DNA from: Nitrospira sp.
GTDB taxonomy: Bacteria > Nitrospirota > Nitrospiria > Nitrospirales > Nitrospiraceae
Assembly (NCBI GenBank): GCA_030653545.1
Contig: JAURZE010000016.1
Location: 1-62,311 of the forward strand
Reading direction: 5' to 3'
Length of the DNA: 62,311 nucleotides
Of this stretch, positions 1-62,311 are shown one piece after another (position 1 is the stretch's first letter; the number at the start of each line of letters is the position of its first letter). A program made the translations under genes and the position numbers. The notes under the pieces are model-generated. The model saw nothing but the letters and a program-made list of their open reading frames with translations. It was not told the origin of the DNA and did not search any database.

Positions 1-64
1 GCGCCCACTGCGCCAGTTGCTGGCGTTCGGGATCAGTCAGCTGCAGGGACGGGGCAATGCGCAT
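1..64 (-). mobile_element. IS630-type transposase, N-terminal fragment running off the window
   Basis: Reading leftwards from an ATG at 64, the minus strand encodes about 21 residues beginning MRIAPSLQLTDPERQQL, which looks like the start of an IS630/Tc1-mariner-type transposase. The rest lies outside the window. Between 64 and about 139 are small palindromes (for example TATACC-CGTAC-GGTATA at 91-107) consistent with the element's terminal sequence. IS630 elements insert at TA, and the EAL reading frame resumes at a TA at 138-139, which I infer to be the insertion point. Family assignment is from recalled resemblance over a short stretch. Confidence 0.55.
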
Positions 65-136
65 AGGCCAGTCCTCCTCTTGGGGAGGAGTATACCCGTA
101 CGGTATAATAAGTAAAGCTATTTATGTATCACTACA

Positions 137-439
137 CTAGCCTATCTCAAGCGCTTCCCCATCGACACCATCAAGATCGACCGGGCCTTCGTCAAGGACC
201 TCGCGTCAGAATCCGAACAGGCTGCGATCGCCATTGCCATCATCGCCATGGCCCATGGGTTGAAGCTTCGCGTGCTGGCCGAAGGGGTCGAAACACAGCC
301 GCAGCTCGACATCCTGCGCGACCAGGGATGCGACGCCATTCAAGGCTACTTCTTCAGCCATCCCCTGCCGGCCGACCGTGTCGAGCAGCTGATCCGCGAC
401 CTCCGCGCGAAGAGCGACCACGAGCGGCGCGCCGCCTAG
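137..439 (+). pseudogene. EAL-domain c-di-GMP phosphodiesterase, C-terminal remnant cut by an IS
   Basis: The frame reads LAYLKRFPIDTIKIDRAFV, then IIAMAHGLKLRVLAEGVET and GCDAIQGYFFSHPLP. These are the last conserved blocks of an EAL domain: the IKIDR/KID block, the VLAEGVET block with its catalytic-loop glutamate, and the QGYFFSxPLP terminal block. The N-terminal part, including the EAL motif, is absent, and a stop lies in frame just upstream at 113-115 inside IS-derived sequence. An intact EAL protein would hydrolyse c-di-GMP; this fragment cannot. A short GCGTGA/TCACGC hairpin follows at about 450-466. The cause of truncation is inferred to be the adjacent IS630 element. Confidence 0.8.
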
Positions 440-539
440 AGCCACGCCGCGCGTGACGTTCTCACGCCTGGCATAAGCCGGCTTGTATTTGAATGCGGCG
501 CGCGATACCCTCGCACCATCGTCTTTCCTTTTCTACACG

Positions 540-1355
540 ATGGCCACCTACGCAATCGGCGACATCCAAGGCTGCGCGCGCTCCCTGGAGCGCTTGCTCG
601 AACTCATCCGGTTTGATCCTTCCGTAGACCGCCTCTGGTGCGTCGGCGATCTGGTCAATCGCGGCCCGGGTTCTCTTCGCGCCCTGCGCTACCTCAAACA
701 GCTTGGCCCCTCCGTCCAGGTCGTCCTGGGCAATCACGATTTGTTCCTGCTGGCCGTATCGGAAGGGATCGTCGCCTTGCGGCCGAAAGACACAATCCAA
801 GACATCCTGGCCGCCGACGATCGCGCCGAGCTCATCGATTGGCTCAAGCGACAACCGTTGCACCATCACGAAGGCGCCTATGTCATGGTTCATGCCGGCC
901 TCCTGCCGCAATGGTCGGTCGACGATGCCGGGAGCCTGGCCCGGGAAGTCGAACGCACCCTGGGCGGACCGGAATCGCGATCATTCCTTGAGGCGCTCTT
1001 TCACGGACCTACTCCACAGTGGAAGGCGTCATTGACCGGCTATGAACGCTTGGCAGCCATCACACGGGCCCTCACCCGGCTGCGCACCTGCACCCCGGAA
1101 GGCGCCTTGTCCGGATTCTCCGGCCCTCCAAGCGATGCCCCTCACGGACACCTTCCCTGGTTCCGCATTCCGAACCGGCGGAGCAGCGATCACACCATTC
1201 TCTTCGGCCACTGGGCCGCGCTCGGCTTGCACATTGAGACAAATCTTTTGGGGTTGGACAGCGGCTGTGTGTGGGGCCGGCAATTGACGGCGATTCGACT
1301 GGAAGACCGGCAGGTGTTCCAGGTGGAGTATGCAGATGATCGCGGCCGGAGTTGA
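540..1355 (+). CDS. apaH: Symmetrical bis(5'-nucleosyl)-tetraphosphatase
   Basis: A 271-residue metallophosphoesterase that splits Ap4A into two ADP in the cytosol. The ApaH metal-binding blocks are visible: GDIQGC at residues 7-12, GDLVNRGP at 36-43, GNHD at 64-67, and a late HAGL and GHWA. Length matches the family (about 270-280). I chose the ATG at 540 because the protein then begins MATYAIGDIQG like known ApaH. The upstream TTG at 483 would add 19 residues that do not resemble the family. The 3' end overlaps the next gene by 26 bases, so the pair is probably co-transcribed. Confidence 0.93.
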   Translation: MATYAIGDIQGCARSLERLLELIRFDPSVDRLWCVGDLVNRGPGSLRALRYLKQLGPSVQVVLGNHDLFLLAVSEGIVALRPKDTIQDILAADDRAELIDWLKRQPLHHHEGAYVMVHAGLLPQWSVDDAGSLAREVERTLGGPESRSFLEALFHGPTPQWKASLTGYERLAAITRALTRLRTCTPEGALSGFSGPPSDAPHGHLPWFRIPNRRSSDHTILFGHWAALGLHIETNLLGLDSGCVWGRQLTAIRLEDRQVFQVEYADDRGRS

Positions 1356-1875
1356 GCCCTCCCCCGCCAACCCGGATTGGCCGCGCTACTCATCCAGCCC
1401 CTTCCCCGCCTATCGATTCGTTCCAGGGACCAATCCCCATCCGCGACGGAGTCCGCAGGGCCATTCGTTTGGCTGTCCCGAGCCGAGGCCAACGCCCTGC
1501 AGACCAGACGACTGGTCCCAGTCCAAGGACTATCGCTTTGGAATCGATTTATACAATTTCGCGTACTGGTGGGAATGCCATGAGATCTTTGAAGGGTTCT
1601 GGCATGCGGTGGGACGAACGACCGAACAGGGACGGTTCTTCCAAGCGCTGATTCACCTGGCAGCGGCGAATCTGAAACATTTCACCAAGCATGAGGCTGC
1701 TGCGAGTCGCCTTCGGGAAAAGAGCCTTCGCCTCATTGCGGGATTACCTGATCGCTATATGGGAATCGACCTCGCAGAGTTCCGAACCAGACTTAAGGAT
1801 GCAGAGATTCCCGGTTCATCTGATGCGTTGTTGGTCACGTTAGAGTCCGTCCGCGATCGTCCGACCCGGGCGTAG
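1330..1875 (+). CDS. DUF309 domain protein
   Basis: A 181-residue protein whose central part (about residues 70-150) carries the DUF309 signature: FAYWWECHEIFEGFWHAVG followed by FFQALIHLAAANLKH. The repeated His and Glu residues in this helical domain suggest a metal- or ligand-binding pocket, but no function is established for the family. The N-terminal 60 residues are Pro/Arg-rich and less convincing, so the true start could be later. It begins inside the end of apaH and is likely translated from the same message. Confidence 0.75.
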   Translation: MQMIAAGVEPSPANPDWPRYSSSPFPAYRFVPGTNPHPRRSPQGHSFGCPEPRPTPCRPDDWSQSKDYRFGIDLYNFAYWWECHEIFEGFWHAVGRTTEQGRFFQALIHLAAANLKHFTKHEAAASRLREKSLRLIAGLPDRYMGIDLAEFRTRLKDAEIPGSSDALLVTLESVRDRPTRA

Positions 1876-1911
1876 CACACTCGTCATCTTGTGCGCGAAC
1901 CAATACCCTTG

Positions 1912-2688
1912 TCACACACCTGCCACAAGCCGGATGAGCGGGACCTCTTCTCCGATTCCAAACGAGACGGGCTTCTTGACCTCCTCCGGATTCACATACG
2001 TACAGAACAATCGATCCCACACTGAAAACGTCACGCCGAAATTGGCATGCTGGAGGGCCGGGTCATCGCTATGGTGTATGTGATGATAGCGGGGCGTGAC
2101 GAAGATCCATTCCATCCAATTCGATCGCCAGGACACATTCATGTGCATCCAGTCGTTGAGCAACATGTGAGAGGACAGCACGACCAACCAGATCCACCAG
2201 GGCGCCAGTCCAAACACTGAATACGCAAAGATCCACGGAAGGTTGAACAAGATCTGCTGAGGGAATGACACTCGATACCCCGCCAGCCAGTACATCGTGA
2301 TCGGCGAATGGTGCCATTTATGGATGCGCCAAACCGCCGTCAGATGCATGAACCGATGCATCCAATACGCGCCGAAGTCGCCGACAAGATAGTAGAGGGA
2401 AAAGGTCGCTGCTACCGGTAGCGCCATGATGGCTTCAGGAACAGGCACTCGAAGCGCGGCCCGGGCACTGAGAAACTCGGCAGCGGGCACGAGGATGAAC
2501 CCGACGAGCGTACAGCCGATGAGGTCGTACGCCATCACTGAACGGTACGAAATCGCCCGGGCCGACGCGATCAGTTCGATCGCCGTCACCCCGACAAGCC
2601 TCGCCAAGAAAAGGACGGGTACAAATAGTCCGTGATCAAGAACGAATTGACAAAATTCCCGGCTGAGCAACCACTCGACCCATTCCAT
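1912..2688 (-). CDS. Sterol desaturase / fatty acid hydroxylase family membrane protein
   Basis: A 258-residue integral membrane protein with the di-iron histidine clusters of the fatty acid hydroxylase superfamily: HRFMH at 111-115, HKWHH at 123-127, a lone His in NDWMHMN near 182, and HHIHH at 202-206. At least four hydrophobic segments are visible. Members insert oxygen into or desaturate lipids, using O2 at a di-iron centre in the membrane. The substrate here (hopanoid, fatty acid or carotenoid) cannot be told from sequence. A strong GGAGGGGG ribosome site lies 8 bases before the ATG at 2688. It is convergent with the DUF309 gene, 36 bases apart. Confidence 0.88.
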   Translation of the reverse strand: MEWVEWLLSREFCQFVLDHGLFVPVLFLARLVGVTAIELIASARAISYRSVMAYDLIGCTLVGFILVPAAEFLSARAALRVPVPEAIMALPVAATFSLYYLVGDFGAYWMHRFMHLTAVWRIHKWHHSPITMYWLAGYRVSFPQQILFNLPWIFAYSVFGLAPWWIWLVVLSSHMLLNDWMHMNVSWRSNWMEWIFVTPRYHHIHHSDDPALQHANFGVTFSVWDRLFCTYVNPEEVKKPVSFGIGEEVPLIRLVAGV

Positions 2689-2847
2689 CCGGACAGCCCC
2701 CTCCAGTCATGAGGGGCCACTGTATCAGACTGACTTCAGCCCGTCCTCCCCCTCTTTCAAGAGAGCACCGCTTCCATCAAACGCCCTGGCCGCTCCACCG
2801 GCAGGGTCTCCGCTGTCGGATGTGTGAGGGGAAACGAGTAGACCGTC

Positions 2848-3492
2848 TTATTCCGCGACGCGCTGAACCACACGAAGCTGCCCGCGATCGTGCCACAGCT
2901 CTATCCACGGCGGAGAGTTTTGCCAGGTCCAGAGGAGCAACTGGCGATCGGGGCGCTCGTCCCAGTCTCCGACTCGCCAGGGCATGGGCCAGCCGCCCAG
3001 TACCGCATCGATCGCGCGACCCTTTAAATCCAATTGCTCCTGATATGTCGAGGCGCACAACGCCGTGATCGGATGGTCTCTGAACTGCGGACTATAGCCC
3101 CATTCCGGCTGCCATTGATTCGCACGCAGCCAGGCTTGAACCGCGGCAGACCCATACCGAAAGATCGCGTCCAGCGGGGGGAAGCATGTGGCCGGTTGCG
3201 CATACAGCTTGATCCCGTCCGGGATCGGCGGGAGCGTGGCCTGCCGATTGACGAGGACCAACCCTGTCGCCCGGTCTTCCTGATTGGTATAGACGCTGAT
3301 ACAGCCGGTCAATCCATGCTCTCCGGGCACGGCCAGACAGGCTACCGAAAGCCAGTGGCGGAATCGTGCGTCCCGCAGGGGAACGACTCCCATCCCACCC
3401 CAGACCCCGCAGTAGTCGCTTCCGTGACGAGTCAGATGGACGCAGGGCCTTGCGAGTGCGTGCCCTTCTTTCAGGAGTTCGTCAGGAGTCAT
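2848..3492 (-). CDS. Conserved hypothetical protein, 214 residues
   Basis: I do not recognise this protein. It is rich in Trp and has no obvious signal peptide or membrane segment. The C-terminal third, with RPDRQLLLWTWQNSPPW and IELWHDRGQLRVVQR, faintly recalls the end of DUF1963-type proteins, but I would not assign it. The ATG at 3492 has a GGAG ribosome site. It stands alone between the hydroxylase gene and panB, on the same strand as both. The 160 bases downstream (2689-2847) hold nothing recognisable. Confidence 0.6.
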   Translation of the reverse strand: MTPDELLKEGHALARPCVHLTRHGSDYCGVWGGMGVVPLRDARFRHWLSVACLAVPGEHGLTGCISVYTNQEDRATGLVLVNRQATLPPIPDGIKLYAQPATCFPPLDAIFRYGSAAVQAWLRANQWQPEWGYSPQFRDHPITALCASTYQEQLDLKGRAIDAVLGGWPMPWRVGDWDERPDRQLLLWTWQNSPPWIELWHDRGQLRVVQRVAE

Positions 3493-3641
3493 GCCTCACT
3501 CCAATCGAATCGGTCAGCCGCCCTGCCCCCGCACGGGTCAGCAGAATCCGACGACAACGATTCGGCCTCGCGTGGACTGATCGAACGACAGGACTGGCCA
3601 GTAATCGGGAGAACTGTATGACCACACTCCGAACAGAAGAC

Positions 3642-4430
3642 TCAGTGATAGGACTCGGCGTCGCTGGGGAACTTCCCGAGTTCGACTTCTTCCTTGAACC
3701 GCCGTAGTGCCTGCAGCGCATCGGTCTTCAGATGGGCATACGGCTTGACGAATTTAGGGACGAAATCATCGAAGAGACCAAGCAGATCGTAGAGCACCAG
3801 TACTTGCCCGTCACAATGCGGACCGGCTCCGATCCCGATCGTGGGGATCGACAGCTCCGCCGTGATGCTTTTCGCCAGCGGCGCCGGAATGGCTTCCAGG
3901 ACAATTCCGAATGCGCCGGCCGCTTCCAACGCCTTCGCATCGGCCAACAACTCCTTGGCCCGATCCTTGGCCTTTCCCTGCACCTTATAGCCGCCGTATT
4001 GGTTCACCGACTGCGGGGTCATGCCGATATGCCCCATCACGGGAATGCCCACCGCGGTCATCGCCTCGACCCGGCCGGCCATCGCCTGGCCCCCTTCGAG
4101 CTTCACCGCATGCGCACCCGCCTGAATCAAACGTCCGGCATTCCGCAACGCATCTTCTTTACTCGTTTGATAGGACATGAAGGGAAGGTCGCCGATCACC
4201 AGGGCCTGTTGCGCCGCGCGGGCCACCAGCTTGGTGTGGTACAGCATGTCCTCCATGGTGACGGACAGCGTATTGGCCTGCCCCTGTACGACCACGCCCA
4301 GCGAATCTCCGACTAGAATGGCACTGATGCCGGCCTGCTCCACAATACGGGTGAAGAGCGCATCGTACGCGGTCACGACGATGAGCTTCTTCTCCTGGCG
4401 CTTGTGTTGTTGAAATTCGGGGATCGTCAT
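3642..4430 (-). CDS. panB: 3-methyl-2-oxobutanoate hydroxymethyltransferase
   Basis: A 262-residue TIM-barrel enzyme that adds a hydroxymethyl group from 5,10-methylene-THF to alpha-ketoisovalerate, the first committed step of pantothenate synthesis. Family blocks are VVTAYDALFTRIVEQAG near the N-terminus, ILVGDSLGVVVQG (metal-binding Asp), PVMGHIGMTPQSVNQYGG and TIGIGAGPHCDGQVLV. Start chosen at MTIPEFQQHK (4430). The metF stop and this ATG overlap by one base (TGATG), so the two are translationally coupled. Pairing with a folate enzyme fits its folate co-substrate. Confidence 0.94.
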   Translation of the reverse strand: MTIPEFQQHKRQEKKLIVVTAYDALFTRIVEQAGISAILVGDSLGVVVQGQANTLSVTMEDMLYHTKLVARAAQQALVIGDLPFMSYQTSKEDALRNAGRLIQAGAHAVKLEGGQAMAGRVEAMTAVGIPVMGHIGMTPQSVNQYGGYKVQGKAKDRAKELLADAKALEAAGAFGIVLEAIPAPLAKSITAELSIPTIGIGAGPHCDGQVLVLYDLLGLFDDFVPKFVKPYAHLKTDALQALRRFKEEVELGKFPSDAESYH

Positions 4431-5317
4431 CAGCCGAGCTGGGCCTTGGTGATGATGTCTGCGAGGCGGTGGGTCCCCTTGATCGCCATGATATGGACCC
4501 CGTCGCAATGTGCGCGCACCGCATTGATGGTGCGCACCGCGATCTCCACGCCCACATCTTCCGCCTTGTCGCCGGCGGCCTTCAATTCATCGATCATCTC
4601 CTGCGGGACCGACACGCCGGGAATGTTGGCGTTCATGAATTCGGCCATCTTGTGGTTCCGCAACAACAAAATACCCGCCAGGACTTTCACCTTATAGGGC
4701 CGCACGGCTGTCATGAAGCTCGCGAAAAGATCGGGGTTATAGATCGCCTGGGTTTGAAAGAACTGAGCTCCGGCTTTGACCTTCACTTCGAACTTCGCCA
4801 GCATCGGCCCGACCGGATCAGCCTCCGGCGTCACGGCTGCGCCGATGGTGAACGCCGTCGAGCCGTCTAACTTATTGCCGGCCATGTCGCGGCCGCTATT
4901 GAGGCCCTGCACCAGCTGCATGACTTGCACGGAATCGAGATCGTAGACCGGCTTGGCTTCTTTGTGGTCGCCGACGGTCGGATAGTCGCCGGTCAGACAA
5001 AGGATGTTGCGGATGCCGAGCATATGGGCGCCCATGAGGTCGGACTGCATGGCAATCCGGTTCCGGTCGCGACAAGTCAACTGCATGACCGGATCGTGGC
5101 CCAATTCATAGAGCAACCGGCAGACCGGCAGCGACCCGGCGCGCACGACGGCCGCCGTATTGTCGGTCACATTGACGCCGTGCACACGCCCGACCAGTTC
5201 TTTGGCACTCTCCAGCACCTTCGAGATGTTGGTGCCCTTCGGCGGGTTGTACTCGATCGTCACGGCAAACTGCCCGCTACTCAGGACCTCGCTCAACCGC
5301 CGCGGTTCTTTACTCAT
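4430..5317 (-). CDS. metF: Methylenetetrahydrofolate reductase family protein
   Basis: A 295-residue flavoprotein-type TIM barrel that reduces 5,10-methylene-THF to 5-methyl-THF. Visible blocks are FAVTIEYNPPKGTN at the N-terminus, VMQLTCRDRNRIAMQSDL and NILCLTGDYP, matching the FAD/folate site of the family. It lies directly upstream of panB and just downstream of folD, so three methylene-THF-using enzymes sit together. The N-terminal substrate Glu (in FAVTIEY) is present. The ATG at 5317 has a GGGAGA ribosome site. The gene symbol follows family resemblance; some members in deep-branching bacteria use partners other than NADH. Confidence 0.87.
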   Translation of the reverse strand: MSKEPRRLSEVLSSGQFAVTIEYNPPKGTNISKVLESAKELVGRVHGVNVTDNTAAVVRAGSLPVCRLLYELGHDPVMQLTCRDRNRIAMQSDLMGAHMLGIRNILCLTGDYPTVGDHKEAKPVYDLDSVQVMQLVQGLNSGRDMAGNKLDGSTAFTIGAAVTPEADPVGPMLAKFEVKVKAGAQFFQTQAIYNPDLFASFMTAVRPYKVKVLAGILLLRNHKMAEFMNANIPGVSVPQEMIDELKAAGDKAEDVGVEIAVRTINAVRAHCDGVHIMAIKGTHRLADIITKAQLG

Positions 5318-5361
5318 GCATCTCCCTCACCCTTATCCACTCCCCTACTTCATCCCTTACC

Positions 5362-5635
5362 TTGTTGTAGGAGAACTGGAGGCTCTTCACTGCGCGCATG
5401 CACCAATCTTATCTCCACTCTTCTAGAGATCGAGCGGGGCGCTCCACATTGCGCGCATCCAACGAGGGTCTTCTGAGACCGCGCGTTGGGCGAGCACTGG
5501 AGCGTTCCGCTCAGATGTCTTCTCCCCCACCTTTACTCCGGTGTAAGAGGATTGGGGTCTTCTACTGCGCGCATTGAACGAGCACGGCTTTTTGTGCGCG
5601 TTCAGCGAGCACAGAAGACTCCAGGCCTCCTACAC
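5362..5635. repeat. Composite hairpin repeat (TGCGCGCAT...GAGCAC units) in the metF-folD gap
   Basis: The 312-base gap between the folD stop and the metF start is filled by repeats. Short units of the form TGCGCGCATnnAnCGAGCAC occur at 5391, 5450-5466, 5479-5497 (diverged), 5566-5585 and 5595-5612. The last two sit between arms at 5541-5563 and 5613-5635 that are near-perfect inverted repeats of about 23 bases, and the right arm runs into the folD stop. A related arm (TTGTAGGAGAACTGGAGGC) is at 5364. The same unit recurs at 56486 beside cstA. This looks like a REP-like or terminator-type family. Confidence 0.7.
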
Positions 5636-6493
5636 CATCCCCGCCATTCGCTTCGCTGACTCCACCGTATTCGCAAGCAACATGGCGATCGTCATGGGAC
5701 CGACGCCACCGGGCACGGGACTGATCCAGCCGGCCTTTTGGCTCACCGGTTCGAAATCGACATCGCCGCAGAGCTTTCCGTCCGTCCACCGATTGGTCCC
5801 GACGTCGATCACGACCGCGCCTTCTTTCACCATGTCGGCCGTCACGAATTTGGCTTTCCCGATCGCGACCAGCAAGAGGTCCGCCTCACGGCAGACTGCG
5901 GGCAAATCCTTGGTCTTGGAATGGCAAATCGTCACGGTCGCGTTACGCTGCAACAGCATGAGCGCCAACGGCTTTCCCACGATGTTGCTGCGACCCAATA
6001 CCACCGCGCGCTTGCCTTCAATGCCGACACCGGTAGACTCGAGCATCTTGATCACGCCTTTGGGAGTGCAGGCTTCAAAGACCGGATTCCCTTCAACCAA
6101 CCGACCGAAGTTATACGGGTGGAATCCATCGGCATCCTTGTCCGGCGAGACCGCTTCAAGCACGACCCGGCTGTCGATGTGCTTGGGAAGCGGGAGCTGC
6201 ACTAAGATTCCGTGAATCCTGGAATCTGCGTTCATCTTCTCAATCAAAGACAACAGCTCTGCTTGGGTCGTGCTGGCCGGTAACTTGTGGTCGTCGATAT
6301 AGATGCCTGCCGCATCGCAGGCTTTCTGCTTGCTCTTCACATACTGATGCGACGCGGGGTCATCACCGACCAAAATGGTAGCGAGACCCGGCTTGGTCCC
6401 GGTCTTTGCCAGGACTGCCGCGGATTCAATTGTTAGCTGGTCGCGAACTTGCTGCGCCAGTGCCTTCCCGTCAATGAGTCGTGCTCCCACCAT
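5630..6493 (-). CDS. folD: Methylenetetrahydrofolate dehydrogenase / cyclohydrolase
   Basis: A 287-residue bifunctional enzyme interconverting methylene-THF, methenyl-THF and 10-formyl-THF with NADP. The catalytic-lysine block YVKSKQKAC is at about 50-58. The substrate block GILVQLPLPKHID, the Rossmann block VVLGRSNIVGKPLA and the terminal PGGVGPMTIAML signature follow in order. Length is typical. The ATG at 6493 is preceded closely by GGAGGGA; a GTG one codon later gives better spacing, so the start could shift by three bases. The 3' end overlaps the right arm of the hairpin repeat. Confidence 0.95.
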   Translation of the reverse strand: MVGARLIDGKALAQQVRDQLTIESAAVLAKTGTKPGLATILVGDDPASHQYVKSKQKACDAAGIYIDDHKLPASTTQAELLSLIEKMNADSRIHGILVQLPLPKHIDSRVVLEAVSPDKDADGFHPYNFGRLVEGNPVFEACTPKGVIKMLESTGVGIEGKRAVVLGRSNIVGKPLALMLLQRNATVTICHSKTKDLPAVCREADLLLVAIGKAKFVTADMVKEGAVVIDVGTNRWTDGKLCGDVDFEPVSQKAGWISPVPGGVGPMTIAMLLANTVESAKRMAGMV

Positions 6494-6656
6494 TCCCTCC
6501 CTGAATTCAAGCGGTTGGCCTTCAAAACCGTAGGCACCTTAGCAGGGCATTTTTATCCAAGTCAACGCTCCAAACCGGTCAGGGGTGAGGCGTGAGGGGG
6601 CCGGCGAGACTCCGATGCCCCCTGACCCCTGACTCGTGACCCTTCACTGACGTTCC

Positions 6657-6686
6657 TTGACAGTCTCTTCGCCCGTTCGCTACGAT
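6657..6686 (+). promoter_or_regulatory. Sigma70-type promoter for the NHL-propeller gene
   Basis: A perfect -35 TTGACA at 6657-6662 is followed after 18 bases by TACGAT at 6681-6686. Transcription would begin near 6693, leaving a leader of about 25 bases before the TTG at 6718. Just upstream, 6575-6645 holds short GGGGTGAGG / CCCCTGACCCCTGA repeats of opposite sense, which may form the 3' hairpin of the divergently placed folD side or a binding site. Seen by pattern only. Confidence 0.5.
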
Positions 6687-6717
6687 GCACCTCTGTCTTC
6701 ACACTGATTAATCAAGC

Positions 6718-7734
6718 TTGAACATCCGATCATCCACCGACAATTTTCGCGGCCCCCTCTTGAGGGCGACACTGGCATCGTGTGTCCTCCTAGGATCGTC
6801 GAATCTCCTCCACGCGGCCCAGATTACCGGATTGGAAGGGCCGAATAGCTTCGTCGGCGACCAACAGGGCAAAGAATTCTTCATCTCCAATGTGCATGGG
6901 GAGCCGGACGCGCGGGATAATAACGGCTTCATCACGAAGGTGGATGCTGAGGGGAAAGTCCTCAACCTCAAGTTCATCCAAGGCGGCATCGTCGATGTCA
7001 TGCTGCATGCCCCCAAAGGCCTGGCCATCGTCGATCAGACTCTGTACGTGGCCGATCTCGATCAGTTGAAGGGATTCGACAAGTCGACTGGCAAGTCCCT
7101 CGTCGTCGTCAGCTTTCCCCCGCTGCCCGCAAAGGGCATCGTCTCCTTGACCGATGTGACGGCCGGCCCCAACGGCATGCTCTACGTATCCGACCAATCC
7201 AACAACACGATCTACCGGATCGAGCAAGCGGCCGGTCATCGTGTGAGTCTGCTCCTTCACGACGAGCGCCTCGCGGGTCCATCCGGGATTGCCGTCCATC
7301 CGCGAACCGGCCATCTCATCGCCGTGAGTTGGGAGAAAGGCAAGATTTTCGACATTACGCCGGACGGCCAGCTCTCCGAACTGGAGTCGAATGGATTTTT
7401 CACCGGCCGCTTTCAAAATTTGAGCGGGGTCGATTTCGACCGGTGGGGCAATATGTACGTCTCGGATTTTTCCAGGGGAAAGATTTGGCGCATGACCCGG
7501 GACCAACGCTTCCAGGTGATTGCCGAGTATCTCCTCTCCCCGGCCGATATCAGCATCGACCGGGCCAATAATTTGATTCTGGTCCCCTATCACTATGCCC
7601 ACGCGGCGGAGATCAACGGGCTGGAGGCTCCCTCGGACGGCAAGAGCCGTGACAACCGTCGTACCCTCGCTGACTATGGGTTTGGCGCAGCAGGGCCCCC
7701 GCAGCCCTCCAAGGAAGGAGCCGCAACTAAATGA
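6718..7734 (+). CDS. Exported NHL / SMP-30-type beta-propeller protein
   Basis: A 338-residue protein with a hydrophobic leader (LLRATLASCVLLGSSNLLHA, cleavage probably after AHAA or LHAA near residue 34) and a body of NHL-like blades. Recurrent elements are GLAIVDQTLYVADLDQLKGF, NGMLYVSDQSNNTIYRI, SGIAVHPRTGHLIAV and DRWGNMYVSDFSRGKIWRM. Such propellers bind ligands or proteins in the periplasm. The substrate is unknown. The first start is a TTG with no clear ribosome site; a second in-frame TTG at 6760 would also give a good signal peptide. It overlaps the next gene by 4 bases (ATGA), so the two are translationally coupled. Confidence 0.7.
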   Translation: MNIRSSTDNFRGPLLRATLASCVLLGSSNLLHAAQITGLEGPNSFVGDQQGKEFFISNVHGEPDARDNNGFITKVDAEGKVLNLKFIQGGIVDVMLHAPKGLAIVDQTLYVADLDQLKGFDKSTGKSLVVVSFPPLPAKGIVSLTDVTAGPNGMLYVSDQSNNTIYRIEQAAGHRVSLLLHDERLAGPSGIAVHPRTGHLIAVSWEKGKIFDITPDGQLSELESNGFFTGRFQNLSGVDFDRWGNMYVSDFSRGKIWRMTRDQRFQVIAEYLLSPADISIDRANNLILVPYHYAHAAEINGLEAPSDGKSRDNRRTLADYGFGAAGPPQPSKEGAATK

Positions 7735-8435
7735 GCCAATGCGCCTACTGCAAGCAACGCAAGGGCAAACGCGTCTGCCCGGGCCTCAGCGGACTCATCT
7801 GCAGCCAGTGTTGCGGGGAGCATCGCCTGGTCCGTGTGACCTGTCCTTCCGACTGCGCCTATCTCGATACCGGCAGCGACTACCAGCAAAAGAGGCTCGG
7901 CGAGCAATTCATGCCGGTGCGACGGGAATTCTATCGGGAGCTCGGTGAATTCGGCGGGCAACAGGCCATCTCGCTCTTCAATCTCATTGAAGTCATTACG
8001 GTGAGTTTCTTCCAGGGACGGCGTGACGGACAGGACGCGGAAGTCGTCGCCGCGATTCAAGGACTGCGCCGGACGCTTAGCCCCCTGCACGTGCCGGCGG
8101 CCCCCATGCCCGTCTTTGCCGAACATCTGATTAAAGAATATGACGCGTTTAAGAAGCAAAACCCCAAGCAGATTGCCGACTCATCCAACGCACCGGAAAT
8201 CCTCGATCGAGCGATCAAATTCGTGTCGGATTTTTCCGGGAGAGATTTTCAATCGCGCCGCTTTCTCGGAGGGCTGATCGGGTATGTCACGGCCTATCAT
8301 CCCGAGATTGCCTCGAACTTACAAAAGAAACACGAGCCGGGCCACATCGTGCTGCCAGGCCAATCGTTCATGCCTCCGCCGACCGCGGCTGAGTCCCATA
8401 CCCACGGCCCGGACTGCCAGCATCACCAGCACTAA
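7731..8435 (+). CDS. Cys-rich N-terminus, His-rich tail protein of unknown function
   Basis: A 234-residue protein. The first 45 residues hold nine cysteines in a zinc-finger-like spacing: CAYC, then VCPGLSG, then CSQCC, then CPSDC. The middle (about 50-200) is helical and unrecognised. The tail ends HTHGPDCQHHQH, a likely metal-binding end. The N-terminus suggests a treble-clef or zinc-ribbon fold that holds zinc. There is no signal peptide, so it is cytosolic although its partner gene is exported. It starts inside the stop of the propeller gene. Its 3' end overlaps the converging PilZ gene by 68 bases. Confidence 0.6.
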   Translation: MSQCAYCKQRKGKRVCPGLSGLICSQCCGEHRLVRVTCPSDCAYLDTGSDYQQKRLGEQFMPVRREFYRELGEFGGQQAISLFNLIEVITVSFFQGRRDGQDAEVVAAIQGLRRTLSPLHVPAAPMPVFAEHLIKEYDAFKKQNPKQIADSSNAPEILDRAIKFVSDFSGRDFQSRRFLGGLIGYVTAYHPEIASNLQKKHEPGHIVLPGQSFMPPPTAAESHTHGPDCQHHQH

Positions 8436-8808
8436 GCCGTGACCCTGCCGCTTGACTGGAGGCCGCATCGCAGCCGATTGACGATTGCAATGCGCGCGCA
8501 ATAAATCCTGCAAGCTGGAAGTCCGATCCGTTTGAAATGGACTGGATCTCCACACCGAACTCATTCCCCCGATCCCACCGCACCATCGCTTGATCGATAT
8601 CGATCGGTTCCGAGAGGCCTGGCAGCCACACGCGAAGCATGACGGCCATGTGCTGAGACAACAGCGCCTCGCCTTCCCGTTTGACTCGAAACCCGCTCAA
8701 CGAAAGGTCACGCACCGTGCAGCGATGGATGGCGCTGGACGTCAGAATACAGGCATGGCACTCGCGCTCGACTCGCCGGTACATGCGACGTGTTGATGGG
8801 TTTTTCAC
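8368..8808 (-). CDS. PilZ-domain protein
   Basis: A 146-residue protein with the two halves of the PilZ c-di-GMP-binding motif: an RRVER (RxxxR type) at about residues 11-15 and DLSLSGFRV (D/NxSxxG) about 24 residues later. PilZ proteins change shape on binding c-di-GMP and control motility, pili or polysaccharide. I chose the GTG at 8808 because AGGAGGAATTCC stands right before it. The longer frame from 8856 has no such site. The C-terminal 40 residues are low-complexity and overlap the converging gene. A broken EAL gene at 137-439 and yajQ at 55934 are other c-di-GMP-linked genes in the window. Confidence 0.8.
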   Translation of the reverse strand: MKNPSTRRMYRRVERECHACILTSSAIHRCTVRDLSLSGFRVKREGEALLSQHMAVMLRVWLPGLSEPIDIDQAMVRWDRGNEFGVEIQSISNGSDFQLAGFIARALQSSIGCDAASSQAAGSRLSAGDAGSPGRGYGTQPRSAEA

Positions 8809-8977
8809 GGAATTCCTCCTCGGTAGACCCCTTCTCGGTTTCGATAGGGTGAGCATACCTTGGACTCACTCCCGGGGAAATCCCACAAAAGGCCCCCACC
8901 AAAGGTAGGGTATTAGGCCACATCAACGGCCTTTCTCATATTCTAACGGTGTCGGGAGTCCATGAAGTGGGGCCTGG

Positions 8978-9050
8978 TGTTGACAGGGAGGAAGTATGAG
9001 ACTTCGGAATAATGTTTGAGACTCGGTAGTAACGTTTGAGACGGGAACAA
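8978..9050. repeat. Triplet of TGAGAC repeats, possible IS21-type end, in a gene-free gap
   Basis: The gap 8809-9378 has no convincing gene. Within it, TGTTGACAGGGAGGAAG at 8978 leads into three imperfect direct repeats: GTATGAGACTTCGG (8994), ATGTTTGAGACTCGG (9012) and ACGTTTGAGACGGG (9032), spaced about 19-20 bases. Multiple short direct repeats just inside a TG end are typical of IS21-family termini, where they bind the transposase. No istA or istB is next to it, so this would be a solo end left by deletion. The rest of the gap shows nothing I can name. Confidence 0.35.
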
Positions 9051-9378
9051 GCCTCATCTGGCTATCGGCTGATGAAAGAGGTAGGGGAATATGGAGGGAG
9101 AAGACCCGTGTGAAAGTGATCGCGTTGTAAACGCTATATCGGTACAACCTGTTTGCGCACGGGTCGTAGATCCCGCGTAAACTCATGCGTCCTGTCTAGC
9201 TCACCTTGTCCGCAAATCAGACGGCAAATGGGCGTTTGCGACCAGCGGGATCCGACCAGTTTGCGACGGTCGCTAAGGCCATCTCCACGCCGGAAAGCGG
9301 CCGTTCATGAGAGATGTGCCCGCTTCGCGCTACGCTTGGCTGGAGTGGGTCTGAGTCGTCTTGTATGCGAATCAGCTG

Positions 9379-9750
9379 TCAGCTTGAGAGGGGGGAGGGT
9401 AGGACCTCCTGCAATGCCAACCCAAGTTGATCGAGTGAAAATGCCTTCTGAATAAAGGCCGTGGCGCCCTGGGTCAGCATCTCTTGCTCAACCTCTTCAG
9501 TGCTGTGTCCACTAAAAACTACGACCGGTAGGGTGGGGTGCAGTATCCGCAATTGTTGCAGTAAGCTCCGACCGTCTATTCCAGGCATGTTGAGGTCCAA
9601 CACGACAGCATCAGGAGTTCGCCGGTGACATAACGTCAACCCTGCCCCACCATTATCTGCCAAAATAACTTCATATCCTCTTTCCTCGAGGACGGCAGCT
9701 ACGAGGCCTTGGTCACGGACATCATCGTCTATGACAAGAATCTTCGTCAT
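9379..9750 (-). CDS. Stand-alone response regulator receiver domain
   Basis: A receiver domain of about 123 residues with no output domain. The acidic pocket is visible as IDDD near the N-terminus, the phosphoacceptor Asp is in AVVLDLNMPGIDG, the Thr/Ser switch is in VVVFSGHS, and the conserved Lys is in FIQKAF. Such single-domain regulators pass phosphate on or act by protein contact (CheY- or Spo0F-like). Start chosen at MTKILVIDDD (9750); an ATG four codons upstream (9762) is possible. No histidine kinase lies next to it, so its partner is elsewhere. Confidence 0.85.
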   Translation of the reverse strand: MTKILVIDDDVRDQGLVAAVLEERGYEVILADNGGAGLTLCHRRTPDAVVLDLNMPGIDGRSLLQQLRILHPTLPVVVFSGHSTEEVEQEMLTQGATAFIQKAFSLDQLGLALQEVLPSPLSS

Positions 9751-10231
9751 ACGAGCCTTCATCAGCCGTTTGATTAATCTGGTGTCTCATTGTCTTTCGG
9801 GTGCACCCACTCTTCATAGCGCCCCGACCGTCCCAGCTCATCCATACAACCTGGGTCAACTCATCACCGAAGACGGCACGGTCACGACCGAGCAACCCAT
9901 CTTGTCATTGGAGGAAGCGACGAGCCATCATTTTCTGCTTTCATCATCTGTATCTGCTACTACGCTGCTACCAGGCCAGGTCTTTCTGCGGATATCCACA
10001 TCGCCGACTTTCAAGATCTGTCAAAGCTGTCTGCCGCCCTTCATAAAGAAGCTGCGGCGATTGATGTTCTCTCTTTTACACCCCGTGGGATCCCGATGAT
10101 GCCGTCATTCGATTGGAACACCTGATAGCCTTCGGTCGTGGACTTCGGCTAAGAGTCGAGGACTGCCATCGGCTAAGTTCGGAAGTTCGGCGCTGAGATT
10201 GCACCGCCGTAAAGCAGTCCTCAGCCCTGTC
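9751..10231. other. Gene-poor stretch with a possible C-terminal coding remnant
   Basis: About 480 bases without a convincing gene. On the plus strand, 9964-10125 reads as 53 residues without an obvious start (including GLSADIHIADFQDLSKLSAA and ending MPSFDWNT then TGA). The composition is protein-like, so it may be the 3' end of a decayed gene. I do not recognise it. The remainder, including the direct repeat GGCTAAG (around 10147 and 10171), is unexplained. Confidence 0.25.
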
Positions 10232-10294
10232 GCATTAACGGTCAAGCGAGCAAGAAGCCGCCTATCGGCCCGTACGGTTGAGCGTCGGTTAGGC
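10232..10294. repeat. Possible degenerate attC site after the second cassette
   Basis: A 63-base imperfect palindrome with GTTAGGC at 10288-10294 at one end and GCATTAAC at 10232-10239 at the other. Internal arms TCAAGCGAGC and GGTTGAGCGTC are complementary in part. One core site is a perfect GTTRRRY; the other departs from consensus. It lies just past the stop of the cassette-2 remnant, where an attC is expected. It could be a decayed site or chance. Confidence 0.3.
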
Positions 10295-10325
10295 GTCATC
10301 GCAGCGACCCTGCCCGTGACCGCCA

Positions 10326-10687
10326 CTACTTCACCAAGGCTTCAAGAAATTTGAATGGCTCCGCAGGCTGGAATTGTGGCGCGGTATTTCCGGTATGGAC
10401 GGCGCCACTGGTCAGCAAAAGCCGCTTCACCGGCTTGCCGGCGGAAAAATCCATATCGGCCAGCGCCACCCAGAAAACATTGGGACTTCGAGCGGACTCA
10501 AAGTAGTACCGCTTGTTCTTGTGGTCCGACACCGTGCGCCATAGTGTCGAAGCGATGTTGGGTTGGCCGGGCGTCGCGATGCCAAGTGGCGTGCTCGTCA
10601 AAGAAAGTCGTGAGTGTTTTCATGTCAGCCGCGTTGAAGGCCGCATAACCGCGCCGGATGGTTTCTGATTTTTTCTGCCTGGTTCAT
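10326..10687 (-). pseudogene. Broken chimeric cassette: SnoaL-like start joined to a choloylglycine-hydrolase-family end
   Basis: After an AGGAGAAC ribosome site, an ATG at 10687 starts MNQAEK. The frame is lost at an A6 run, but the next frame reads IRRGYAAFNAADMKTLTTFF then DEHATWH, like the first helix of SnoaL/NTF2-type small proteins. From about 10601 leftwards another frame gives TVSDHKNKRYYFESARSPNV, then DFSAGKPVKRL and QPAEPFKFLEALV. That is the C-terminal end of the choloylglycine hydrolase (Ntn amidase) family. Two unrelated fragments are thus fused by deletion and frameshifted. It occupies the second cassette position, directly after attC at 10758-10814. Confidence 0.6.
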
Positions 10688-10757
10688 GTTCTTGTTCTCC
10701 TGGGTTGTGGTTGGTGTGAATGGTTTGGTCGCTGTCATCAAGCGCGTGTGGAGCGAC

Positions 10758-10814
10758 GCCTAACGTTTGAACTAAGCGGCGGCGTTAGCCGTCCGCTTGA
10801 GTGATTTGTTATGC
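10758..10814 (-). repeat. Integron attC recombination site
   Basis: On the minus strand this 57-base site begins GCATAAC (R'') and ends GTTAGGC (R', a perfect GTTRRRY). Between them lie imperfectly complementary arms, CACTCAAGCGGACGG and CCGCCGCTTAGTTC, so the strand folds into the hairpin used by integron integrases. The stop codon of the cassette gene at 10809 lies inside R'', a typical cassette layout. The orientation (R' to the left) matches the minus-strand cassette gene. This is direct pattern evidence; folding was done by eye. Confidence 0.8.
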
Positions 10815-11213
10815 ATGGCCGTCAGGGCGCTGCGATAAAAACACCCGAGCAAAGAACAACATAAACACTAAATCGTTTAGGCCGTAGATGCTGTAAAAAC
10901 CCCCGGCGAAAACGTCCGTGGAATAGAGTGGCGCAAGACTATTCTTCGAAAGCCACATAACCCACACAACAACATAGACGAGTTTCTCCACAGCAAAAGC
11001 GCCTACCAGCCACTTAATGTTTGAGTTGATGAATGCAGCGCCGAGATAGGCTAGCCCCCACACAACAATCATGAGTAGCCCAAAGTTCGACATTACAACG
11101 GGGTCGGCATTGTTAATGGCGACATTGGTGAATGCCCGTGAAAACACAAGAACACCGCCTATATTCATTATCGCGGCCGCGATAAGTCCATTCTTCACCA
11201 ACTTTCTATTCAT
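10809..11213 (-). CDS. Integron cassette gene: small four-helix membrane protein
   Basis: A 134-residue protein with about four hydrophobic segments (starting near residues 8, 38, 62 and 105) and charged ends, MNRKLVKNG and SQRPDGHA. It has no named family that I can recognise; short membrane proteins of this kind are common in cassette arrays. The ATG at 11213 has a GGAGGGAAAG ribosome site and lies 25 bases after the cassette boundary GTTAGGC. Its TAA falls inside attC. It probably depends on a promoter in the attI/intI side or carries its own weak one. Base composition is lower in GC than the neighbours. Confidence 0.7.
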   Translation of the reverse strand: MNRKLVKNGLIAAAIMNIGGVLVFSRAFTNVAINNADPVVMSNFGLLMIVVWGLAYLGAAFINSNIKWLVGAFAVEKLVYVVVWVMWLSKNSLAPLYSTDVFAGGFYSIYGLNDLVFMLFFARVFLSQRPDGHA

Positions 11214-11237
11214 ACTTTCCCTCCGATGTTGCGCAAT

Positions 11238-11258
11238 GCCTAACAATGTTTAGACAGA
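11238..11258 (-). repeat. attI-like cassette insertion junction
   Basis: Read on the minus strand the site is TCTGTCTAAACATTGTTAGGC. It ends in the core GTTAGGC and has an AAACA-rich stretch just before it, much like the 3' end of attI1 (which ends AAACAAAGTTAGGC). No second R''-type arm was found upstream within 100 bases, so it is a simple site, as attI is, and not an attC. It sits between the intI remnant and the first cassette gene. Confidence 0.5.
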
Positions 11259-11405
11259 CTGTATAATCCGGTTAAGGCAGGCTGTTCACTTCTGCTTAAA
11301 TCGACGGGTAAGCACCGATTGCTCGCCCTAACCCATTGGAGCAGAGCACGTTCTAATCCAATACCGCCTTCAGGTCGTCGCCTTATGCAGTCTGTAGAAA
11401 ACGGT

Positions 11406-11630
11406 TCACAGGTCATCGATCGGACTCCTCACCCCATGGCCGCCTTTGTTCAACACGTGCGTGTACATCATGGTGGTGCTGACGTCCTTATGGCCGAGCA
11501 GTTCTTGGATTGTCCGGATGTCGTAACCGGTCTCAAGGAGGTGCGTGGCGAACGCATGCCGGATTGTGTGGCACCCGGCATGCTTGACCACACCGTAGCG
11601 ATCAAAGGTTCCTGGAACCTTGATCGGCTC
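11406..11630 (-). pseudogene. intI: Integron integrase, C-terminal fragment
   Basis: About 75 residues remain, ending [18 protein letters not shown], the characteristic tail of IntI proteins. The fragment keeps the second catalytic half of tyrosine recombinases: [14 protein letters not shown] (His and Arg), [10 protein letters not shown] (His) and the nucleophile Tyr in MMYTHV. The N-terminal domain, the first catalytic Arg and the IntI-specific insert are missing. The frame closes at a TAA at 11631-11633. It lies on the same strand as the cassette gene, with its 3' end towards attI. That is the inverted arrangement known from Treponema and some Planctomycetes, not the class 1 layout. Confidence 0.75.
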
Positions 11631-11709
11631 TTAGATGTAACGATGATCGAAGGACACGCGATTCCGTTCAACATAGAGTCGTCTTGGGTCGACGAACTAT
11701 GTTTAGGCC

Positions 11710-11846
11710 GATCCGCATAAGAGCTGGATCTGCTATTATCTGTCCGCATAACACGCCACAACAGTTCGGGAAGAATACTCAATGCCCGTTGTCGTTTCAA
11801 TGAGTTGCGACAGGGCGACTATGTATCACAGGTTCTTATGCGGATC
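11710..11846. repeat. Cluster of TCCGCATAA motifs, including a 13-bp inverted pair
   Basis: GATCCGCATAAGA at 11710-11722 is exactly the reverse complement of TCTTATGCGGATC at 11834-11846, and a third core, GTCCGCATAAC, sits at 11743-11753. Spaced copies of this core are what a recombinase would bind, and they lie 80-215 bases upstream of the broken intI fragment. Function is inferred from position only. Confidence 0.4.
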
Positions 11847-11910
11847 AGCGTAAGCTCCCCCTCTGATAGCGGTCAGTCGTGTATTTCTGCTTTGGGTCGG
11901 AAGCAGCCGT

Positions 11911-12108
11911 TCAGGACAGCGAGAAAACATCAATCCAGCGCCCGTCATTAACCGAGTCGGGAGGTCTGTCAATATTCAAGAACTCATTTAGGCTTGGGCA
12001 GCTCGGTCGGCTGGTTTGGAGCATTTTGAGTGGCTGGTTTCCGTCATAGTTGGTGGCCGCTTTGAGCAGATACGCAGTTGCCACGGGTATGTCTCGGATA
12101 GCCAGAGG
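11911..12108 (-). pseudogene. Unrecognised C-terminal coding remnant
   Basis: An open frame of 65 residues with no upstream start (a TGA precedes it at 12109-12111) reads LAIRDIPVATAYLLKAATNY and ends DGRWIDVFSLS. Its composition is protein-like. I do not recognise it. It may be the 3' end of a gene destroyed by the rearrangements that also broke intI. The remaining sequence to 12299 has no gene; it contains a palindrome CAATTTTC-CA-GAAAATTG at 12202-12219. Confidence 0.25.
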
Positions 12109-12299
12109 TCACAACATTATTCCCAAGAGTCTACTGGTCTTCCGTTTTAAGTCTGTGTCCAGTTTCCAACTTTACATGGATCCAAAACGAGTGATGCTCC
12201 TCAATTTTCCAGAAAATTGATCCCACCTAGTACACAACATTCCCACCGCTAACACCTGGTCCGGACGAGGCCTCAGCCTCAGGCGAAGCGGAAAAGAAC

Positions 12300-12330
12300 G
12301 GGCCCTTCCCGCCTAAAACGGGAAGGGCCC
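12300..12330 (-). terminator. Strong hairpin terminator after the cyclophilin gene
   Basis: A perfect 12-bp stem (GGGCCCTTCCCG / CGGGAAGGGCCC) with a 7-base loop lies 37 bases past the stop at 12367. On the minus strand it is followed by GTTCTTTTCC, a modest U-rich tract. It closes the long fab-rnc-cyclophilin unit and separates it from the integron scar. Confidence 0.75.
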
Positions 12331-12366
12331 TCTCGATTCATCCGATGATATGGGACGAGGCTTTTT

Positions 12367-12975
12367 CTATTCGACGATCGTGACGGTCATTTCAATCCGG
12401 TCGTTCGGCAGGTCGCGATCGTTTCTCGGCAAGCTCACAATCTTATCGGCCACGCCAATTCCTTTGGTGACTTCACCGAAGACCGTGTACTTGCGATCGA
12501 GGAACCGGGAATCCTCGACCACAATGAAAAACTGTGACCCCGCCGTATCAGGGTCGTTCGCGCGCGCCATGGATACAATGCCACGCTTGTGGGGGGTATC
12601 GCTGAATTCCTGCTTGACCGTATACCCGGGGCCACCCTGCCCATATGAATCCTTCTTGAGCGAATCCTTGGTATTGGGATCGCCGCCTTGGATCATGAAC
12701 CCCGGTATGACCCGATGAAAAATTGTGCCGTTATAGAACCCGTCTTTGGCCAGCTTGATAAAATTCTCGACGTGCTTGGGGGCCAGTTCGGGAAACAGTT
12801 TCAGCTCAATCTCACCGAATTTCGTTTTGATGATCGCCCGTGGCCCCTTGGGCGCTTCAACTTTTGGAGCCGGCGCTTTATCCACGGCATCACTGACGCC
12901 CGTCCCGAATAAGAAGGGAATACACACCGCCAACACGGCACATCCCATCACCCAGCTCAATCTTCTCTGCATCAT
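12367..12975 (-). CDS. Exported cyclophilin-type peptidyl-prolyl isomerase
   Basis: A 202-residue protein with an N-terminal signal sequence (RRLSWVMGCAVLAVCIPFLF) and a short linker rich in Pro and Lys before a cyclophilin domain. The domain shows FHRVIPGFMIQGGDP (catalytic Arg, Phe and Gln region), SMARANDPDTAGSQFFI and FGEVTKGIGVADKI. It speeds cis-trans proline isomerisation of secreted proteins in the periplasm. Two adjacent ATGs (12975 and 12972) follow GGGAGGAC; the second has the better spacing. It is the last gene before the strong terminator at 12300-12330 and lies 58 bases after rnc. Confidence 0.92.
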   Translation of the reverse strand: MMQRRLSWVMGCAVLAVCIPFLFGTGVSDAVDKAPAPKVEAPKGPRAIIKTKFGEIELKLFPELAPKHVENFIKLAKDGFYNGTIFHRVIPGFMIQGGDPNTKDSLKKDSYGQGGPGYTVKQEFSDTPHKRGIVSMARANDPDTAGSQFFIVVEDSRFLDRKYTVFGEVTKGIGVADKIVSLPRNDRDLPNDRIEMTVTIVE

Positions 12976-13033
12976 CGTCCTCCCTTGACCGTAGGGCCCG
13001 CTGCGCTGACTATAACGACCATCGCGTCCGGCT

Positions 13034-13741
13034 TCAAGACTCGATCTGATCAAGCGCGCAACGGGCAGCCATCTGTTCCGCTTCTTTCTTGCTCAGACCC
13101 CGTCCGGTACCCGCCACCAGCTCGTTGACCCGCACTTCAACCTCGAAGTGTTTTAAATGATCCGGCCCGGACTCCCGAACAGTCACGTAGTGCGGCAACT
13201 GATCGAATTGTTTCTGGCACCATTCCTGGAGTCGCGTTTTGTAATCTTCCTCCCCCGGCGTCGTTTGATGGGCTTCGGCCTGACGCAGCTCGTCTCCCAG
13301 CACTCCCAAGGTAAAGACTCGGCTCGCCTCCAACCCCCCGTCAAGGTAGACCGCAGCAATCACGGCCTCCAAGGCATCCGCCAACAGGGACGGCTTTTCT
13401 CGTCCCTTCGAAAGTTCTTCTCCTCGCCCCAGCCGCAATATGGCACCGAGATTCATTCGGCGGGCCGCCTGGGCCAGCGATGATTCGCTCACCAAATTCG
13501 CCTTCAGTTTAGACAGCGCGCCTTCGCTCAGCTGCGGATAGAGCTGCGCCAGGTGGTCGCTGATGATCAGCGAGAGCACAGCATCGCCGAGAAACTCCAG
13601 GCGCTCGTTATGGGTTCGCGTCGCTCCCTTCCGCTCATTGACATGAGACTTGTGCGTCAACGCTTCCGCGAGCACACCGGGATTCTTGAACCGATAGTGG
13701 GGGATAGATGGAACTGGATCGGCTGGAGAAGCCGGTGTCAT
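13034..13741 (-). CDS. rnc: Ribonuclease III
   Basis: A 235-residue double-strand RNA endonuclease that processes rRNA precursors and structured mRNAs. The catalytic signature HNERLEFLGDAVLSL is at about residues 43-57, followed by the second acidic cluster in LADALEAVIAAVYLDGG. The C-terminal double-strand RNA-binding domain runs from EDYKTRLQEWCQ to KKEAEQMAARCAL. Length is typical. It follows fabF by 13 bases, the widespread acpP-fabF-rnc order, and is therefore co-transcribed with the fatty acid genes. Confidence 0.96.
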   Translation of the reverse strand: MTPASPADPVPSIPHYRFKNPGVLAEALTHKSHVNERKGATRTHNERLEFLGDAVLSLIISDHLAQLYPQLSEGALSKLKANLVSESSLAQAARRMNLGAILRLGRGEELSKGREKPSLLADALEAVIAAVYLDGGLEASRVFTLGVLGDELRQAEAHQTTPGEEDYKTRLQEWCQKQFDQLPHYVTVRESGPDHLKHFEVEVRVNELVAGTGRGLSKKEAEQMAARCALDQIES

Positions 13742-13754
13742 AGGCGCAACCGCG

Positions 13755-15005
13755 CTAGGCCTCTAGGCGCCTGAAAATCAGACAGGCATTCACACCGCCG
13801 AACCCGAACGAGTTCGAGAGCGCCGCCTTGATCGGTACGGCCCTGGCTGTATTGGGCACATAATCGAGATCGCATGCGGGATCGGGGTTTTCCAGATTGA
13901 TCGTGGGGGGCAACAGGCCGTGATGGAGCGCCAGAATACTGAAGACGGCTTCAATGCCTCCGGCGGCGCCGAGCAAATGTCCCGTCATCGACTTCGTCGA
14001 ACTGACAGGGATCTTGTAGGCCTGCTGGCCGAAGACCTGCTTGATGGCGCGTGTCTCAATAGCATCGGCCATCGTGGAGGTCCCGTGCGCATTGATATAG
14101 CCGATCTGGTCTTTGGCGATTCCGGCATCCTTCAACGCCAGTTCCATGCAGCGCACCGCGCCTTCGCCTTCTTCCGGCGGCGCGGTAATATGGTAGGCAT
14201 CGCTGTTCATGCCGTACCCGATCACCTCGGCATAGATCCGGACGCCCCGACGACGTGCATGCTCGAGTTCTTCCAGGACAACGACCCCGGCGCCCTCACC
14301 CAGCACGAACCCATCGCGGTCTTTGTCGAACGGCCGGCTGGCCCTGGTCGGTTCATCGTTGCGAAACGAGAGCGCCTTCGCGGCGGCAAACCCTGCCACA
14401 CCCAGCGGCGTGATCGCCGCCTCCGCGCCACCGGCAACCATGACATCGGCATCCCCATGCTGAATCAGGCGGAACGCATCGCCGATGCAATGGTTGCCGG
14501 TCGCACAAGCCGTCACCGCGCAGGAATTCGGTCCCTTGGCGCCGATGCGAATCGCCACCTGGCCCGAGGCCAGATTGATAATGGTCATGGGAATGAAGAA
14601 CGGCGACACCCGGCCGGGACCTTTTTCCCTGAGCACCTCATGATAATGCTCGATCGCACCCAGACCGCCGATACCGGACCCGATATAGACGCCGACTCTC
14701 GTGGCTTCTTCGGGAGCTACTTTCAATCCTGCGTCATCCACGGCCAATTGGGCGGCGCCCACGGCATAGTGGATGAACGTATCCATCTTCTTGATTTCTT
14801 TTTTTTCGATGAATTGAGCCGGATCGAAATCGCGCACTTCCCCGGCGATCTGGGCGTCATAGGCAGCCGGATCGAATTTGGTGATTCGCCCGATGCCGGA
14901 CTGCCCGGCACAGAGCGCGGCCCAGGTCTTGTCCACCCCGGTCCCAAGAGGTGTAACCAGTCCCAAACCTGTCACGACGATGCGCCGGGTCGATCGCTCA
15001 GCCAT
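13755..15005 (-). CDS. fabF: 3-oxoacyl-ACP synthase II
   Basis: A 416-residue condensing enzyme that elongates acyl-ACP with malonyl-ACP. The nucleophile Cys167 is in [13 protein letters not shown], and the two catalytic His are in [10 protein letters not shown] and [13 protein letters not shown]. The conserved Lys region and the terminal [14 protein letters not shown] block are present. Full length for KASII. It lies 9 bases after acpP, so the carrier protein and its main elongating enzyme are made together. Confidence 0.97.
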
Positions 15006-15014
15006 ACGTCCTGC

Positions 15015-15248
15015 TTATGACTTTTCCTTGATGTAGTCCAACGCTTTCCCGACCGTGAGGATCTTTTCGGCATCCTCGTCAGGAATTTCGATTTCGAATT
15101 CTTCTTCGAGGGCCATCACCAACTCGACGGTGTCGAGCGAGTCGGCGCCTAAGTCTTCGACGAAGGAGGCTTCGGGAACCACTTCATCTTCCTCAACGCC
15201 GAGCTGCTCGGCAATAATTTTTTTTACGCGCTCATCAACAGTTGCCAT
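15015..15248 (-). CDS. acpP: Acyl carrier protein
   Basis: A 77-residue acidic helical protein with the phosphopantetheine attachment Ser in [13 protein letters not shown] (Ser about 37). It carries growing acyl chains between Fab enzymes. I chose the ATG at 15248, giving [11 protein letters not shown], because AAGGAGGT stands just upstream; the longer frame from 15272 would place that ribosome site inside the coding region. The gene sits between fabG and fabF as in many bacteria. Confidence 0.97.
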
Positions 15249-15340
15249 CGATCTGCCTACCTCCTTCCCCAACGTGACTGACCCTGTGCGGCAACATGGG
15301 GATATGCTGCCGCTGGTTGTTCCCAGACCTTGGGGACCAT

Positions 15341-16084
15341 CTATACCATTAACATACCGCCATTCACATGCAAAACATGACCGGTAATATACGCCGCTTC
15401 ATCGGACACAAGAAAGCGGACCGCCGCCGCGATGTCGGCCGGCGTCCCCAGTCGTCCCAACGGAATTTGTTTCTGCAATGTTTCCTTCACGTCGTCCGAC
15501 AACCCATGTGTCATCGCCGTATCGATGAACCCCGGCGCCACCGCATTGACGGTGACATTGCGCGTGGCATATTCCCGCCCGACCGTCTTGGTGAAGCCGA
15601 TCACGGCCGCTTTCGACGCGGCATAATTGGCCTGACCGGCGTTGCCCATTACGCCCACGATCGAGGCAATATTCACGATGCGACCATACCGCTGCTTGGT
15701 CATCGGCTGCAAGACCGCCTTGGTACAATTGAACGTGCCGTTCAAATTGACTTGGAGCACCAGGTTCCAATCTTCTTCTTTCATCCGAAGCAACAGCCCG
15801 TCGCGCGTGATCCCGGCATTGTTGACCAGGATGTCGATCTTGCCCCACGCCTTCATGACCTGCTCGGCCATGGCCTTGGTATCATTCGCATCGGCCACGT
15901 TCACTTTGACGTTGAGCACTTTCCGGCCCAACGCCTCGATCGCCTTGACGGTCTCTTGCGACCGGCTGGGATCCAGATCCGCGACGACGATATCCGCCCC
16001 CGCGTGCGCCAATGTTTCTGCAATCGCCCGACCGATGCCCTGTGCCGCCCCGGTTACTATCGCCACTCGTCCTTGCAATGACAT
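15341..16084 (-). CDS. fabG: 3-oxoacyl-ACP reductase
   Basis: A 247-residue short-chain dehydrogenase that reduces 3-oxoacyl-ACP with NADPH. Motifs in order: [12 protein letters not shown] (nucleotide binding), [14 protein letters not shown], the catalytic Ser in [14 protein letters not shown], the [13 protein letters not shown] catalytic Tyr/Lys, and a terminal [15 protein letters not shown]. Start at [10 protein letters not shown] (16084), preceded by AAAGGAATTC; the frame opens seven codons earlier without family resemblance. It is followed by a 92-base gap and then acpP. Confidence 0.96.
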
Positions 16085-16160
16085 CGAATTCCTTTCAGCT
16101 GACACGTACGCACCCTGACAGGAGGCATGATCCCGTGTAAGCCTGGCTCCTGTAAACCTG

Positions 16161-17102
16161 TCAGCTTCCTTTCAAGCTTTGCAGTGTCGTATCCAACGAT
16201 TTCGGATCATGCACGTTCAATAATTTCGCATCCGGAAGAATACGTTTGATCAGGCCCGTCAACACCGTCCCGGGCCCCACTTCAATAAATGTCGTCACAC
16301 CCATCCTTGCCATCGCCTGCACCGAGTCTTCCCACAATACCGAGGACGGCAGTTGTCGAACGAGCGACGGCTGAATCTCAGCGGCCCGGCTGATGGGCTT
16401 GGCTTCGGCGTTATTAATGAGCGGCGTGGCTAGATCAGTCCATTGCACGACCGCCAGATCTGTCGACAACCGGTCAGCCGCCACCTGCATCAACGGCGTA
16501 TGGACCGGGACGCTCACCGGCAATGGGATCGCCTTTTTGCAACCTTTGGCTTTGGCCAGTTCAATCGCTCGTTCAACGGCGGCTTTTTCTCCGGCAATCA
16601 CCACCTGCCCAGGCGAATTGAAATTCGCCGCGGCAACCACACCGACTGCAGATGCCTCCCGGCAGACCTCCCGCACGACATCTGGCGTCAATCCAAGTAG
16701 CGCGGCCACCTGGCCGGTGCCCGGTGGCACCGCTTCAGACATATACCGCCCGCGTTTCTGCACGAGCCCGACGGCATCGCGAAAGGACACGCCGCCCGCA
16801 GCCACCAGCGCCGAATATTCACCCAGACTGTGTCCAGCCACTGCTACCGGCTTCAGACCTGCCGAGTCCAATGTCTTGAGGGCCGCGATGCTGCTCACCA
16901 GCAAGGCCGGTTGCGTATACTCCGTGAGATTCAGCCGTTCAGCCGGCCCTTCGAAGCAGAGCGCCGCACTGTCATAGCCGAGCACAGACGACGCCTCGTC
17001 ATAGACCTGCTTCAGCCTGGGATGGGCATCACATAGCGCTTTGCCCATGCCAACCGACTGCGACCCCTGTCCAGGGAACACCAATCCAATGCCAGAATTC
17101 AT
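16161..17102 (-). CDS. fabD: Malonyl-CoA:ACP transacylase
   Basis: A 313-residue alpha/beta enzyme moving malonyl from CoA to ACP. The FPGQGSQSVGMG opening, the nucleophile Ser in VAGHSLGEYSALVAAG, and the catalytic His in SVPVHTPLM are all present, followed by the GPGTVLTGLIKR block. Start set at MNSGIGLVFPGQGSQ (17102). It follows fabH by about 80 bases in the standard plsX-fabH-fabD-fabG order. Confidence 0.96.
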   Translation of the reverse strand: MNSGIGLVFPGQGSQSVGMGKALCDAHPRLKQVYDEASSVLGYDSAALCFEGPAERLNLTEYTQPALLVSSIAALKTLDSAGLKPVAVAGHSLGEYSALVAAGGVSFRDAVGLVQKRGRYMSEAVPPGTGQVAALLGLTPDVVREVCREASAVGVVAAANFNSPGQVVIAGEKAAVERAIELAKAKGCKKAIPLPVSVPVHTPLMQVAADRLSTDLAVVQWTDLATPLINNAEAKPISRAAEIQPSLVRQLPSSVLWEDSVQAMARMGVTTFIEVGPGTVLTGLIKRILPDAKLLNVHDPKSLDTTLQSLKGS

Positions 17103-17181
17103 GGGCGTAGATATCTTAGAAATGACGTGGAATGTCAACGGGAAAAGTTGTGCGGGACGGCTGCGTGTCGACTCACGGCCA

Positions 17182-18156
17182 TTACCATCGGATCAACGCC
17201 GAGGCCCAGGTCAACCCGGCTCCAAATGCGCCTAACATAACGAGCGACCCGTCCTGAACCCGCCCTGCTCGAACCGCCTCGTCCAGTGCGATTGGAATCG
17301 AGGCCGCCGACGTATTCCCATAGCGTTCAAGATTCACCATCACCTTCTCAAGCGGAAGACCGAGCCGTTCCATCACGGCCTTGAGAATCCGCATATTGGC
17401 TTGATGGGGCACGTAGAGATCCAGATCTTCGACCTGCAGCTGGTTTGCTGCCAGCGTCTCCCGGGCGATTTCCTCCAGCGTCCGCACGGCGACTTTGAAG
17501 GTCTCATTCCCCTTCATCTTGATGAAGTGGGCCCGTTCGGCGACTACCTGCTCGGAGAGTGGCGTACGCGACCCGCCGGCTGGCACGGTGATCAACTCAC
17601 AGAGGCTCCCGTCTGACCGCAAATGCGTTGAGAGAATCCCCCGTTCACCATCGCTCGCGCTGACCACCGCGGCGCCCGCCCCATCACCAAACAGGATGCA
17701 GGTATTCCGGTCACTCCAATCGGTAATCGCCGACATCACCTCGGAACCGATCACCAAGACATGCCGCATTCCGGTTCGTACATACGCATCCGCCACCGAC
17801 AAGGCGTAGACAAATCCGCAGCAGGCCGCCGACAGGTCGCAGGCCGCCGCTTTCGTCGCACCCAGTTGATGCTGGACCAGGCAGGCCGTCGCGGGAAGCG
17901 GATAGTCGCCCGTGCATGTGGCAACCAGGATCATATCGAGATCGGAGGCCGCAAGACCGGCGGCTTCCAGCGCACGCCGCCCGGCCTGAACCGCGAGATC
18001 CGAACAAGCCTCCCCGGACGCCGCAATATGGCGCTCGCGAATTCCCGTTCGTTCGCGAATCCAGTCATCGGACGTCGCCACCATACGCTCGAGCTCCGTA
18101 TTGGTCATGACTCGAGACGGGGCATACGACCCGGTTCCCGTGATACGGGATTTCAT
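17182..18156 (-). CDS. fabH: 3-oxoacyl-ACP synthase III
   Basis: A 324-residue thiolase-fold enzyme that starts fatty acid synthesis by condensing acyl-CoA with malonyl-ACP. The catalytic Cys is in ACDLSAACCGFVYAL, the His in LYVPHQANMRI, and the Asn in ERYGNTSAASIP. The N-terminal ITGTGSYAPSRVMTN block is standard. The start overlaps the plsX stop by 4 bases (ATGA), indicating translational coupling. Confidence 0.97.
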   Translation of the reverse strand: MKSRITGTGSYAPSRVMTNTELERMVATSDDWIRERTGIRERHIAASGEACSDLAVQAGRRALEAAGLAASDLDMILVATCTGDYPLPATACLVQHQLGATKAAACDLSAACCGFVYALSVADAYVRTGMRHVLVIGSEVMSAITDWSDRNTCILFGDGAGAAVVSASDGERGILSTHLRSDGSLCELITVPAGGSRTPLSEQVVAERAHFIKMKGNETFKVAVRTLEEIARETLAANQLQVEDLDLYVPHQANMRILKAVMERLGLPLEKVMVNLERYGNTSAASIPIALDEAVRAGRVQDGSLVMLGAFGAGLTWASALIRW

Positions 18157-19175
18157 GCAGAGGGCTCCGCAGGCGATGGACTGGCAATACTCTCTTCGAT
18201 ATCCCGTTGAATCAGTTCGTGCACACGCCCTTCGGCCATCCCTTTGCCCCGACGGATGGCATTCTTAATGGCTTTCGCCGAGGAACGGCCGTGGCAAATG
18301 ATGGTGATCCCGTTCACTCCGAGTAACGGCGCTCCGCCGAACTCCGCATAGTCGATCTTGCGTTTCAGATTGAGGAGCGGCCCCGCGATCAGCGGATAGG
18401 CCAGCCGGCCCAGCCACGAACCGGAAATTTCTTTGATCAGGAGCTTCTTGATGGTTTCAGCCACGCCCTCGGAAATTTTCAGCGCGACATTCCCGATAAA
18501 CCCGTCGCAGACGACGACATCAGCCGTTCCACTATAGACCTCACGCCCCTCGACGTTGCCGATGAAGTTCAACGAGCTGGCCTTCAAAAGCTTGAAGGCT
18601 TCCTTGGTCACCTCATTGCCCTTGCTGTCTTCCTCACCGATACTCAGAAGGCCGACGCGAGGATTGGGCTTGCGAAACAAATGCTTCCCGTATTCGTTCC
18701 CCATCAGGGCAAATTGTTCGAGATGTTTCGCCGAACAGTCGACGTTGGCGCCGACGTCCAGCATGATGGCCTCGCCCGTCAACGTCGGCAAGCTGGTCGC
18801 AATGGCCGGGCGCTCGACACCTTTGGTCAAACCCAACACGAAGAATGACGACACCATGCTCGCACCGGTGTTGCCCGGACTGACCACGGCACTGGCCTCT
18901 CCGTGCTTGACCAACTCTGTGGCGATCCAGATCGACGAGTCCCGCTTTTTACGCGCAACGGCGGCCGGCGATTCGTGCATCTCGACGACCTGAGGCGCAT
19001 GCCGAATGGAGAGACGAGGGTCGGTGACGCCAAGGCGCGCGCATTCGCGCTTCAAGGCCGTCTCGTCCCCGACGAGGATGACCTCGACGTCGAGTTCTTT
19101 GGCCGCCTGCATGGCGCCCTCGATACAGGGTGCGGGACCATGGTCCCCCCCCATCGCATCAAGCGCAATCTTCAT
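18153..19175 (-). CDS. plsX: Phosphate acyltransferase
   Basis: A 340-residue enzyme that turns acyl-ACP into acyl-phosphate, the acyl donor for the first step of phospholipid synthesis. The MKIALDAMGGDHGPAP start, SPGNTGASMVSSFFVLG, LDVGANVDCSAKHL and VVCDGFIGNVALK blocks are all typical. It sits between rpmF and fabH, the usual place. Directly upstream lies a decayed copy of its own 5' end in a small frame that ends on the plsX start codon. Confidence 0.96.
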   Translation of the reverse strand: MKIALDAMGGDHGPAPCIEGAMQAAKELDVEVILVGDETALKRECARLGVTDPRLSIRHAPQVVEMHESPAAVARKKRDSSIWIATELVKHGEASAVVSPGNTGASMVSSFFVLGLTKGVERPAIATSLPTLTGEAIMLDVGANVDCSAKHLEQFALMGNEYGKHLFRKPNPRVGLLSIGEEDSKGNEVTKEAFKLLKASSLNFIGNVEGREVYSGTADVVVCDGFIGNVALKISEGVAETIKKLLIKEISGSWLGRLAYPLIAGPLLNLKRKIDYAEFGGAPLLGVNGITIICHGRSSAKAIKNAIRRGKGMAEGRVHELIQRDIEESIASPSPAEPSA

Positions 19176-19309
19176 AGGGAGTCACGTACTCGAAAATGGG
19201 TGAACGGACGACGCCAGCTGAGCACTCGCACTAGGCCCTGTTGTGCGATGGGCAGCACCAGAGGCGCGGGGCCATGGTCTCGCACGATCACAGCACGTGC
19301 GATCTTCAT
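19172..19309 (-). pseudogene. Small frame from a decayed tandem copy of the plsX 5' end
   Basis: A 45-codon frame starts MKIARAVIVRDHGPAP, clearly parallel to the PlsX start MKIALDAMGGDHGPAP, and then diverges. The DNA around it repeats the plsX start region (compare 19130-19200 with 19255-19330). Its TGA overlaps the plsX ATG in the form ATGA, so if translated it would be coupled to plsX. It may be a duplication scar or a leader peptide. The 293-base gap to rpmF holds nothing else I can name. Confidence 0.45.
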
Positions 19310-19468
19310 GCGAAATCATGTGCTCGAGATTGGACTAGGTGACTGAACACGCGTGGCACCCGTGATTGCCCCCGATGAGCCGAGAGCTTAGCGCAGACGC
19401 ACGAAATGCACAACCGGAACGAGAAGAGCCGAGGCCAAGCGGCCTCGGCGCAGCTGATCTCGGTCCCG

Positions 19469-19654
19469 CTAGGACTCTTCGACCTGAATAACTGCCTTAC
19501 CCTTGTATGTTCCACAGTTCAAACAAGTGTAATGCGGCAGCTTCAGCTCGTGACACTGTGGACATACGGACATCCCCGGAGGGGTCATCCGCAGCTTTTG
19601 TGTACGTCGCTTGTCGCGGCGCGCACGAGAATGTTTATGTTTCGGATTAGGCAT
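19469..19654 (-). CDS. rpmF: 50S ribosomal protein L32
   Basis: A 61-residue basic protein starting MPNPKHKHSRARRDKRR. It has a zinc-ribbon pair of CxxC motifs, CPQC and CLNC, so this is the zinc-binding form. It is placed between the DUF177 gene and plsX as in most bacteria, which links ribosome and lipid synthesis in one transcript. Confidence 0.96.
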   Translation of the reverse strand: MPNPKHKHSRARRDKRRTQKLRMTPPGMSVCPQCHELKLPHYTCLNCGTYKGKAVIQVEES

Positions 19655-19703
19655 GGCAACTCCTTCCCACGTTCAAGACCGCCGAGAGATCGGTCCCCCG
19701 ACG

Positions 19704-20336
19704 TCACTTCTGTTCAGTCTTCAAGCTCTTCAATACTTGAAACGGATTGGTCGGGGCCTCATCCGGACAGGCACACCGCCCCTCGTTCAAATTCTTTCCG
19801 CAATGCTGGCACAACCCGGCACAATCTACTTTGCACAACGGATGCATCGGGTTCGACAAAATCACTTGCTCTCGCAGCATCGGCGCGAGCTCCAAGTGAT
19901 CTCCCGCGTAATGATAAATCTCGTCATCCGTCTCGTCCGGCTCGACAGCTACCGGTTCGACCGCCTTCTTGCGGTGATCGACCCGCTTGGCCACCGGTGA
20001 CACCGCCTTCGGTTCCGGTTCGTACACCACGCGGAGCGCAAACGCCAACGGCTCAGAGAAATGAGCCAAGCACCGCACACATTCCCGGATGGCCGTCCCT
20101 TCCACCACTCCGGTCACACAAATCGTGCGCTCCACCTGAGTCAGATCCAATCCGACAGCCAGCGCGCCTTCGAGCTGCGTGTCTGCTTCGGTCAGTCCCA
20201 GCTCCTCAGCGGTCACGTCACCCGTCAGCGACAACCCGTCGGCGGTGATATCTGCAAGATGCGGAGTCAGCAGATCCATCATGATCTCCGGCGACACGCC
20301 GGCTCCCCACGCCTGTATCGCGTCACGCTGACTCAC
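19704..20336 (-). CDS. DUF177 (YceD-type) protein
   Basis: A 210-residue protein of the YceD/DUF177 family, whose members accompany rpmF and have been linked to 23S rRNA or ribosome maturation. Features are an ECVRCL pair in the middle and a C-terminal CKVDCAGLCQHCGKNLNEG followed by CAC, a zinc-binding cluster typical of the family. An insert rich in Glu, Val and Pro (about residues 115-145) is not part of the core. The start may be a few codons downstream (MM at about residue 19). It follows rpsR by 5 bases. Confidence 0.85.
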   Translation of the reverse strand: MSQRDAIQAWGAGVSPEIMMDLLTPHLADITADGLSLTGDVTAEELGLTEADTQLEGALAVGLDLTQVERTICVTGVVEGTAIRECVRCLAHFSEPLAFALRVVYEPEPKAVSPVAKRVDHRKKAVEPVAVEPDETDDEIYHYAGDHLELAPMLREQVILSNPMHPLCKVDCAGLCQHCGKNLNEGRCACPDEAPTNPFQVLKSLKTEQK

Positions 20337-20341
20337 GCGCG

Positions 20342-20620
20342 CTATCGCTCCTCGGCAAAGCTGATGATCGCGATATGCCGGGCGCGCTTGATTGAAATCG
20401 TCAATTCACGCTGATGCCGCATGCAGTTCCCGGAGATCCGGCGCGGAACGATTCGTCCACGCTCGGTGAGAAAATTCCTAAGCAACCCGGCATCCTTAAA
20501 ATCAATCGGGGCCTTTTCCAGGCAAAACCGGCACGGCCGACGCCGTTGAAACAACCGCCCGCCGCCCCCGTTACCGTCACGGCGATCACCACCGCCTGCA
20601 CCGCCACCCGTTCGTTCCAT
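20342..20620 (-). CDS. rpsR: 30S ribosomal protein S18
   Basis: A 92-residue protein whose core [18 protein letters not shown] and [20 protein letters not shown] match S18. It keeps a CxxC at the N-terminus plus a later Cys, so it is the zinc-type S18. The first 20 residues are Gly/Arg-rich. The start at 20620 is set by GAGGAGGCAG just before it. It follows ssb by 23 bases in the rpsF-ssb-rpsR order. Confidence 0.95.
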
Positions 20621-20643
20621 CACTGCCTCCTCGTTCGTCCTAA

Positions 20644-21057
20644 TCAATGCTGTTCGTCAAACTCATAGCTGGGTTCGTCATGAATCGGCGGTTCACCGCC
20701 CGGTCCGCCGCTCGTCCCGGCGCCATCCTGGCGCTTCGGCATGAAGGTCACGCTCTGGGCCACGACCTCGTGCTTGCTGCGCTTCTGCCCGTCTTCCGTT
20801 TCCCAGCGGCGTTGCTGGAGCCGCCCTTCAATGATCGCCCCGTTGCCCTTGCTCAAATACTGTCCGCAATGTTCCGCCTGCTTGCCGAACACCACGATGT
20901 CTACAAAACAGACTTCCTCTTTCAGCTCCTCACCCTGCTTGAACCGTCGGCTCACCGCCAGTCCGAAGCTCGCGACCGGAGTCCCGCTCGGCGTATACCG
21001 CAGCTCGGGATTCCGCGTGAGATTGCCCATGAGGATGACTTTATTAAATCCGGCCAC
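20644..21057 (-). CDS. ssb: Single-stranded DNA-binding protein
   Basis: A 137-residue OB-fold protein ([20 protein letters not shown], then [16 protein letters not shown]) with a Gly/Pro-rich linker and an acidic tail ending SYEFDEQH. The tail is related to, but not identical with, the usual DDDIPF-type end that recruits repair proteins; the terminal Phe is followed by four more residues. It overlaps the end of rpsF by 14 bases. Confidence 0.95.
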
Positions 21058-21391
21058 CGTCGGTCTCCTGCGCTGAGGCCTCCAAAGGACGCGGCGGGAC
21101 TAATTCTTTTTCAAGATGGACGGTCAAGAACTTGAGGATGTTGTCTTCCAAACGGTAGGCCCGCTCAAGCTCGCCGACGGTCGTGTTGGGGGCGCGAAAG
21201 TAGAAATAGGCATAGGTGCCTTTCCGCTCATGCCGCACTTCATAGGCAAGCTTTTTCTTGCCCCAATTCTCGGCCTTGATGAATTGCGCGCCGGTCTTAT
21301 CGGCCACCGCTTTCATCTTATCGATGAGGGTATTGGTCTCCTCGTCGGAGACGGACGGACGAATAATGAACAGAGACTCGTACAGCTCCAT
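21044..21391 (-). CDS. rpsF: 30S ribosomal protein S6
   Basis: A 115-residue protein with the S6 pattern MELYESLFIIRPSVSDEE, WGKKKLAYEVRHERKGTYAY and YRLEDNILKFLTVHLEK. The start at 21391 is set by AGGAGGATTG a few bases upstream; the open frame extends 46 codons further without family resemblance. First gene of the rpsF-ssb-rpsR set. Confidence 0.96.
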   Translation of the reverse strand: MELYESLFIIRPSVSDEETNTLIDKMKAVADKTGAQFIKAENWGKKKLAYEVRHERKGTYAYFYFRAPNTTVGELERAYRLEDNILKFLTVHLEKELVPPRPLEASAQETDGGRI

Positions 21392-21564
21392 GCAGCAATC
21401 CTCCTGGACAAAGGCCCCGGATCCGGTCCGGAGCGAGGTGTAGGTGCCTCTATATGAGGCGTAAAGAACGGTGGACGGTATCACAGCGGCAAAGAGGCTG
21501 TCAATTGAATGAGTGATGCTCAGGCTCACTCCGGCTGCGCCCTAGCGCGGAGATGACGACCCGC

Positions 21565-22149
21565 CTAGTCTCGTCGATCAAACCAATAGATCAGCTCGAT
21601 GAGATGGAGATCGACCCCTCGGCTGTCTTGCCCGTAGAGCGTCGCATCCGAATAATGCTGAAAGTGATAGCCGATTCCGAGCGGTCCGGCCACGCGGCTG
21701 GTAATTCCGAATGTCCATACAAACTGAAATGGCCCGCCAAAATTCTGCCGGCCGAACTTATAATCGCTAAGCAAGGCCCCTCCCCCTCCGACGTCGATCG
21801 CTATTAGTCCATCCTTGCGCCCGAAGACAATATCAAGCGGCACGATTGTCATGATCCCATTAGTTTCGTTGGCCCCGCGTAACATGCCGATCGATGCAAG
21901 CATCCTCGTACCGAGTATCCAGTCTCCGCCAAGCTCCTTCTCCCAAGGAAGTCGAACTGTCGCCGCAAGGTCTGCCTGTTGGAAGTCACTCTGTCGCTCT
22001 CGGCCAAGCGGGGAGCCGCCGCTGAACCCGCCTCTGAGTCGGATCGACTCGAAGGCAAAATCTCCGGCTTGAGCCGGCCCGGCAATTCCAACCTGAACAA
22101 ATATCAGCCCCATCAGCACCAGAACGGTCACGCCCATACATCTACGCAT
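21565..22149 (-). CDS. PagL-like lipid A 3-O-deacylase, outer membrane
   Basis: A 194-residue protein with a clear signal peptide (MRRCMGVTVLVLMGLIF through PAQAGD). The body is a small beta-barrel ending in aromatic YWF. Near the C-terminus GYHFQHYSDATLYGQ matches the PagL pattern in which a His-x-Ser dyad (HYS) does catalysis, followed by GVDLHLIELIYWF. PagL removes an acyl chain from lipid A in the outer membrane. It interrupts the usual rplY-pth-rpsF order. The start could also be a GTG at 22164. The Asp in place of the common Asn after Ser is a small deviation. Confidence 0.65.
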   Translation of the reverse strand: MRRCMGVTVLVLMGLIFVQVGIAGPAQAGDFAFESIRLRGGFSGGSPLGRERQSDFQQADLAATVRLPWEKELGGDWILGTRMLASIGMLRGANETNGIMTIVPLDIVFGRKDGLIAIDVGGGGALLSDYKFGRQNFGGPFQFVWTFGITSRVAGPLGIGYHFQHYSDATLYGQDSRGVDLHLIELIYWFDRRD

Positions 22150-22231
22150 TGAAGAACCCCACACCCATCATGCTGGTTTACTGCTCGAGCACCACTACCT
22201 CGCCATGAAGCTCATATCCGCCCGATGCAGT

Positions 22232-22822
22232 CTATGCCCCTTCTTCGCTTTGCGGGGCCTTCTCACGAACATTGAATTGATTCATGGCCGTGGAAAGACC
22301 TCGGTGGATCAGGCACTCCATTGCGTCAACGGCTCGTTCCAGGCATGGCGTAAAAACCTCCGCCTCATCCTGCGTCACCGGCTGAAGCACATAGTCCGCG
22401 GCATCCATGCCAGGAGCGGGACGACCGATTCCGATTTTGATCCGGACAAATTGCGGAGTCCCAATCGCCTCTATCACCGATTTAATCCCGTTATGCCCAC
22501 CGGCCCCGCCGCCCTGCTTGATGCGCAGTCGACCTGGCTCTAAATCGAGATCATCGTGAATGAGAATCAGGTTGTCCGGCTTGATCTTGAACTCGCGCAG
22601 CAAACCTTTGAGAGGAGGCCCCGTGAGATTCATCCAGTCCAACAAGCCGGCGAGTTCGATCAACTCCGACCCAAGCCGACCGGATCCTCGTTGAGCAGTA
22701 CCGCGGAAGGCGAGACGGATAGACCATCGAGCAGCCGCCCGCTCGATGGCCCACATACCGACGTTGTGACGGGTCCGGGCGTAGGCTTTGCCTGGGTTGC
22801 CCAGTCCGACGAGGAGATGCAC
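22232..22822 (-). CDS. pth: Peptidyl-tRNA hydrolase
   Basis: A 196-residue esterase that recycles tRNA from dropped-off peptidyl-tRNA. The key residues are present: Asn in GLGNPG, catalytic His in RTRHNVG, Asp in LIHDDLDL, and Asn in GGHNGIKS. The block that usually reads KPxTFMNxSG is altered here to LAGLLDWMNLTG, keeping the Met-Asn but losing the Lys-Pro. It starts 2 bases after the rplY stop, the common rplY-pth pair. Confidence 0.94.
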   Translation of the reverse strand: MHLLVGLGNPGKAYARTRHNVGMWAIERAAARWSIRLAFRGTAQRGSGRLGSELIELAGLLDWMNLTGPPLKGLLREFKIKPDNLILIHDDLDLEPGRLRIKQGGGAGGHNGIKSVIEAIGTPQFVRIKIGIGRPAPGMDAADYVLQPVTQDEAEVFTPCLERAVDAMECLIHRGLSTAMNQFNVREKAPQSEEGA

Positions 22823-22824
22823 CG

Positions 22825-23598
22825 CTACTTCTTCTTTTCAGGTTCCTTCTTTTCAGCTTTCGGAGCATCCTTACCGGCGGCTTTCTTGTCGCCACCTTTG
22901 GCATCTCCGGCTGCGGCCGCGCCCGCCTTCGCAGGCTCTCCGCCTTCGCCTGCTTCCTTGCCCTTCGCCACGACTTCCGGCTCGGACGCCGCTGCGCCTG
23001 CGCCACCAGTCAGCAGTGCTTCCAGCTTGGCATCGGAGATCGGGGCCGCGACACTTACAATCATCAGATCTTCGTCGTCGAGGAATCGGATACCCTCGCG
23101 CCGCGCCACATCCTTCAGGTGAATGCCTTGACTGATTCCGAGTGAAGACGCATCCACGTCGATCTGGTCCGGCAGCACCGCCGGCAAACATTCGATATGG
23201 AGTTCACGGGCATTATTATGCAACACCCCGCCTTCTTTTACGCCGACGGGAATGCCGCCGGTGACGTGCACCGGAACTTTCACGCGAATCGGCTTGTCCA
23301 TGGAGATCTCAAACAAATCGGCATGCAACACACTGCCGGTAATGGGATCCACCTGATAATCACGCAACAATGCCGTGCGACTCGCCTTAGTCTTGGCGCC
23401 GTCTACGGTCAACGATACCAGCACCGTGCTGCCGGCTTGTGCCTTGAGAATCTTCACCAGTTCATCGGGATTGACCGTGAGAAGCACACATTCTCCCTGC
23501 CCATAGAGCACCGCGGGGATCTTGCCGCTCCGTCGCAGCTGGCGCGCGATACCCTTCCCCGATTGCTCCCGTACGGTCACTGCTAAATCAAATTTCAT
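22825..23598 (-). CDS. rplY: 50S ribosomal protein L25/CTC, long form
   Basis: A 257-residue protein: an N-terminal 5S rRNA-binding L25 domain (REQSGKGIARQLRRSGKIPA), a C-terminal TL5-type beta domain (VPVHVTGGIPVGVKEGGVL) and a final 55-residue Ala/Gly/Lys/Glu-rich tail ending EKKEPEKKK. The tail is low-complexity and probably disordered. The long two-domain form is typical outside the enterics. Located between prs and pth. Confidence 0.94.
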   Translation of the reverse strand: MKFDLAVTVREQSGKGIARQLRRSGKIPAVLYGQGECVLLTVNPDELVKILKAQAGSTVLVSLTVDGAKTKASRTALLRDYQVDPITGSVLHADLFEISMDKPIRVKVPVHVTGGIPVGVKEGGVLHNNARELHIECLPAVLPDQIDVDASSLGISQGIHLKDVARREGIRFLDDEDLMIVSVAAPISDAKLEALLTGGAGAAASEPEVVAKGKEAGEGGEPAKAGAAAAGDAKGGDKKAAGKDAPKAEKKEPEKKK

Positions 23599-23648
23599 GA
23601 TGCTCCTCCGTCTCTCCTACGTCGATCTGGTCCCCGCGATTCAAGGAC

Positions 23649-24593
23649 TCAGGCAAATAATGAGCTGACTGATTCGTCTTCGTGGATACGCCGAATGGCC
23701 TCGCCCAATAACGGCGCGACCGAAAGTTGATGCAATCTGGGGCAGGCCAGTTCTTTCCCGCGCAACGGAATAGTATTGGTCACCACCACCTGCGACAAAC
23801 AGGAGTTCGTGATACGGTCCAAAGCCGGCCCTGACAAGACCGCGTGTGTACAGGCGGCCCACACTTCCCGCGCCCCTTTGTCGGCGCACGCCTGGGCACC
23901 CTGTACAATAGTTCCGGCCGTGTCGATCATATCGTCCAGGAGCATCACGCTCTTTCCCTGCACATCGCCGATGATATTCATAATTTGCGCTTGATTCGGG
24001 CCTTCGCGGCGTTTATCGATAATGGCAAGATTGGCCTGCAGCCGCTTGGCAAAGGCCCGCGCACGCTCGACCCCGCCGGCGTCCGGCGACACCACAACTA
24101 AGTCATTGATCTTCTTCTTGGTGATGTAATCCAAGAGCACCGGCAATGCATACAAGTGATCGACCGGCACGTTGAAAAACCCCTGAATCTGCCCCGCGTG
24201 GAGGTCCATCGTCAACACACGATCGGCACCAGCGGTACTGATCAAATCGGCCACCAGCTTCGCCGAAATCGGCACGCGCGGTTGATCCTTCCGATCCTGC
24301 CGCCCATAGCCAAAGTAAGGAATAACCGCTGTGATCCGGTTCGCCGACGAACGTTTCAGCGCGTCGATGATGATCAACAGCTCCAGAAGTGAATCGTTCA
24401 CAGGCTGACAAGTCGACTGCACGACAAAGATATCAGCGCCGCGCACATTTTCATCGACTTTGACCCGGATCTCGCCGTCACTAAAGGAAGAGACGGTGGC
24501 CGCCCCGAGCTTTTGCCCGAGATAGGTGCAAATCTCATGGGCAAGCGCAGGATTAGCGTTCCCAGAGAATATTTTCAGTTCTCTGTTCATCAC
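23649..24593 (-). CDS. prs: Ribose-phosphate pyrophosphokinase
   Basis: A 314-residue enzyme making PRPP from ribose-5-phosphate and ATP for nucleotide, His and Trp synthesis. Family blocks: [37 protein letters not shown], the [12 protein letters not shown] metal/ATP block and the PRPP loop [14 protein letters not shown]. It follows ispE, the usual partner. A sigma70-like promoter lies about 150 bases upstream at 24745-24774. Confidence 0.96.
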
Positions 24594-24744
24594 CGACTTC
24601 TCAAACGATCCAATCTCTTACTATTAAGGAACTGAATTCTTGAAAATACTTGGGTGAATTGACTTACCGGCTGACGTCGGCAGAGTGCAGAGGCTCTGCT
24701 ACCTTGCTCACGGCTCGCTGCGGAAGAAGCCAACCAAGTGGCGG

Positions 24745-24774
24745 ACTGTATCGGAAAGGCCTCGGATTTGTCAA
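24745..24774 (-). promoter_or_regulatory. Sigma70-type promoter for prs
   Basis: On the minus strand, TTGACA (24769-24774) and TACAGT (24745-24750) are 18 bases apart, overlapping the last codons of ispE. The gap to prs (24594-24770) holds no tRNA-Gln, although many genomes carry one between ispE and prs. Transcription would start near 24738. Confidence 0.45.
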
Positions 24775-25724
24775 CCGATTGCTGGCAAATCAGAAGGAGC
24801 GCACTCAACTCGCAGTTTTCCTGAACTGGTCTGCGCCACAAATGTCTTCAGTTCCGGCCGCCCGTGAAAGTACGCAGCCGCCCGGCGAGCGCCGGCCTCG
24901 TCCTGGAATATCCCGAACACCGTCGCACCGCTGCCGGACAACAAGGCCAGCTGTGCACCCCGGCTCAACAATTCCCGCTTGATCTGCTGAAGAACAGGAT
25001 GCGTCGCGAACACCGGGCCTTCGAAATCGTTTAAAGCCAGGCTGATCACATCCTCCCATGCAATCCGGCTCTCTGACGCAAGCTGGGTGCATCGATCGGA
25101 AAGCGGGGCCACCCCCTGCCGCGTTGCAGACAGTTGCTGATAGGCCCATTTCGTTTCCACGGGGAAGCCAGGATTTACAAGCACGGCCCAACGGGCATCG
25201 GCCACGTGAATCGCCCTGACCTGCTCGCCTCGACCAACAACGACTGCAGTCGGCGCATGAAAGAAGAACGGGACATCGCTTCCAAGCTCTTGACCGATTT
25301 CCGCCATCCGGGCTGCTGACCAGCCGACGTTCAAAAGTCGATCGATTCCAAGAATGGTTGCCGCCGCATCGCTGCTCCCGCCACCAAGGCCAGCGCCCAT
25401 TGGAATGCGCTTTGCCAGCTGGATATCGAGACCGATCTTTCGCTGCAATTGCACGAGCACCGCTGCCGCAGCACGATAGACGAGATTGGTCTGATCGACA
25501 CTAAGCGAATGACTGTCGCACTGTAACCGGATCTCCGTGTGCTGCGGAGCCAAGCGAATAGTGACGGCGTCTTCGAGTCCAACCGTCTGCATGAGGCTCC
25601 ACACATTGTGAAACCCGTCAGGACGACGATCAAGCACCCGCAGAATCAGATTAACCTTGGCTGGAGCGAATACGGTAACGGCGGATCGAGGGGGATTGGG
25701 CGAATCTTCGTGCGGTCTAGTCAC
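24771..25724 (-). CDS. ispE: 4-diphosphocytidyl-2-C-methyl-D-erythritol kinase
   Basis: A 317-residue GHMP kinase of the MEP isoprenoid pathway. The substrate block FAPAKVNLILRVLDRRPDGFH, the ATP loop PMGAGLGGGSSDAAA and the terminal LSGSGATVFGIF are typical. It starts with a GTG at 25724 (GGGAGGCC ribosome site), overlapping the end of the upstream regulator gene by 8 bases. The C-terminal 25 residues beyond the core are unremarkable. Confidence 0.95.
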   Translation of the reverse strand: MTRPHEDSPNPPRSAVTVFAPAKVNLILRVLDRRPDGFHNVWSLMQTVGLEDAVTIRLAPQHTEIRLQCDSHSLSVDQTNLVYRAAAAVLVQLQRKIGLDIQLAKRIPMGAGLGGGSSDAAATILGIDRLLNVGWSAARMAEIGQELGSDVPFFFHAPTAVVVGRGEQVRAIHVADARWAVLVNPGFPVETKWAYQQLSATRQGVAPLSDRCTQLASESRIAWEDVISLALNDFEGPVFATHPVLQQIKRELLSRGAQLALLSGSGATVFGIFQDEAGARRAAAYFHGRPELKTFVAQTSSGKLRVECAPSDLPAIG

Positions 25725-27102
25725 GGCCTCCCTTTATAGCATACTTCTCGAGCCGGTAGCGGAATGATCGGGTGTTGAGCCGGAGCAATCTGGCCGCTTT
25801 CTTTTTTACCCACTGGGTCCGCTCCAACGCCTTCAGCAGGAGGTCTTTCTCAAGGCCATTGATCATTCCCTCAAGGTCTAACCCATCTTCCGGCAGTTCG
25901 GTGGGGACCCCGCCCTGTTGTTGGGGCGATACTGTCCGGTGAAGCCATCCACGCATGTCAGCGTCCGTCACTGTGCCCCCGGTTGAGAATGCGACCACTC
26001 GCTCAATCAAGTTTTCCAGCTCTCGCACATTGCCACGCCACTCATGCCCTAACAGTACTTGCATCGCCTCAGAGCTGATCGTCGGCATCGGCTTCCCGCT
26101 TTCCTTGGAAAACCGCGCAAGGAAATGTGTGACGAGCAACGGAATATCACCGGAGCGCAATCGAAGCGGTGGGAGGCGGATTGGAATGACATCCAAACGA
26201 TAGTACAGATCTTCACGGAAGGAACCATCCGCCACAGCCTTCTCAAGATCTTTATTTGTCGCAGCCACGATGCGCACATCGACCTTAATATCCTGCGTCC
26301 CGCCAACTCGACGAAATTCGCGTTCCTGAATCACCCGCAATAACTTCACCTGGATCGTCGGCGTCGTGTCCCCGATCTCATCCAAGAATATCGTGCCTCC
26401 GTTCGCGACTTCGAACAGCCCGGCTTTGTTGGAAATGGCACCCGTGAACGAGCCCTTCATGTGCCCGAACAACTCGCTCTCCAAGAGCGTTTCGGGTACC
26501 GCACTGCAATTCACGGCCACAAACGGCAAGGGGCTCCGCGCACTATTGTAGTGGATCGCCCGAGCGACAAGCTCTTTGCCGGTTCCACTTTCTCCGCAAA
26601 TCAACACATTGCTCTTTGAGTCGGCGACTTTCTTCACCACATCAAACACCTTCTGCATCGCCTCACTCTGTCCCACCAACTGGGCAAAGGACGATTGACT
26701 CGCCATCTCGCGCTTCAACAAGATGTTCTCTGTCGTCAACCGCCGCTTCTCCAGAGCATTCCGGATGATCAATTGCACTTCGTCAACCTGGAACGGCTTC
26801 GTGAGATAGTCGTACGCGCCCTGTTTCATCGCCTCAACGGCCGAGTCCGCTGTGGCAAAGGCCGTAATGATCAAGACGACAGTTTCTGGCGAGGCGGACT
26901 TGACGGCCCGGAGCACTTCCATTCCATCCACTTTGGGCATCCGCAGGTCGGTAATCACGAGATCGAAAATTTCTTTCTGTACCTGTTCAATCGCCTCTTC
27001 GCCATCTGATACCGCCGTGACGGCATACCCCGCCCGCTTGAGCATGATGCTCAACACTTCCCGCAAACTCTGTTCATCATCGACGACTAAGATCTTTTCC
27101 AT
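25717..27102 (-). CDS. Sigma54-dependent response regulator, PilR/NtrC type
   Basis: A 461-residue regulator in three parts. The receiver domain (1-120) has VDDEQ, the phosphoacceptor in LVITDLRMPKVDG, and a KPF Lys. The AAA+ domain (about 138-370) has GESGTGKELVARAIH (Walker A), the sigma54-contact loop GSFTGA, and GGTIFLDEIGD (Walker B). A Fis-type helix-turn-helix closes it (VKKKAARLLRLNTRSFRYRLEKY). It activates sigma54 promoters when phosphorylated. It overlaps the upstream kinase gene by 16 bases. Proximity to pilC suggests a role in pilin gene control, which is inference. Confidence 0.93.
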   Translation of the reverse strand: MEKILVVDDEQSLREVLSIMLKRAGYAVTAVSDGEEAIEQVQKEIFDLVITDLRMPKVDGMEVLRAVKSASPETVVLIITAFATADSAVEAMKQGAYDYLTKPFQVDEVQLIIRNALEKRRLTTENILLKREMASQSSFAQLVGQSEAMQKVFDVVKKVADSKSNVLICGESGTGKELVARAIHYNSARSPLPFVAVNCSAVPETLLESELFGHMKGSFTGAISNKAGLFEVANGGTIFLDEIGDTTPTIQVKLLRVIQEREFRRVGGTQDIKVDVRIVAATNKDLEKAVADGSFREDLYYRLDVIPIRLPPLRLRSGDIPLLVTHFLARFSKESGKPMPTISSEAMQVLLGHEWRGNVRELENLIERVVAFSTGGTVTDADMRGWLHRTVSPQQQGGVPTELPEDGLDLEGMINGLEKDLLLKALERTQWVKKKAARLLRLNTRSFRYRLEKYAIKGGRD

Positions 27103-28778
27103 GGCTCCCTACCTTCATGCCAGAGTCTCACGCCGACATCGCCCGAGCGGGGCAAGCACACCACAAATCGAGACCCCTCATGCTCTTTGCTCTCAACTTT
27201 GATCCACCCCCCATGCAAATCGACAATCCGATGAACCGCCGCAAGCCCCAATCCTGACCCCTGTTTTTTGGTCGTAAAGAACGGAAGAAAGATGTTGTCG
27301 AGATTTTTCTTCGAGATCCCTTCGCCGGTATCATGAAAAGAAATCTCGATAACCTCCCCTTTACGCCCGGCAACATCGATAGACCTACAGCCGGTTGAGA
27401 TCGTCAATTGTCCGCCCTTCGGCATGGCATCGAACGCATTCGTGGCAAGATTCCAGAACACCTGTTTCAACTGATCCTGATCCACCTGCCCGGCCAACGC
27501 CTCACGAGACGGCTTGGCCTCAATCCGAATATTCGCTCTCGTCCGAGCTTCATGTTGTACCAGATCAAGGGTCTCGGCAAGGAGTTTGTTCAAATCATGC
27601 TCGGCCAGATTCAAAGCCGGCGGCCGGGCATACTGGAGAAACTCTGTGATGATTGTATCGAGTCTTGTCGCCTCCCGAATCGCGATGTCCATCAGCCGCT
27701 GGCTTGTCTCATCCGCATGAAGGTCCTTCCGCAACATTTGCATCGCCCCAGCCAACGCGCCGAGCGGGTTGCGGATCTCGTGGGCCATCCCGGCCGACAT
27801 TTCACCCAGACTGGCAAGCCAATCTTTCCGGCGCATCTCCTCTTCAAGATCCCGAATCTGCGTCAAGTCTTTGAAAACGCCGACCATCCCTGTCGTCTTC
27901 CCATGTTCCTGAAGTGGCGACAGCGTCATCCCCAGCACTAAGCGATTCCCGTCCGCGCGCGTACACTCCACTTCGAACCGCATATGTCCAGCCCCTTCGT
28001 CCTGCACATCCAGAGATCGATCCGGATGCCAGTTAAACACGTCTCGCCAGGAGCGTCCTTGGACTTGCGCGAGATTATGTCCGGTGGCTTCCTGTGCGGC
28101 AGGGTTAAAGGAGGTGATTCGCCCCTCCTCATCAGCAGTAAATACGCCGCTACTGATACTGTGAATAATGTTTTCATGAAAGGCCTGAAGTCGGCTGAGT
28201 CCCTGCTCTTTTTCCTTGAGCGAATGATCCGCACGTTGAAGCTGTTCTGTCAGGAGGCCGCTCAAGAACCCCACCACCAGCAATGCCAAACTATGCACTC
28301 CGAAAGTCTGAAGCGTTTCCGGCGCACTCAGACGTGTCCTGGGTAACCAACCCCAGGCTTCAGTGAGCCCATATAATTGAAGATTGGTCAGGAGGCCGAA
28401 GAGGATGACGCACAGGCTGGCAGTCAGGAGACCGACCTTCCGGCGAGGCACCAGGCTCGCCAACGTAACCGAGATCACATACAGCACCAGAAATGGGCTC
28501 TCGATCCCGCCGGTTCTTGCGATCAAGACTGTTTCGAGCAGGAAGTCGATGCCGATTTGTACCCAGGCTAGTTGGACCAACCCCTCAGCGGTGGTCACAA
28601 AACGTAGAGCGAGGGCATACCCAATGGTGATCGCGTAGGTGAACACGATCAGGCTATAGAACGTCTCGACCTGCTCCCCTCTCGTGACTTGAAACGTGAG
28701 AGAAAGCCCGAGCAGAAGAGTCACAGCGAGGACTCTCAGGCCGATTAGCCATTGGATTCTTGCTTTGATTTCGACCAC
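27087..28778 (-). CDS. Membrane sensor histidine kinase, PilS-like
   Basis: A 563-residue kinase. About six membrane helices fill residues 10-180, as in PilS. A short coiled segment and a PAS domain follow (about 205-315, GVFTADEEGRITSFNPAAQE). The dimerisation box is MAHEIRNPLGALAGAMQML with the phospho-His, and the ATPase domain has NLATNAFDAMP, HDTGEGISKK and GSGLGLAAVHRIVD. It pairs with the overlapping sigma54 regulator. The start is a GTG at 28778. The membrane sensor resembles PilS, which in Pseudomonas reads pilin levels; the same role here is an inference. Confidence 0.92.
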   Translation of the reverse strand: MVEIKARIQWLIGLRVLAVTLLLGLSLTFQVTRGEQVETFYSLIVFTYAITIGYALALRFVTTAEGLVQLAWVQIGIDFLLETVLIARTGGIESPFLVLYVISVTLASLVPRRKVGLLTASLCVILFGLLTNLQLYGLTEAWGWLPRTRLSAPETLQTFGVHSLALLVVGFLSGLLTEQLQRADHSLKEKEQGLSRLQAFHENIIHSISSGVFTADEEGRITSFNPAAQEATGHNLAQVQGRSWRDVFNWHPDRSLDVQDEGAGHMRFEVECTRADGNRLVLGMTLSPLQEHGKTTGMVGVFKDLTQIRDLEEEMRRKDWLASLGEMSAGMAHEIRNPLGALAGAMQMLRKDLHADETSQRLMDIAIREATRLDTIITEFLQYARPPALNLAEHDLNKLLAETLDLVQHEARTRANIRIEAKPSREALAGQVDQDQLKQVFWNLATNAFDAMPKGGQLTISTGCRSIDVAGRKGEVIEISFHDTGEGISKKNLDNIFLPFFTTKKQGSGLGLAAVHRIVDLHGGWIKVESKEHEGSRFVVCLPRSGDVGVRLWHEGREPWKRS

Positions 28779-28896
28779 AGAGACTCCGGCCCTAGGAGAG
28801 AAAACCGCTCAGAGAAGCCTTAAGAAAGGGGATGGGAAATCGTTCCACATGGATTATGCACTGACGAGAAGCCGGCATACCAACATGGGCAGATCG

Positions 28897-28930
28897 GCAG
28901 ACGTCGGCGAAATAGCGTACCGACGTCTGC
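28897..28930. terminator. Hairpin between pilC and the kinase gene
   Basis: An 11-bp perfect stem (GCAGACGTCGG / CCGACGTCTGC) with a 12-base loop lies 39-72 bases past the pilC stop. No U run follows, so it may be a Rho-assisted terminator, an mRNA-stabilising hairpin, or an operator for the kinase-regulator pair. The rest of the gap 28779-28968 shows no clear sigma54 promoter. Confidence 0.45.
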
Positions 28931-28968
28931 TGAATCACCTAGGTCACACGCTCCGTTCGAAAGCACCT

Positions 28969-30183
28969 TTACCCAATCGCCGAGGCCATCGTGAAGATCG
29001 GCAGGTACATCGCGATGACGATGAATCCGACCGTGACGCCGAGAAACACCATCATCATCGGCTCGAGTAACGCCGTCAGATTCGTCACCGCCGCATCGAC
29101 TTCGTCCTCATAAAAATCGGCGATTTTCCCGAGCATATTGTCGAGCGCACCGGTGGACTCGCCGACGGCAATCATGTGGGTCACCATCTTGGGGAACGCC
29201 TCGCTCTTGGCGAGCGGCTCGGAAATCGTCTTTCCTCCGCTGATGCTGACGCGTGCATCCATCAGCACGTTTTCGATGACTTTATTCCCGGCCGTCTTGG
29301 CACAAATCGATAAGGCCTCCAGCAGGGGCACTCCGCTCGTAATCAGCGTGCCCAGTGTCCGCGTAAACTTGGCGACCGACGCTTTTCGAATCAGGTCGCC
29401 GAACACCGGCAACCTCAGAACAATCTTATCGACCATTAACCTGCCCTGAGGAGTCGCGTAGTACTTTTTGAATGCGATCACGCCGACGACGATCGCACCA
29501 AGAATAATGTACCAATTCCCTTGCGCAAAGTTACTCATATCGATGACCAGCTGCGTGGGTCCCGGCAGCGCCATTTTCCCATTCGACATTTCCTTGAACA
29601 TTTTCTCAAAAACCGGAATGACCCAGATCATCAGCACCGTGATGACAATCGCAGCAATACCGCAAATAGCCGCCGGGTAAACCATGGCGCTCTTAATCTG
29701 GGATTTCAGCTTCATCGCCTTTTCGATGTGCTTGGAAAGACGCGCGAGAATGGCATCCAGCAATCCACCGACTTCCCCGGCATTCACCATGTTGCAGTAG
29801 AGATCGTCGAAGATTTTCGGATGCCGACGCAACGCATCGGAAAAGGTCGAGCCGCCTTCAACTGACCCCTTGATTTCACCAACGGCTTTTCGAAGCGCCG
29901 CATTTTCCGACTGTGTTGAGAGAATCTCCAAGCATTGGATCAAGGGCAAACCCGCGTTGATCATTGTTCCAAACTGTCGGGTGAAAACGACGAGATCCTT
30001 TTCCGTCATTCCGTTGCCGAAGCTCAGCTTGAACCCTTCTTTCGACCCCTTCTCCTCAAGGCTGGTCACCACCACGCTTTGCTTCCGGAGCTGGTCGACA
30101 GCCTCATCGCGGCTCTTGGCCACAAGCTCGCCCTTCTTGACCGCACCAGACTTGCTTCGTCCAACGTATGCAAACGTAGCCAT
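28969..30183 (-). CDS. pilC: Type IV pilus inner-membrane platform protein
   Basis: A 404-residue GspF/PilC-family protein with two repeated cytoplasmic helical domains (GTMINAGLPLIQCLEILS and GTLITSGVPLLEALSICA) and three membrane segments. It anchors the pilus assembly ATPases in the inner membrane. The ATG at 30183, giving MATFAYVGRSKSG, is chosen by family likeness and an AGGA site. No pilB or pilT lies in the window, so the rest of the system is elsewhere; the adjoining two-component pair supports a pilus context. Confidence 0.93.
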   Translation of the reverse strand: MATFAYVGRSKSGAVKKGELVAKSRDEAVDQLRKQSVVVTSLEEKGSKEGFKLSFGNGMTEKDLVVFTRQFGTMINAGLPLIQCLEILSTQSENAALRKAVGEIKGSVEGGSTFSDALRRHPKIFDDLYCNMVNAGEVGGLLDAILARLSKHIEKAMKLKSQIKSAMVYPAAICGIAAIVITVLMIWVIPVFEKMFKEMSNGKMALPGPTQLVIDMSNFAQGNWYIILGAIVVGVIAFKKYYATPQGRLMVDKIVLRLPVFGDLIRKASVAKFTRTLGTLITSGVPLLEALSICAKTAGNKVIENVLMDARVSISGGKTISEPLAKSEAFPKMVTHMIAVGESTGALDNMLGKIADFYEDEVDAAVTNLTALLEPMMMVFLGVTVGFIVIAMYLPIFTMASAIG

Positions 30184-30340
30184 AGGCGTGTAATCCTGTT
30201 GTGGCTCCCTGAGCCGGTTAGGGAACAAACGTGTATCTACGTGGTGAGTCTACTGGGGGGGCAAAAACCTGTCAAAACAAATGCATTATCTATGCGGCCT
30301 GAGAGCGATGGGAGCGAGTTGGATGGCCCGCATCAGTGCG

Positions 30341-30883
30341 TCAGCCGACAGAACCGTTCAAGTGGGTTCGTCGATACCCTCGATACAAGTAGTGCAGCCC
30401 GGAGCCTAAGGTAAACGCCACCATGACCAGTAATAACGGGAACAACGCACCGATCTTCATTCCCCGCCAGATCATGGCAATCACCAGCACGACATAGGTC
30501 AGCTGGCACAAGGTCGTACCTTTTCCCAAGATCGTCGGCGTGATGTCGATGGCAATATTCGTCACATGGGCGACGACTGTCCCCAACATCAAGATGAGAT
30601 CCCTGCTCACCACCAGGATCACAACCCATGATGGCACGAGGTGCAGGATGGAGAGCGTGAGAAAGGCCGACGTAAGCAGGAGCTTGTCAGCTAATGGATC
30701 GAGAATTTCCCCCAACTTGGTCTGCTGATTGGTCAAGCGCGCGACCAGTCCATCCAATGCGTCGGTGAGACCGGCGCAGAGTAACGCCGCCAGCGCATAC
30801 CCATACTGCCGATAGGTCATGAACCCCACGAACACGGGGATCAGGAGGATCCGTAAGATCGTCAGACTATTAGGTATGTTCAT
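30341..30883 (-). CDS. pgsA: CDP-diacylglycerol-glycerol-3-phosphate phosphatidyltransferase
   Basis: A 180-residue membrane enzyme with the CDP-alcohol motif DGLVARLTNQQTKLGEILD followed by PLADK, which fits DGx2ARx8Gx3Dx3D. It makes phosphatidylglycerol phosphate, the precursor of PG and cardiolipin. Four to five hydrophobic helices. Start chosen at MNIPNSLTILRILL (30883), the typical PgsA opening; the open frame continues 41 codons upstream without resemblance. Confidence 0.92.
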   Translation of the reverse strand: MNIPNSLTILRILLIPVFVGFMTYRQYGYALAALLCAGLTDALDGLVARLTNQQTKLGEILDPLADKLLLTSAFLTLSILHLVPSWVVILVVSRDLILMLGTVVAHVTNIAIDITPTILGKGTTLCQLTYVVLVIAMIWRGMKIGALFPLLLVMVAFTLGSGLHYLYRGYRRTHLNGSVG

Positions 30884-31028
30884 GCGGCCGCGCAGAACCT
30901 CCGTCTGATGGACTACCGGTCGCCATCTTAGTGAGGGGATTTTGGGGTTGTCAACGCGGTTGCAGTGGCGCAGCCAGCCGCCTATAATCTGCCCTCGCTG
31001 TCTCAATACGGAATCTGTGGAGGAATTG

Positions 31029-31346
31029 ATGAGCGCGTTGCCCTTGATGATGAAGAAAGAAGGACTGGTTGAGAAACATCAGCTGGAAGGCGTGGATCCA
31101 AGCGATCGCTATTTTAGTCGCGCCCTTCTGGTGAGTCGAACCGGCGCCGGGTATTCAGGGAAAATCATGTACGAAGCCCTCATCGTCCAAGGCGGGTCAC
31201 ACTCAACGATCGGGGCCGCCGTGCGCGAGGTGGTTGAGAAGCTTCAGGGAATGGGGTTTGTACGCATGCGCACGAGAGCCAACTTCAGAGGCACCCGCTA
31301 CCTTGCTGAAAAAGAAACGTGGATCGACTATTCCGACCCCGCCTAA
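31029..31346 (+). CDS. Conserved hypothetical protein, 105 residues
   Basis: A small soluble protein that I do not recognise. It starts after GGAGGAATTG at 31029. The body is mixed alpha/beta (ALLVSRTGAGYSGKIMYEAL, then AAVREVVEKLQGMGFVRMR). The pattern of two basic-hydrophobic segments might fit an RNA- or nucleotide-binding fold, but this is not assigned. It is transcribed away from pgsA and converges with the next gene, overlapping it by 4 bases. Confidence 0.65.
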   Translation: MSALPLMMKKEGLVEKHQLEGVDPSDRYFSRALLVSRTGAGYSGKIMYEALIVQGGSHSTIGAAVREVVEKLQGMGFVRMRTRANFRGTRYLAEKETWIDYSDPA

Positions 31347-32497
31347 TCACACCTTACATATTCCCGATAGACCAGCTCGTGGATCAGCGGTCGAAACGCT
31401 TTAATCCGCTCATTCTTCCTAGTCGGGTGCACCCGATTGGACAACAAGACGATCTCCAGCTCATGACGCGGATCAATCCACACCGACGTCCCCGTATATC
31501 CTAAGTGGCCAAAAGAAACCTCGGACAGAAGTCTCCCCGCCGACGACGGAAACGACGGAGTATCCCACCCCAACGCCCAACTCGTCCCCGCCACAGCCGT
31601 CCGTCGACCGGTAAACTCTTTGACAAGCAGCGCATCAAGAACGGACGACCGCCGATGAAAGGCCTCAAGCCAAGCCCCTGCCACAGCCAACACTGCCTCC
31701 GCCGTTCCGAAGAGACCCGCATGCCCGGCAACACCGCCAAGAGACGCCGCATTTTCATCGTGAACTTCGCCGCACAATAGTCGCCCCCTCCAGATATCGT
31801 ATTCAGTGGGCGCAACCTCACTCCCACGTCGACGGGCGCATTGAAGAAAGTCATCTGCCCATTCTGCTGGCACAAACCCCAGCTGCGAGGTTCCTGCCAG
31901 GGAAGCAATCCGGTCACGAAAGAATTCCTGAAGCGGAGCGCCGCTGCACCGCTCCACGACCATTCCCAGAAGCATAAATCCCAGATCACTGTAGAGGCTT
32001 CGCGCCCCTCGCTCATAGATCAGGGCTTCGTCTCGGATCAGCTTCATAAGCCCGAGACGCGAGAGACCGCGCTGTTCTTCTGTCGCGGGGATGGAGGCCG
32101 TCGGACTCAGTCGCTCGTAATACCCTCGCCAACCAGGAAGCCCCGAACTATGCGTCAACAGATGCCAGAGCGACGCCGTGCCGATCGGACTGCCAGCCAG
32201 TTCCGGGAGTATCGATTCAACCCGATCATGCAGCTCACATCGTCCGGCTTGGATGAGCATCACCAAACCCGTTACCGTGGACAACGGCTTCGTGAGCGAG
32301 GCTAAATCATAGACCGTCGCCGGCTGAACGGATCGAGCGGCGCCAAGAGTCGACACGAGCCCAGCGGCAAACATATCGGCCTGGCCGCCGCCATAGCGCA
32401 CAGCCAGCACGGCTCCGGGAAACACTCCGTCCGTGACGGCCTGCTCAAGTGCCGCCTGAATGAGAGGAACATTCGACATGGTGGACGATTGACTCAC
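31343..32497 (-). CDS. Serine hydrolase, beta-lactamase class C family
   Basis: A 384-residue protein with the class C/esterase catalytic set: SLTK (SxxK nucleophile) in DLASLTKPLSTVTG, a Tyr motif in YSDLGFMLLG, and HLGYTGTS in place of KTG, as in EstB-type esterases and penicillin-binding-like hydrolases. No signal peptide is evident, so it is probably cytosolic. The substrate cannot be read from sequence; the terminal SNRVHPTRKN block is common among uncharacterised members often close to cell wall genes. Start is a GTG at 32497; an ATG at 32479 is possible. Confidence 0.85.
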   Translation of the reverse strand: MSQSSTMSNVPLIQAALEQAVTDGVFPGAVLAVRYGGGQADMFAAGLVSTLGAARSVQPATVYDLASLTKPLSTVTGLVMLIQAGRCELHDRVESILPELAGSPIGTASLWHLLTHSSGLPGWRGYYERLSPTASIPATEEQRGLSRLGLMKLIRDEALIYERGARSLYSDLGFMLLGMVVERCSGAPLQEFFRDRIASLAGTSQLGFVPAEWADDFLQCARRRGSEVAPTEYDIWRGRLLCGEVHDENAASLGGVAGHAGLFGTAEAVLAVAGAWLEAFHRRSSVLDALLVKEFTGRRTAVAGTSWALGWDTPSFPSSAGRLLSEVSFGHLGYTGTSVWIDPRHELEIVLLSNRVHPTRKNERIKAFRPLIHELVYREYVRCD

Positions 32498-32591
32498 GAA
32501 GATGATGAACCCGCAGTGATTACGTCATCACCGTAGCTGAACAGGCGACCGGAAGCAGAAACGATTCAACGCCACCACGCAGCCGAAGAGA

Positions 32592-33107
32592 TCAGGAACG
32601 AGTCGGACTCGACTCCCCTTCCATCTTCTCTTCAGGAACGACACCACTATCCTGATAGGCCTCGGCCGACTCGACATCCAACATGCGCTCAAACGTATGG
32701 AGCGTGGCCCGCATCCGCTCGACCATAAGCAGCCGCTGTTTCTGCAATTGGGAGAGATCCCGCTGCGTCTCGCCCAGCTCCACCCGCGCCTGACGAATGA
32801 CTTCGCCGGCCTTCAGCTCCGCTTCCTTGACGATCAACTCCGCATCGCGGTTGGCGCTGCGCTTGACGTCATCGGCCAGCGATTGCGCCGCCACAAGGGT
32901 GTTCGACAGTGTCGTCTCGGTTCGTTTCAATTCTGACACTTGCTGTTCCGTCATGGCCAACCGCTCCCGCAGCATCGCATTGTCGCGATTCAACGATTCC
33001 ACGGTTTGCGCCAGCTCCTCGAGAAACCGGTTGACCTCCTCACGATCATAGCCACGGAGCTTCGTGCGGAACACCATCTGTTGAATGTCGAGTGGTGTGA
33101 TCTTCAT
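32592..33107 (-). CDS. divIVA: DivIVA-domain protein
   Basis: A 171-residue coiled-coil protein. The first 30 residues, ITPLDIQQMVFRTKLRGYDREEV, match the DivIVA membrane-curvature-sensing N-terminus (usual form LTPxDIxxxxFxxxxxGYxxxEV). The rest is heptad-rich helix to about residue 150, then an acidic tail. It probably marks poles or division sites. It is at the end of the dcw-linked genes after yggT, a known DivIVA location. Confidence 0.88.
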   Translation of the reverse strand: MKITPLDIQQMVFRTKLRGYDREEVNRFLEELAQTVESLNRDNAMLRERLAMTEQQVSELKRTETTLSNTLVAAQSLADDVKRSANRDAELIVKEAELKAGEVIRQARVELGETQRDLSQLQKQRLLMVERMRATLHTFERMLDVESAEAYQDSGVVPEEKMEGESSPTRS

Positions 33108-33127
33108 AAATGCCCCCGTTCGTTGAG

Positions 33128-33424
33128 TCAGTTCATCCGCAACGCCAGATCTTTTAATGACTGCACCACAGCAAACTGCAGAAACGTCAAAATCAGAATG
33201 GCGATAATTGGCGAGAGGTCAATGCCCATGCGCCCTCCCATCCAGCGGCGAATGGGCGCGAGCACCGGTTCAGTGGCACGATCAAGAAATTGGACAATCG
33301 GATTCCATGGATCGGGGTTGACCCAGGAGATCAAGGCCCGAGCGATGATGATCCACATATACAGCCACAGCACATAATCCAGCACCGTGGCGGTCCCCAA
33401 CAGCACATTCCGAAACACAAACAT
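33128..33424 (-). CDS. YggT family membrane protein
   Basis: A 98-residue membrane protein with two hydrophobic segments around a conserved middle, ALISWVNPDPWNPIVQFLDR and TEPVLAPIRRWMG, typical of YggT/Ycf19. The family is tied to cell division, FtsZ-ring or K+ homeostasis in different organisms, without a settled activity. It overlaps the proC stop by one base (TGATG) and precedes divIVA, a widespread order. Confidence 0.9.
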   Translation of the reverse strand: MFVFRNVLLGTATVLDYVLWLYMWIIIARALISWVNPDPWNPIVQFLDRATEPVLAPIRRWMGGRMGIDLSPIIAILILTFLQFAVVQSLKDLALRMN

Positions 33425-34242
33425 CAGCGTCCGAGCTCCTGAGATCGTTTCGTCGCCGCCTCGATGGCATCGATCAGCGTCGCGCGCATCCCGCCCACTT
33501 CCAGACGATGCAGGCCTGCAATCGTCGTTCCGCCAGGAGACGCCACCTTGTCCTTGAGTCGAGCAGGATGCTCCCCGGTCTCAATCACCATCTTTGCCGC
33601 ACCTAGAACGGTTTGCGCAGCCAGCACCTCCGCCGTCGCACGGGGCAATCCCATCTTCACGCCCCCATCCGCCATCGCTTCGATGGCCAGAAAAACGTAG
33701 GCCGGGCCGCTGCCGCTGAGTCCCGTGACGGCATCCATCAACCGCTCTTCAACCGTCACAACTTTCCCGACCGATTCAAATAGTGCGCGCGCCGTTCCGG
33801 CGTCCGACTCAGAGACGCCAGGTCCGAGGGCTAGAGCCGTCATCCCTTCCTGCACCATGGCAGGAGTGTTCGGCATGGCTCGCACCACTCTGGTTCCTGT
33901 CCCGCCGGCTTTCGTGATCGCCTGGATCGGAATCCCGGCGGCTACTGAGATCGTGAGCGCCCGCTTCAGCTCTCCGGCAATGTCACTCATGACCCCGTCG
34001 AGAATCTGCGGCTTGACGGCCAGCACAATCATTCCCGCCCACGCCGCGGCCTCACGATTCGAACCACCCACACGAACACCATGCAGGCGCTTCAGCGTAT
34101 CACAGCGTTCCGCGACAGGATCGGTGGCCCAGATCTGATCCGGCTCGCAGCAATGGGTCGCGACGAGCCCGGCAATCAGCGCTTCGGCCATCTGGCCACC
34201 GCCGATAAAGGCGATCTTTTCATGAATGCGAGTCTTAGACAT
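33424..34242 (-). CDS. proC: Pyrroline-5-carboxylate reductase
   Basis: A 272-residue NAD(P)H enzyme for the last step of proline synthesis. The nucleotide block AFIGGGQMAEALIAGL, LAVKPQ, VRAMPNTPAMVQEGM and the C-terminal SGSGPAYVFLAIEAMADGGVK signature are present. Start at 34242 (MSKTRIHEK) follows GGAGCGCGCC; another ATG lies four codons earlier. It overlaps the yggS end by 8 bases. Confidence 0.94.
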   Translation of the reverse strand: MSKTRIHEKIAFIGGGQMAEALIAGLVATHCCEPDQIWATDPVAERCDTLKRLHGVRVGGSNREAAAWAGMIVLAVKPQILDGVMSDIAGELKRALTISVAAGIPIQAITKAGGTGTRVVRAMPNTPAMVQEGMTALALGPGVSESDAGTARALFESVGKVVTVEERLMDAVTGLSGSGPAYVFLAIEAMADGGVKMGLPRATAEVLAAQTVLGAAKMVIETGEHPARLKDKVASPGGTTIAGLHRLEVGGMRATLIDAIEAATKRSQELGR

Positions 34243-34945
34243 GGCGCGCTCCAAAAATCGCCGTGCCTACGCGCACCATCGTCGCCCCCTCTTCGATCGC
34301 GATCTCAAAGTCATGCGACATGCCCATGGAAAAATCCTGCATCGTCATAGACGAACTATGCTTTGCGGCGATGCGCGCCCCGAGCTCGCGAAGATCTCGG
34401 AAATAGGGCCGCGCCGCTTCCGGCCGTTCCGTCGGAGGCGGTATCGTCATCAGCCCTTGAATCCTGAGATGCGGCAAGTCGCCGAGAAGACTCACGTCCT
34501 GCATCAGCACCGGCGGCAAAAATCCGGCCTTGCTCGCTTCGCCGGCTATGTTCACTTCCAAAAGCACCGCCTGCTTTACGCCGGCGGCGCCGGCTCGCCG
34601 ATTGATCTCTTGGGCCAATTCCATGGAATCGACCGAATGAATCAGCTCAAAGATGCCGATCGCGTCGCGCACCTTCCGCCGTTGCAACTGGCCGATAAAA
34701 TGCCAGCGGGGTGACAGGTCCCGGAGGAGCGCAACCTTTGCAAGCGCCTCCTGCATCCGATTCTCCCCCAAGAGGGCGAGCCCGGCACCAAGTCCCTCTC
34801 TGATCCGCTCCGCCGGAACCGTCTTGGTCGCCGCCACCAGCCGGACGGTGTCCGGTGATCTGCCAGCCCGTTCCGCAGCGTTCCGTATACGGTCCAGAAT
34901 CTGCTGCACGCGTCGGGCGAGGGAATCATCGGCAACCCGCTCCAT
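34235..34945 (-). CDS. yggS: YggS family pyridoxal phosphate homeostasis protein
   Basis: A 236-residue TIM-barrel PLP-binding protein. The Schiff-base Lys is in LVAATKTVPAERIREGL, with GENRMQEALAK, WHFIGQLQRRK, the SVDSMELAQ block and a terminal FSMGMSHDFEIAIEEGATMVR. It buffers free PLP and has no known catalytic turnover. The yggS-proC-yggT order is common. Confidence 0.93.
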   Translation of the reverse strand: MERVADDSLARRVQQILDRIRNAAERAGRSPDTVRLVAATKTVPAERIREGLGAGLALLGENRMQEALAKVALLRDLSPRWHFIGQLQRRKVRDAIGIFELIHSVDSMELAQEINRRAGAAGVKQAVLLEVNIAGEASKAGFLPPVLMQDVSLLGDLPHLRIQGLMTIPPPTERPEAARPYFRDLRELGARIAAKHSSSMTMQDFSMGMSHDFEIAIEEGATMVRVGTAIFGARHV

Positions 34946-35048
34946 ACATTGCTACGCCGGCAAAAGTCCTGGACTCGAAAAGTCATTGCTGCTGGCGACA
35001 TTCTAACGGAAGCGCTCGGGAATTGGCAGGGGTTCTCGCGCGCACCGC

Positions 35049-35783
35049 TTACTGCGTGGCCGACAAGCCAATCGCGCTCACCATGGTTCCGATTACCTTG
35101 CCCTCGCGGCGATACGAGAAAAAGAGATCTTCATGACAAATCGTACACACGTTCACGCTCGTGACCTGTCCGCCGCCAATCCCGCAATCCTGCACTTGCC
35201 GCCTGATCAACGCCTTTAAGTCGAGGCGCGCTTTGCCCGCACGATGATCACGCAAAACCGTTTCCCACCAAACAAATCGCTCCCGAACCTCGTTCAGCAC
35301 CGGTTCGTCCACCTCATAGCAGCAGACACCGGCAGAGGGGCCGATACTGACATGCAGCTGGCCGAGCTCTGCTCCGAATCGCGTCTGCATAAGCATCAAG
35401 GTCTTAGGCACAATCCCCGCGACGGCCCCGCGCCATCCGGCGTGGATCGCGGCCACCACCCGCCGACGCGCATCGTGCACCAGCACAGGGACGCAGTCAG
35501 CGGTGCGCACCGCCACCATTGTCCCGGGCTGATCCGTCACCAGGGCATCCCACCCGCCGTCAAACCGGTCGGCATCGGTCAGCGGCCGATCGACGACGAG
35601 CGCGTCTGTCCCATGCACCTGCTTCACCGATAAAATCCAAGGCGCCGGTACACCGGGCGCACGTATCGGGGCCCCGGTCCCCAACCGCAGATGTTCGGCA
35701 TGCGCCCTTGTGCCAAAGAAGTGCCGGACACCGCTTCTCGCAGAAGCAAATGCCGGCACCGTAATCACCGATGCTCGTCCCAT
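35049..35783 (-). CDS. pgeF: Peptidoglycan editing factor / YfiH-type multicopper-like purine nucleoside phosphorylase
   Basis: A 244-residue protein of the YfiH family. Zinc-binding residues lie in QVHGTDALVV, VAVRTADCVPVLV and AAIHAGWRGAVAGI, and a late CTICHEDLFFSYRREG block closes it. Members remove wrongly incorporated amino acids from wall precursors or cleave nucleosides. Placement straight after ftsZ fits a wall-quality role. I prefer the ATG at 35783, 9 bases after GAGGGG, over the one at 35792. Confidence 0.9.
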   Translation of the reverse strand: MGRASVITVPAFASARSGVRHFFGTRAHAEHLRLGTGAPIRAPGVPAPWILSVKQVHGTDALVVDRPLTDADRFDGGWDALVTDQPGTMVAVRTADCVPVLVHDARRRVVAAIHAGWRGAVAGIVPKTLMLMQTRFGAELGQLHVSIGPSAGVCCYEVDEPVLNEVRERFVWWETVLRDHRAGKARLDLKALIRRQVQDCGIGGGQVTSVNVCTICHEDLFFSYRREGKVIGTMVSAIGLSATQ

Positions 35784-35820
35784 GCGTCTCATCCCCTCGC
35801 GGCCGAGAGTGACTCTCGTC

Positions 35821-37023
35821 TTAATTCACCTGCTTCCGGAGAAACGTGGGGACATCCCATTCATCTTCCGCCACCAACGCCCGGTCGATGGCCTCACGGG
35901 CATCGTTCCGTTGGCGAAGGAACGTGGGCCGATCCAGATCCTTCATCGGCCGGTCGGTCATTCCCATCGCAGCGCTCACGCCCACACCGGCCAAGACAGG
36001 CTGCACCGGCTTCGCGGCGCGGGCCGACGTCTGTTCGACGCTCGCCGTCATCGAGGCCATCTCCTCTTCACATTCAAAGCCCGTCGCGATCACCGTCACC
36101 ACCAGATCATCGCCCATGTCGGGATTGATCACTTGGCCGACAATGATATTGGCATCTGAGTCGGCCGTTTGCTGAATGATGGAAGCCGCCTCTTCAATTT
36201 CATGCAGCGTCATATTCGGACCACCCGTGATGTTCAGGAGGACGCCACGTGCCCCCTGCACACTGCCTTCTTCGAGCAGCGGGCTGCAGATCGCCCGTTG
36301 TGCGGCTTCGATCGCACGATTGGTTCCCCGCGCGATACCCATGCCCATGACGGCGCGGCCTGTATGCGACATGATCGTCCGCACATCGGCAAAGTCGACG
36401 TTCACATGACCGGTGGTCGTGATCACATCGGCGATGCCTTGGATCGCCTGGCGCAACACATCGTCGGCGACTTTGAAGGCTTCGAGCAAGGGCGTCGACT
36501 TGTCGACAATCCCCAGCAGGCGCTGATTCGGAATCACAAGGAGCGTGTCCACATGGCGGCGAAGATCCCGAATCCCTTCTTCCGCATGTTTGTGGCGACG
36601 CTGTCCTTCATATTGAAAGGGCTTGGTCACCACGCCCACGGTGAGAATGCCTTGCTCCCGTGCAATGCTGGCCACGATCGGGGCTGCACCGGTGCCGGTG
36701 CCGCCGCCCATCCCAGCGGTAACAAACACCATATCCGCACCTTCGAGACATTCCCGGATATGATCTTTGCTCTCGAGTGCCGCATCCTTCCCGATTTCCG
36801 GGCGGGCGCCGGCCCCGAGCCCGCGAGTCCGTTCGGGACCCAATTGAATCTTGTACGGGGCGAGCGACCGGTCGAGCGCTTGCAGATCGGTATTCGCGGC
36901 GATGAAATCGACCCGGGCGAGCCCCGACCCGATCATCGTATTCACCGCGTTGCACCCAGCCCCGCCGACTCCGACGACCTTGATCCTGACCGGTAACAGT
37001 GCATCTTCCTGAAATGAGAACAT
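35821..37023 (-). CDS. ftsZ: Cell division protein FtsZ
   Basis: A 400-residue tubulin-like GTPase that forms the division ring. The GTP site is seen in [13 protein letters not shown] and [12 protein letters not shown], and the T7 synergy loop in [11 protein letters not shown]. After a variable linker the C-terminal peptide [12 protein letters not shown] binds FtsA and other partners. A second copy of that peptide, [11 protein letters not shown], lies about 30 residues earlier, which is unusual. It follows ftsA by 53 bases with an AGGAGGTG ribosome site. Confidence 0.97.
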
Positions 37024-37076
37024 TGCGGCACCTCCTCACCTGTGATCGCCGAGCGGCACCATGCCGCGCGCGAAAG

Positions 37077-38318
37077 TTAGAACACCTCCAACACCCGTTT
37101 CGTCCATCCAAACATCTTCGCCCAGGGTCCTCCGTTCCGGAGCCCCGCCGTTTCCAATTCATCCGCGTGCTTTCTCGCATGCAACAAGAGTCCGACGCCG
37201 GTCGCATGACCGGGGTTGCTCACAATATCTCTGAGTCCACCGACGCCCGACGGCGTCCCGCGACGCGCCGGCAAATTCAACACCTTTTCCGCCGCATCCG
37301 GCATCCCTTCGAGCAACGACGTGCCGCCGGTCAAGACGACCCCGGCACCCAAGATGCCTTCGTACCCGGCCCGTGCGATCTCGCGCCGGACCAGCTCAAA
37401 CATTTCTTCCACGCGCGGTTCGAGAATCTCGGCAATATCCCGACGGGAGAAGGTCCGGGCCGGACGATCGCCTACCGACGGTACTTCGACCGTCTCGTGC
37501 CCAGTCACCAGGTCCGTCCGGGCAATGCCATACCGCATCTTGATTTTCTCGGCCTCGGTTTGAGACGTCAGCAGGCCGATCGCCAGATCCTTCGTCAAAT
37601 TCTGTCCGCCGATCGGGAGCACCGCCGAATGCCGGATACTGCCGTCGAGGAAAATGGCCAGATCGGTGGTCCCGCCACCGAGATCCACCATGGCCACACC
37701 CAGATCGCGCTCTTCCTGACTCAATACCGCTTCGCTGGAAGCCAACGGCTGCAGAATGATGTCCACCACATCAAGCCCGGCGCGATTGACACTCTTGATG
37801 ATGTTTTGCGCGGAGGTCACCGCACCGGTAATCACGTGCACATTGACCTCGAGCCGGTTTCCGGAGAGCCCGAGCGGCTCGCGGACGCCTTCCTGTCCGT
37901 CGACCATGTACTCGCGCGGCAAGACATGCAGAATGCGCCGTTCGTGCGGAATCACCGCCAACGTCCGGGCGCTTTCGATCGCTCGATGAATATCCTCACG
38001 CGTCACTTCGGCCTTCTTCAGCGCCACGACGCCTTTGCAGTTCTCCGCTGAAATATGGCTGCCGGCGATGCCGGTGTAGACCGAGTTGATCTGGACCGCC
38101 GCCATGAGTTCGGCCTCTTCGACCGCCTTCTTGATCGACTCCACCGTACTCTCGATATCGACCACCACCCCTTTGCGTAAGCCGCGGGAGGGACTGGCCC
38201 CGACACCGATGATGTTCAGCATTCCGCCATCCGTGATCTCCGCGACGATCGCGCAGATCTTGGTGGTTCCGATATCCAGGCCGACAAGGATTTGATCTCG
38301 TTTTGGCACCGCGATCAC
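37077..38318 (-). CDS. ftsA: Cell division protein FtsA
   Basis: A 413-residue actin-like ATPase that ties FtsZ to the membrane. Motifs: LVGLDIGTTKICAIVAE (phosphate 1), the SHIxGxxC-containing 1C domain, VDLGGGTTDLAIF (phosphate 2), and VVLTGGTSLLEGMPD (adenosine). The C-terminus ends KMFGWTKRVLEVF, a suitable amphipathic membrane helix. The start is a GTG at 38318 that overlaps the ftsQ end by 4 bases. Confidence 0.96.
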   Translation of the reverse strand: MIAVPKRDQILVGLDIGTTKICAIVAEITDGGMLNIIGVGASPSRGLRKGVVVDIESTVESIKKAVEEAELMAAVQINSVYTGIAGSHISAENCKGVVALKKAEVTREDIHRAIESARTLAVIPHERRILHVLPREYMVDGQEGVREPLGLSGNRLEVNVHVITGAVTSAQNIIKSVNRAGLDVVDIILQPLASSEAVLSQEERDLGVAMVDLGGGTTDLAIFLDGSIRHSAVLPIGGQNLTKDLAIGLLTSQTEAEKIKMRYGIARTDLVTGHETVEVPSVGDRPARTFSRRDIAEILEPRVEEMFELVRREIARAGYEGILGAGVVLTGGTSLLEGMPDAAEKVLNLPARRGTPSGVGGLRDIVSNPGHATGVGLLLHARKHADELETAGLRNGGPWAKMFGWTKRVLEVF

Positions 38319-39190
38319 CCCCTCTCTCGCACAATCACACGATTCTCGTATCGTAGATCGATTTCATTCCCGCCCCGCCCGTGGCCGTCAAACATCACCG
38401 TCTTCAGCGAAGGCTTGATCCGTTGAAATCGCTCCCATTGATCGCTCACCGCATCGTCACCGAATTGAAATTGGACCCCCCGAACGGAGGCCACCAGGTT
38501 GGCAGGATTCGCGGCGTTCACCTGCAAACGCCCGTCGATGCTCTGGCCGACTAATCTGGCCAGTTCGACTCCGGACTTCACCGCGTGGCGCACATCCGCA
38601 TCGCCGCGCAACAGTTCCCGTGAATCCAGACCCGTCACCATCGGAAACATCGCGTTGTCGCCCTGTCCCAATCGCGCCAACACATGTCCATCTTCGTCAC
38701 TCAAGAAATTCTCCGAACCGGCGTGCACGATGGCAGCCGGTTTGCGCTCCACCACAGAAATGCGCAGTTCGTGAAATGGCACCCGGGTCACCACCGCTTC
38801 CTTCACCCATGGATGAGACTCCACCCGTTCCTTCATGGCCGTCGTCACGATGTGGTGGAGCGGGGTTCCGGGCTTGAGTGCCAACCGATCCACCAACTCC
38901 TGCTTCCCGATCTGATGCACCCCTTCAACGGTGACCGCCTTGATTTCAAGGAGGCGCTGAAGCACCGGGCCGGAGCGCTGGACCCCGACGACCAAGCCCC
39001 ACACGGCAAGAACCACTCCGATACCGATTGCGCTCCATCGGATAAGCTGCCGGCCTTTCGCCGCCACCTGCGCGCGACGCACCACGCGATCTTTGGCCTC
39101 CACCTGGCTCGAACGAGTGCCTTTCCACTGATTCAGCCGCGGTCCGGCCTGACGTTGCGCGGCGCGTCGAGCGATCGTCCAACGCTTCAT
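38315..39190 (-). CDS. ftsQ: Cell division protein FtsQ
   Basis: A 291-residue bitopic protein: a basic cytosolic tail of about 65 residues, one membrane helix (IGIGVVLAVWGLVVGV), a POTRA domain (ITVEGVHQIGKQELVDRLAL type, residues about 95-165), and the FtsQ/DivIB beta domain. It bridges early and late division proteins in the periplasm. Start at MKRWTIARR (39190), coupled to ddl by an ATGA overlap. The open frame reaches 39406 but reads poorly there. Confidence 0.9.
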   Translation of the reverse strand: MKRWTIARRAAQRQAGPRLNQWKGTRSSQVEAKDRVVRRAQVAAKGRQLIRWSAIGIGVVLAVWGLVVGVQRSGPVLQRLLEIKAVTVEGVHQIGKQELVDRLALKPGTPLHHIVTTAMKERVESHPWVKEAVVTRVPFHELRISVVERKPAAIVHAGSENFLSDEDGHVLARLGQGDNAMFPMVTGLDSRELLRGDADVRHAVKSGVELARLVGQSIDGRLQVNAANPANLVASVRGVQFQFGDDAVSDQWERFQRIKPSLKTVMFDGHGRGGNEIDLRYENRVIVRERG

Positions 39191-40179
39191 GCTGACAATC
39201 CTTTTTCGGCGAGCGCCATTCGTTCGGCACGGTCCAACGCCGATTGCAAAATTCGTTCGACCAAACTGTCGTAATCGATTCCGGCTTGGCCCGCCGCCAT
39301 CGGCAACAGGCTGGTCTCCGTCATGCCCGGCACCGTGTTGATCTCCAACATGTAGGGCTTCCCGCGAGGCGTGATTCTGAAATCCACCCGGGCCGCCCCT
39401 TCGCAACCCAACGCCTCGTATGTTCGCCTCGCCAACTCAGTAATCTGCTTGGTGAGCTTTGCGGGAAGGGGAGCTGGACAGAGGTATTGCGTCTTGCCCT
39501 TTTGATACTTCGCCGAAAAATCGTAGAACCCTTCGGGCGCCACAATTTCCACCACAGGCAGGACCGTCAGCACACCGGACGCCCCGCCTAAGATAGAGAC
39601 CGTCGTTTCATGTCCAGGAATGTAGGCCTCGACCATGGCATCCGGATCGTAGCGATGGGCCAGGGCGAGCGCCTCTTTCCATTGCGCGGGCTTCCGGACA
39701 ATCGACACGCCGATCGTGGATCCCTGCGAGGCCGGCTTCACCACCACCGGCAATTTCAGCTTCGTCGCCTTCAGTACCATGGCCAGCGACGGCTGTTCAC
39801 CGCGCCGTATCTGCGTCCCGGCCGGAACCGGCACTTTTGCCGACACCGCCAGCGTTTTCGTGGTGACTTTGTGCATACCCATCGCGCTCGCCTGCACGCC
39901 GGACCCCGTGTAGGGAATTCCGAGCGTCTCTAGAAATCCCTGAATCGTTCCATCCTCGCCGCCCGGGCCATGCAGAGACAGGAACGCCAGCTCGATCTTG
40001 TTCTCCGTCACGTCACGAAACAGATTCGGGCCCACATCGACCGCAATGGCGTGATAGCCCCGGCGGAGAAGCGACTGGTGGACCGCCTGCCCGGTACGCA
40101 GCGAGACTTCTCGCTCGGACGATTGTCCGCCCATCAAGACTCCGATCCGCTTATCTGTCAGCACACGTCGGTCTGCCAT
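39187..40179 (-). CDS. ddl: D-alanine-D-alanine ligase
   Basis: A 330-residue ATP-grasp enzyme joining two D-Ala for the pentapeptide end. Visible: VLMGGQSSEREVSLRTG, SLHGPGGEDGTIQG, the ATP-binding PVVVKPASQGSTIGVS and the metal/substrate block YMLEINTVPGMTETSLLP. The ATG at 40179 has an AGGAG four bases before it; a GTG lies one codon upstream. Overlaps ftsQ by 4 bases. Confidence 0.96.
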   Translation of the reverse strand: MADRRVLTDKRIGVLMGGQSSEREVSLRTGQAVHQSLLRRGYHAIAVDVGPNLFRDVTENKIELAFLSLHGPGGEDGTIQGFLETLGIPYTGSGVQASAMGMHKVTTKTLAVSAKVPVPAGTQIRRGEQPSLAMVLKATKLKLPVVVKPASQGSTIGVSIVRKPAQWKEALALAHRYDPDAMVEAYIPGHETTVSILGGASGVLTVLPVVEIVAPEGFYDFSAKYQKGKTQYLCPAPLPAKLTKQITELARRTYEALGCEGAARVDFRITPRGKPYMLEINTVPGMTETSLLPMAAGQAGIDYDSLVERILQSALDRAERMALAEKGLSA

Positions 40180-40191
40180 CACGCTCCTGTC

Positions 40192-41136
40192 CTAGGCCTG
40201 TCCCACGACCTTGAGTTCCAACTCCAACTTCACGCCGGTCCTCCGCGCCACCGCCGCTCGGACCTTCCGAATCAGCGTCAATACATCCTTGGCGCTGGCC
40301 TGCCCCTGATTCACGATGAAGTTCGCATGCTTCTCCGATACCTGCGCATCGCCGACCTGGGCGCCTTTGAGCCCGGCCAAGTCGATGACCCGCCCGGCCG
40401 AGTCCTTGGGAGGATTCTTGAACACACAGCCGGCACTCGGCAGCGCCAGCGGCTGCGTATCGCGCCGATAGTGCAGATAGTCTTTCACGACCTTTTCGAC
40501 TTCCGCCCGTACACCCGCCTTCAACTGCACCCACACGGCCACGACAATGCCGACCGGCAACGCGGCCCGGCGATAGGCAAAGGGAATCTCCGATGCCGGG
40601 ATATCGACAACCTCGCCCTTGCGATTCACGAGCCGTACGGCCTTGACCGAGTCTTTCATTTCGCCCAGCCTGGTTCCGGCATTCATGACGACACACCCGG
40701 CCACCGTGCCGGGGATACCGGCGGCCCATTCCAGCCCCGCCAGCGAATGCCGGATGGCGTACCCGATCAGCGTCGGCATCCCCACGCCTCCTTCGGCATA
40801 CAGGACCGCTCCCGCTTCTTCTCTAATCGTTCGGAGCTTGCCGAGATGAACGACCACGCCTCTGATCCCCTTGTCTCGAATGAGAAGATTCGTCCCGCCC
40901 ACGACAAACAACGGAAGCTTCTGCGCCTTGGTTTGACGGACCAGACGGGCCACATCATCGACATCAGCCGGTTCGACCAGGACATCAGCCGGCCCCCCGA
41001 TACGGAACGACGTGTAGTCCTTGAGCGGGGCATTGAACGACACCGCCCCCCGAATACCCTCGACCGCGGCTTCCAATCGACGCTGACTGCTTGTCCGACG
41101 ACCGGTCTGTGCATCTGTCCGTCCTTGCCGAGCCAT
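40192..41136 (-). CDS. murB: UDP-N-acetylenolpyruvoylglucosamine reductase
   Basis: A 314-residue FAD enzyme making UDP-MurNAc. The first 30 residues are Arg/Gln-rich and not part of the fold. The FAD-binding part has TSFRIGGPADVLV and VVGGTNLLIRDKG, then GIPGTVAGCVVMNAG, and the catalytic Ser is in LPSAGCVFKNPP. It lies 3 bases after murC, the usual murC-murB-ddl order. Confidence 0.95.
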   Translation of the reverse strand: MARQGRTDAQTGRRTSSQRRLEAAVEGIRGAVSFNAPLKDYTSFRIGGPADVLVEPADVDDVARLVRQTKAQKLPLFVVGGTNLLIRDKGIRGVVVHLGKLRTIREEAGAVLYAEGGVGMPTLIGYAIRHSLAGLEWAAGIPGTVAGCVVMNAGTRLGEMKDSVKAVRLVNRKGEVVDIPASEIPFAYRRAALPVGIVVAVWVQLKAGVRAEVEKVVKDYLHYRRDTQPLALPSAGCVFKNPPKDSAGRVIDLAGLKGAQVGDAQVSEKHANFIVNQGQASAKDVLTLIRKVRAAVARRTGVKLELELKVVGQA

Positions 41137-41139
41137 TGC

Positions 41140-42528
41140 CTACGTATTGGGAGCCAATCGTGCGAGCAATCCGGTCCCGGCTTTCCAGATATCACCGGCA
41201 CCTAACGTCACGACCAGATCGCCCGGCTGCAAATGCGGCAGTACCTGATCGGGCAACGTTTCCTTCTTCTCGACGAAGGTGACGCCCTGGTGGCCGGCGG
41301 CCTTGATGCTGTCAGCCAGCACGGCGCCCGACACACCCGGAATCGGCGCTTCCCCAGCCGCATAGATGTCCGTCATGAACAGCAAATCGGCTTGATCGAA
41401 GGCATGCGTGAACTCAGTGATTAGATCGCGCGTCCGGCTATACCGATGGGGTTGGAACAGCACCACCAGCCGCCGATCCCATCCCTGTTTCGCCGCTGCC
41501 AACGTAGCCTTGACTTCGGTGGGATGGTGACCATAGTCATCCACCACCATGATGCCGTTGGCTTCCCCACGCAGATGAAACCGCCGCTCCACGCCGGTAA
41601 ACGCCGCCAGCCCCTTGCGGATCAAGTCGACCGGCACCTCCAGCTCGATCCCGATCGCAATCGCCACCAGCGCGTTGGAGACGTTATGCATGCCGGGGAC
41701 GGCCAGCCGGAAAGGACCAAGGTTTTTCCCGCGGAAATGCGCACGAAACTCGGCGCCCCATTGCTTCAGCACGATATCCGTCGCCTTGAAATCCGGCACC
41801 ACCCCGGGACGTTCTTGTAGTCCATAGGTGTGATAGCGCTTCACAATGCGGGGAAACAGCGCGTGCAGCCGCTCATCGTCTGAGCACAGCACCGCCAATC
41901 CATAGAAGGGAATCTTGTTGATGAACTCCAGAAAGCTGTCGTAAATCTTTTCCATCGACCCGTAGTGATCGAGGTGCTCGCGATCCAGATTGGTCACCGC
42001 CACGACCGTCGGGGACAATCGTAGGAACGAACCGTCGCTCTCATCGGCTTCCGCCACCAGCAACTCGCCGCGACCGAGCCGCGCGTGGCTGCCGAGGGCA
42101 TTCACCTTGCCGCCGATCACCATCGTCGGATCCAATCCGCCGGACGCCAGCACGTTCGCGACCATCGATGTCGTCGTCGTCTTGCCATGCGCCCCGGCAA
42201 TCGCGACGCCGAATTTCAACCGCATCAGCTCGGCCAGCATTTCAGCCCGTGGAATCACCGGCACTTGTTTGGCCTTGGCCGCCAGTACTTCCGGATTGGT
42301 TGCCGCCACAGCGGAGGAAATCACCACCACCTGCGCCTCTCCGATATTGGCTTCGTGATGGCCGATCGCGATCTTGCCTCCGAGTTCTTCCAGCCGCCTG
42401 GTGGTTTCCGAGGCTTGCAGATCCGACCCGCTGACTTTGTATCCCATCGTCAGCAAGACCTCTGCGATCCCGCTCATCCCTGACCCGCCGATTCCCACTA
42501 GATGAATATGCTGTGTTTTTCGAAACAT
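41140..42528 (-). CDS. murC: UDP-N-acetylmuramate-L-alanine ligase
   Basis: A 462-residue Mur ligase that adds the first residue, L-Ala. N-terminal HLVGIGGSGMSGIAEVL (UDP binding), ATP loop GAHGKTTTTSMVA, EADESDGSFLRL, and DDYGHHPTEVKATL near the C-terminal domain. Start at MFRKTQHIH (42528); the frame stays open 35 codons further and would overlap murG, but these lack family resemblance. Confidence 0.96.
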   Translation of the reverse strand: MFRKTQHIHLVGIGGSGMSGIAEVLLTMGYKVSGSDLQASETTRRLEELGGKIAIGHHEANIGEAQVVVISSAVAATNPEVLAAKAKQVPVIPRAEMLAELMRLKFGVAIAGAHGKTTTTSMVANVLASGGLDPTMVIGGKVNALGSHARLGRGELLVAEADESDGSFLRLSPTVVAVTNLDREHLDHYGSMEKIYDSFLEFINKIPFYGLAVLCSDDERLHALFPRIVKRYHTYGLQERPGVVPDFKATDIVLKQWGAEFRAHFRGKNLGPFRLAVPGMHNVSNALVAIAIGIELEVPVDLIRKGLAAFTGVERRFHLRGEANGIMVVDDYGHHPTEVKATLAAAKQGWDRRLVVLFQPHRYSRTRDLITEFTHAFDQADLLFMTDIYAAGEAPIPGVSGAVLADSIKAAGHQGVTFVEKKETLPDQVLPHLQPGDLVVTLGAGDIWKAGTGLLARLAPNT

Positions 42529-42595
42529 GGCCGTTCGCCTCAATCCTGGTGATCCTGTTGATGGTCGCTGTGCCTGCTCTCGCGTTGCTGCCGCA

Positions 42596-43717
42596 TTAGA
42601 CTCCCGTCGCTCCAACAGTCCGGTGGACGTCATGATTCACCCCCATGAGCGCATAGCATTCGTGGACGATCCTCTCGGCCGCATCGATTCGACTCATAGC
42701 CCGACTCTTCGCCTGCATCGTGCGGAGGCGTTCCGGTTGCTGCAGCAGCCCGGCGATGGAACCGGCTAACTGTGCCCCCGTCAACTCCGGCTGCGGCAGC
42801 ACCATCGCGCCCCCCGCCGCCTCCATCGCCCGCGCATTCTTCATCTGGTGATCGTCAATGGCCGTCGGCAGCGGGATCAGAATCGCCGGCTTCCCGCAAG
42901 CCGTCACCTCTGCAATCGTCATGGCCCCGGCACGCGCCACCACCAGATCCGCCGCGCGCAACACGGTGGGCATGTCATAGAGAAACGGGACGACCTCGGC
43001 CTCAACACCTGCCTGCCGGTAGGCCTCAACGACCCTCGCATGGTCAGCCTCTCCGGTCTGGTGCGTAATGGAGAGCCGCGGAAGCGTCTGCGCCAATGTC
43101 GCCAGCCCATCGATGACTGCGCTGTTGATCGCCTTCGCCCCCTGACTGCCGCCAAAAATCAACAACCGCTGCCGGCCTGCTGTGACTGAAGTGGATGTCG
43201 TGATCGCATCCAGAAATGATCGCCGAATCGGTGAACCGAACACGCGAACTTTGTCTTTCGCAAATTTCTCGGCAGCGGATTCAAACCCCAAGAACACACG
43301 CTGGGCACAGGGGCCCACCGCAATATTGGCCATGCCCGGATAGGCATTCGGCTCCAGAATGACCCGGGCAATCCCTTTCAACGCCGCCGCCACTAACATC
43401 GTCGGGCTGGTGTAGCCGCCCACGCCGATGACGAGATCCGCCCGGTACCGGGAGATCAGCCGCATCGACTGCCAGAGTCCGATCGGCACGGACAGCAATC
43501 CCCGCAAGGCTTCTCCCAATCCTCTCCCCATCACCGGCTTCGCCGTAATGAGTTCGAGTGGAAGCCCTTCATGCGCCAACACTTTGGTTTCAATCCCTTT
43601 CGCCGTGCCGACAAAGACGATCGTGGTCGATGGATCGCGCCGCTGAAACTCCCGGGCCAGCGCCACCGCCGGATACAAGTGCCCGCCCGTCCCTCCTGCG
43701 GCGATGAGGATCGTCAT
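42596..43717 (-). CDS. murG: UDP-GlcNAc:lipid I N-acetylglucosaminyltransferase
   Basis: A 373-residue GT-B enzyme that makes lipid II on the inner face of the membrane. The glycine-rich lipid loop AAGGTGGHLYPAVALA, second G-loop VIGVGGYTSP, and the UDP-GlcNAc block GGSQGAKAINSAV then ARAGAMTIAEVTACGKPAILIP are all visible. Start at 43717 (MTILIAAGG), overlapping the ftsW stop by 4 bases. The frame stays open far upstream, but that part is only the shadow of ftsW. Confidence 0.96.
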   Translation of the reverse strand: MTILIAAGGTGGHLYPAVALAREFQRRDPSTTIVFVGTAKGIETKVLAHEGLPLELITAKPVMGRGLGEALRGLLSVPIGLWQSMRLISRYRADLVIGVGGYTSPTMLVAAALKGIARVILEPNAYPGMANIAVGPCAQRVFLGFESAAEKFAKDKVRVFGSPIRRSFLDAITTSTSVTAGRQRLLIFGGSQGAKAINSAVIDGLATLAQTLPRLSITHQTGEADHARVVEAYRQAGVEAEVVPFLYDMPTVLRAADLVVARAGAMTIAEVTACGKPAILIPLPTAIDDHQMKNARAMEAAGGAMVLPQPELTGAQLAGSIAGLLQQPERLRTMQAKSRAMSRIDAAERIVHECYALMGVNHDVHRTVGATGV

Positions 43718-44922
43718 CCGTGACCAGACCTGCCGCGCCCGCCCCGCCCGGCACTTTCCTGAGGCCCTGCTTGGCGATCCCTCGAGATATTCAACAAGAT
43801 CCCGACCGCCAGCAGACTGATGACCAGGGACGATCCGCCGTAGCTCACGAAGGGCAAGGTCAATCCTTTGGTCGGCAGCATCCCCGTCGCTACAGCCGCA
43901 TTCACCAGCGCCTGCCCACCGATCAACAGCGTGATGCCGATGCCCAAATAACGCCCGAACGGCATCCGCGCTCTGGCGGCAATCTGAAAGCCTCGCACGA
44001 CAAACAACGCAAAGAGCAGAATGATCGCGCCCGTTCCCACTAATCCCAACTCTTCCCCGACCAGGGCCAACACAAAGTCCGTATGCGCTTCGGGGAGAAA
44101 GAACAGCTTCTGTTTCCCCTCGCCCAGCCCCACTCCAAAGGGACCGCCGCTGCCAAAGGCGAGAAACGACTGGGTGATCTGAAACCCGGCGTTCGACGCG
44201 TCCTTCCAGGGTGCCAGAAACGTCAGGAGCCGCTGCCGCCGGTAACTCGAGCCGAGGACGAGCACCAAAACGACCGGCACCGCGCACAGTCCCAGCCCCA
44301 ACAGATGCTTCACTTGCGCGCCGCCGAGAAACAGCAGTCCGATCGTCACGAGACCGATCACGACCACGGTCCCGAGATCCGGCTCCAACAGCACCAGACC
44401 GCTCAACAGGCCAATCACGAAGAGCACGGGCAGCAGGCCAGAGGAGAAGCTTGTGATCAGGTCTTCCTTCTTGGTCAGATAGGCCGCCAGATAAATCACC
44501 GCTACGAGCTTGACCATCTCGGCCGGCTGAATCGAAATGGGGCCGAGACGCAACCAGCGCCTCGCGCCTTTGGCCGCGACTCCGAGCGATGGGACTAAGA
44601 CCATCACCAGCAACAACGCCATCAAACCCAGCAACGGCACCGACAGACGCTTCCACCAGACATAGTCGACCCGCGACGCGACGTGGAGCAGCACAAATCC
44701 GAATGTCAGCCACGCCAGCTGCCGCTTGAGGAAGTAGCCGGAGTCGTGGAACCGATTCCCCGCCACCACCGCGCTCGCACTGAACACCATCACCAGGCCG
44801 ACCAAGGCCAGCACCATCGTGACGATCAATAGCGTGTGGTCCATCGGCACCCGCTTCTTCGCGGCGCGGGGGCTCGTGGTCGGCCACGGCAATGCCAGGG
44901 TCCCTGCAGCTCTCTGTGACAT
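43714..44922 (-). CDS. ftsW: Lipid II polymerase FtsW
   Basis: A 402-residue SEDS-family membrane protein with about ten helices, which polymerises glycan strands at the septum with FtsI. Blocks: LGPISIQPAEMVKLVAVIYLA split around the PAE motif, LLEPDLGTVVVIGL, and FFLPEAHTDFVLALVGEELG. A later start at MDHTLLIVTMVL (44844) would trim 26 residues. It sits between murD and murG as usual. Confidence 0.95.
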   Translation of the reverse strand: MSQRAAGTLALPWPTTSPRAAKKRVPMDHTLLIVTMVLALVGLVMVFSASAVVAGNRFHDSGYFLKRQLAWLTFGFVLLHVASRVDYVWWKRLSVPLLGLMALLLVMVLVPSLGVAAKGARRWLRLGPISIQPAEMVKLVAVIYLAAYLTKKEDLITSFSSGLLPVLFVIGLLSGLVLLEPDLGTVVVIGLVTIGLLFLGGAQVKHLLGLGLCAVPVVLVLVLGSSYRRQRLLTFLAPWKDASNAGFQITQSFLAFGSGGPFGVGLGEGKQKLFFLPEAHTDFVLALVGEELGLVGTGAIILLFALFVVRGFQIAARARMPFGRYLGIGITLLIGGQALVNAAVATGMLPTKGLTLPFVSYGGSSLVISLLAVGILLNISRDRQAGPQESAGRGGRGRSGHG

Positions 44923-44956
44923 CGTTCAGCGTCAAATCTCCTCTGACTCGCCGCCC

Positions 44957-46366
44957 TTAGGCCGGCAAGGATTGCACGAGGGCCTTAAACTGCCGGCCCC
45001 GATCCTGATAATCCGCAAACATGTCGAAACTGGCACAGGCCGGCGAAAACAGGACGACCCCGCCGGAGGTGGCGCTGTCGGCCGCCGCCTGCACCGCCTC
45101 TTTCAATGACGCCGCCCGGCTGATTGCAGGGAATCCGGCCATGGCCTGGGCGATCAACGGCGCCGCCTCTCCGATCAAGATCAGCCCCTTTACCCGTTGA
45201 CGAATGGCCGGCGCGAGTCGGGAAAAATCCCCGCCCTTGTCGCGGCCTCCGGCAATCAGCCAAATGGGTTGATCGATGCTTTCAATCGCTTTGAGCGTGG
45301 CATCGACGTTCGTACCCTTGGAATCGTTGACGAACCGGACCCCGCGACGATCCCGCACAATTTCTAAGGCATGCTCCAGGCCCGGGAAGGCCTGCAACAC
45401 TCGCCGGACCGATTCAAGCGAGCCGCCGCTCAGCAGCGCATAGGTGGCGGCCACCATCGCGTTCTCCACGTTGTGATCGCCGATAATCTTGATTTCCTGC
45501 CGTCGACAGATCTCCTGCCGCACACCCGTCACTGTCGTGACAAGTCGATCACCCTCCAGATACGTGCCGCCGGTGACATCCGTCGGCAGCGCCGATTGCC
45601 TGGTGAATCCCAGCACACGGGCTTTGACGCTGTGGCGAAGCGCCGCGACTCGCGGGTCGTCCAGATTGAAGAGCGCATAGTCGGTCGGCTTCTGGCACTC
45701 GAAAATGCGCCGCTTGGCGGCGACATATTCGTCGATCGACGCATAGCGGTCTTGGTGATCCACGGTGATGTTGAGTAACGCCGCAATCCAAGGGTGAAAT
45801 TGCTCAACCGTTTCCAACTGAAAGCTGGAGACTTCGACCACGAGCACATCGAACGGACTGGGCAGCCCTTGCTGCGATGCCAGGACCGTTTGGATCGCCG
45901 CTTCGCTCAATGCCGTGCCAAGATTGCCCCCGACAAAGACTCGCTTTCCGCTGTCCTGCAACATCTTGCCGATCAGTGTCACGGTCGTGCTCTTGCCGTT
46001 CGTCCCGGTGAGAGCCAGCATCGGGACTGACACAAACCGCGACGCCAATTCCAATTCGCTGATCACTTTCACGCCTCGTCGCCGCACGCGTTCCAGCGCC
46101 TCCATGCGATAGGGCACCCCGGGACTGATGACCACGAGTTCGGTCGACTCCAGCGCCGCTTCATACCCGCTACCGACCGTAATGCCCACGCGAGAGGCAT
46201 CCAACTGCGCCAGAATCGCACCCAGTTCGCTGCGCTCTTTTCGGTCGGCAACAGTGACGTGGGCCCCGAGGGCCAGGAGGAGCCGCGCAGCGGCCACGCC
46301 GCTGCGGGCCAATCCGACCACCGTGACTTTGGTCCCCTTCAATTGCATGACGTCTTCGCTCACCAT
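44957..46366 (-). CDS. murD: UDP-N-acetylmuramoylalanine-D-glutamate ligase
   Basis: A 469-residue Mur ligase adding D-Glu. N-terminal VTVVGLARSGVAAARLL, ATP loop LTGTNGKSTTVTLIG, EVSSFQLETVEQFHP, the NVENAMVAATYALL hinge and FVNDSKGTNVDATLKAIES, the D-Glu-binding block. I start at MVSEDVMQLKGTKV (46366); MQLKGTK at 46348 is the other choice. It slightly overlaps the mraY stop at 46381 only if a longer frame is used. Confidence 0.95.
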   Translation of the reverse strand: MVSEDVMQLKGTKVTVVGLARSGVAAARLLLALGAHVTVADRKERSELGAILAQLDASRVGITVGSGYEAALESTELVVISPGVPYRMEALERVRRRGVKVISELELASRFVSVPMLALTGTNGKSTTVTLIGKMLQDSGKRVFVGGNLGTALSEAAIQTVLASQQGLPSPFDVLVVEVSSFQLETVEQFHPWIAALLNITVDHQDRYASIDEYVAAKRRIFECQKPTDYALFNLDDPRVAALRHSVKARVLGFTRQSALPTDVTGGTYLEGDRLVTTVTGVRQEICRRQEIKIIGDHNVENAMVAATYALLSGGSLESVRRVLQAFPGLEHALEIVRDRRGVRFVNDSKGTNVDATLKAIESIDQPIWLIAGGRDKGGDFSRLAPAIRQRVKGLILIGEAAPLIAQAMAGFPAISRAASLKEAVQAAADSATSGGVVLFSPACASFDMFADYQDRGRQFKALVQSLPA

Positions 46367-46380
46367 CTCGCTCTCGCTCG

Positions 46381-47457
46381 TTATCGCAACTTCAACGTGC
46401 TGAGGCTCAATAAGGCCAACAGGATGGCGATGATCCAAAGCCGGACCACGACTTTCGGTTCTTCCCACCCCTTCATCTCAAAATGATGATGAATCGGGGC
46501 CATCAAGAAGATCCGTTTCCCGCGCGACTTAAACGACACGACTTGGAAAATGACCGACACCGCTTCGATCACGAACACGCCGCCGACCAGCAGCAGCAAC
46601 AATTCATGCTTGCTGATGACGGCGACCGTGCCGAGGGCGGCGCCGAGCGGAAGCGACCCCACATCGCCCATGAACACAGAAGCGGGATAGGTGTTGAACC
46701 AGAGGAACCCGAGACTCGACCCCAAAATAGCCGCCGTAAACACGGCAATTTCACCGGCGTTTTCGATGTGGGGAATCAGCAGGTAGTCCGACATCAATCG
46801 GTGCCCGGCAACGTAGGCCACAATCGTATACGCCAGAGCGGTAATCATCACGGGGCCGATGGCGAGGCCGTCGAGGCCGTCGGTCAGATTCACGGCATTG
46901 GAACTTCCCACGATGACGAGCACGGCGAAGACGATGTAGAACCAGCCCAGATCCGGGGTGAAGTTCTTGAAGAACGGCACACTCAGCTTCGTCGTATACC
47001 CGGGAAGAAAGTACAGCGTGAGCGCAATCGCCGAAGCGATCGCGACTTGCGCGGCAAACTTCTGCGACGCCGACAGTCCCTTCGATTGCCGCTTGATGAA
47101 TTTGAGGTAGTCGTCGGCGAACCCGATCGCGCCGAACCCCACCATCGCCGCGAGGACCAGCCACACATACGGTTTCGTAATGTCAGCCCACAGCAGCGTA
47201 GAGAGGACCACCGCAAAGAGAATGAGGATCCCGCCCATCGTGGGGGTCCCGCTCTTCACCAGATGACTCTTGGGCCCGTCGTCGCGGATCTGCTGGCCCA
47301 ACTTGATTTCTTGCAGCTTGCGGATGAGCCACGGGGCCAGAATAAACGCGATGAGAAACGCCGTGACCGCCGCATAAATGATGCGGAAGCTTTGATAGCG
47401 AAAAACGTTCAGGAACGAGAATTCGGTGTGGAGTGGATACAGCCAGTTATACAGCAT
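46381..47457 (-). CDS. mraY: Phospho-MurNAc-pentapeptide translocase
   Basis: A 358-residue membrane enzyme with about ten helices that forms lipid I. Signatures: [13 protein letters not shown], the Asp-rich [45 protein letters not shown], and the triple-His [12 protein letters not shown]. Full length. It follows murF by 63 bases. Confidence 0.97.
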
Positions 47458-47520
47458 AAGACGACCGTCATACCGACGCCGGGGGCTTGCAGCGCCGAGT
47501 CCGTTTCTGCCCCTGAATAG

Positions 47521-49011
47521 TTACGATGCCTTCTTCGAGACCCGCTTCATGCCTTGCAGCGCGCCGACCACCTGCTCCATCTTCATGCCGCGCGACGCCT
47601 TGACCAACACCACATCACCGGAGACTGCCATGGCTTTGACCTCCGCTGCGGCGGCGGTTGCATCGGGCAGTTCGAGAATGTTCGTCGGCTCCATCCCGGC
47701 CCGACGCGCGCCTTCCGCCAGGCCGCGCCCCAACGTCCCGCAGGCGATCAACTGCGAGATGCCCTGCTGCGCCACAAATGCCCCGACCTCTTCGTGCATC
47801 CGCATCGCGCCCGCGCCGAGTTCCAGCATATCGCCCAATACCGCAATGGTCCTCCGTCCGGCGCCGGACTGAGCCAGCAGTTGCACCGCCGCCTTCATCG
47901 ACGCGGGATTGGCGTTATAGCAATCGTTGATCACGCGGATCCCGTGGCTCACGACAACCTGCGACCGCATCGCGGCAGGACGGAATCGGGAGAGCCCCTG
48001 CGCAATGACGGCGCCGGATACGCCGAGCACCGTTCCAACAGCCGCGGCAGCCAAGGCATTGGTCACATTGTGAGAGCCCTGCACCTTGATTCGCACGATG
48101 GTGTGCCGGACCTTCCCCGGCAGGAGCAACCGGAAAATCGTCCCATCCCGTCCGTCCGACTTTTCGTGCAATGCCTGCACATCGGCTTTCGGCGAATAGC
48201 CGAACGACACCACACGACACTGAGCCCGCGCCGCCAGGTAGTCGAAATACGGATCATCGGCGTTCAGAATGGCTGTTCCGTCCGGAGGAAGCAGATCGAG
48301 CAACTCCGCCTTCGCCTGCGCCGATCCTTCCATACTGCCGAAAAACTCCAGGTGATCAGGCCCGATATTCGTGATAATGCCGATGGTCGGGCGGGCGATT
48401 TCACACAGGCGCGTCGTCTGCCCGAGGTTATCGACACCCATTTCGATGACAGCCGCTTCATGCCGGCCCGTCAATCTCAAGAGCGTGTGAGGAACTCCGA
48501 TCCGGTTATTGAAATTACTTTCGGTCTTCAAGACACGCCAGCGCTGTCCCATCACACTCGCAACCATTTCCTTCGTGGTGGTCTTCCCGTTGCTGCCCGT
48601 CACCGCCACCAGCGGAATGTCGAACCGGCTTCGGTGATGCGTCGCCAGCTGCTGATAGGCAAACAACGGATCCCGCACGCCCAAAATGAAGGGGGAAGAC
48701 GACTTTAAGCCGGCCTTCAGGAGCGCGGAGGGCACCGCATAGTTGTCATGCACGATGGCACCGACCGCCCCGCGGGACAGAGCCTTCGCCACATAGTCAT
48801 GTCCGTCGAATTTGTCGCCGCGAATGGCGATGAAGAGATCGCCGGCGCGGATCGCCCGCGAATCGAGGCTGAGCCGTCGAATGCGCTGTTTCGCCCAACG
48901 GGACGCATCGCCCGAAAGCATTTTTACGCTGATCACTTCTCGAAGTTCTTCGCCGGTTAAGAGCGGCATGGGCATCCCAATCTGTGACAGAGCCCCATTC
49001 GAATCAGGCAC
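47521..49011 (-). CDS. murF: UDP-MurNAc-tripeptide-D-alanyl-D-alanine ligase
   Basis: A 496-residue Mur ligase adding the D-Ala-D-Ala dipeptide. ATP loop AVTGSNGKTTTKEMVASV, the carbamylated-Lys region, NADDPYF, and INDCYNANPASMKAAVQLL are visible. The first start is a GTG at 49011 that overlaps murE by 8 bases; ATGs at 48975 and 48969 are possible and nearer the conserved part. Confidence 0.95.
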   Translation of the reverse strand: MPDSNGALSQIGMPMPLLTGEELREVISVKMLSGDASRWAKQRIRRLSLDSRAIRAGDLFIAIRGDKFDGHDYVAKALSRGAVGAIVHDNYAVPSALLKAGLKSSSPFILGVRDPLFAYQQLATHHRSRFDIPLVAVTGSNGKTTTKEMVASVMGQRWRVLKTESNFNNRIGVPHTLLRLTGRHEAAVIEMGVDNLGQTTRLCEIARPTIGIITNIGPDHLEFFGSMEGSAQAKAELLDLLPPDGTAILNADDPYFDYLAARAQCRVVSFGYSPKADVQALHEKSDGRDGTIFRLLLPGKVRHTIVRIKVQGSHNVTNALAAAAVGTVLGVSGAVIAQGLSRFRPAAMRSQVVVSHGIRVINDCYNANPASMKAAVQLLAQSGAGRRTIAVLGDMLELGAGAMRMHEEVGAFVAQQGISQLIACGTLGRGLAEGARRAGMEPTNILELPDATAAAAEVKAMAVSGDVVLVKASRGMKMEQVVGALQGMKRVSKKAS

Positions 49012-50509
49012 AATGTGTTAACTCACGGATCGCATCACGAGCGACTTCGCGATCATCGAAGTGAAATTTCTTGGTCCCGATAATCTGATAATCTTCGTGC
49101 CCCTTCCCCGCGATGAGGACCATGTCGCCGGGTTGAGCCGCCCGCATGGCTGTCGCGATCGCTTCGCGCCGATCAGCCACTTTCTGATATTGCACATGCG
49201 ATCGCTGTTGCAGCGCCTCCCGCACACCGACTTCCACTTCATCGAGAATCGACAAGGGATTTTCCGTGCGCGGGTTGTCCGAGGTGAGAATGACCACGTC
49301 GCTCTGCTGGACGGCAGCGCGCCCCATCTTGGGTCGCTTCCCGCGATCGCGATCTCCCCCGCATCCAAAAACCGTGATGATCCGGCCTGCCTTCAGTGCC
49401 TGCGCTGCCGTCAGCAACCGAACCAGCGCGTCTTCCGTATGGGCATAATCCACCACAACGGTGAACGACTGTCCGGCCATAACCCGCTCGAACCGTCCAG
49501 GCACATTGGTGACGCGGGTGACGGCCTGCCGCACTTGGTCGATCGTGGCCCCCTCGTGCAACGCCACGCCGATAGCGGCGAGCATGTTGTAGACGTTGTG
49601 CTCCCCGACCAGGTGACTTTCGACCGGAAAATTTCCTGCGGGCGTCGCCGCCCTAAATGTGGTGCCGTTCAGCGAGAGCTGCACCTGTTCTGCTCGGAGA
49701 TCGGCCTTTCCCTTGATGCCGTACGTCCACACCGGAACCGCGCATAAGGACGCGATGCGGGCGCCGCTGGAATCATCACCGTTGACGATGGCCCGCTTGT
49801 TCGGCTTCTTGGTTCCGGTCAGTCCCGTAAAGAGCCGGAGCTTGGCCTGAAAATAGTTCTCCATCGTCTGATGGAAATCGAGGTGATCCTGGGTCAGGTT
49901 CGAAAACACGGCCACGTCGTACTCACACCCGCTCACTCGATCCTGCGCCAGCGCATGCGACGACACTTCCATCACCGCCGCAGAGCATCCGCCCTCTACC
50001 ATCCGCTTCAAGAGCTGCTGTAGCTCCAACGCACCCGGCGTGGTGTGGGACGCCGGAATAAGTTCGCTCCCGATTTGATAGGCGACCGTTCCAATTAAAC
50101 CGACCCGTCCACCAATCGCTTCCAACAATGACTTGCAAACGTACGATGTCGTCGTTTTCCCATTCGTTCCGGTGATGCCGATCATCCGCAGCCGTCCGGA
50201 CGGATCTCCATAGAACCGGCTGCCCAAATGCCCCAGCGCCTTCCGCGAATCGGCCACCCGAAGGTACGGGCGGTCAATCCCTGGAATCGTCTCTTGGATA
50301 ACCACGGCCCCCGCTCCGTTCGTGAGAGCGGAAGAGATATACCGGTGACCATCGACCTGCTCGCCCTTTACGGCAACAAACAGACTTCCCGCCTGCACGG
50401 CTCTGGAATCATCCGTGATCGCGGTCAGTGGTACACGAACGTCCCCTGCCTGATCGAGGACATCGACCTGCCCGCGGAGTGACTGCGCTAATTCTTCGAA
50501 CGTCATCAT
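49004..50509 (-). CDS. murE: UDP-MurNAc-L-Ala-D-Glu:meso-diaminopimelate ligase
   Basis: A 501-residue Mur ligase. ATP loop GITGTNGKTTTSYVCKSL, then SSHALAQDRV, DYAHTEDALVRLL and TSDNPRTENP. The DNPR motif is the mark of enzymes that add meso-diaminopimelate and not lysine, so the wall is predicted to be meso-DAP type. It overlaps murF by 8 bases and follows ftsI by 13. Confidence 0.96.
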   Translation of the reverse strand: MMTFEELAQSLRGQVDVLDQAGDVRVPLTAITDDSRAVQAGSLFVAVKGEQVDGHRYISSALTNGAGAVVIQETIPGIDRPYLRVADSRKALGHLGSRFYGDPSGRLRMIGITGTNGKTTTSYVCKSLLEAIGGRVGLIGTVAYQIGSELIPASHTTPGALELQQLLKRMVEGGCSAAVMEVSSHALAQDRVSGCEYDVAVFSNLTQDHLDFHQTMENYFQAKLRLFTGLTGTKKPNKRAIVNGDDSSGARIASLCAVPVWTYGIKGKADLRAEQVQLSLNGTTFRAATPAGNFPVESHLVGEHNVYNMLAAIGVALHEGATIDQVRQAVTRVTNVPGRFERVMAGQSFTVVVDYAHTEDALVRLLTAAQALKAGRIITVFGCGGDRDRGKRPKMGRAAVQQSDVVILTSDNPRTENPLSILDEVEVGVREALQQRSHVQYQKVADRREAIATAMRAAQPGDMVLIAGKGHEDYQIIGTKKFHFDDREVARDAIRELTHCA

Positions 50510-50522
50510 CCTGTTATTCGAC

Positions 50523-52241
50523 CTACCGACGGTTTGACGCCATCGCCAGCTTGACCGGTTCGTCCGACGAAACTCCGAGATAGTTCAACACCTGTTCGCC
50601 TACTCGTCGAAAGACGGGCGCGGCCACGGCGCCGCCCCAGGACTCCCCCTGCGGTTCATCGATCACCACGATCATCGCCAATCGGGGATTGTCCGCAGGA
50701 ACAAATCCGACAAAAGATCCGACAAACAATGTCGACGAATAGGCGCCGGTACGCGGATCGATCTTCTGCGCCGTACCCGTCTTCCCGGCCACTCTGAACC
50801 CCGGAATCGCGGCCTTGGCGCCGGTCCCATCCGTTACAACACCCTCAAGAATCGACGTCACAGTCCGGGCTGTTTCAGGAGACACCACCCGGCGCTTCAC
50901 TTGCGGAAGTATCTGCCGAAGGGGTTTCCCCTGCGCATCGCGGACTTCAGACACGACATAGGGCTTCATCAAGACCCCGCCGTTCGCCAAGGCCGCCACG
51001 GCGGATACCATTTGAATCGGCGTGACTCCGATTTCCTGTCCCATAGAAATGGACGCCAATGACCGGCGCCCCCACTCTCTGGGATGCTTGACCATACCGC
51101 CGACTTCTCCAGGGAGATCGATCTCCGTTTTCTGCCCGAATCCGAACGCCTGTAGATACCGGTAGAGACGCTGATCCCCCAGCGCCATCCCGGTTTTTGC
51201 CGCACCGATATTGCTCGACTTCTGAATCACCTGCGCAAACGTCATCCAGCCAAGCTTTTCGTGGTCATGGATGACCGTATTCGCAATCGTCATCCGCCCA
51301 TTTTCGCCGTAGAGCATCGTGCTCGGCTTCATCACTTTCTCTTCAAGCGCCGCAGCCGCCACAAGGGCTTTCATCGTCGAACCGGGCTCGTAGGTATCCG
51401 TCAACGCCCGATTTCTCCAGCGATCCGCGGTCAGGGAAGCCACGGCATTCGGATCAAACCGCGGACTGATCGCCAGCGCGAGCACGGCGCCGGTCTGAGG
51501 GTCGAGCACAATGACGGTACCCGATTTGGCATGCGCCTTCGTGACTGCCTCTTCCACTTCCTTCTCAGCGATGTACTGAATGACTTCGTCGACCGTAATG
51601 ACCAAACTATGCCCGGCGGCGGGGACTTGCTCGGCCTGGCCTTTCGGGAACACCGTCCGGCCCATGGCGTCTCGTTGCAGAATCACGACTCGCTTCTCGC
51701 CATGGAGCTGCGACTCATACCGCCGCTCAATTCCCTCAAGCCCCTCCCCGTCCATCCCGGCGAATCCCAACACATGTGCCAGCAGCGGCCCCTTGGGATA
51801 GAATCGCCGGCCTTCCATCACCAGCCCAATTCCCTCCATCGGCATATGCTCGAGACGGTGCCCCTGCTCGGGATCCAGCTTCCTAGCCAGCCACACAAAA
51901 CTGCGATCCTGCCGCAGCTTCTTTTCCAATTCATCGGTTCGAACATGCAGCACCGGCGAGAGAGACCGGGCTGTTTTAGCGGGACTTTCAAGCGCAGTGG
52001 GGATGCCGAACACGGAGGGCACTTCCATATTCATGGCGAGCACCTTGCCATGACGATCCACAACGGTCCCTCGAGCCCCCTCCAAGGACACAGTCTTCTG
52101 ATGTTGCCGGTCAGCTTTGGCCGTGAGCTCAGCAGCCTGCAATACCTGCAGGCTCACCAACCGAAACAGCACCACCGCAAATCCGCAGAGCATCACCAGC
52201 AGCAATACATAGCGTCGGGCCCGTGACGGCGCACCAGTCAC
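50523..52241 (-). CDS. ftsI: Septal transpeptidase FtsI (class B PBP)
   Basis: A 572-residue class B penicillin-binding protein: one N-terminal membrane helix, a dimerisation domain, and a transpeptidase domain with the active Ser in EPGSTMKALVAA, SxN as SSNIGAAKTG, and KTGT as VAGKTGTAQKID. It cross-links septal wall with FtsW. No PASTA domains. Starts with a GTG that overlaps the ftsL stop by one base (TAGTG). Confidence 0.96.
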   Translation of the reverse strand: MTGAPSRARRYVLLLVMLCGFAVVLFRLVSLQVLQAAELTAKADRQHQKTVSLEGARGTVVDRHGKVLAMNMEVPSVFGIPTALESPAKTARSLSPVLHVRTDELEKKLRQDRSFVWLARKLDPEQGHRLEHMPMEGIGLVMEGRRFYPKGPLLAHVLGFAGMDGEGLEGIERRYESQLHGEKRVVILQRDAMGRTVFPKGQAEQVPAAGHSLVITVDEVIQYIAEKEVEEAVTKAHAKSGTVIVLDPQTGAVLALAISPRFDPNAVASLTADRWRNRALTDTYEPGSTMKALVAAAALEEKVMKPSTMLYGENGRMTIANTVIHDHEKLGWMTFAQVIQKSSNIGAAKTGMALGDQRLYRYLQAFGFGQKTEIDLPGEVGGMVKHPREWGRRSLASISMGQEIGVTPIQMVSAVAALANGGVLMKPYVVSEVRDAQGKPLRQILPQVKRRVVSPETARTVTSILEGVVTDGTGAKAAIPGFRVAGKTGTAQKIDPRTGAYSSTLFVGSFVGFVPADNPRLAMIVVIDEPQGESWGGAVAAPVFRRVGEQVLNYLGVSSDEPVKLAMASNRR

Positions 52242-52564
52242 TATCGCCTCCCGTTCAACACATCGTTCCTGGCAATCCGCAGTTCCACCGCGGATGCAGG
52301 CGAGTCCTTCGCCTTAAATTGAACCATCACAACTTGGCCAGGCTGAGGTAAGCTCATCCCGAATTTTTCCGTGGCGACTTTTGCAATCCGGTCGGGCGAA
52401 CTCAGCGCTGAGAATTTCACCTTCAATTCATCACGCTCGCGCTCCAACACCACCTTCTCGTGCTTCAGCCGTTCAACCTGGTAGCCCAGGCGCACCATAT
52501 CCACCCGCTCCCACACAAAGACGAACACGAGGCACAGCCCGGCCGTCACTGCCAGCATTTTCAT
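52241..52564 (-). CDS. ftsL: Cell division protein FtsL
   Basis: A 107-residue bitopic protein: a membrane helix at once (MLAVTAGLCLVFVFVWERV) and a short coiled coil (YQVERLKHEKVVLERERDEL) followed by a loop before IAKVATEKFGMSLPQPGQ, as in FtsL. It joins FtsQ and FtsB in the periplasm. Sequence conservation is low in this family, so position between rsmH and ftsI carries much of the call. Confidence 0.9.
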   Translation of the reverse strand: MKMLAVTAGLCLVFVFVWERVDMVRLGYQVERLKHEKVVLERERDELKVKFSALSSPDRIAKVATEKFGMSLPQPGQVVMVQFKAKDSPASAVELRIARNDVLNGRR

Positions 52565-53505
52565 TGGGCATACTCCTTTGACAGGCGCTCAGCGACCCGC
52601 AACTTGGCGCTTCGCGCGCGCGGATTCGCCTGGCATTCCGCTTCGGAAGGAACTTGCGGCCTCTTTGTTAACACCGCCACTTGCGGGTGAGGCCGCTCCG
52701 CCAAGGCACGAAACGTATGCTTCACGATCCGATCTTCTAGCGAATGAAACGAGATGACGGCGATACGGCCGCCGGGCCTCAACATATCGACCGCATCGCG
52801 GATGGCCGGCTCAAGCACATCCAGCTCGCGATTGACCGCGATACGAAGCGCTTGAAACGTTCTCGTCGCACAGTGGATGCGCCCGTGCCGATACGCAGCA
52901 GGAACGGATTCCTTAATGACTGTCGTCAGCTCTTGCGTCGACGCCAGCGCGTTCCGTTCACGCGCGCGAACAATCGCACGCGCAATACGCCGGGAGAATC
53001 GCTCCTCGCCATACTGAAAAATGAGATCCGCCAATTCAGACTCGGGCAACGAGTTCACTAACTCTCCAGCTGTCGTACCCGCCGATTGATCCATGCGCAT
53101 ATCGAGGGGCCCGTCTCCTTGAAAGCTGAACCCTCGATTCGGATCGTCGAGCTGAGGCGAAGAAACTCCGAGATCGAAAAGAACTCCGTCAACCGCTGGG
53201 ACGCCGACAGTTCGCAGTAACTGCTTCATGTCAACAAAATCCCCCTTGAGTAACTGCGCGCGACCAGCAAACCCGGCAAGTCGAGATCGGGAATATGCGA
53301 GCGCCTCTTCATCTCGATCGACTCCGATGAGAACGGCATCATCTCCAGCCTTTTCAAGAAGCCGCTCACTATGCCCACCATATCCCACCGTACCGTCAAA
53401 AAAAGTCTTCGCACGGTCCGTAACAAGCCAAGCCGTTACTTCATCAGGAAAAACAGGAGCATGCCTTGACCTTTTCGATATTTCAGACTCACCACTTGTA
53501 TCCAC
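52561..53505 (-). CDS. rsmH: 16S rRNA (cytosine1402-N4)-methyltransferase
   Basis: A 314-residue SAM methyltransferase. Blocks: FFDGTVGYGGHSERLL (SAM loop), DRDEEALAYSRSRL, LFDLGVSSPQLDDPNRGFSF, and VISFHSLEDRIVKHTF. I start at a GTG at 53505, because the promoter -35 and -10 at 53526-53553 lie inside the longer frame that begins at 53565, so that ATG would be upstream of the transcript. The GTG follows GGGGGAAA. It is the first gene of the dcw cluster; no mraZ precedes it. Confidence 0.92.
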   Translation of the reverse strand: MDTSGESEISKRSRHAPVFPDEVTAWLVTDRAKTFFDGTVGYGGHSERLLEKAGDDAVLIGVDRDEEALAYSRSRLAGFAGRAQLLKGDFVDMKQLLRTVGVPAVDGVLFDLGVSSPQLDDPNRGFSFQGDGPLDMRMDQSAGTTAGELVNSLPESELADLIFQYGEERFSRRIARAIVRARERNALASTQELTTVIKESVPAAYRHGRIHCATRTFQALRIAVNRELDVLEPAIRDAVDMLRPGGRIAVISFHSLEDRIVKHTFRALAERPHPQVAVLTKRPQVPSEAECQANPRARSAKLRVAERLSKEYAQ

Positions 53506-53517
53506 TTTCCCCCACTT
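53491..53517 (-). promoter_or_regulatory. Three MraZ-type boxes at the head of the dcw cluster
   Basis: On the minus strand the sequence is AAGTGGG-N3-AAGTGGA-N3-AAGTGGT, three 7-base boxes at exact 10-bp spacing (53511-53517, 53501-53507, 53491-53497). This is the layout of MraZ operators: AAAGTGK-N3 triplets in Mycoplasma and TGGGN triplets with 5-base gaps in E. coli. They start just after the predicted transcription start and run over the rsmH start codon, a place suited to repression. MraZ itself is not encoded in the window. Confidence 0.7.
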
Positions 53518-53525
53518 GGGGGCCG

Positions 53526-53553
53526 AGTATACTCCCGTTGAACTCCTTGTCAA
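53526..53553 (-). promoter_or_regulatory. Sigma70 promoter of the dcw cluster
   Basis: TTGACA at 53548-53553 and TATACT at 53526-53531 with a 16-base spacer, the best promoter match in the window. Transcription should begin near 53519 and read leftwards into rsmH. It lies within 60 bases of the MraZ-type boxes. Confidence 0.75.
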
Positions 53554-53831
53554 TAGCAAATTCATGGACTTAGATGATCGAGAGTGCTTGCGGAAATTCG
53601 CTCTATTTTTCAGAGAGGACGGTCACTTTGGAGGGTACTCATCAAGGCTGTCACACCCCCGGTATCTTCATATTTCCGAGGCCCAAAGCGCCTCGCCCCC
53701 TGATCCAAGAGATTTCTTACTGTAGATTCGCAAACCACGTTCTTACACGAACACACAATGGCTCAGGGGATGGAGCATTCTAATGGCGCAGATTCGTTGA
53801 CTTTGTCGGATCTTGAGGTGAAAATCCTCTT

Positions 53832-54863
53832 ATGACCCTTACCACCCGCAACAACTTCCTAACCAGCACCCTTACACTGCTTTTTCTCGCAGGTCCCCTT
53901 GCTTCGGCTCCTTCTGCCGACGCGGCGCCGCTTCTTGAATTTTGCGAACACAGCTCTGCCGATCAGCAGTTAAGAGCCTCAAAAGACACCGCTGGCTGCG
54001 TTCCATTGACAGAGAAGAAAGATCCGCCGGCATCGGACACCCGCCCGCCTCAAGAATCGGCGCGTCAGCTGAAGATCGAGAACCTGCAACAGGAAGTCAC
54101 CATCTTCCTACAGAAGTACAATCAGTTTCTTGAGTGCTGCCGGACCGATTTAGCGGAACTCCAATCAGTCGAAGAACTTGGCAACGACGTCAATGAATTG
54201 CTGAGCATGGCCCAATCAGGCCTCTTCAGTGAACACATGAAACTCAGGGGGTGGACCATCGCGGAACTGCTTCCGCCCGTCGCCAAGGCGCGCGCAGATC
54301 TCAAGCGATTGCACGCCAAACTGGAGACGATCGGAAATGCACGAAACCAACTCGGCCAGCTCGACTACGAATCAGCGGCCAAGGAGTCGCGCCGAATTCA
54401 AGAAATGGAAGATTCCATTCAGAAGGACTTCCAGGCCCGCTCCCTGCCGGCCGGACCTAAAACTGGAACCGGCATCGGATCCAGCTCATCAGTAGGTACG
54501 AGCATCGGGAAAACGCCGAAATCCGGCGCAGACATCGGGGCAGGAGGATCGCAAGGAGCGGACATCGGCGCAACTCCTCGAAGCGGAGCGAATATCGGCG
54601 CCAGCGGACCGACCGGCTTTGACATCGGCGCGACAGGCCGCGCAGGAGCGGATATCGGAGAGTCTCGTTTGAATTCAGAGCAATCTGCGGTCGGATCGAG
54701 CCTACAGCAGTCCACGGTAGGATCGAGCATCGGCGACACAACCGTCGGATCGAGCCTGGGACAATCTACAATTGGGTCGAGCTTGACCGACACATCTATC
54801 GGTTCATCACTCAGCGGGTCCTCAGTCGGATCGAGCCTGCAGAATCGCAGCACTACTCGCTGA
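53832..54863 (+). CDS. Secreted protein with decapeptide and nonapeptide repeat arrays
   Basis: A 343-residue protein of unknown function. Residues 1-32 form a signal peptide (TLTLLFLAGPLASAPSADAA). Residues 75-205 are helical with four Cys around 38-103. The C-terminal third has two arrays: seven 10-residue units of the form xGADIGAxxx (residues 211-280) and then six 9-residue units of the form xVGSSLxxS (286-339). Such regular Gly/Ser/Ile repeats could form a beta-helix or beta-roll. It is divergent from the dcw promoter, 330 bases away. No family recognised. Confidence 0.7.
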   Translation: MTLTTRNNFLTSTLTLLFLAGPLASAPSADAAPLLEFCEHSSADQQLRASKDTAGCVPLTEKKDPPASDTRPPQESARQLKIENLQQEVTIFLQKYNQFLECCRTDLAELQSVEELGNDVNELLSMAQSGLFSEHMKLRGWTIAELLPPVAKARADLKRLHAKLETIGNARNQLGQLDYESAAKESRRIQEMEDSIQKDFQARSLPAGPKTGTGIGSSSSVGTSIGKTPKSGADIGAGGSQGADIGATPRSGANIGASGPTGFDIGATGRAGADIGESRLNSEQSAVGSSLQQSTVGSSIGDTTVGSSLGQSTIGSSLTDTSIGSSLSGSSVGSSLQNRSTTR

Positions 54864-54880
54864 CCTTCCCACTCACTCAA

Positions 54881-55909
54881 TCACGGACGCATCTCATTCC
54901 CGGCATAGAGCGGCGGCATCGACTCCCACGTTTCTCCCGCGTCCTTACTCCGATACAAGCCGCTCCCATTCGTCCCCGCATAAAACAGCTTTGAATCTGA
55001 CGGACTCTGGGCGATCGTCCTGATGTTAGTTGTGGCAAGTCCGTTGTTGATTGCGCTCCATGTCGCGCCACCATCCTCACTTCGATGCACACCATCACGC
55101 CCTGTAATATAGATCGCGCCTTTGCGTGTTCGATCGAGCACCATTGCAATGATCATCTGATCCGCCAGCGATTCCCCGATTCGTTTCCACGAAGCAGCCG
55201 CATCAGTTGATTTATAGAGCCCCGCGAGCGTTGCCGCATAGATGGTGTCCGGCTCGTAGGGATCGACCAGCACCGACGTCACATTCAGCGCCCGCGACGT
55301 CTTCACCATGTCCGCCGGCACCAACCCATTATTCACTTTTTCCCAATGCCCCGCTTGATCGATCGATTTGTACACACCCCCGCTTGTCCCCGCGTAGAGA
55401 ATGGCTGGACGCGTTGGATCCATACCTAACGTCACCACCATCAGGACTTCTTTCATCCCCTCCATCTTCTTTGACCAGCTCTCGCCGCCGTTCTTAGTCT
55501 CAAACACACCCATCGTAGTGGCGATGAAAATATGCTGATCGTCGACCGGATCGAAGACGAACTGGTTCACCACCGACGTAATCGTAGCGTCATCCAGCCC
55601 GGAGCGCATCGGTACCCATCGCTGCCCGCCATCGTGGCTCTTGAAGACCGCATCGCCTTTCGTCCCCGCATACACCGTCGCAGGATAGGCCGGATCGATC
55701 GCCATCGCGATCACGCGAGAGTGGCTCATCCCCTTCGACAGGTTCGTCCAGGTCTGCCCGGCGTCGCGGCTCTTGTAGATGTAGTCATTCGTTGCAACGT
55801 AGATGATGTCAGGATTCTTAGGATGAAGCTGCAGCACGACAATGGGATCGCTGCGATTGCAGCCGATGAGAGAACCGAGGAGCAGGAGCAAAGAGAGCAG
55901 GCGCTTCAT
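54881..55909 (-). CDS. Asp-box propeller lipoprotein (YCF48/sortilin-like)
   Basis: A 342-residue protein with a lipoprotein signal (LLSLLLLLGSLIGC, lipobox LIGC, Cys17). It has seven Asp-box repeats of the type SxDxGxTW, such as SRDAGQTW, SHDGGQRW, TKNGGESW, STDAAASW, SEDGGATW and SKDAGETW. This predicts a seven-bladed propeller anchored to a membrane, facing the periplasm or outside. Relatives serve as assembly factors or ligand-binding proteins; the partner here is unknown. It converges with the repeat protein gene, 17 bases apart. Confidence 0.82.
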   Translation of the reverse strand: MKRLLSLLLLLGSLIGCNRSDPIVVLQLHPKNPDIIYVATNDYIYKSRDAGQTWTNLSKGMSHSRVIAMAIDPAYPATVYAGTKGDAVFKSHDGGQRWVPMRSGLDDATITSVVNQFVFDPVDDQHIFIATTMGVFETKNGGESWSKKMEGMKEVLMVVTLGMDPTRPAILYAGTSGGVYKSIDQAGHWEKVNNGLVPADMVKTSRALNVTSVLVDPYEPDTIYAATLAGLYKSTDAAASWKRIGESLADQMIIAMVLDRTRKGAIYITGRDGVHRSEDGGATWSAINNGLATTNIRTIAQSPSDSKLFYAGTNGSGLYRSKDAGETWESMPPLYAGNEMRP

Positions 55910-55933
55910 GAGACGGAGGCGATCGCCATCTCC

Positions 55934-56431
55934 TTATCGATAATTCGTAAACTGCAGATCGATCCCAAAGTCCTTGCCTTTCAAAAATGTCATCGTCGCC
56001 TGCAAATCGTCCTTGCTCTTGCTGAGCACCCGCACCTGCTCGCCTTGAATCTGGGCCTGCACTTTCAACTTCGAGTCCTTGACCGCCTTCGTAATTTCCT
56101 TCGCCTTCTCGGTCGCGATCCCGCTTTGAATCTTGGCCGTCTGCCGCACCGTCCCGCTGAGCGCCGGCTCGATGGCGCCGTAATCGAATGCCTTCAGCGA
56201 CACGCCGCGCTTCGTGCACTTCGTCTTGATAATGTCGATCACCGCATTCAGCTTGTAGTCGTCATCCGACAGAATAACGAGTTCCTTCTCTTTCTCCTTC
56301 AGCGTGATTTCCGTCTTGGAATCCTTGAAATCGAACCGCTGCTTCACTTCCTTCGTCGCCTGATCGACCACGTTCCGCAACTCCTGCATGTTCACTTCAG
56401 AGACCACATCAAACGAAAATTGATCCGCCAC
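55934..56431 (-). CDS. yajQ: YajQ family nucleotide-binding protein
   Basis: A 165-residue protein of two ferredoxin-like halves, with MADQFSFDVVSEVNMQELRN at the start, RFDFKDSKTEITL and IDLQFTNYR at the end, all typical of YajQ. Members bind nucleotides; in Xanthomonas the homologue is a c-di-GMP effector. It lies 24 bases upstream of the Asp-box lipoprotein gene, so the two may be co-transcribed. Confidence 0.94.
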   Translation of the reverse strand: MADQFSFDVVSEVNMQELRNVVDQATKEVKQRFDFKDSKTEITLKEKEKELVILSDDDYKLNAVIDIIKTKCTKRGVSLKAFDYGAIEPALSGTVRQTAKIQSGIATEKAKEITKAVKDSKLKVQAQIQGEQVRVLSKSKDDLQATMTFLKGKDFGIDLQFTNYR

Positions 56432-56461
56432 AATCCCCTCCTTCTTCTACCTTAAATAGAC

Positions 56462-56578
56462 GGGGCAGCCTGGGTAAGCTCCCACTGCGCGCATGCACCG
56501 AGCACCGCCCATAATTTCATGTTTCGATCGATCTTGCGTGCGGGGTGCGCGAGCAAGGGAGCTTGCCCAGGCTGCCCC
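56462..56578. repeat. Long hairpin repeat element between cstA and yajQ
   Basis: Arms of 22 bases, GGGGCAGCCTGGGTAAGCTCCC (56462-56483, given here as one arm in two parts: GGGGCAGCCTGGG and TAAGCTCCC) and its near-exact complement at 56557-56578, enclose 73 bases. Inside are TGCGCGCATGCACCGAGCAC (56486-56505) and a diverged copy (56535-56555), the same unit found near folD at 5391-5612. The right arm ends on the first base of the cstA stop codon, just as the other copy overlaps the folD stop. A terminator or REP-like role fits. Confidence 0.7.
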
Positions 56579-58587
56579 TAACAGCATCCGCCACCGTGCG
56601 GCAGCCGGAAACATTTATCCTTTTCACCATCAGTAATTGCCGTCTGCACCCGTCCTACCGATCCGCCACCGGCCATAACGATGACTTCACTACTCGTGAA
56701 CGGCTTCTTCAAGATCACATAGCCATACCACTGTCGCAGGCTGTCGCTCAAGACGATCAATCCCAGAACGGCCACCACGGCGACCAGCGCAGCGTCGAGA
56801 TACAACGCGAACGCCTGCCCCGCCGCCAGCGTCGCGGCCTTCTTTATAAACATCCCGAACATCTCATAGGACCCGGCCAGCGTCACCACGCCGACAAACA
56901 CCATCGGCACCGCTGTCACCCAGAGATAGGACGATTTCCACATCTTGATCAATACCGTCGTCCCGATGCAGAGCGCCAGCGTCCCCAGCAGCTGATTCGC
57001 TGCGCCGAACATCGGCCAGATCGTCGAGATACTTCCTGTGCCGATCAAATAGGACCAGGACCCGACCACGAACGCGCTGCTCAGCAGCACCCCGGGCCAC
57101 CAGTTCATCCGGCGAAACGGCGCATAGACCCGCCCCGCCATTTCCTGAATCAGGTAGCGCGCCACGCGCGTCCCCGTATCGATCGTCGTCAGAATGAACA
57201 GCGCTTCGAACACCAGGGCAAACTGATACCAATAGGCCATCAATCCCGCCATGCCGGGCAGCGCCGCAAAGATCGACGCCATGCCCACCGCAAGCGACAC
57301 CGCTCCGCCGGGCCGGCCGGCCACATCCACCTCAACCAGCTGCGACAGCTCCGCAATACGCGACGGACCGAACCCCATCGCCGAGAGGGTCTCAGCGCTT
57401 AACGTCGTATTGATCGCCAGATAATCGCCGGGAATCAGCACCGACGCCGCAATCAACGCCATCACGCCGACGAAACTCTCCAACAGCATCGCCGCATAGC
57501 CCACCACCGCCTGCGACTCCTGCTCGATCATCTTCGGCGTCGTGCCGGACGACACCAGCGCGTGAAAGCCCGACACCGCCCCGCAGGCAATCGTAATGAA
57601 GAGAAACGGGAAGAGCGTGCCGGGAATAATCGGCCCGCCGCCGGCAGCGAAGGCCGTCACACGCGGCATCTCAATCGTCGGCGCCATGAGCACCACGCCG
57701 AAGCCGAGCAGGAACACCACCCCGAGTTTCATGAACGTTGAGAGATAGCCGCGCGGCACCAATAGCATCCAGCCGGGCAGCACCGAGGCGAGAAAACCAT
57801 AGCCGCCCAAGAGCCAGACCAGCGTCGGCCGTTCAAACTCAAACCACGCCGCAACCGACGACTGGCCGACCACACGCCCGAACAACACCGCCGCAATCAA
57901 CAGCGCCACGCCGATCACCGATACTTCCGCGACTGCGCCGGGGCGAAACTTCTGGAGATAAAAGCCCATGATGAAACCGATGGGAATCGTCATTGCAATT
58001 GTGAACGTGCCCCAGGCATTGTGATAGAGCGCGTTCACCACCGCGAAACCCAGCCCCGCCAGCGCCACGACAACGATAAAGAGCACCGCCACCGCCGTCG
58101 CCGTCCCGGTGATGGAACCGAGTTCATCGTGCGCGATCTCCGGGAGCGAGCGCCCGTTGCGCCGCATCGAGGCCACGAGGATGATGAAATCCTGCACCGC
58201 TCCCGCCAGCACCGCGCCGATCACCAGCCAGAGAAACCCGGGGAGAAACCCGAACTGCGCCGCAAGCACCGGCCCCAGCAACGGCCCCGCCCCGGCAATC
58301 GCTGCGAAGTGGTGGCCGAAGAGGACGACTTTGTTAGTGGGATGAAAATTCACCCCGTCGTTCATCCGCACGGCAGGCGTGATGCGTTGATTGTTCAACT
58401 CAAGGACCTGCCTGGCCAACCAGCGGCCATAAAAGCGATAGGCCAGCACATAGATACATGCCGCCGCCACAACCAGCCAGAGCCCGTTCACCTTTTCATG
58501 GGGATTGATGACACCGACAACGTGAGCAAGAGCAACCGCGCCAAGCAGAGACAGTAGCGCCCAGAGCAAATTCACAGCCGCTTTCAT
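56578..58587 (-). CDS. cstA: Carbon starvation protein CstA family peptide/pyruvate transporter
   Basis: A 669-residue membrane protein with about 16 helices. Family blocks: GHHFAAIAGAGPLLGPVLAA, GAVQDFIILVASMRRNGRSL, FLFITIACGAVSGFHALVSS, and SSGTTPKMIEQ. CstA proteins import peptides or pyruvate. The C-terminus ends HGGGCC, two Cys of unknown purpose. Start at MKAAVNLLWALL (58587). A broken copy of its 5' end lies 790 bases upstream. A hairpin repeat sits at its 3' end. Confidence 0.92.
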   Translation of the reverse strand: MKAAVNLLWALLSLLGAVALAHVVGVINPHEKVNGLWLVVAAACIYVLAYRFYGRWLARQVLELNNQRITPAVRMNDGVNFHPTNKVVLFGHHFAAIAGAGPLLGPVLAAQFGFLPGFLWLVIGAVLAGAVQDFIILVASMRRNGRSLPEIAHDELGSITGTATAVAVLFIVVVALAGLGFAVVNALYHNAWGTFTIAMTIPIGFIMGFYLQKFRPGAVAEVSVIGVALLIAAVLFGRVVGQSSVAAWFEFERPTLVWLLGGYGFLASVLPGWMLLVPRGYLSTFMKLGVVFLLGFGVVLMAPTIEMPRVTAFAAGGGPIIPGTLFPFLFITIACGAVSGFHALVSSGTTPKMIEQESQAVVGYAAMLLESFVGVMALIAASVLIPGDYLAINTTLSAETLSAMGFGPSRIAELSQLVEVDVAGRPGGAVSLAVGMASIFAALPGMAGLMAYWYQFALVFEALFILTTIDTGTRVARYLIQEMAGRVYAPFRRMNWWPGVLLSSAFVVGSWSYLIGTGSISTIWPMFGAANQLLGTLALCIGTTVLIKMWKSSYLWVTAVPMVFVGVVTLAGSYEMFGMFIKKAATLAAGQAFALYLDAALVAVVAVLGLIVLSDSLRQWYGYVILKKPFTSSEVIVMAGGGSVGRVQTAITDGEKDKCFRLPHGGGCC

Positions 58588-58603
58588 GCGGCGCATCCTA
58601 ACA
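58460..58603. repeat. Direct repeat, copy A (cstA 5' end)
   Basis: This 144-base stretch, covering the first 43 codons of cstA and about 15 bases before them, is repeated in the same orientation at 59251-59394. The outermost CTTTCATGCGGCGCATCCTAACA at the right end is identical in both (quoted in part: GCGGCGCATCCTAACA). Third-base differences dominate elsewhere, so the copies are old and were under coding selection for a time. Confidence 0.8.
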
Positions 58604-58720
58604 ACCCGCCGGCTGCTTGTAAATCAAGCCCCTTCCCGCTATTCTGACGAGGTAAGACACGCCTGAAGAGGCATCCGGCTTGAGGCTTCCCAACCCAGGC
58701 GTTCACAGTGAGAGGTGTCC

Positions 58721-58906
58721 ATGCCTTCCGCCAAAGAACAAATCGCAAAGATACTTCAAGACCAGCCCGACGACAGTTCGTACGATGAGATCCTGCGAGA
58801 ATTGGCCTTTGCTCGAATGGTCGAGAGAGGGCTGGCCGACTCTGATGCCGGAAGAACGATCAGCCACGAAGAAATGGGACGCCGCATCAAGACATGGCGG
58901 AGCTGA
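58721..58906 (+). CDS. Type II antitoxin, ParD/RelB-like
   Basis: A 61-residue acidic protein, MPSAKEQIAKILQDQPDD at the start and LAFARMVERGLADSDAGRT then ISHEEMGRRIKTW at the end. This composition is common for small antitoxins next to RelE/ParE toxins. It should fold as a short helical or ribbon-helix DNA-binding unit that blocks the toxin and represses the operon. The ATG at 58721 follows GAGAGGTG. It overlaps the toxin gene by 13 bases, usual for such pairs. Confidence 0.8.
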   Translation: MPSAKEQIAKILQDQPDDSSYDEILRELAFARMVERGLADSDAGRTISHEEMGRRIKTWRS

Positions 58907-59190
58907 CCTGGACAGCCGAAGCCCAGCGATGGCTGCTCGACATCCACGATTTCATCGCGCAAGACAATCCCGCCGCCGCAACCCGCACCGTCGAAACGCT
59001 CTACCAAAAAGCTGAGATCCTTCGAGAATTCCCCGAATCAGGCTACCGTTACTGGCAACGACCAGATCGGAACATCCGCATCCTGCTTCACGGCCACTAT
59101 CGCATCGCCTACGTCATGAAAACATCGGGAACGATCGACATCCTCGGTGTCTTCCATGGAGCCCTCAGCATCGACCGTTACTTACTGTAA
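58894..59190 (+). CDS. Type II toxin, RelE/ParE family
   Basis: A 98-residue protein with the ParE/RelE fold pattern: WTAEAQRWLLDIHDFIAQDN (two helices), ILREFPESGYRYWQ, then NIRILLHGHYRIAYVM and TIDILGVFHGALSID, where the Arg in HYRIAY and the His in VFHG are conserved. ParE types poison gyrase and RelE types cut mRNA; this protein looks nearer ParE. With its antitoxin it forms a complete module bracketed by copies of the cstA 5' end. Confidence 0.85.
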   Translation: MAELTWTAEAQRWLLDIHDFIAQDNPAAATRTVETLYQKAEILREFPESGYRYWQRPDRNIRILLHGHYRIAYVMKTSGTIDILGVFHGALSIDRYLL

Positions 59191-59250
59191 CTTGCCCGGC
59201 TACACGATCCCCATTCCTCACACGCAATCTGCAGCAGCCCCGCAACTAGC

Positions 59251-59394
59251 GCCGCCGAGACAATGAACCAAGGCCCGTTCACTTTTTCATGGGGATTGAC
59301 GACGCCGACCACGTGGGCCAACGCCACGGCTCCAAGGACGGAGAGCAGCACCCAGAGCAGATTCACAGCTACTTTCATGCGGCGCATCCTAACA
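59251..59394 (-). pseudogene. Truncated duplicate of the cstA 5' end (direct repeat, copy B)
   Basis: Read leftwards from about 59378 the frame gives MKVAVNLLWVLLSVLGAVAL then AHVVGVVNPHEKVNGPW, parallel to the CstA N-terminus. It diverges after about 43 codons into unrelated residues that stop at 59178. It is the second copy of the 58460-58603 repeat. It cannot make a transporter. The 330 bases between the toxin and the next gene hold nothing else. Confidence 0.8.
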
Positions 59395-59528
59395 TTCACA
59401 AATGAGACAGACGCAGCACAGGAGCCCCCTGAGATTGCAGGTTGACACCTGCTCTAGTTAAACGTAGGCTTTCACTAGCCCGACATGAAAAATTCTGCTC
59501 TCACATTTTTTCCTCAGAATTTCTAACC

Positions 59529-59897
59529 ATGAGCGTCCTTACAATCGATCAATGCCACGCAGCCTTAGACGCTCTCCTTCTGCGCTATTCAAAACTTTTA
59601 CTAAGTGATGCAAACGAAGCAGAGACTCGCCTCAAGGTTATAGACAAGGTCCTGAAAGAAGTGCTCGGCTGGCATGAGGAGGACCTCACTGTAGAAGAGA
59701 GATGCTCCGAAGACTCGAAGACTGTTTTTGCCGATTACATTGTCCGAACTGCAACCACTAGCCTGATTGTCGAAGCGAAAAAGCTGGGGCGACATTCGCC
59801 TTACCAACGAATCAAAAATCTGGAAAACTGGGTGGCGTTCTCCGAGAAGGGGAAGTTGGAGAGGCAATTCGTCAAGTTCGTGATTACTGCCGTATGA
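59529..59897 (+). pseudogene. Nuclease-NTPase gene, 5' part (HsdR-N-like nuclease domain), frameshifted
   Basis: The first 86 codons encode a PD-(D/E)xK-type domain like the HsdR N-terminus: AETRLKVIDKVLKEVLGW, VEERCSED, then the catalytic set Asp69 in FADYIV and Glu82/Lys84 in LIVEAKK. After CTGGGG at 59784-59789 the frame should shift by one base: the other frame then reads ATFALPTNQKSGKLGG, VLREGEVGEAIRQVRDYC and straight into the next gene. So a single G seems to be missing from the run at 59786-59789. The 36 residues from there to the stop at 59897 look non-native. The region is richer in A and T than the rest. Confidence 0.75.
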
Positions 59898-62014
59898 AGC
59901 ACATCCCATTCGCGGTAGTAACAAATGGAAGCGCTTGGATTGTTTTCCCAGCCATTAGAACTGATGAGGTTACATTTGAAAATACTCAAGCTCGGATTTT
60001 TCGGGATCTTGGGGATATCAAAACCAGAATAGTTGAATTTTGGAAACTACTCTCAAGACAACGTGTTGCGGAAGGCAATCTGGAGCACGAGCTTCTTAGC
60101 CCCGAGAAAAATGCTTCTGCCAGGCGTGTTCTTTCTCTAGTAAGAGAACCAGGATTCAGGCTGGGACGCAATGCACTCTACGAACACATAGAGCCTGCGG
60201 TAAACGCTGCTCTGACTGATGAAGCCTTGCTGAATGACCCTGAGGCTTTAAAGCTTTGTTACGTCAAAAGTAGTGAACGACTCAAGTACGATTCACGGCT
60301 TCAAATGGTTGTTAGCGACGCCAAGACATACCTTGGCCATAAAACAACGCGCGTTCGATCGAGAAAATCCCAAGGTTACCTTGAAACTAAAATCACACAG
60401 GATGTTCCTGGCAGACCGAGATTTATATTAGTCCTCGGCGCGGTCGGATCTGGCAAGACAACATTTTTGCACTATACAAGAAAAGTTTCTGCAGCCTCCC
60501 AGATCGACGGCAAAGTTCTCTGGCTATATATTGACTTCAAAAAAACGACTCAGAATCAGAACCCTCGCCAATTCCTCTATGAGGAACTCCGATCTATCAT
60601 AGAAACAGAGAAAGAATTCGAGCTTGGCGACTGGGGCAAATCTATTATGCCTGCCTATGCGGAAACCATTAGCAACCTAGAACGCGGCCCACTATTTCTT
60701 CTCAAAAAATCAGACAAAGCGGCTTTTGACAAAGAAATTGCCAGCACTGTCATGAAGGATAGAGAAGCCCTGGTTCCATACGTTGAAAAGATACTTCGGC
60801 ATGCTGTTAGCACTAGACCTGGATTCCTTGTCATCGATAATGTTGATCAAATCGATAGCGATGAGAGACAGAACGAAATCTTCTCTGAGGCTCAAGCTGC
60901 CGCCCAAAGAATGGGCATCAACATTATAATGTCCCTCCGGGAATCAACCTTCCTCCGTCATCGGAGTTCTCCTGTTTTTGACGCATTTCAATTTGACTCT
61001 CTTTACATCGATCCTCCGAGTGTGCTCCCTGTACTTTCAAGAAGATTTACCTATGCGAGACAGGTTCTTGCAGGCAGGAAGGCCGAACTCACACTTGAAT
61101 CTGGCATTCATCTAAAGGTCCCTGACATATCTGTTTTTTTCAATATTGTTGCCCAATCGGTTTTGGCTTCCGACTCAGGGTTCATGATTGAGATGTTATC
61201 TGGTGGGGATATTAGAAGGGGACTCTCTCTAGTACGGGAGTTCTTGTCGAGCGGTCATACCACCGCTGACCGTGCACTAAGTGCTTACATTAGAGATGGA
61301 AAGTATAAATTCCCTCCTCATGAAATCTTCAAAGGTGCCGTGCTCGGCAAAAGAACCGTATACAGAGAAGAGGAATCTGCTCTCCTGAATATCTATGACT
61401 CAAAGCTCGACAATGAGACGCTACAATTGCTTCGCTTTCAGCTACTCGCAAGGCTGGTTGACTTAGCTGCAGATGCAACATTTGAGGGCATAACCGTTTC
61501 AGACATCATTGACCAACTGCATGTGATTGGTGTGCCGAGCGGACTAGTTGAGAGTTGCCTCAGGACCTTGCTGGACTCACGGACGGTCCGTACGGCGGAC
61601 GGATTGTCACTTTCACCTCAGTCTAAAATTATTCCAAACAGACTAGCCGGCTACCTGATCCATGAATTAGGAAGCTCATTCAATTACTTCGAGATGTGCC
61701 TAGTAGATTCTTACATTTTTCAAAAAGAATTTTGGACGAGGATTTCTGACCTTACTACCCAAATTCAAAATGCACCCGATGAAATTACTGGAGTCAAATT
61801 GAGAGTCGATCGCGCTCGACTATACATAAGATACCTTTCATCCATAGAAGAAAGATGGATCGTCGAGTGTAACCGAAGAGGGATTGGAGACTCTTGGGGT
61901 CACCAATGGATTGAAACAGAGACTCAAAAGCGCCTCGAAGATGACATGAGCAAAGCCCTTACATCGGCGGAGAATATGGCCCGAAGAAGAGTAAGAGAGG
62001 GGAATCACCACTAG
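59894..62014 (+). CDS. Nuclease-NTPase gene, 3' part: P-loop NTPase with C-terminal helical domains
   Basis: A 706-residue frame from the ATG at 59894. It opens HIPFAVVTNGSAWIVF, the end of a restriction-type nuclease domain, so it is probably the continuation of the gene begun at 59529 (about 828 residues once one base is restored). The NTPase has Walker A GAVGSGKTT (182-190), Walker B FLVIDNVDQ (301-309) and a later MSLREST (about 332) that may be a sensor. About 300 helical residues follow with no motif I can name. The plan nuclease-NTPase-effector/sensor suggests DNA or phage defence. Lower GC and the adjoining TA pair and IS ends point to horizontal transfer. Confidence 0.7.
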   Translation: MKHIPFAVVTNGSAWIVFPAIRTDEVTFENTQARIFRDLGDIKTRIVEFWKLLSRQRVAEGNLEHELLSPEKNASARRVLSLVREPGFRLGRNALYEHIEPAVNAALTDEALLNDPEALKLCYVKSSERLKYDSRLQMVVSDAKTYLGHKTTRVRSRKSQGYLETKITQDVPGRPRFILVLGAVGSGKTTFLHYTRKVSAASQIDGKVLWLYIDFKKTTQNQNPRQFLYEELRSIIETEKEFELGDWGKSIMPAYAETISNLERGPLFLLKKSDKAAFDKEIASTVMKDREALVPYVEKILRHAVSTRPGFLVIDNVDQIDSDERQNEIFSEAQAAAQRMGINIIMSLRESTFLRHRSSPVFDAFQFDSLYIDPPSVLPVLSRRFTYARQVLAGRKAELTLESGIHLKVPDISVFFNIVAQSVLASDSGFMIEMLSGGDIRRGLSLVREFLSSGHTTADRALSAYIRDGKYKFPPHEIFKGAVLGKRTVYREEESALLNIYDSKLDNETLQLLRFQLLARLVDLAADATFEGITVSDIIDQLHVIGVPSGLVESCLRTLLDSRTVRTADGLSLSPQSKIIPNRLAGYLIHELGSSFNYFEMCLVDSYIFQKEFWTRISDLTTQIQNAPDEITGVKLRVDRARLYIRYLSSIEERWIVECNRRGIGDSWGHQWIETETQKRLEDDMSKALTSAENMARRRVREGNHH

Positions 62015-62202
62015 CGCACAGCCCCCCTCGCATCACCCATCAAACGTTTCGCCTGAACTCCACAACATGCTTTGCTCCTTTTCTGCACAGAAACATATTA
62101 CCCCATCACCGTATGGATGGTCGGTTTGTCTAGCTGATAAATTGCTCCCCCTTCCCCAACCTTGAAGTTTCTTGGACTTCCCAGCCTTTTGTGGACACAT
62201 CG

Positions 62203-62311
62203 TTAAGCCCGGTTTGACACGGCTTCAAACGCCTCCGGACTGACCCCCTTCAGATGACTGTGTCGGCGGGTGCGATTATAGAACATCTCGATGTACTCGG
62301 CGATCTCGGCT
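62203..62311 (-). mobile_element. IS3-family transposase OrfB, C-terminal fragment running off the window
   Basis: The minus strand encodes 35 residues ending the gene: AEIAEYIEMFYNRTRRHSHL then KGVSPEAFEAVSNRA and TAA at 62203-62205. The YNRxRRHSxLxGxSPxxFE pattern is the hallmark end of IS3-family (DDE) transposases, with the catalytic Glu lost off the window edge. The right end of the element probably lies near 62165-62200 (TGGACTTCCCAGCC...TGTGGACA). The gap 62015-62164 shows nothing else. Confidence 0.85.

Follow-up and report, generated by a model that had tools for sequence, protein, structure and literature searches.

A frame-broken gene in Nitrospira points to a putative single-protein nuclease-AAA+ defence family

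Among the described systems closest to the gene family considered here are the HsdR subunits of type I restriction-modification systems, whose N-terminal nuclease fold and motifs (named E, D, ExK and QxxxY), as in 3h1t and EcoR124I, are common to the family. However, HsdR couples its nuclease to an SF2 translocase motor and works with HsdM and HsdS partners, whereas the family motor is an AAA+ ATPase of Orc/Cdc6 type, and neither partner is annotated within 3–12 kb of the gene in 14 distinct named contexts, for which the plasmid gene tables are incomplete. The type IIG enzymes BpuSI and DrdV contain the same nuclease fold fused to a methyltransferase that the family does not carry. The name of a DefenseFinder entry, FS_HsdR_like, suggests a lone HsdR-like defence protein. 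On the motor side, the AAA+ module resembles that of RdrA of RADAR (Z 13.0 over 342 residues, 6.3 Å) and of BrxC of BREX (Z 11.8 over 322 residues, 7.7 Å). In contrast to RADAR, the family carries its own nuclease, and the annotations of the named contexts that were viewed show no RdrB-like deaminase (again with incomplete plasmid gene tables); in contrast to BREX it is a lone gene, and its annotated neighbours include no further BREX component. RdrA is presented as a defence ATPase (PMC9994260). For Hachiman (HamAB), a DNA-sensing motor is outlined as releasing a nuclease (PMC12278908), and this offers a works-like model for the family; HamAB itself consists of two proteins with a helicase motor.

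The gene under study lies in a 62,311-nucleotide stretch of a Nitrospira sp. genome (hereafter, the window), where the ORF list splits it into two overlapping frames, 59442–59897 (151 aa from TTG) and a 706-aa frame downstream; the conserved protein begins at ATG 59529, from which the upstream ORF is counted in Table 1. The initial annotation described a split gene encoding one nuclease-NTPase protein, and both points were borne out: Asp69 and Glu82-x-Lys84 are present, and VVTNGSAWIVF, GAVGSGKTT and FLVIDNVDQ all occur in the second frame, which after residue 85 (59783) reads AGATFALPTNQKSGKLGG...GEAIRQVRDYC and runs on into the 706-aa ORF, while intact relatives encode the whole protein as a single ORF. 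A natural two-protein system starting at 59894 was considered and rejected: the same place holds Thr in the relative L016, the same Met sits within an open frame in G149, a genome of the same genus, and relatives are single-ORF. The GC content is 46% for the gene and 58% for the window. The promoter-like element is common to the window and G149 despite much divergence in the rest of the leader. Judged from sequence comparison and structural models, the locus is probably a recently frame-broken copy of a lone-gene nuclease-AAA+ defence protein. Seen by itself, this damaged copy looks like a case of ordinary decay; the interest lies with the family, which is uncharacterised.

Table 1. Features of the split gene, in window coordinates.
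Feature	Position	Strand	Remarks
Promoter-like element TTGACA-17-TAGGCT	59442..59470	+	Putative: recognised by eye in the window/G149 alignment, absent from the consensus-scan list
Upstream ORF	59529..59897	+	122 aa; conserved-protein share is 59529–59783 only, residues 1–85 with E30, D69, E82, K84
Frame-change site	59777..59803	+	Adjoins the Lys84-Lys85 codons; an 8-pair hairpin comes after it, 59785–59803
Remaining HsdR-type nuclease domain, second frame	59783..60097	+	Includes Gln116-x3-Tyr120 (59873–59887); end set by residue offset from L016 residue 190
Downstream ORF	59894..62014	+	706 aa as the gene now reads; ATG not the natural start
Walker A, GAVGSGKTT	60437..60463	+	
Walker B, FLVIDNVDQ	60834..60860	+	
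SGGDIRR	61199..61219	+	Holds an arginine invariant in alignment A1 (Arg563 of L016); sensor-2-like, role inferred
Winged-helix region	61496..61672	+	Corresponds to L016 residues 657–715, set by residue offset

A pattern scan over bacterial and archaeal genomes, suited to close relatives only, returned one relative, L016, on an Acidobacteriota MAG contig. L016 is a single 827-aa ORF whose identity to the window protein is 73% for the C part and 71% for the N part, and its contig is called plasmid-like because it also has ParA-like and ParB-like ORFs (recognised by eye). Relatives of L016 are contained in 30 of 72,556 plasmid records and on 22 distinct IMG/VR contigs, one of which (L072) matches the cold-shock part only; the C part had no tblastn match in 50,697 named phage records. 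Intact relatives consist of one ORF of about 800–870 aa, or of about 975 aa in a second clade (L025, L027, L044, L045 and L046), in which C-terminal cold-shock domains replace the helical tail. The ten members of alignment A1 are all single-ORF and all keep the Walker A and B residues, and cold-shock domains are found in two of them by PHROG and in three of the 14 members of alignment A2 by Pfam CSD. A near full-length profile match to PHROG 14719, a group labelled ‘function unknown’, was obtained for L016 (E 5.8e-126, residues 6–778), and the assignment holds for 10/10 A1 relatives. A2 includes two frame-broken members, L039 and L041, and one, L006, that is truncated at its contig end. Other broken relatives, besides L039 and L041, are a Serratia copy cut by an IS and E. 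coli C8, and the frame of L071 stops at 537 aa although the match continues. The E. coli prophage copies L054 and L041 are broken at A and T runs, through either real loss or sequencing error.

Sequence searches of the PDB with the C part and the full-length protein gave nothing beyond P-loop matches among the best 60 of 106. The family had no full-length match in PADLOC 2.0.0, where the matches were partial only: mad8/mad3 matched on the P-loop, and DrmMI matched the N-terminus of L016 and 5/10 relatives. In a literature search with limited coverage of subscription papers, no paper was recognised as describing this family. The family is sparse yet dispersed, with members in Pseudomonadota, in the Acidobacteriota MAG and in the phylum of the window itself, and it very probably consists of a single nuclease-AAA+ protein.

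The nuclease assignment draws on motif conservation, profile comparison and fold. Ten residues (E30, L46, W48, D69, Y70, E82, A83, K84, Q116 and Y120), the annotated Asp69, Glu82 and Lys84 among them, are invariant in 20/20 aligned N-termini, a set that includes near-duplicates and sequences from cut or broken copies (L006, L039, L041, L066 and possibly L071). The N-terminal profile matches the HsdR chain 3h1t (E 7.6e-4), and the Pfam score of L016 for HSDR_N_2 is 25.0 bits, exactly at the cut-off of 25, with the window N part alone below it (E 0.031). A model of the 190-residue N domain (pLDDT 85.7, pTM 0.84) superposes best on HsdR 3h1t (Z 10.2, 122 residues, 4.2 Å), followed by BpuSI (Z 8.5, 145 residues, 4.1 Å), EcoR124I HsdR (Z 8.0, 139 residues, 3.9 Å) and DrdV (Z 7.6), so that the HsdR-like fold proposed from the letters alone is recovered in the model. 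With Foldseek alone, the N domain had no match below E 0.001, 3h1t ranking first at E 0.010. On these grounds, the first 190 residues are assigned to a PD-(D/E)xK nuclease domain of HsdR/BpuSI type.

The remainder of the protein was modelled as part of full-length L016 (827 aa; pLDDT 77.1, pTM 0.63; built on 14 sequences). Its motor aligns over roughly residues 216–694 with Orc/Cdc6, TnsC, RdrA and BrxC, with the highest agreement for Orc/Cdc6 (7jgr_G, Z 14.6, 255 residues, 3.8 Å; 1fnn_A, Z 14.3, 259 residues, 3.7 Å) and then Tn7 TnsC (7mcs_B, Z 13.1, 290 residues, 4.5 Å). The motor is followed by a winged helix at about 657–715 and then by about 110 helical residues. The stretch of about 300 residues that had been left unassigned thus corresponds to the rest of the Orc/Cdc6-like AAA+ module, the winged helix and a short helical tail. 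In Pfam, AAA_22 is the sole NTPase family above its cut-off for the window C part (29.6 bits; cut-off 27), and the families listed are AAA+ families with no helicase family among them. The model would make the motor an Orc1/Cdc6/TnsC-like AAA+ ATPase, a shared fold that does not itself show function.

The frame break separates D69, E82 and K84 on one side from Q116, Y120 and the motor on the other. The protein resumes in the second frame from about 59783, and the 742 codons aligned to L016 hold the terminal stop only. The initial annotation placed the lesion in the GGGG run at 59786–59789, from which one G would be missing, and suggested phase variation there as one possibility. DNA alignment with G149, the nearest relative in frame at the break site, does not bear out the first point and contradicts the second: the run is equally long in the two genomes, and the frame change maps immediately upstream of the run, next to the Lys84-Lys85 codons. 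Because the break lies inside the nuclease, between catalytic motifs, the product of the window copy is expected to be inactive, barring −1 slippage of ribosomes at the lysine codons. For the window compared with G149, dN/dS is 0.056 over 85 codons before the break and 0.023 over 230 codons after it, with synonymous change saturated (dS > 2). Conservation falls in the last 96 codons (dN 0.277, dS saturated), where identity is 59%; in residues 1–196 of the C part it is 91%. By sequence comparison, purifying selection appears to have acted on the gene until recently, and the lesion would for this reason be young, an error, or bypassed.

The possibility that the break is an assembly or base-calling error, the gene being intact and working, is real but not favoured. 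A downstream frame open for 742 codons is in keeping with it, as are the plausibility of a single-base error next to short A/G runs and the lack of an excess of window-specific amino-acid changes (with L016 as outgroup, 5 in the window vs 4 in G149 over the 85 codons before the break, and 3 vs 8 over the 231 codons after it). However, the window gene shows the only frame change among 49 comparable G149 frames, that is, frames with a match of >50% identity in the window, taken stop to stop at >=120 aa with antisense frames counted, and both other copies in the genus are likewise not intact as assembled. The reverse comparison, with 52 window frames, gave one further pair, 47399–47869 on the plus strand, which faces the opposing ORF 47521–49011 and is probably not a gene. 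A hairpin-aided −1 ribosomal slippage at AAA-AAG of the catalytic motif, yielding some full-length protein, is very improbable: one base back after AAG does give EAKKAGATF, the G149 protein at this point, the downstream frame is maintained, and the hairpin downstream has −9.4 kcal/mol and z −3.0 (for a 23-nt stretch picked post hoc), but programmed −1 frameshifting follows an X XXY YYZ heptamer with a spacer of 5–9 nt, whereas the window has G AAA AAG and a spacer of 1 nt, folding over a 60-nt stretch is ordinary (z only −0.83), AAA-AAG are simply lysine codons, and G149, L016 and 15 other relatives are in frame here, so that the two-frame layout is not conserved.

In the genus, three of 79 genomes match (window, G149 and G220), and all three copies are broken or incomplete as assembled. 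The window copy has the frame change; the G149 copy has an in-frame TGA and then a 100-N assembly gap; and the G220 copy, a distant relative situated on another contig, is read in two frames. In the phylum, 6/395 genomes match, the three outside the genus having open frames. The window gene follows a ParE-type toxin-antitoxin (TA) pair (ParE E 5.1e-13; the antitoxin ORF had no Pfam match) and a 5' fragment of cstA. The junction upstream of cstA is also where the G149 copy begins; in G220 the cstA start matches, with no DNA match to the gene beside cstA within the 16 kb examined. A fresh horizontal arrival at the window site was rejected, because the G149 copy shares the cstA junction with saturated synonymous change. 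Of the initial proposal of horizontal acquisition, the acquisition itself fits the patchy family, and a recent date at this site does not. Two further observations concern the surroundings. At 58596–59399, the TA pair separates the full cstA from the 5' cstA fragment (minus strand, about 59250–59395), which has diverged from the full gene, as if the pair came with partial duplication or recombination between relatives. The contig ends inside a minus-strand frame (62203–62310) that resembles, by eye, the C-terminal end of an IS3-type transposase, a possible reason for the break in the contig.

Elsewhere, the gene has been found on diverse mobile elements, and as most relatives were drawn from plasmid and viral collections, the contexts are biased towards such elements. 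The four E. coli loci viewed lie in a Rac-type prophage between DUF1367 and DUF977 genes, one of the four copies being broken. The Klebsiella aerogenes copy adjoins terminase and capsid-packaging genes on a record that is labelled plasmid yet holds rpoD, and the remaining named copies are on twelve plasmids. No recurring partner gene was seen among the contexts viewed, which makes this a lone gene. By annotation, most neighbours are non-defence genes; defence genes adjoin or lie close in 3/17 distinct contexts, of which 14 are named and the others are G198, G399 and G008. Paracoccus has a Tmn relative (E 7.6e-78), Shewanella a type II methyltransferase (E 2.1e-45) and G008 a PLD_Helicase fragment (E 1.2e-70) with a GmrSD_N protein nearby (E 8.1e-20), the first three identified with PADLOC, which was run on nine neighbour proteins from five loci, so that other defence neighbours may be missed. 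Three plasmids (L026, L048 and L053) carry an SOS-response-associated peptidase gene no more than about 8 kb away from the family gene, which may be chance.

Taken together, the family is probably an anti-invader system, with single-protein defence as the best, putative reading. Counting for this reading are the single-ORF relatives, the invariant motifs, the folds, the lone-gene contexts, the three defence neighbourhoods and the purifying selection flanking the break; counting against it are the window gene's own neighbours, namely the ParE-type TA pair and cstA, the small share of contexts with defence genes (three of 17), the bias of the collections towards mobile elements, the empty search of named phage records, the Foldseek result for the N domain and the modest pLDDT of the full model. 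It is unlikely that the family instead serves the mobile element itself, in plasmid competition, replication or repair. The resemblance of the motor to replication initiators and TnsC would suit such a service, as would the cold-shock domains that end the long clade and the finding that every one of the 14 named contexts is a plasmid record or a prophage, a result towards which the collections lean. However, the gene stands alone on unrelated elements and is opposite in orientation to both flanking genes in the four Rac-type prophages viewed, near-identical copies are rare (a near-identity search with the E. coli copy found them in 8/5426 E. coli genomes, all chromosomal), and defence genes adjoin in three contexts. 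That the protein acts as a STAND (Avs-like) receptor, killing the cell once it senses a phage protein, seems quite doubtful. The window C part does score just below the cut-off for nSTAND_NTPase5 (33.2 bits; cut-off 34), as also for AAA_16, and the Foldseek matches of the L016 model include Apaf-1, CED-4 and plant NRC chains. By fold, however, these STAND chains rank lower than Orc/Cdc6, AAA_22 alone is above its cut-off, and the L016 model has just about 110 residues after the winged helix, with no long C-terminal repeat sensor.

The intact chain of about 820 residues runs from an HsdR-type PD-(D/E)xK nuclease through an Orc1/Cdc6/TnsC-like AAA+ ATPase and a winged helix to a short helical tail. 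Under the anti-invader reading, the AAA+ module and winged helix would most likely bind ATP and oligomerise on DNA at invader DNA or at an abnormal DNA state, and the ATP-driven, Orc-like assembly would then unite and place, or release, the HsdR nuclease domains, thereby licensing the cut of that DNA. Domain order, conserved catalytic motifs, folds and lone-gene layout were computed, and it is the mechanism beyond these that we infer. Because no cognate methylase recurs nearby, specificity would come from the sensor or from oligomerisation, and the trigger would be a DNA state or an invader protein. The cold-shock domains in the tail position of the long clade point to nucleic-acid sensing. 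More tentatively, the family could represent a defence class of a new kind, built on an AAA+ ATPase of the replication-initiator type, whose usual task is to load proteins onto DNA. Fused to an HsdR nuclease, it would recognise invading or abnormal DNA by loading onto it and would then cut, the tail (a short helix bundle in one clade, cold-shock domains in another) acting as an exchangeable sensor.

The recognition of one family unites scattered annotations as ‘hypothetical’, ‘P-loop NTPase fold’ and ‘type IV restriction endonuclease’, and a system encoded by one gene lends itself to cloning and testing. That copies are damaged both in one genus and in E. coli suggests a possible cost of carrying the gene. 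If cutting does follow Orc/TnsC-like loading without a methylase, the family would discriminate self from non-self in a manner unlike restriction-modification.
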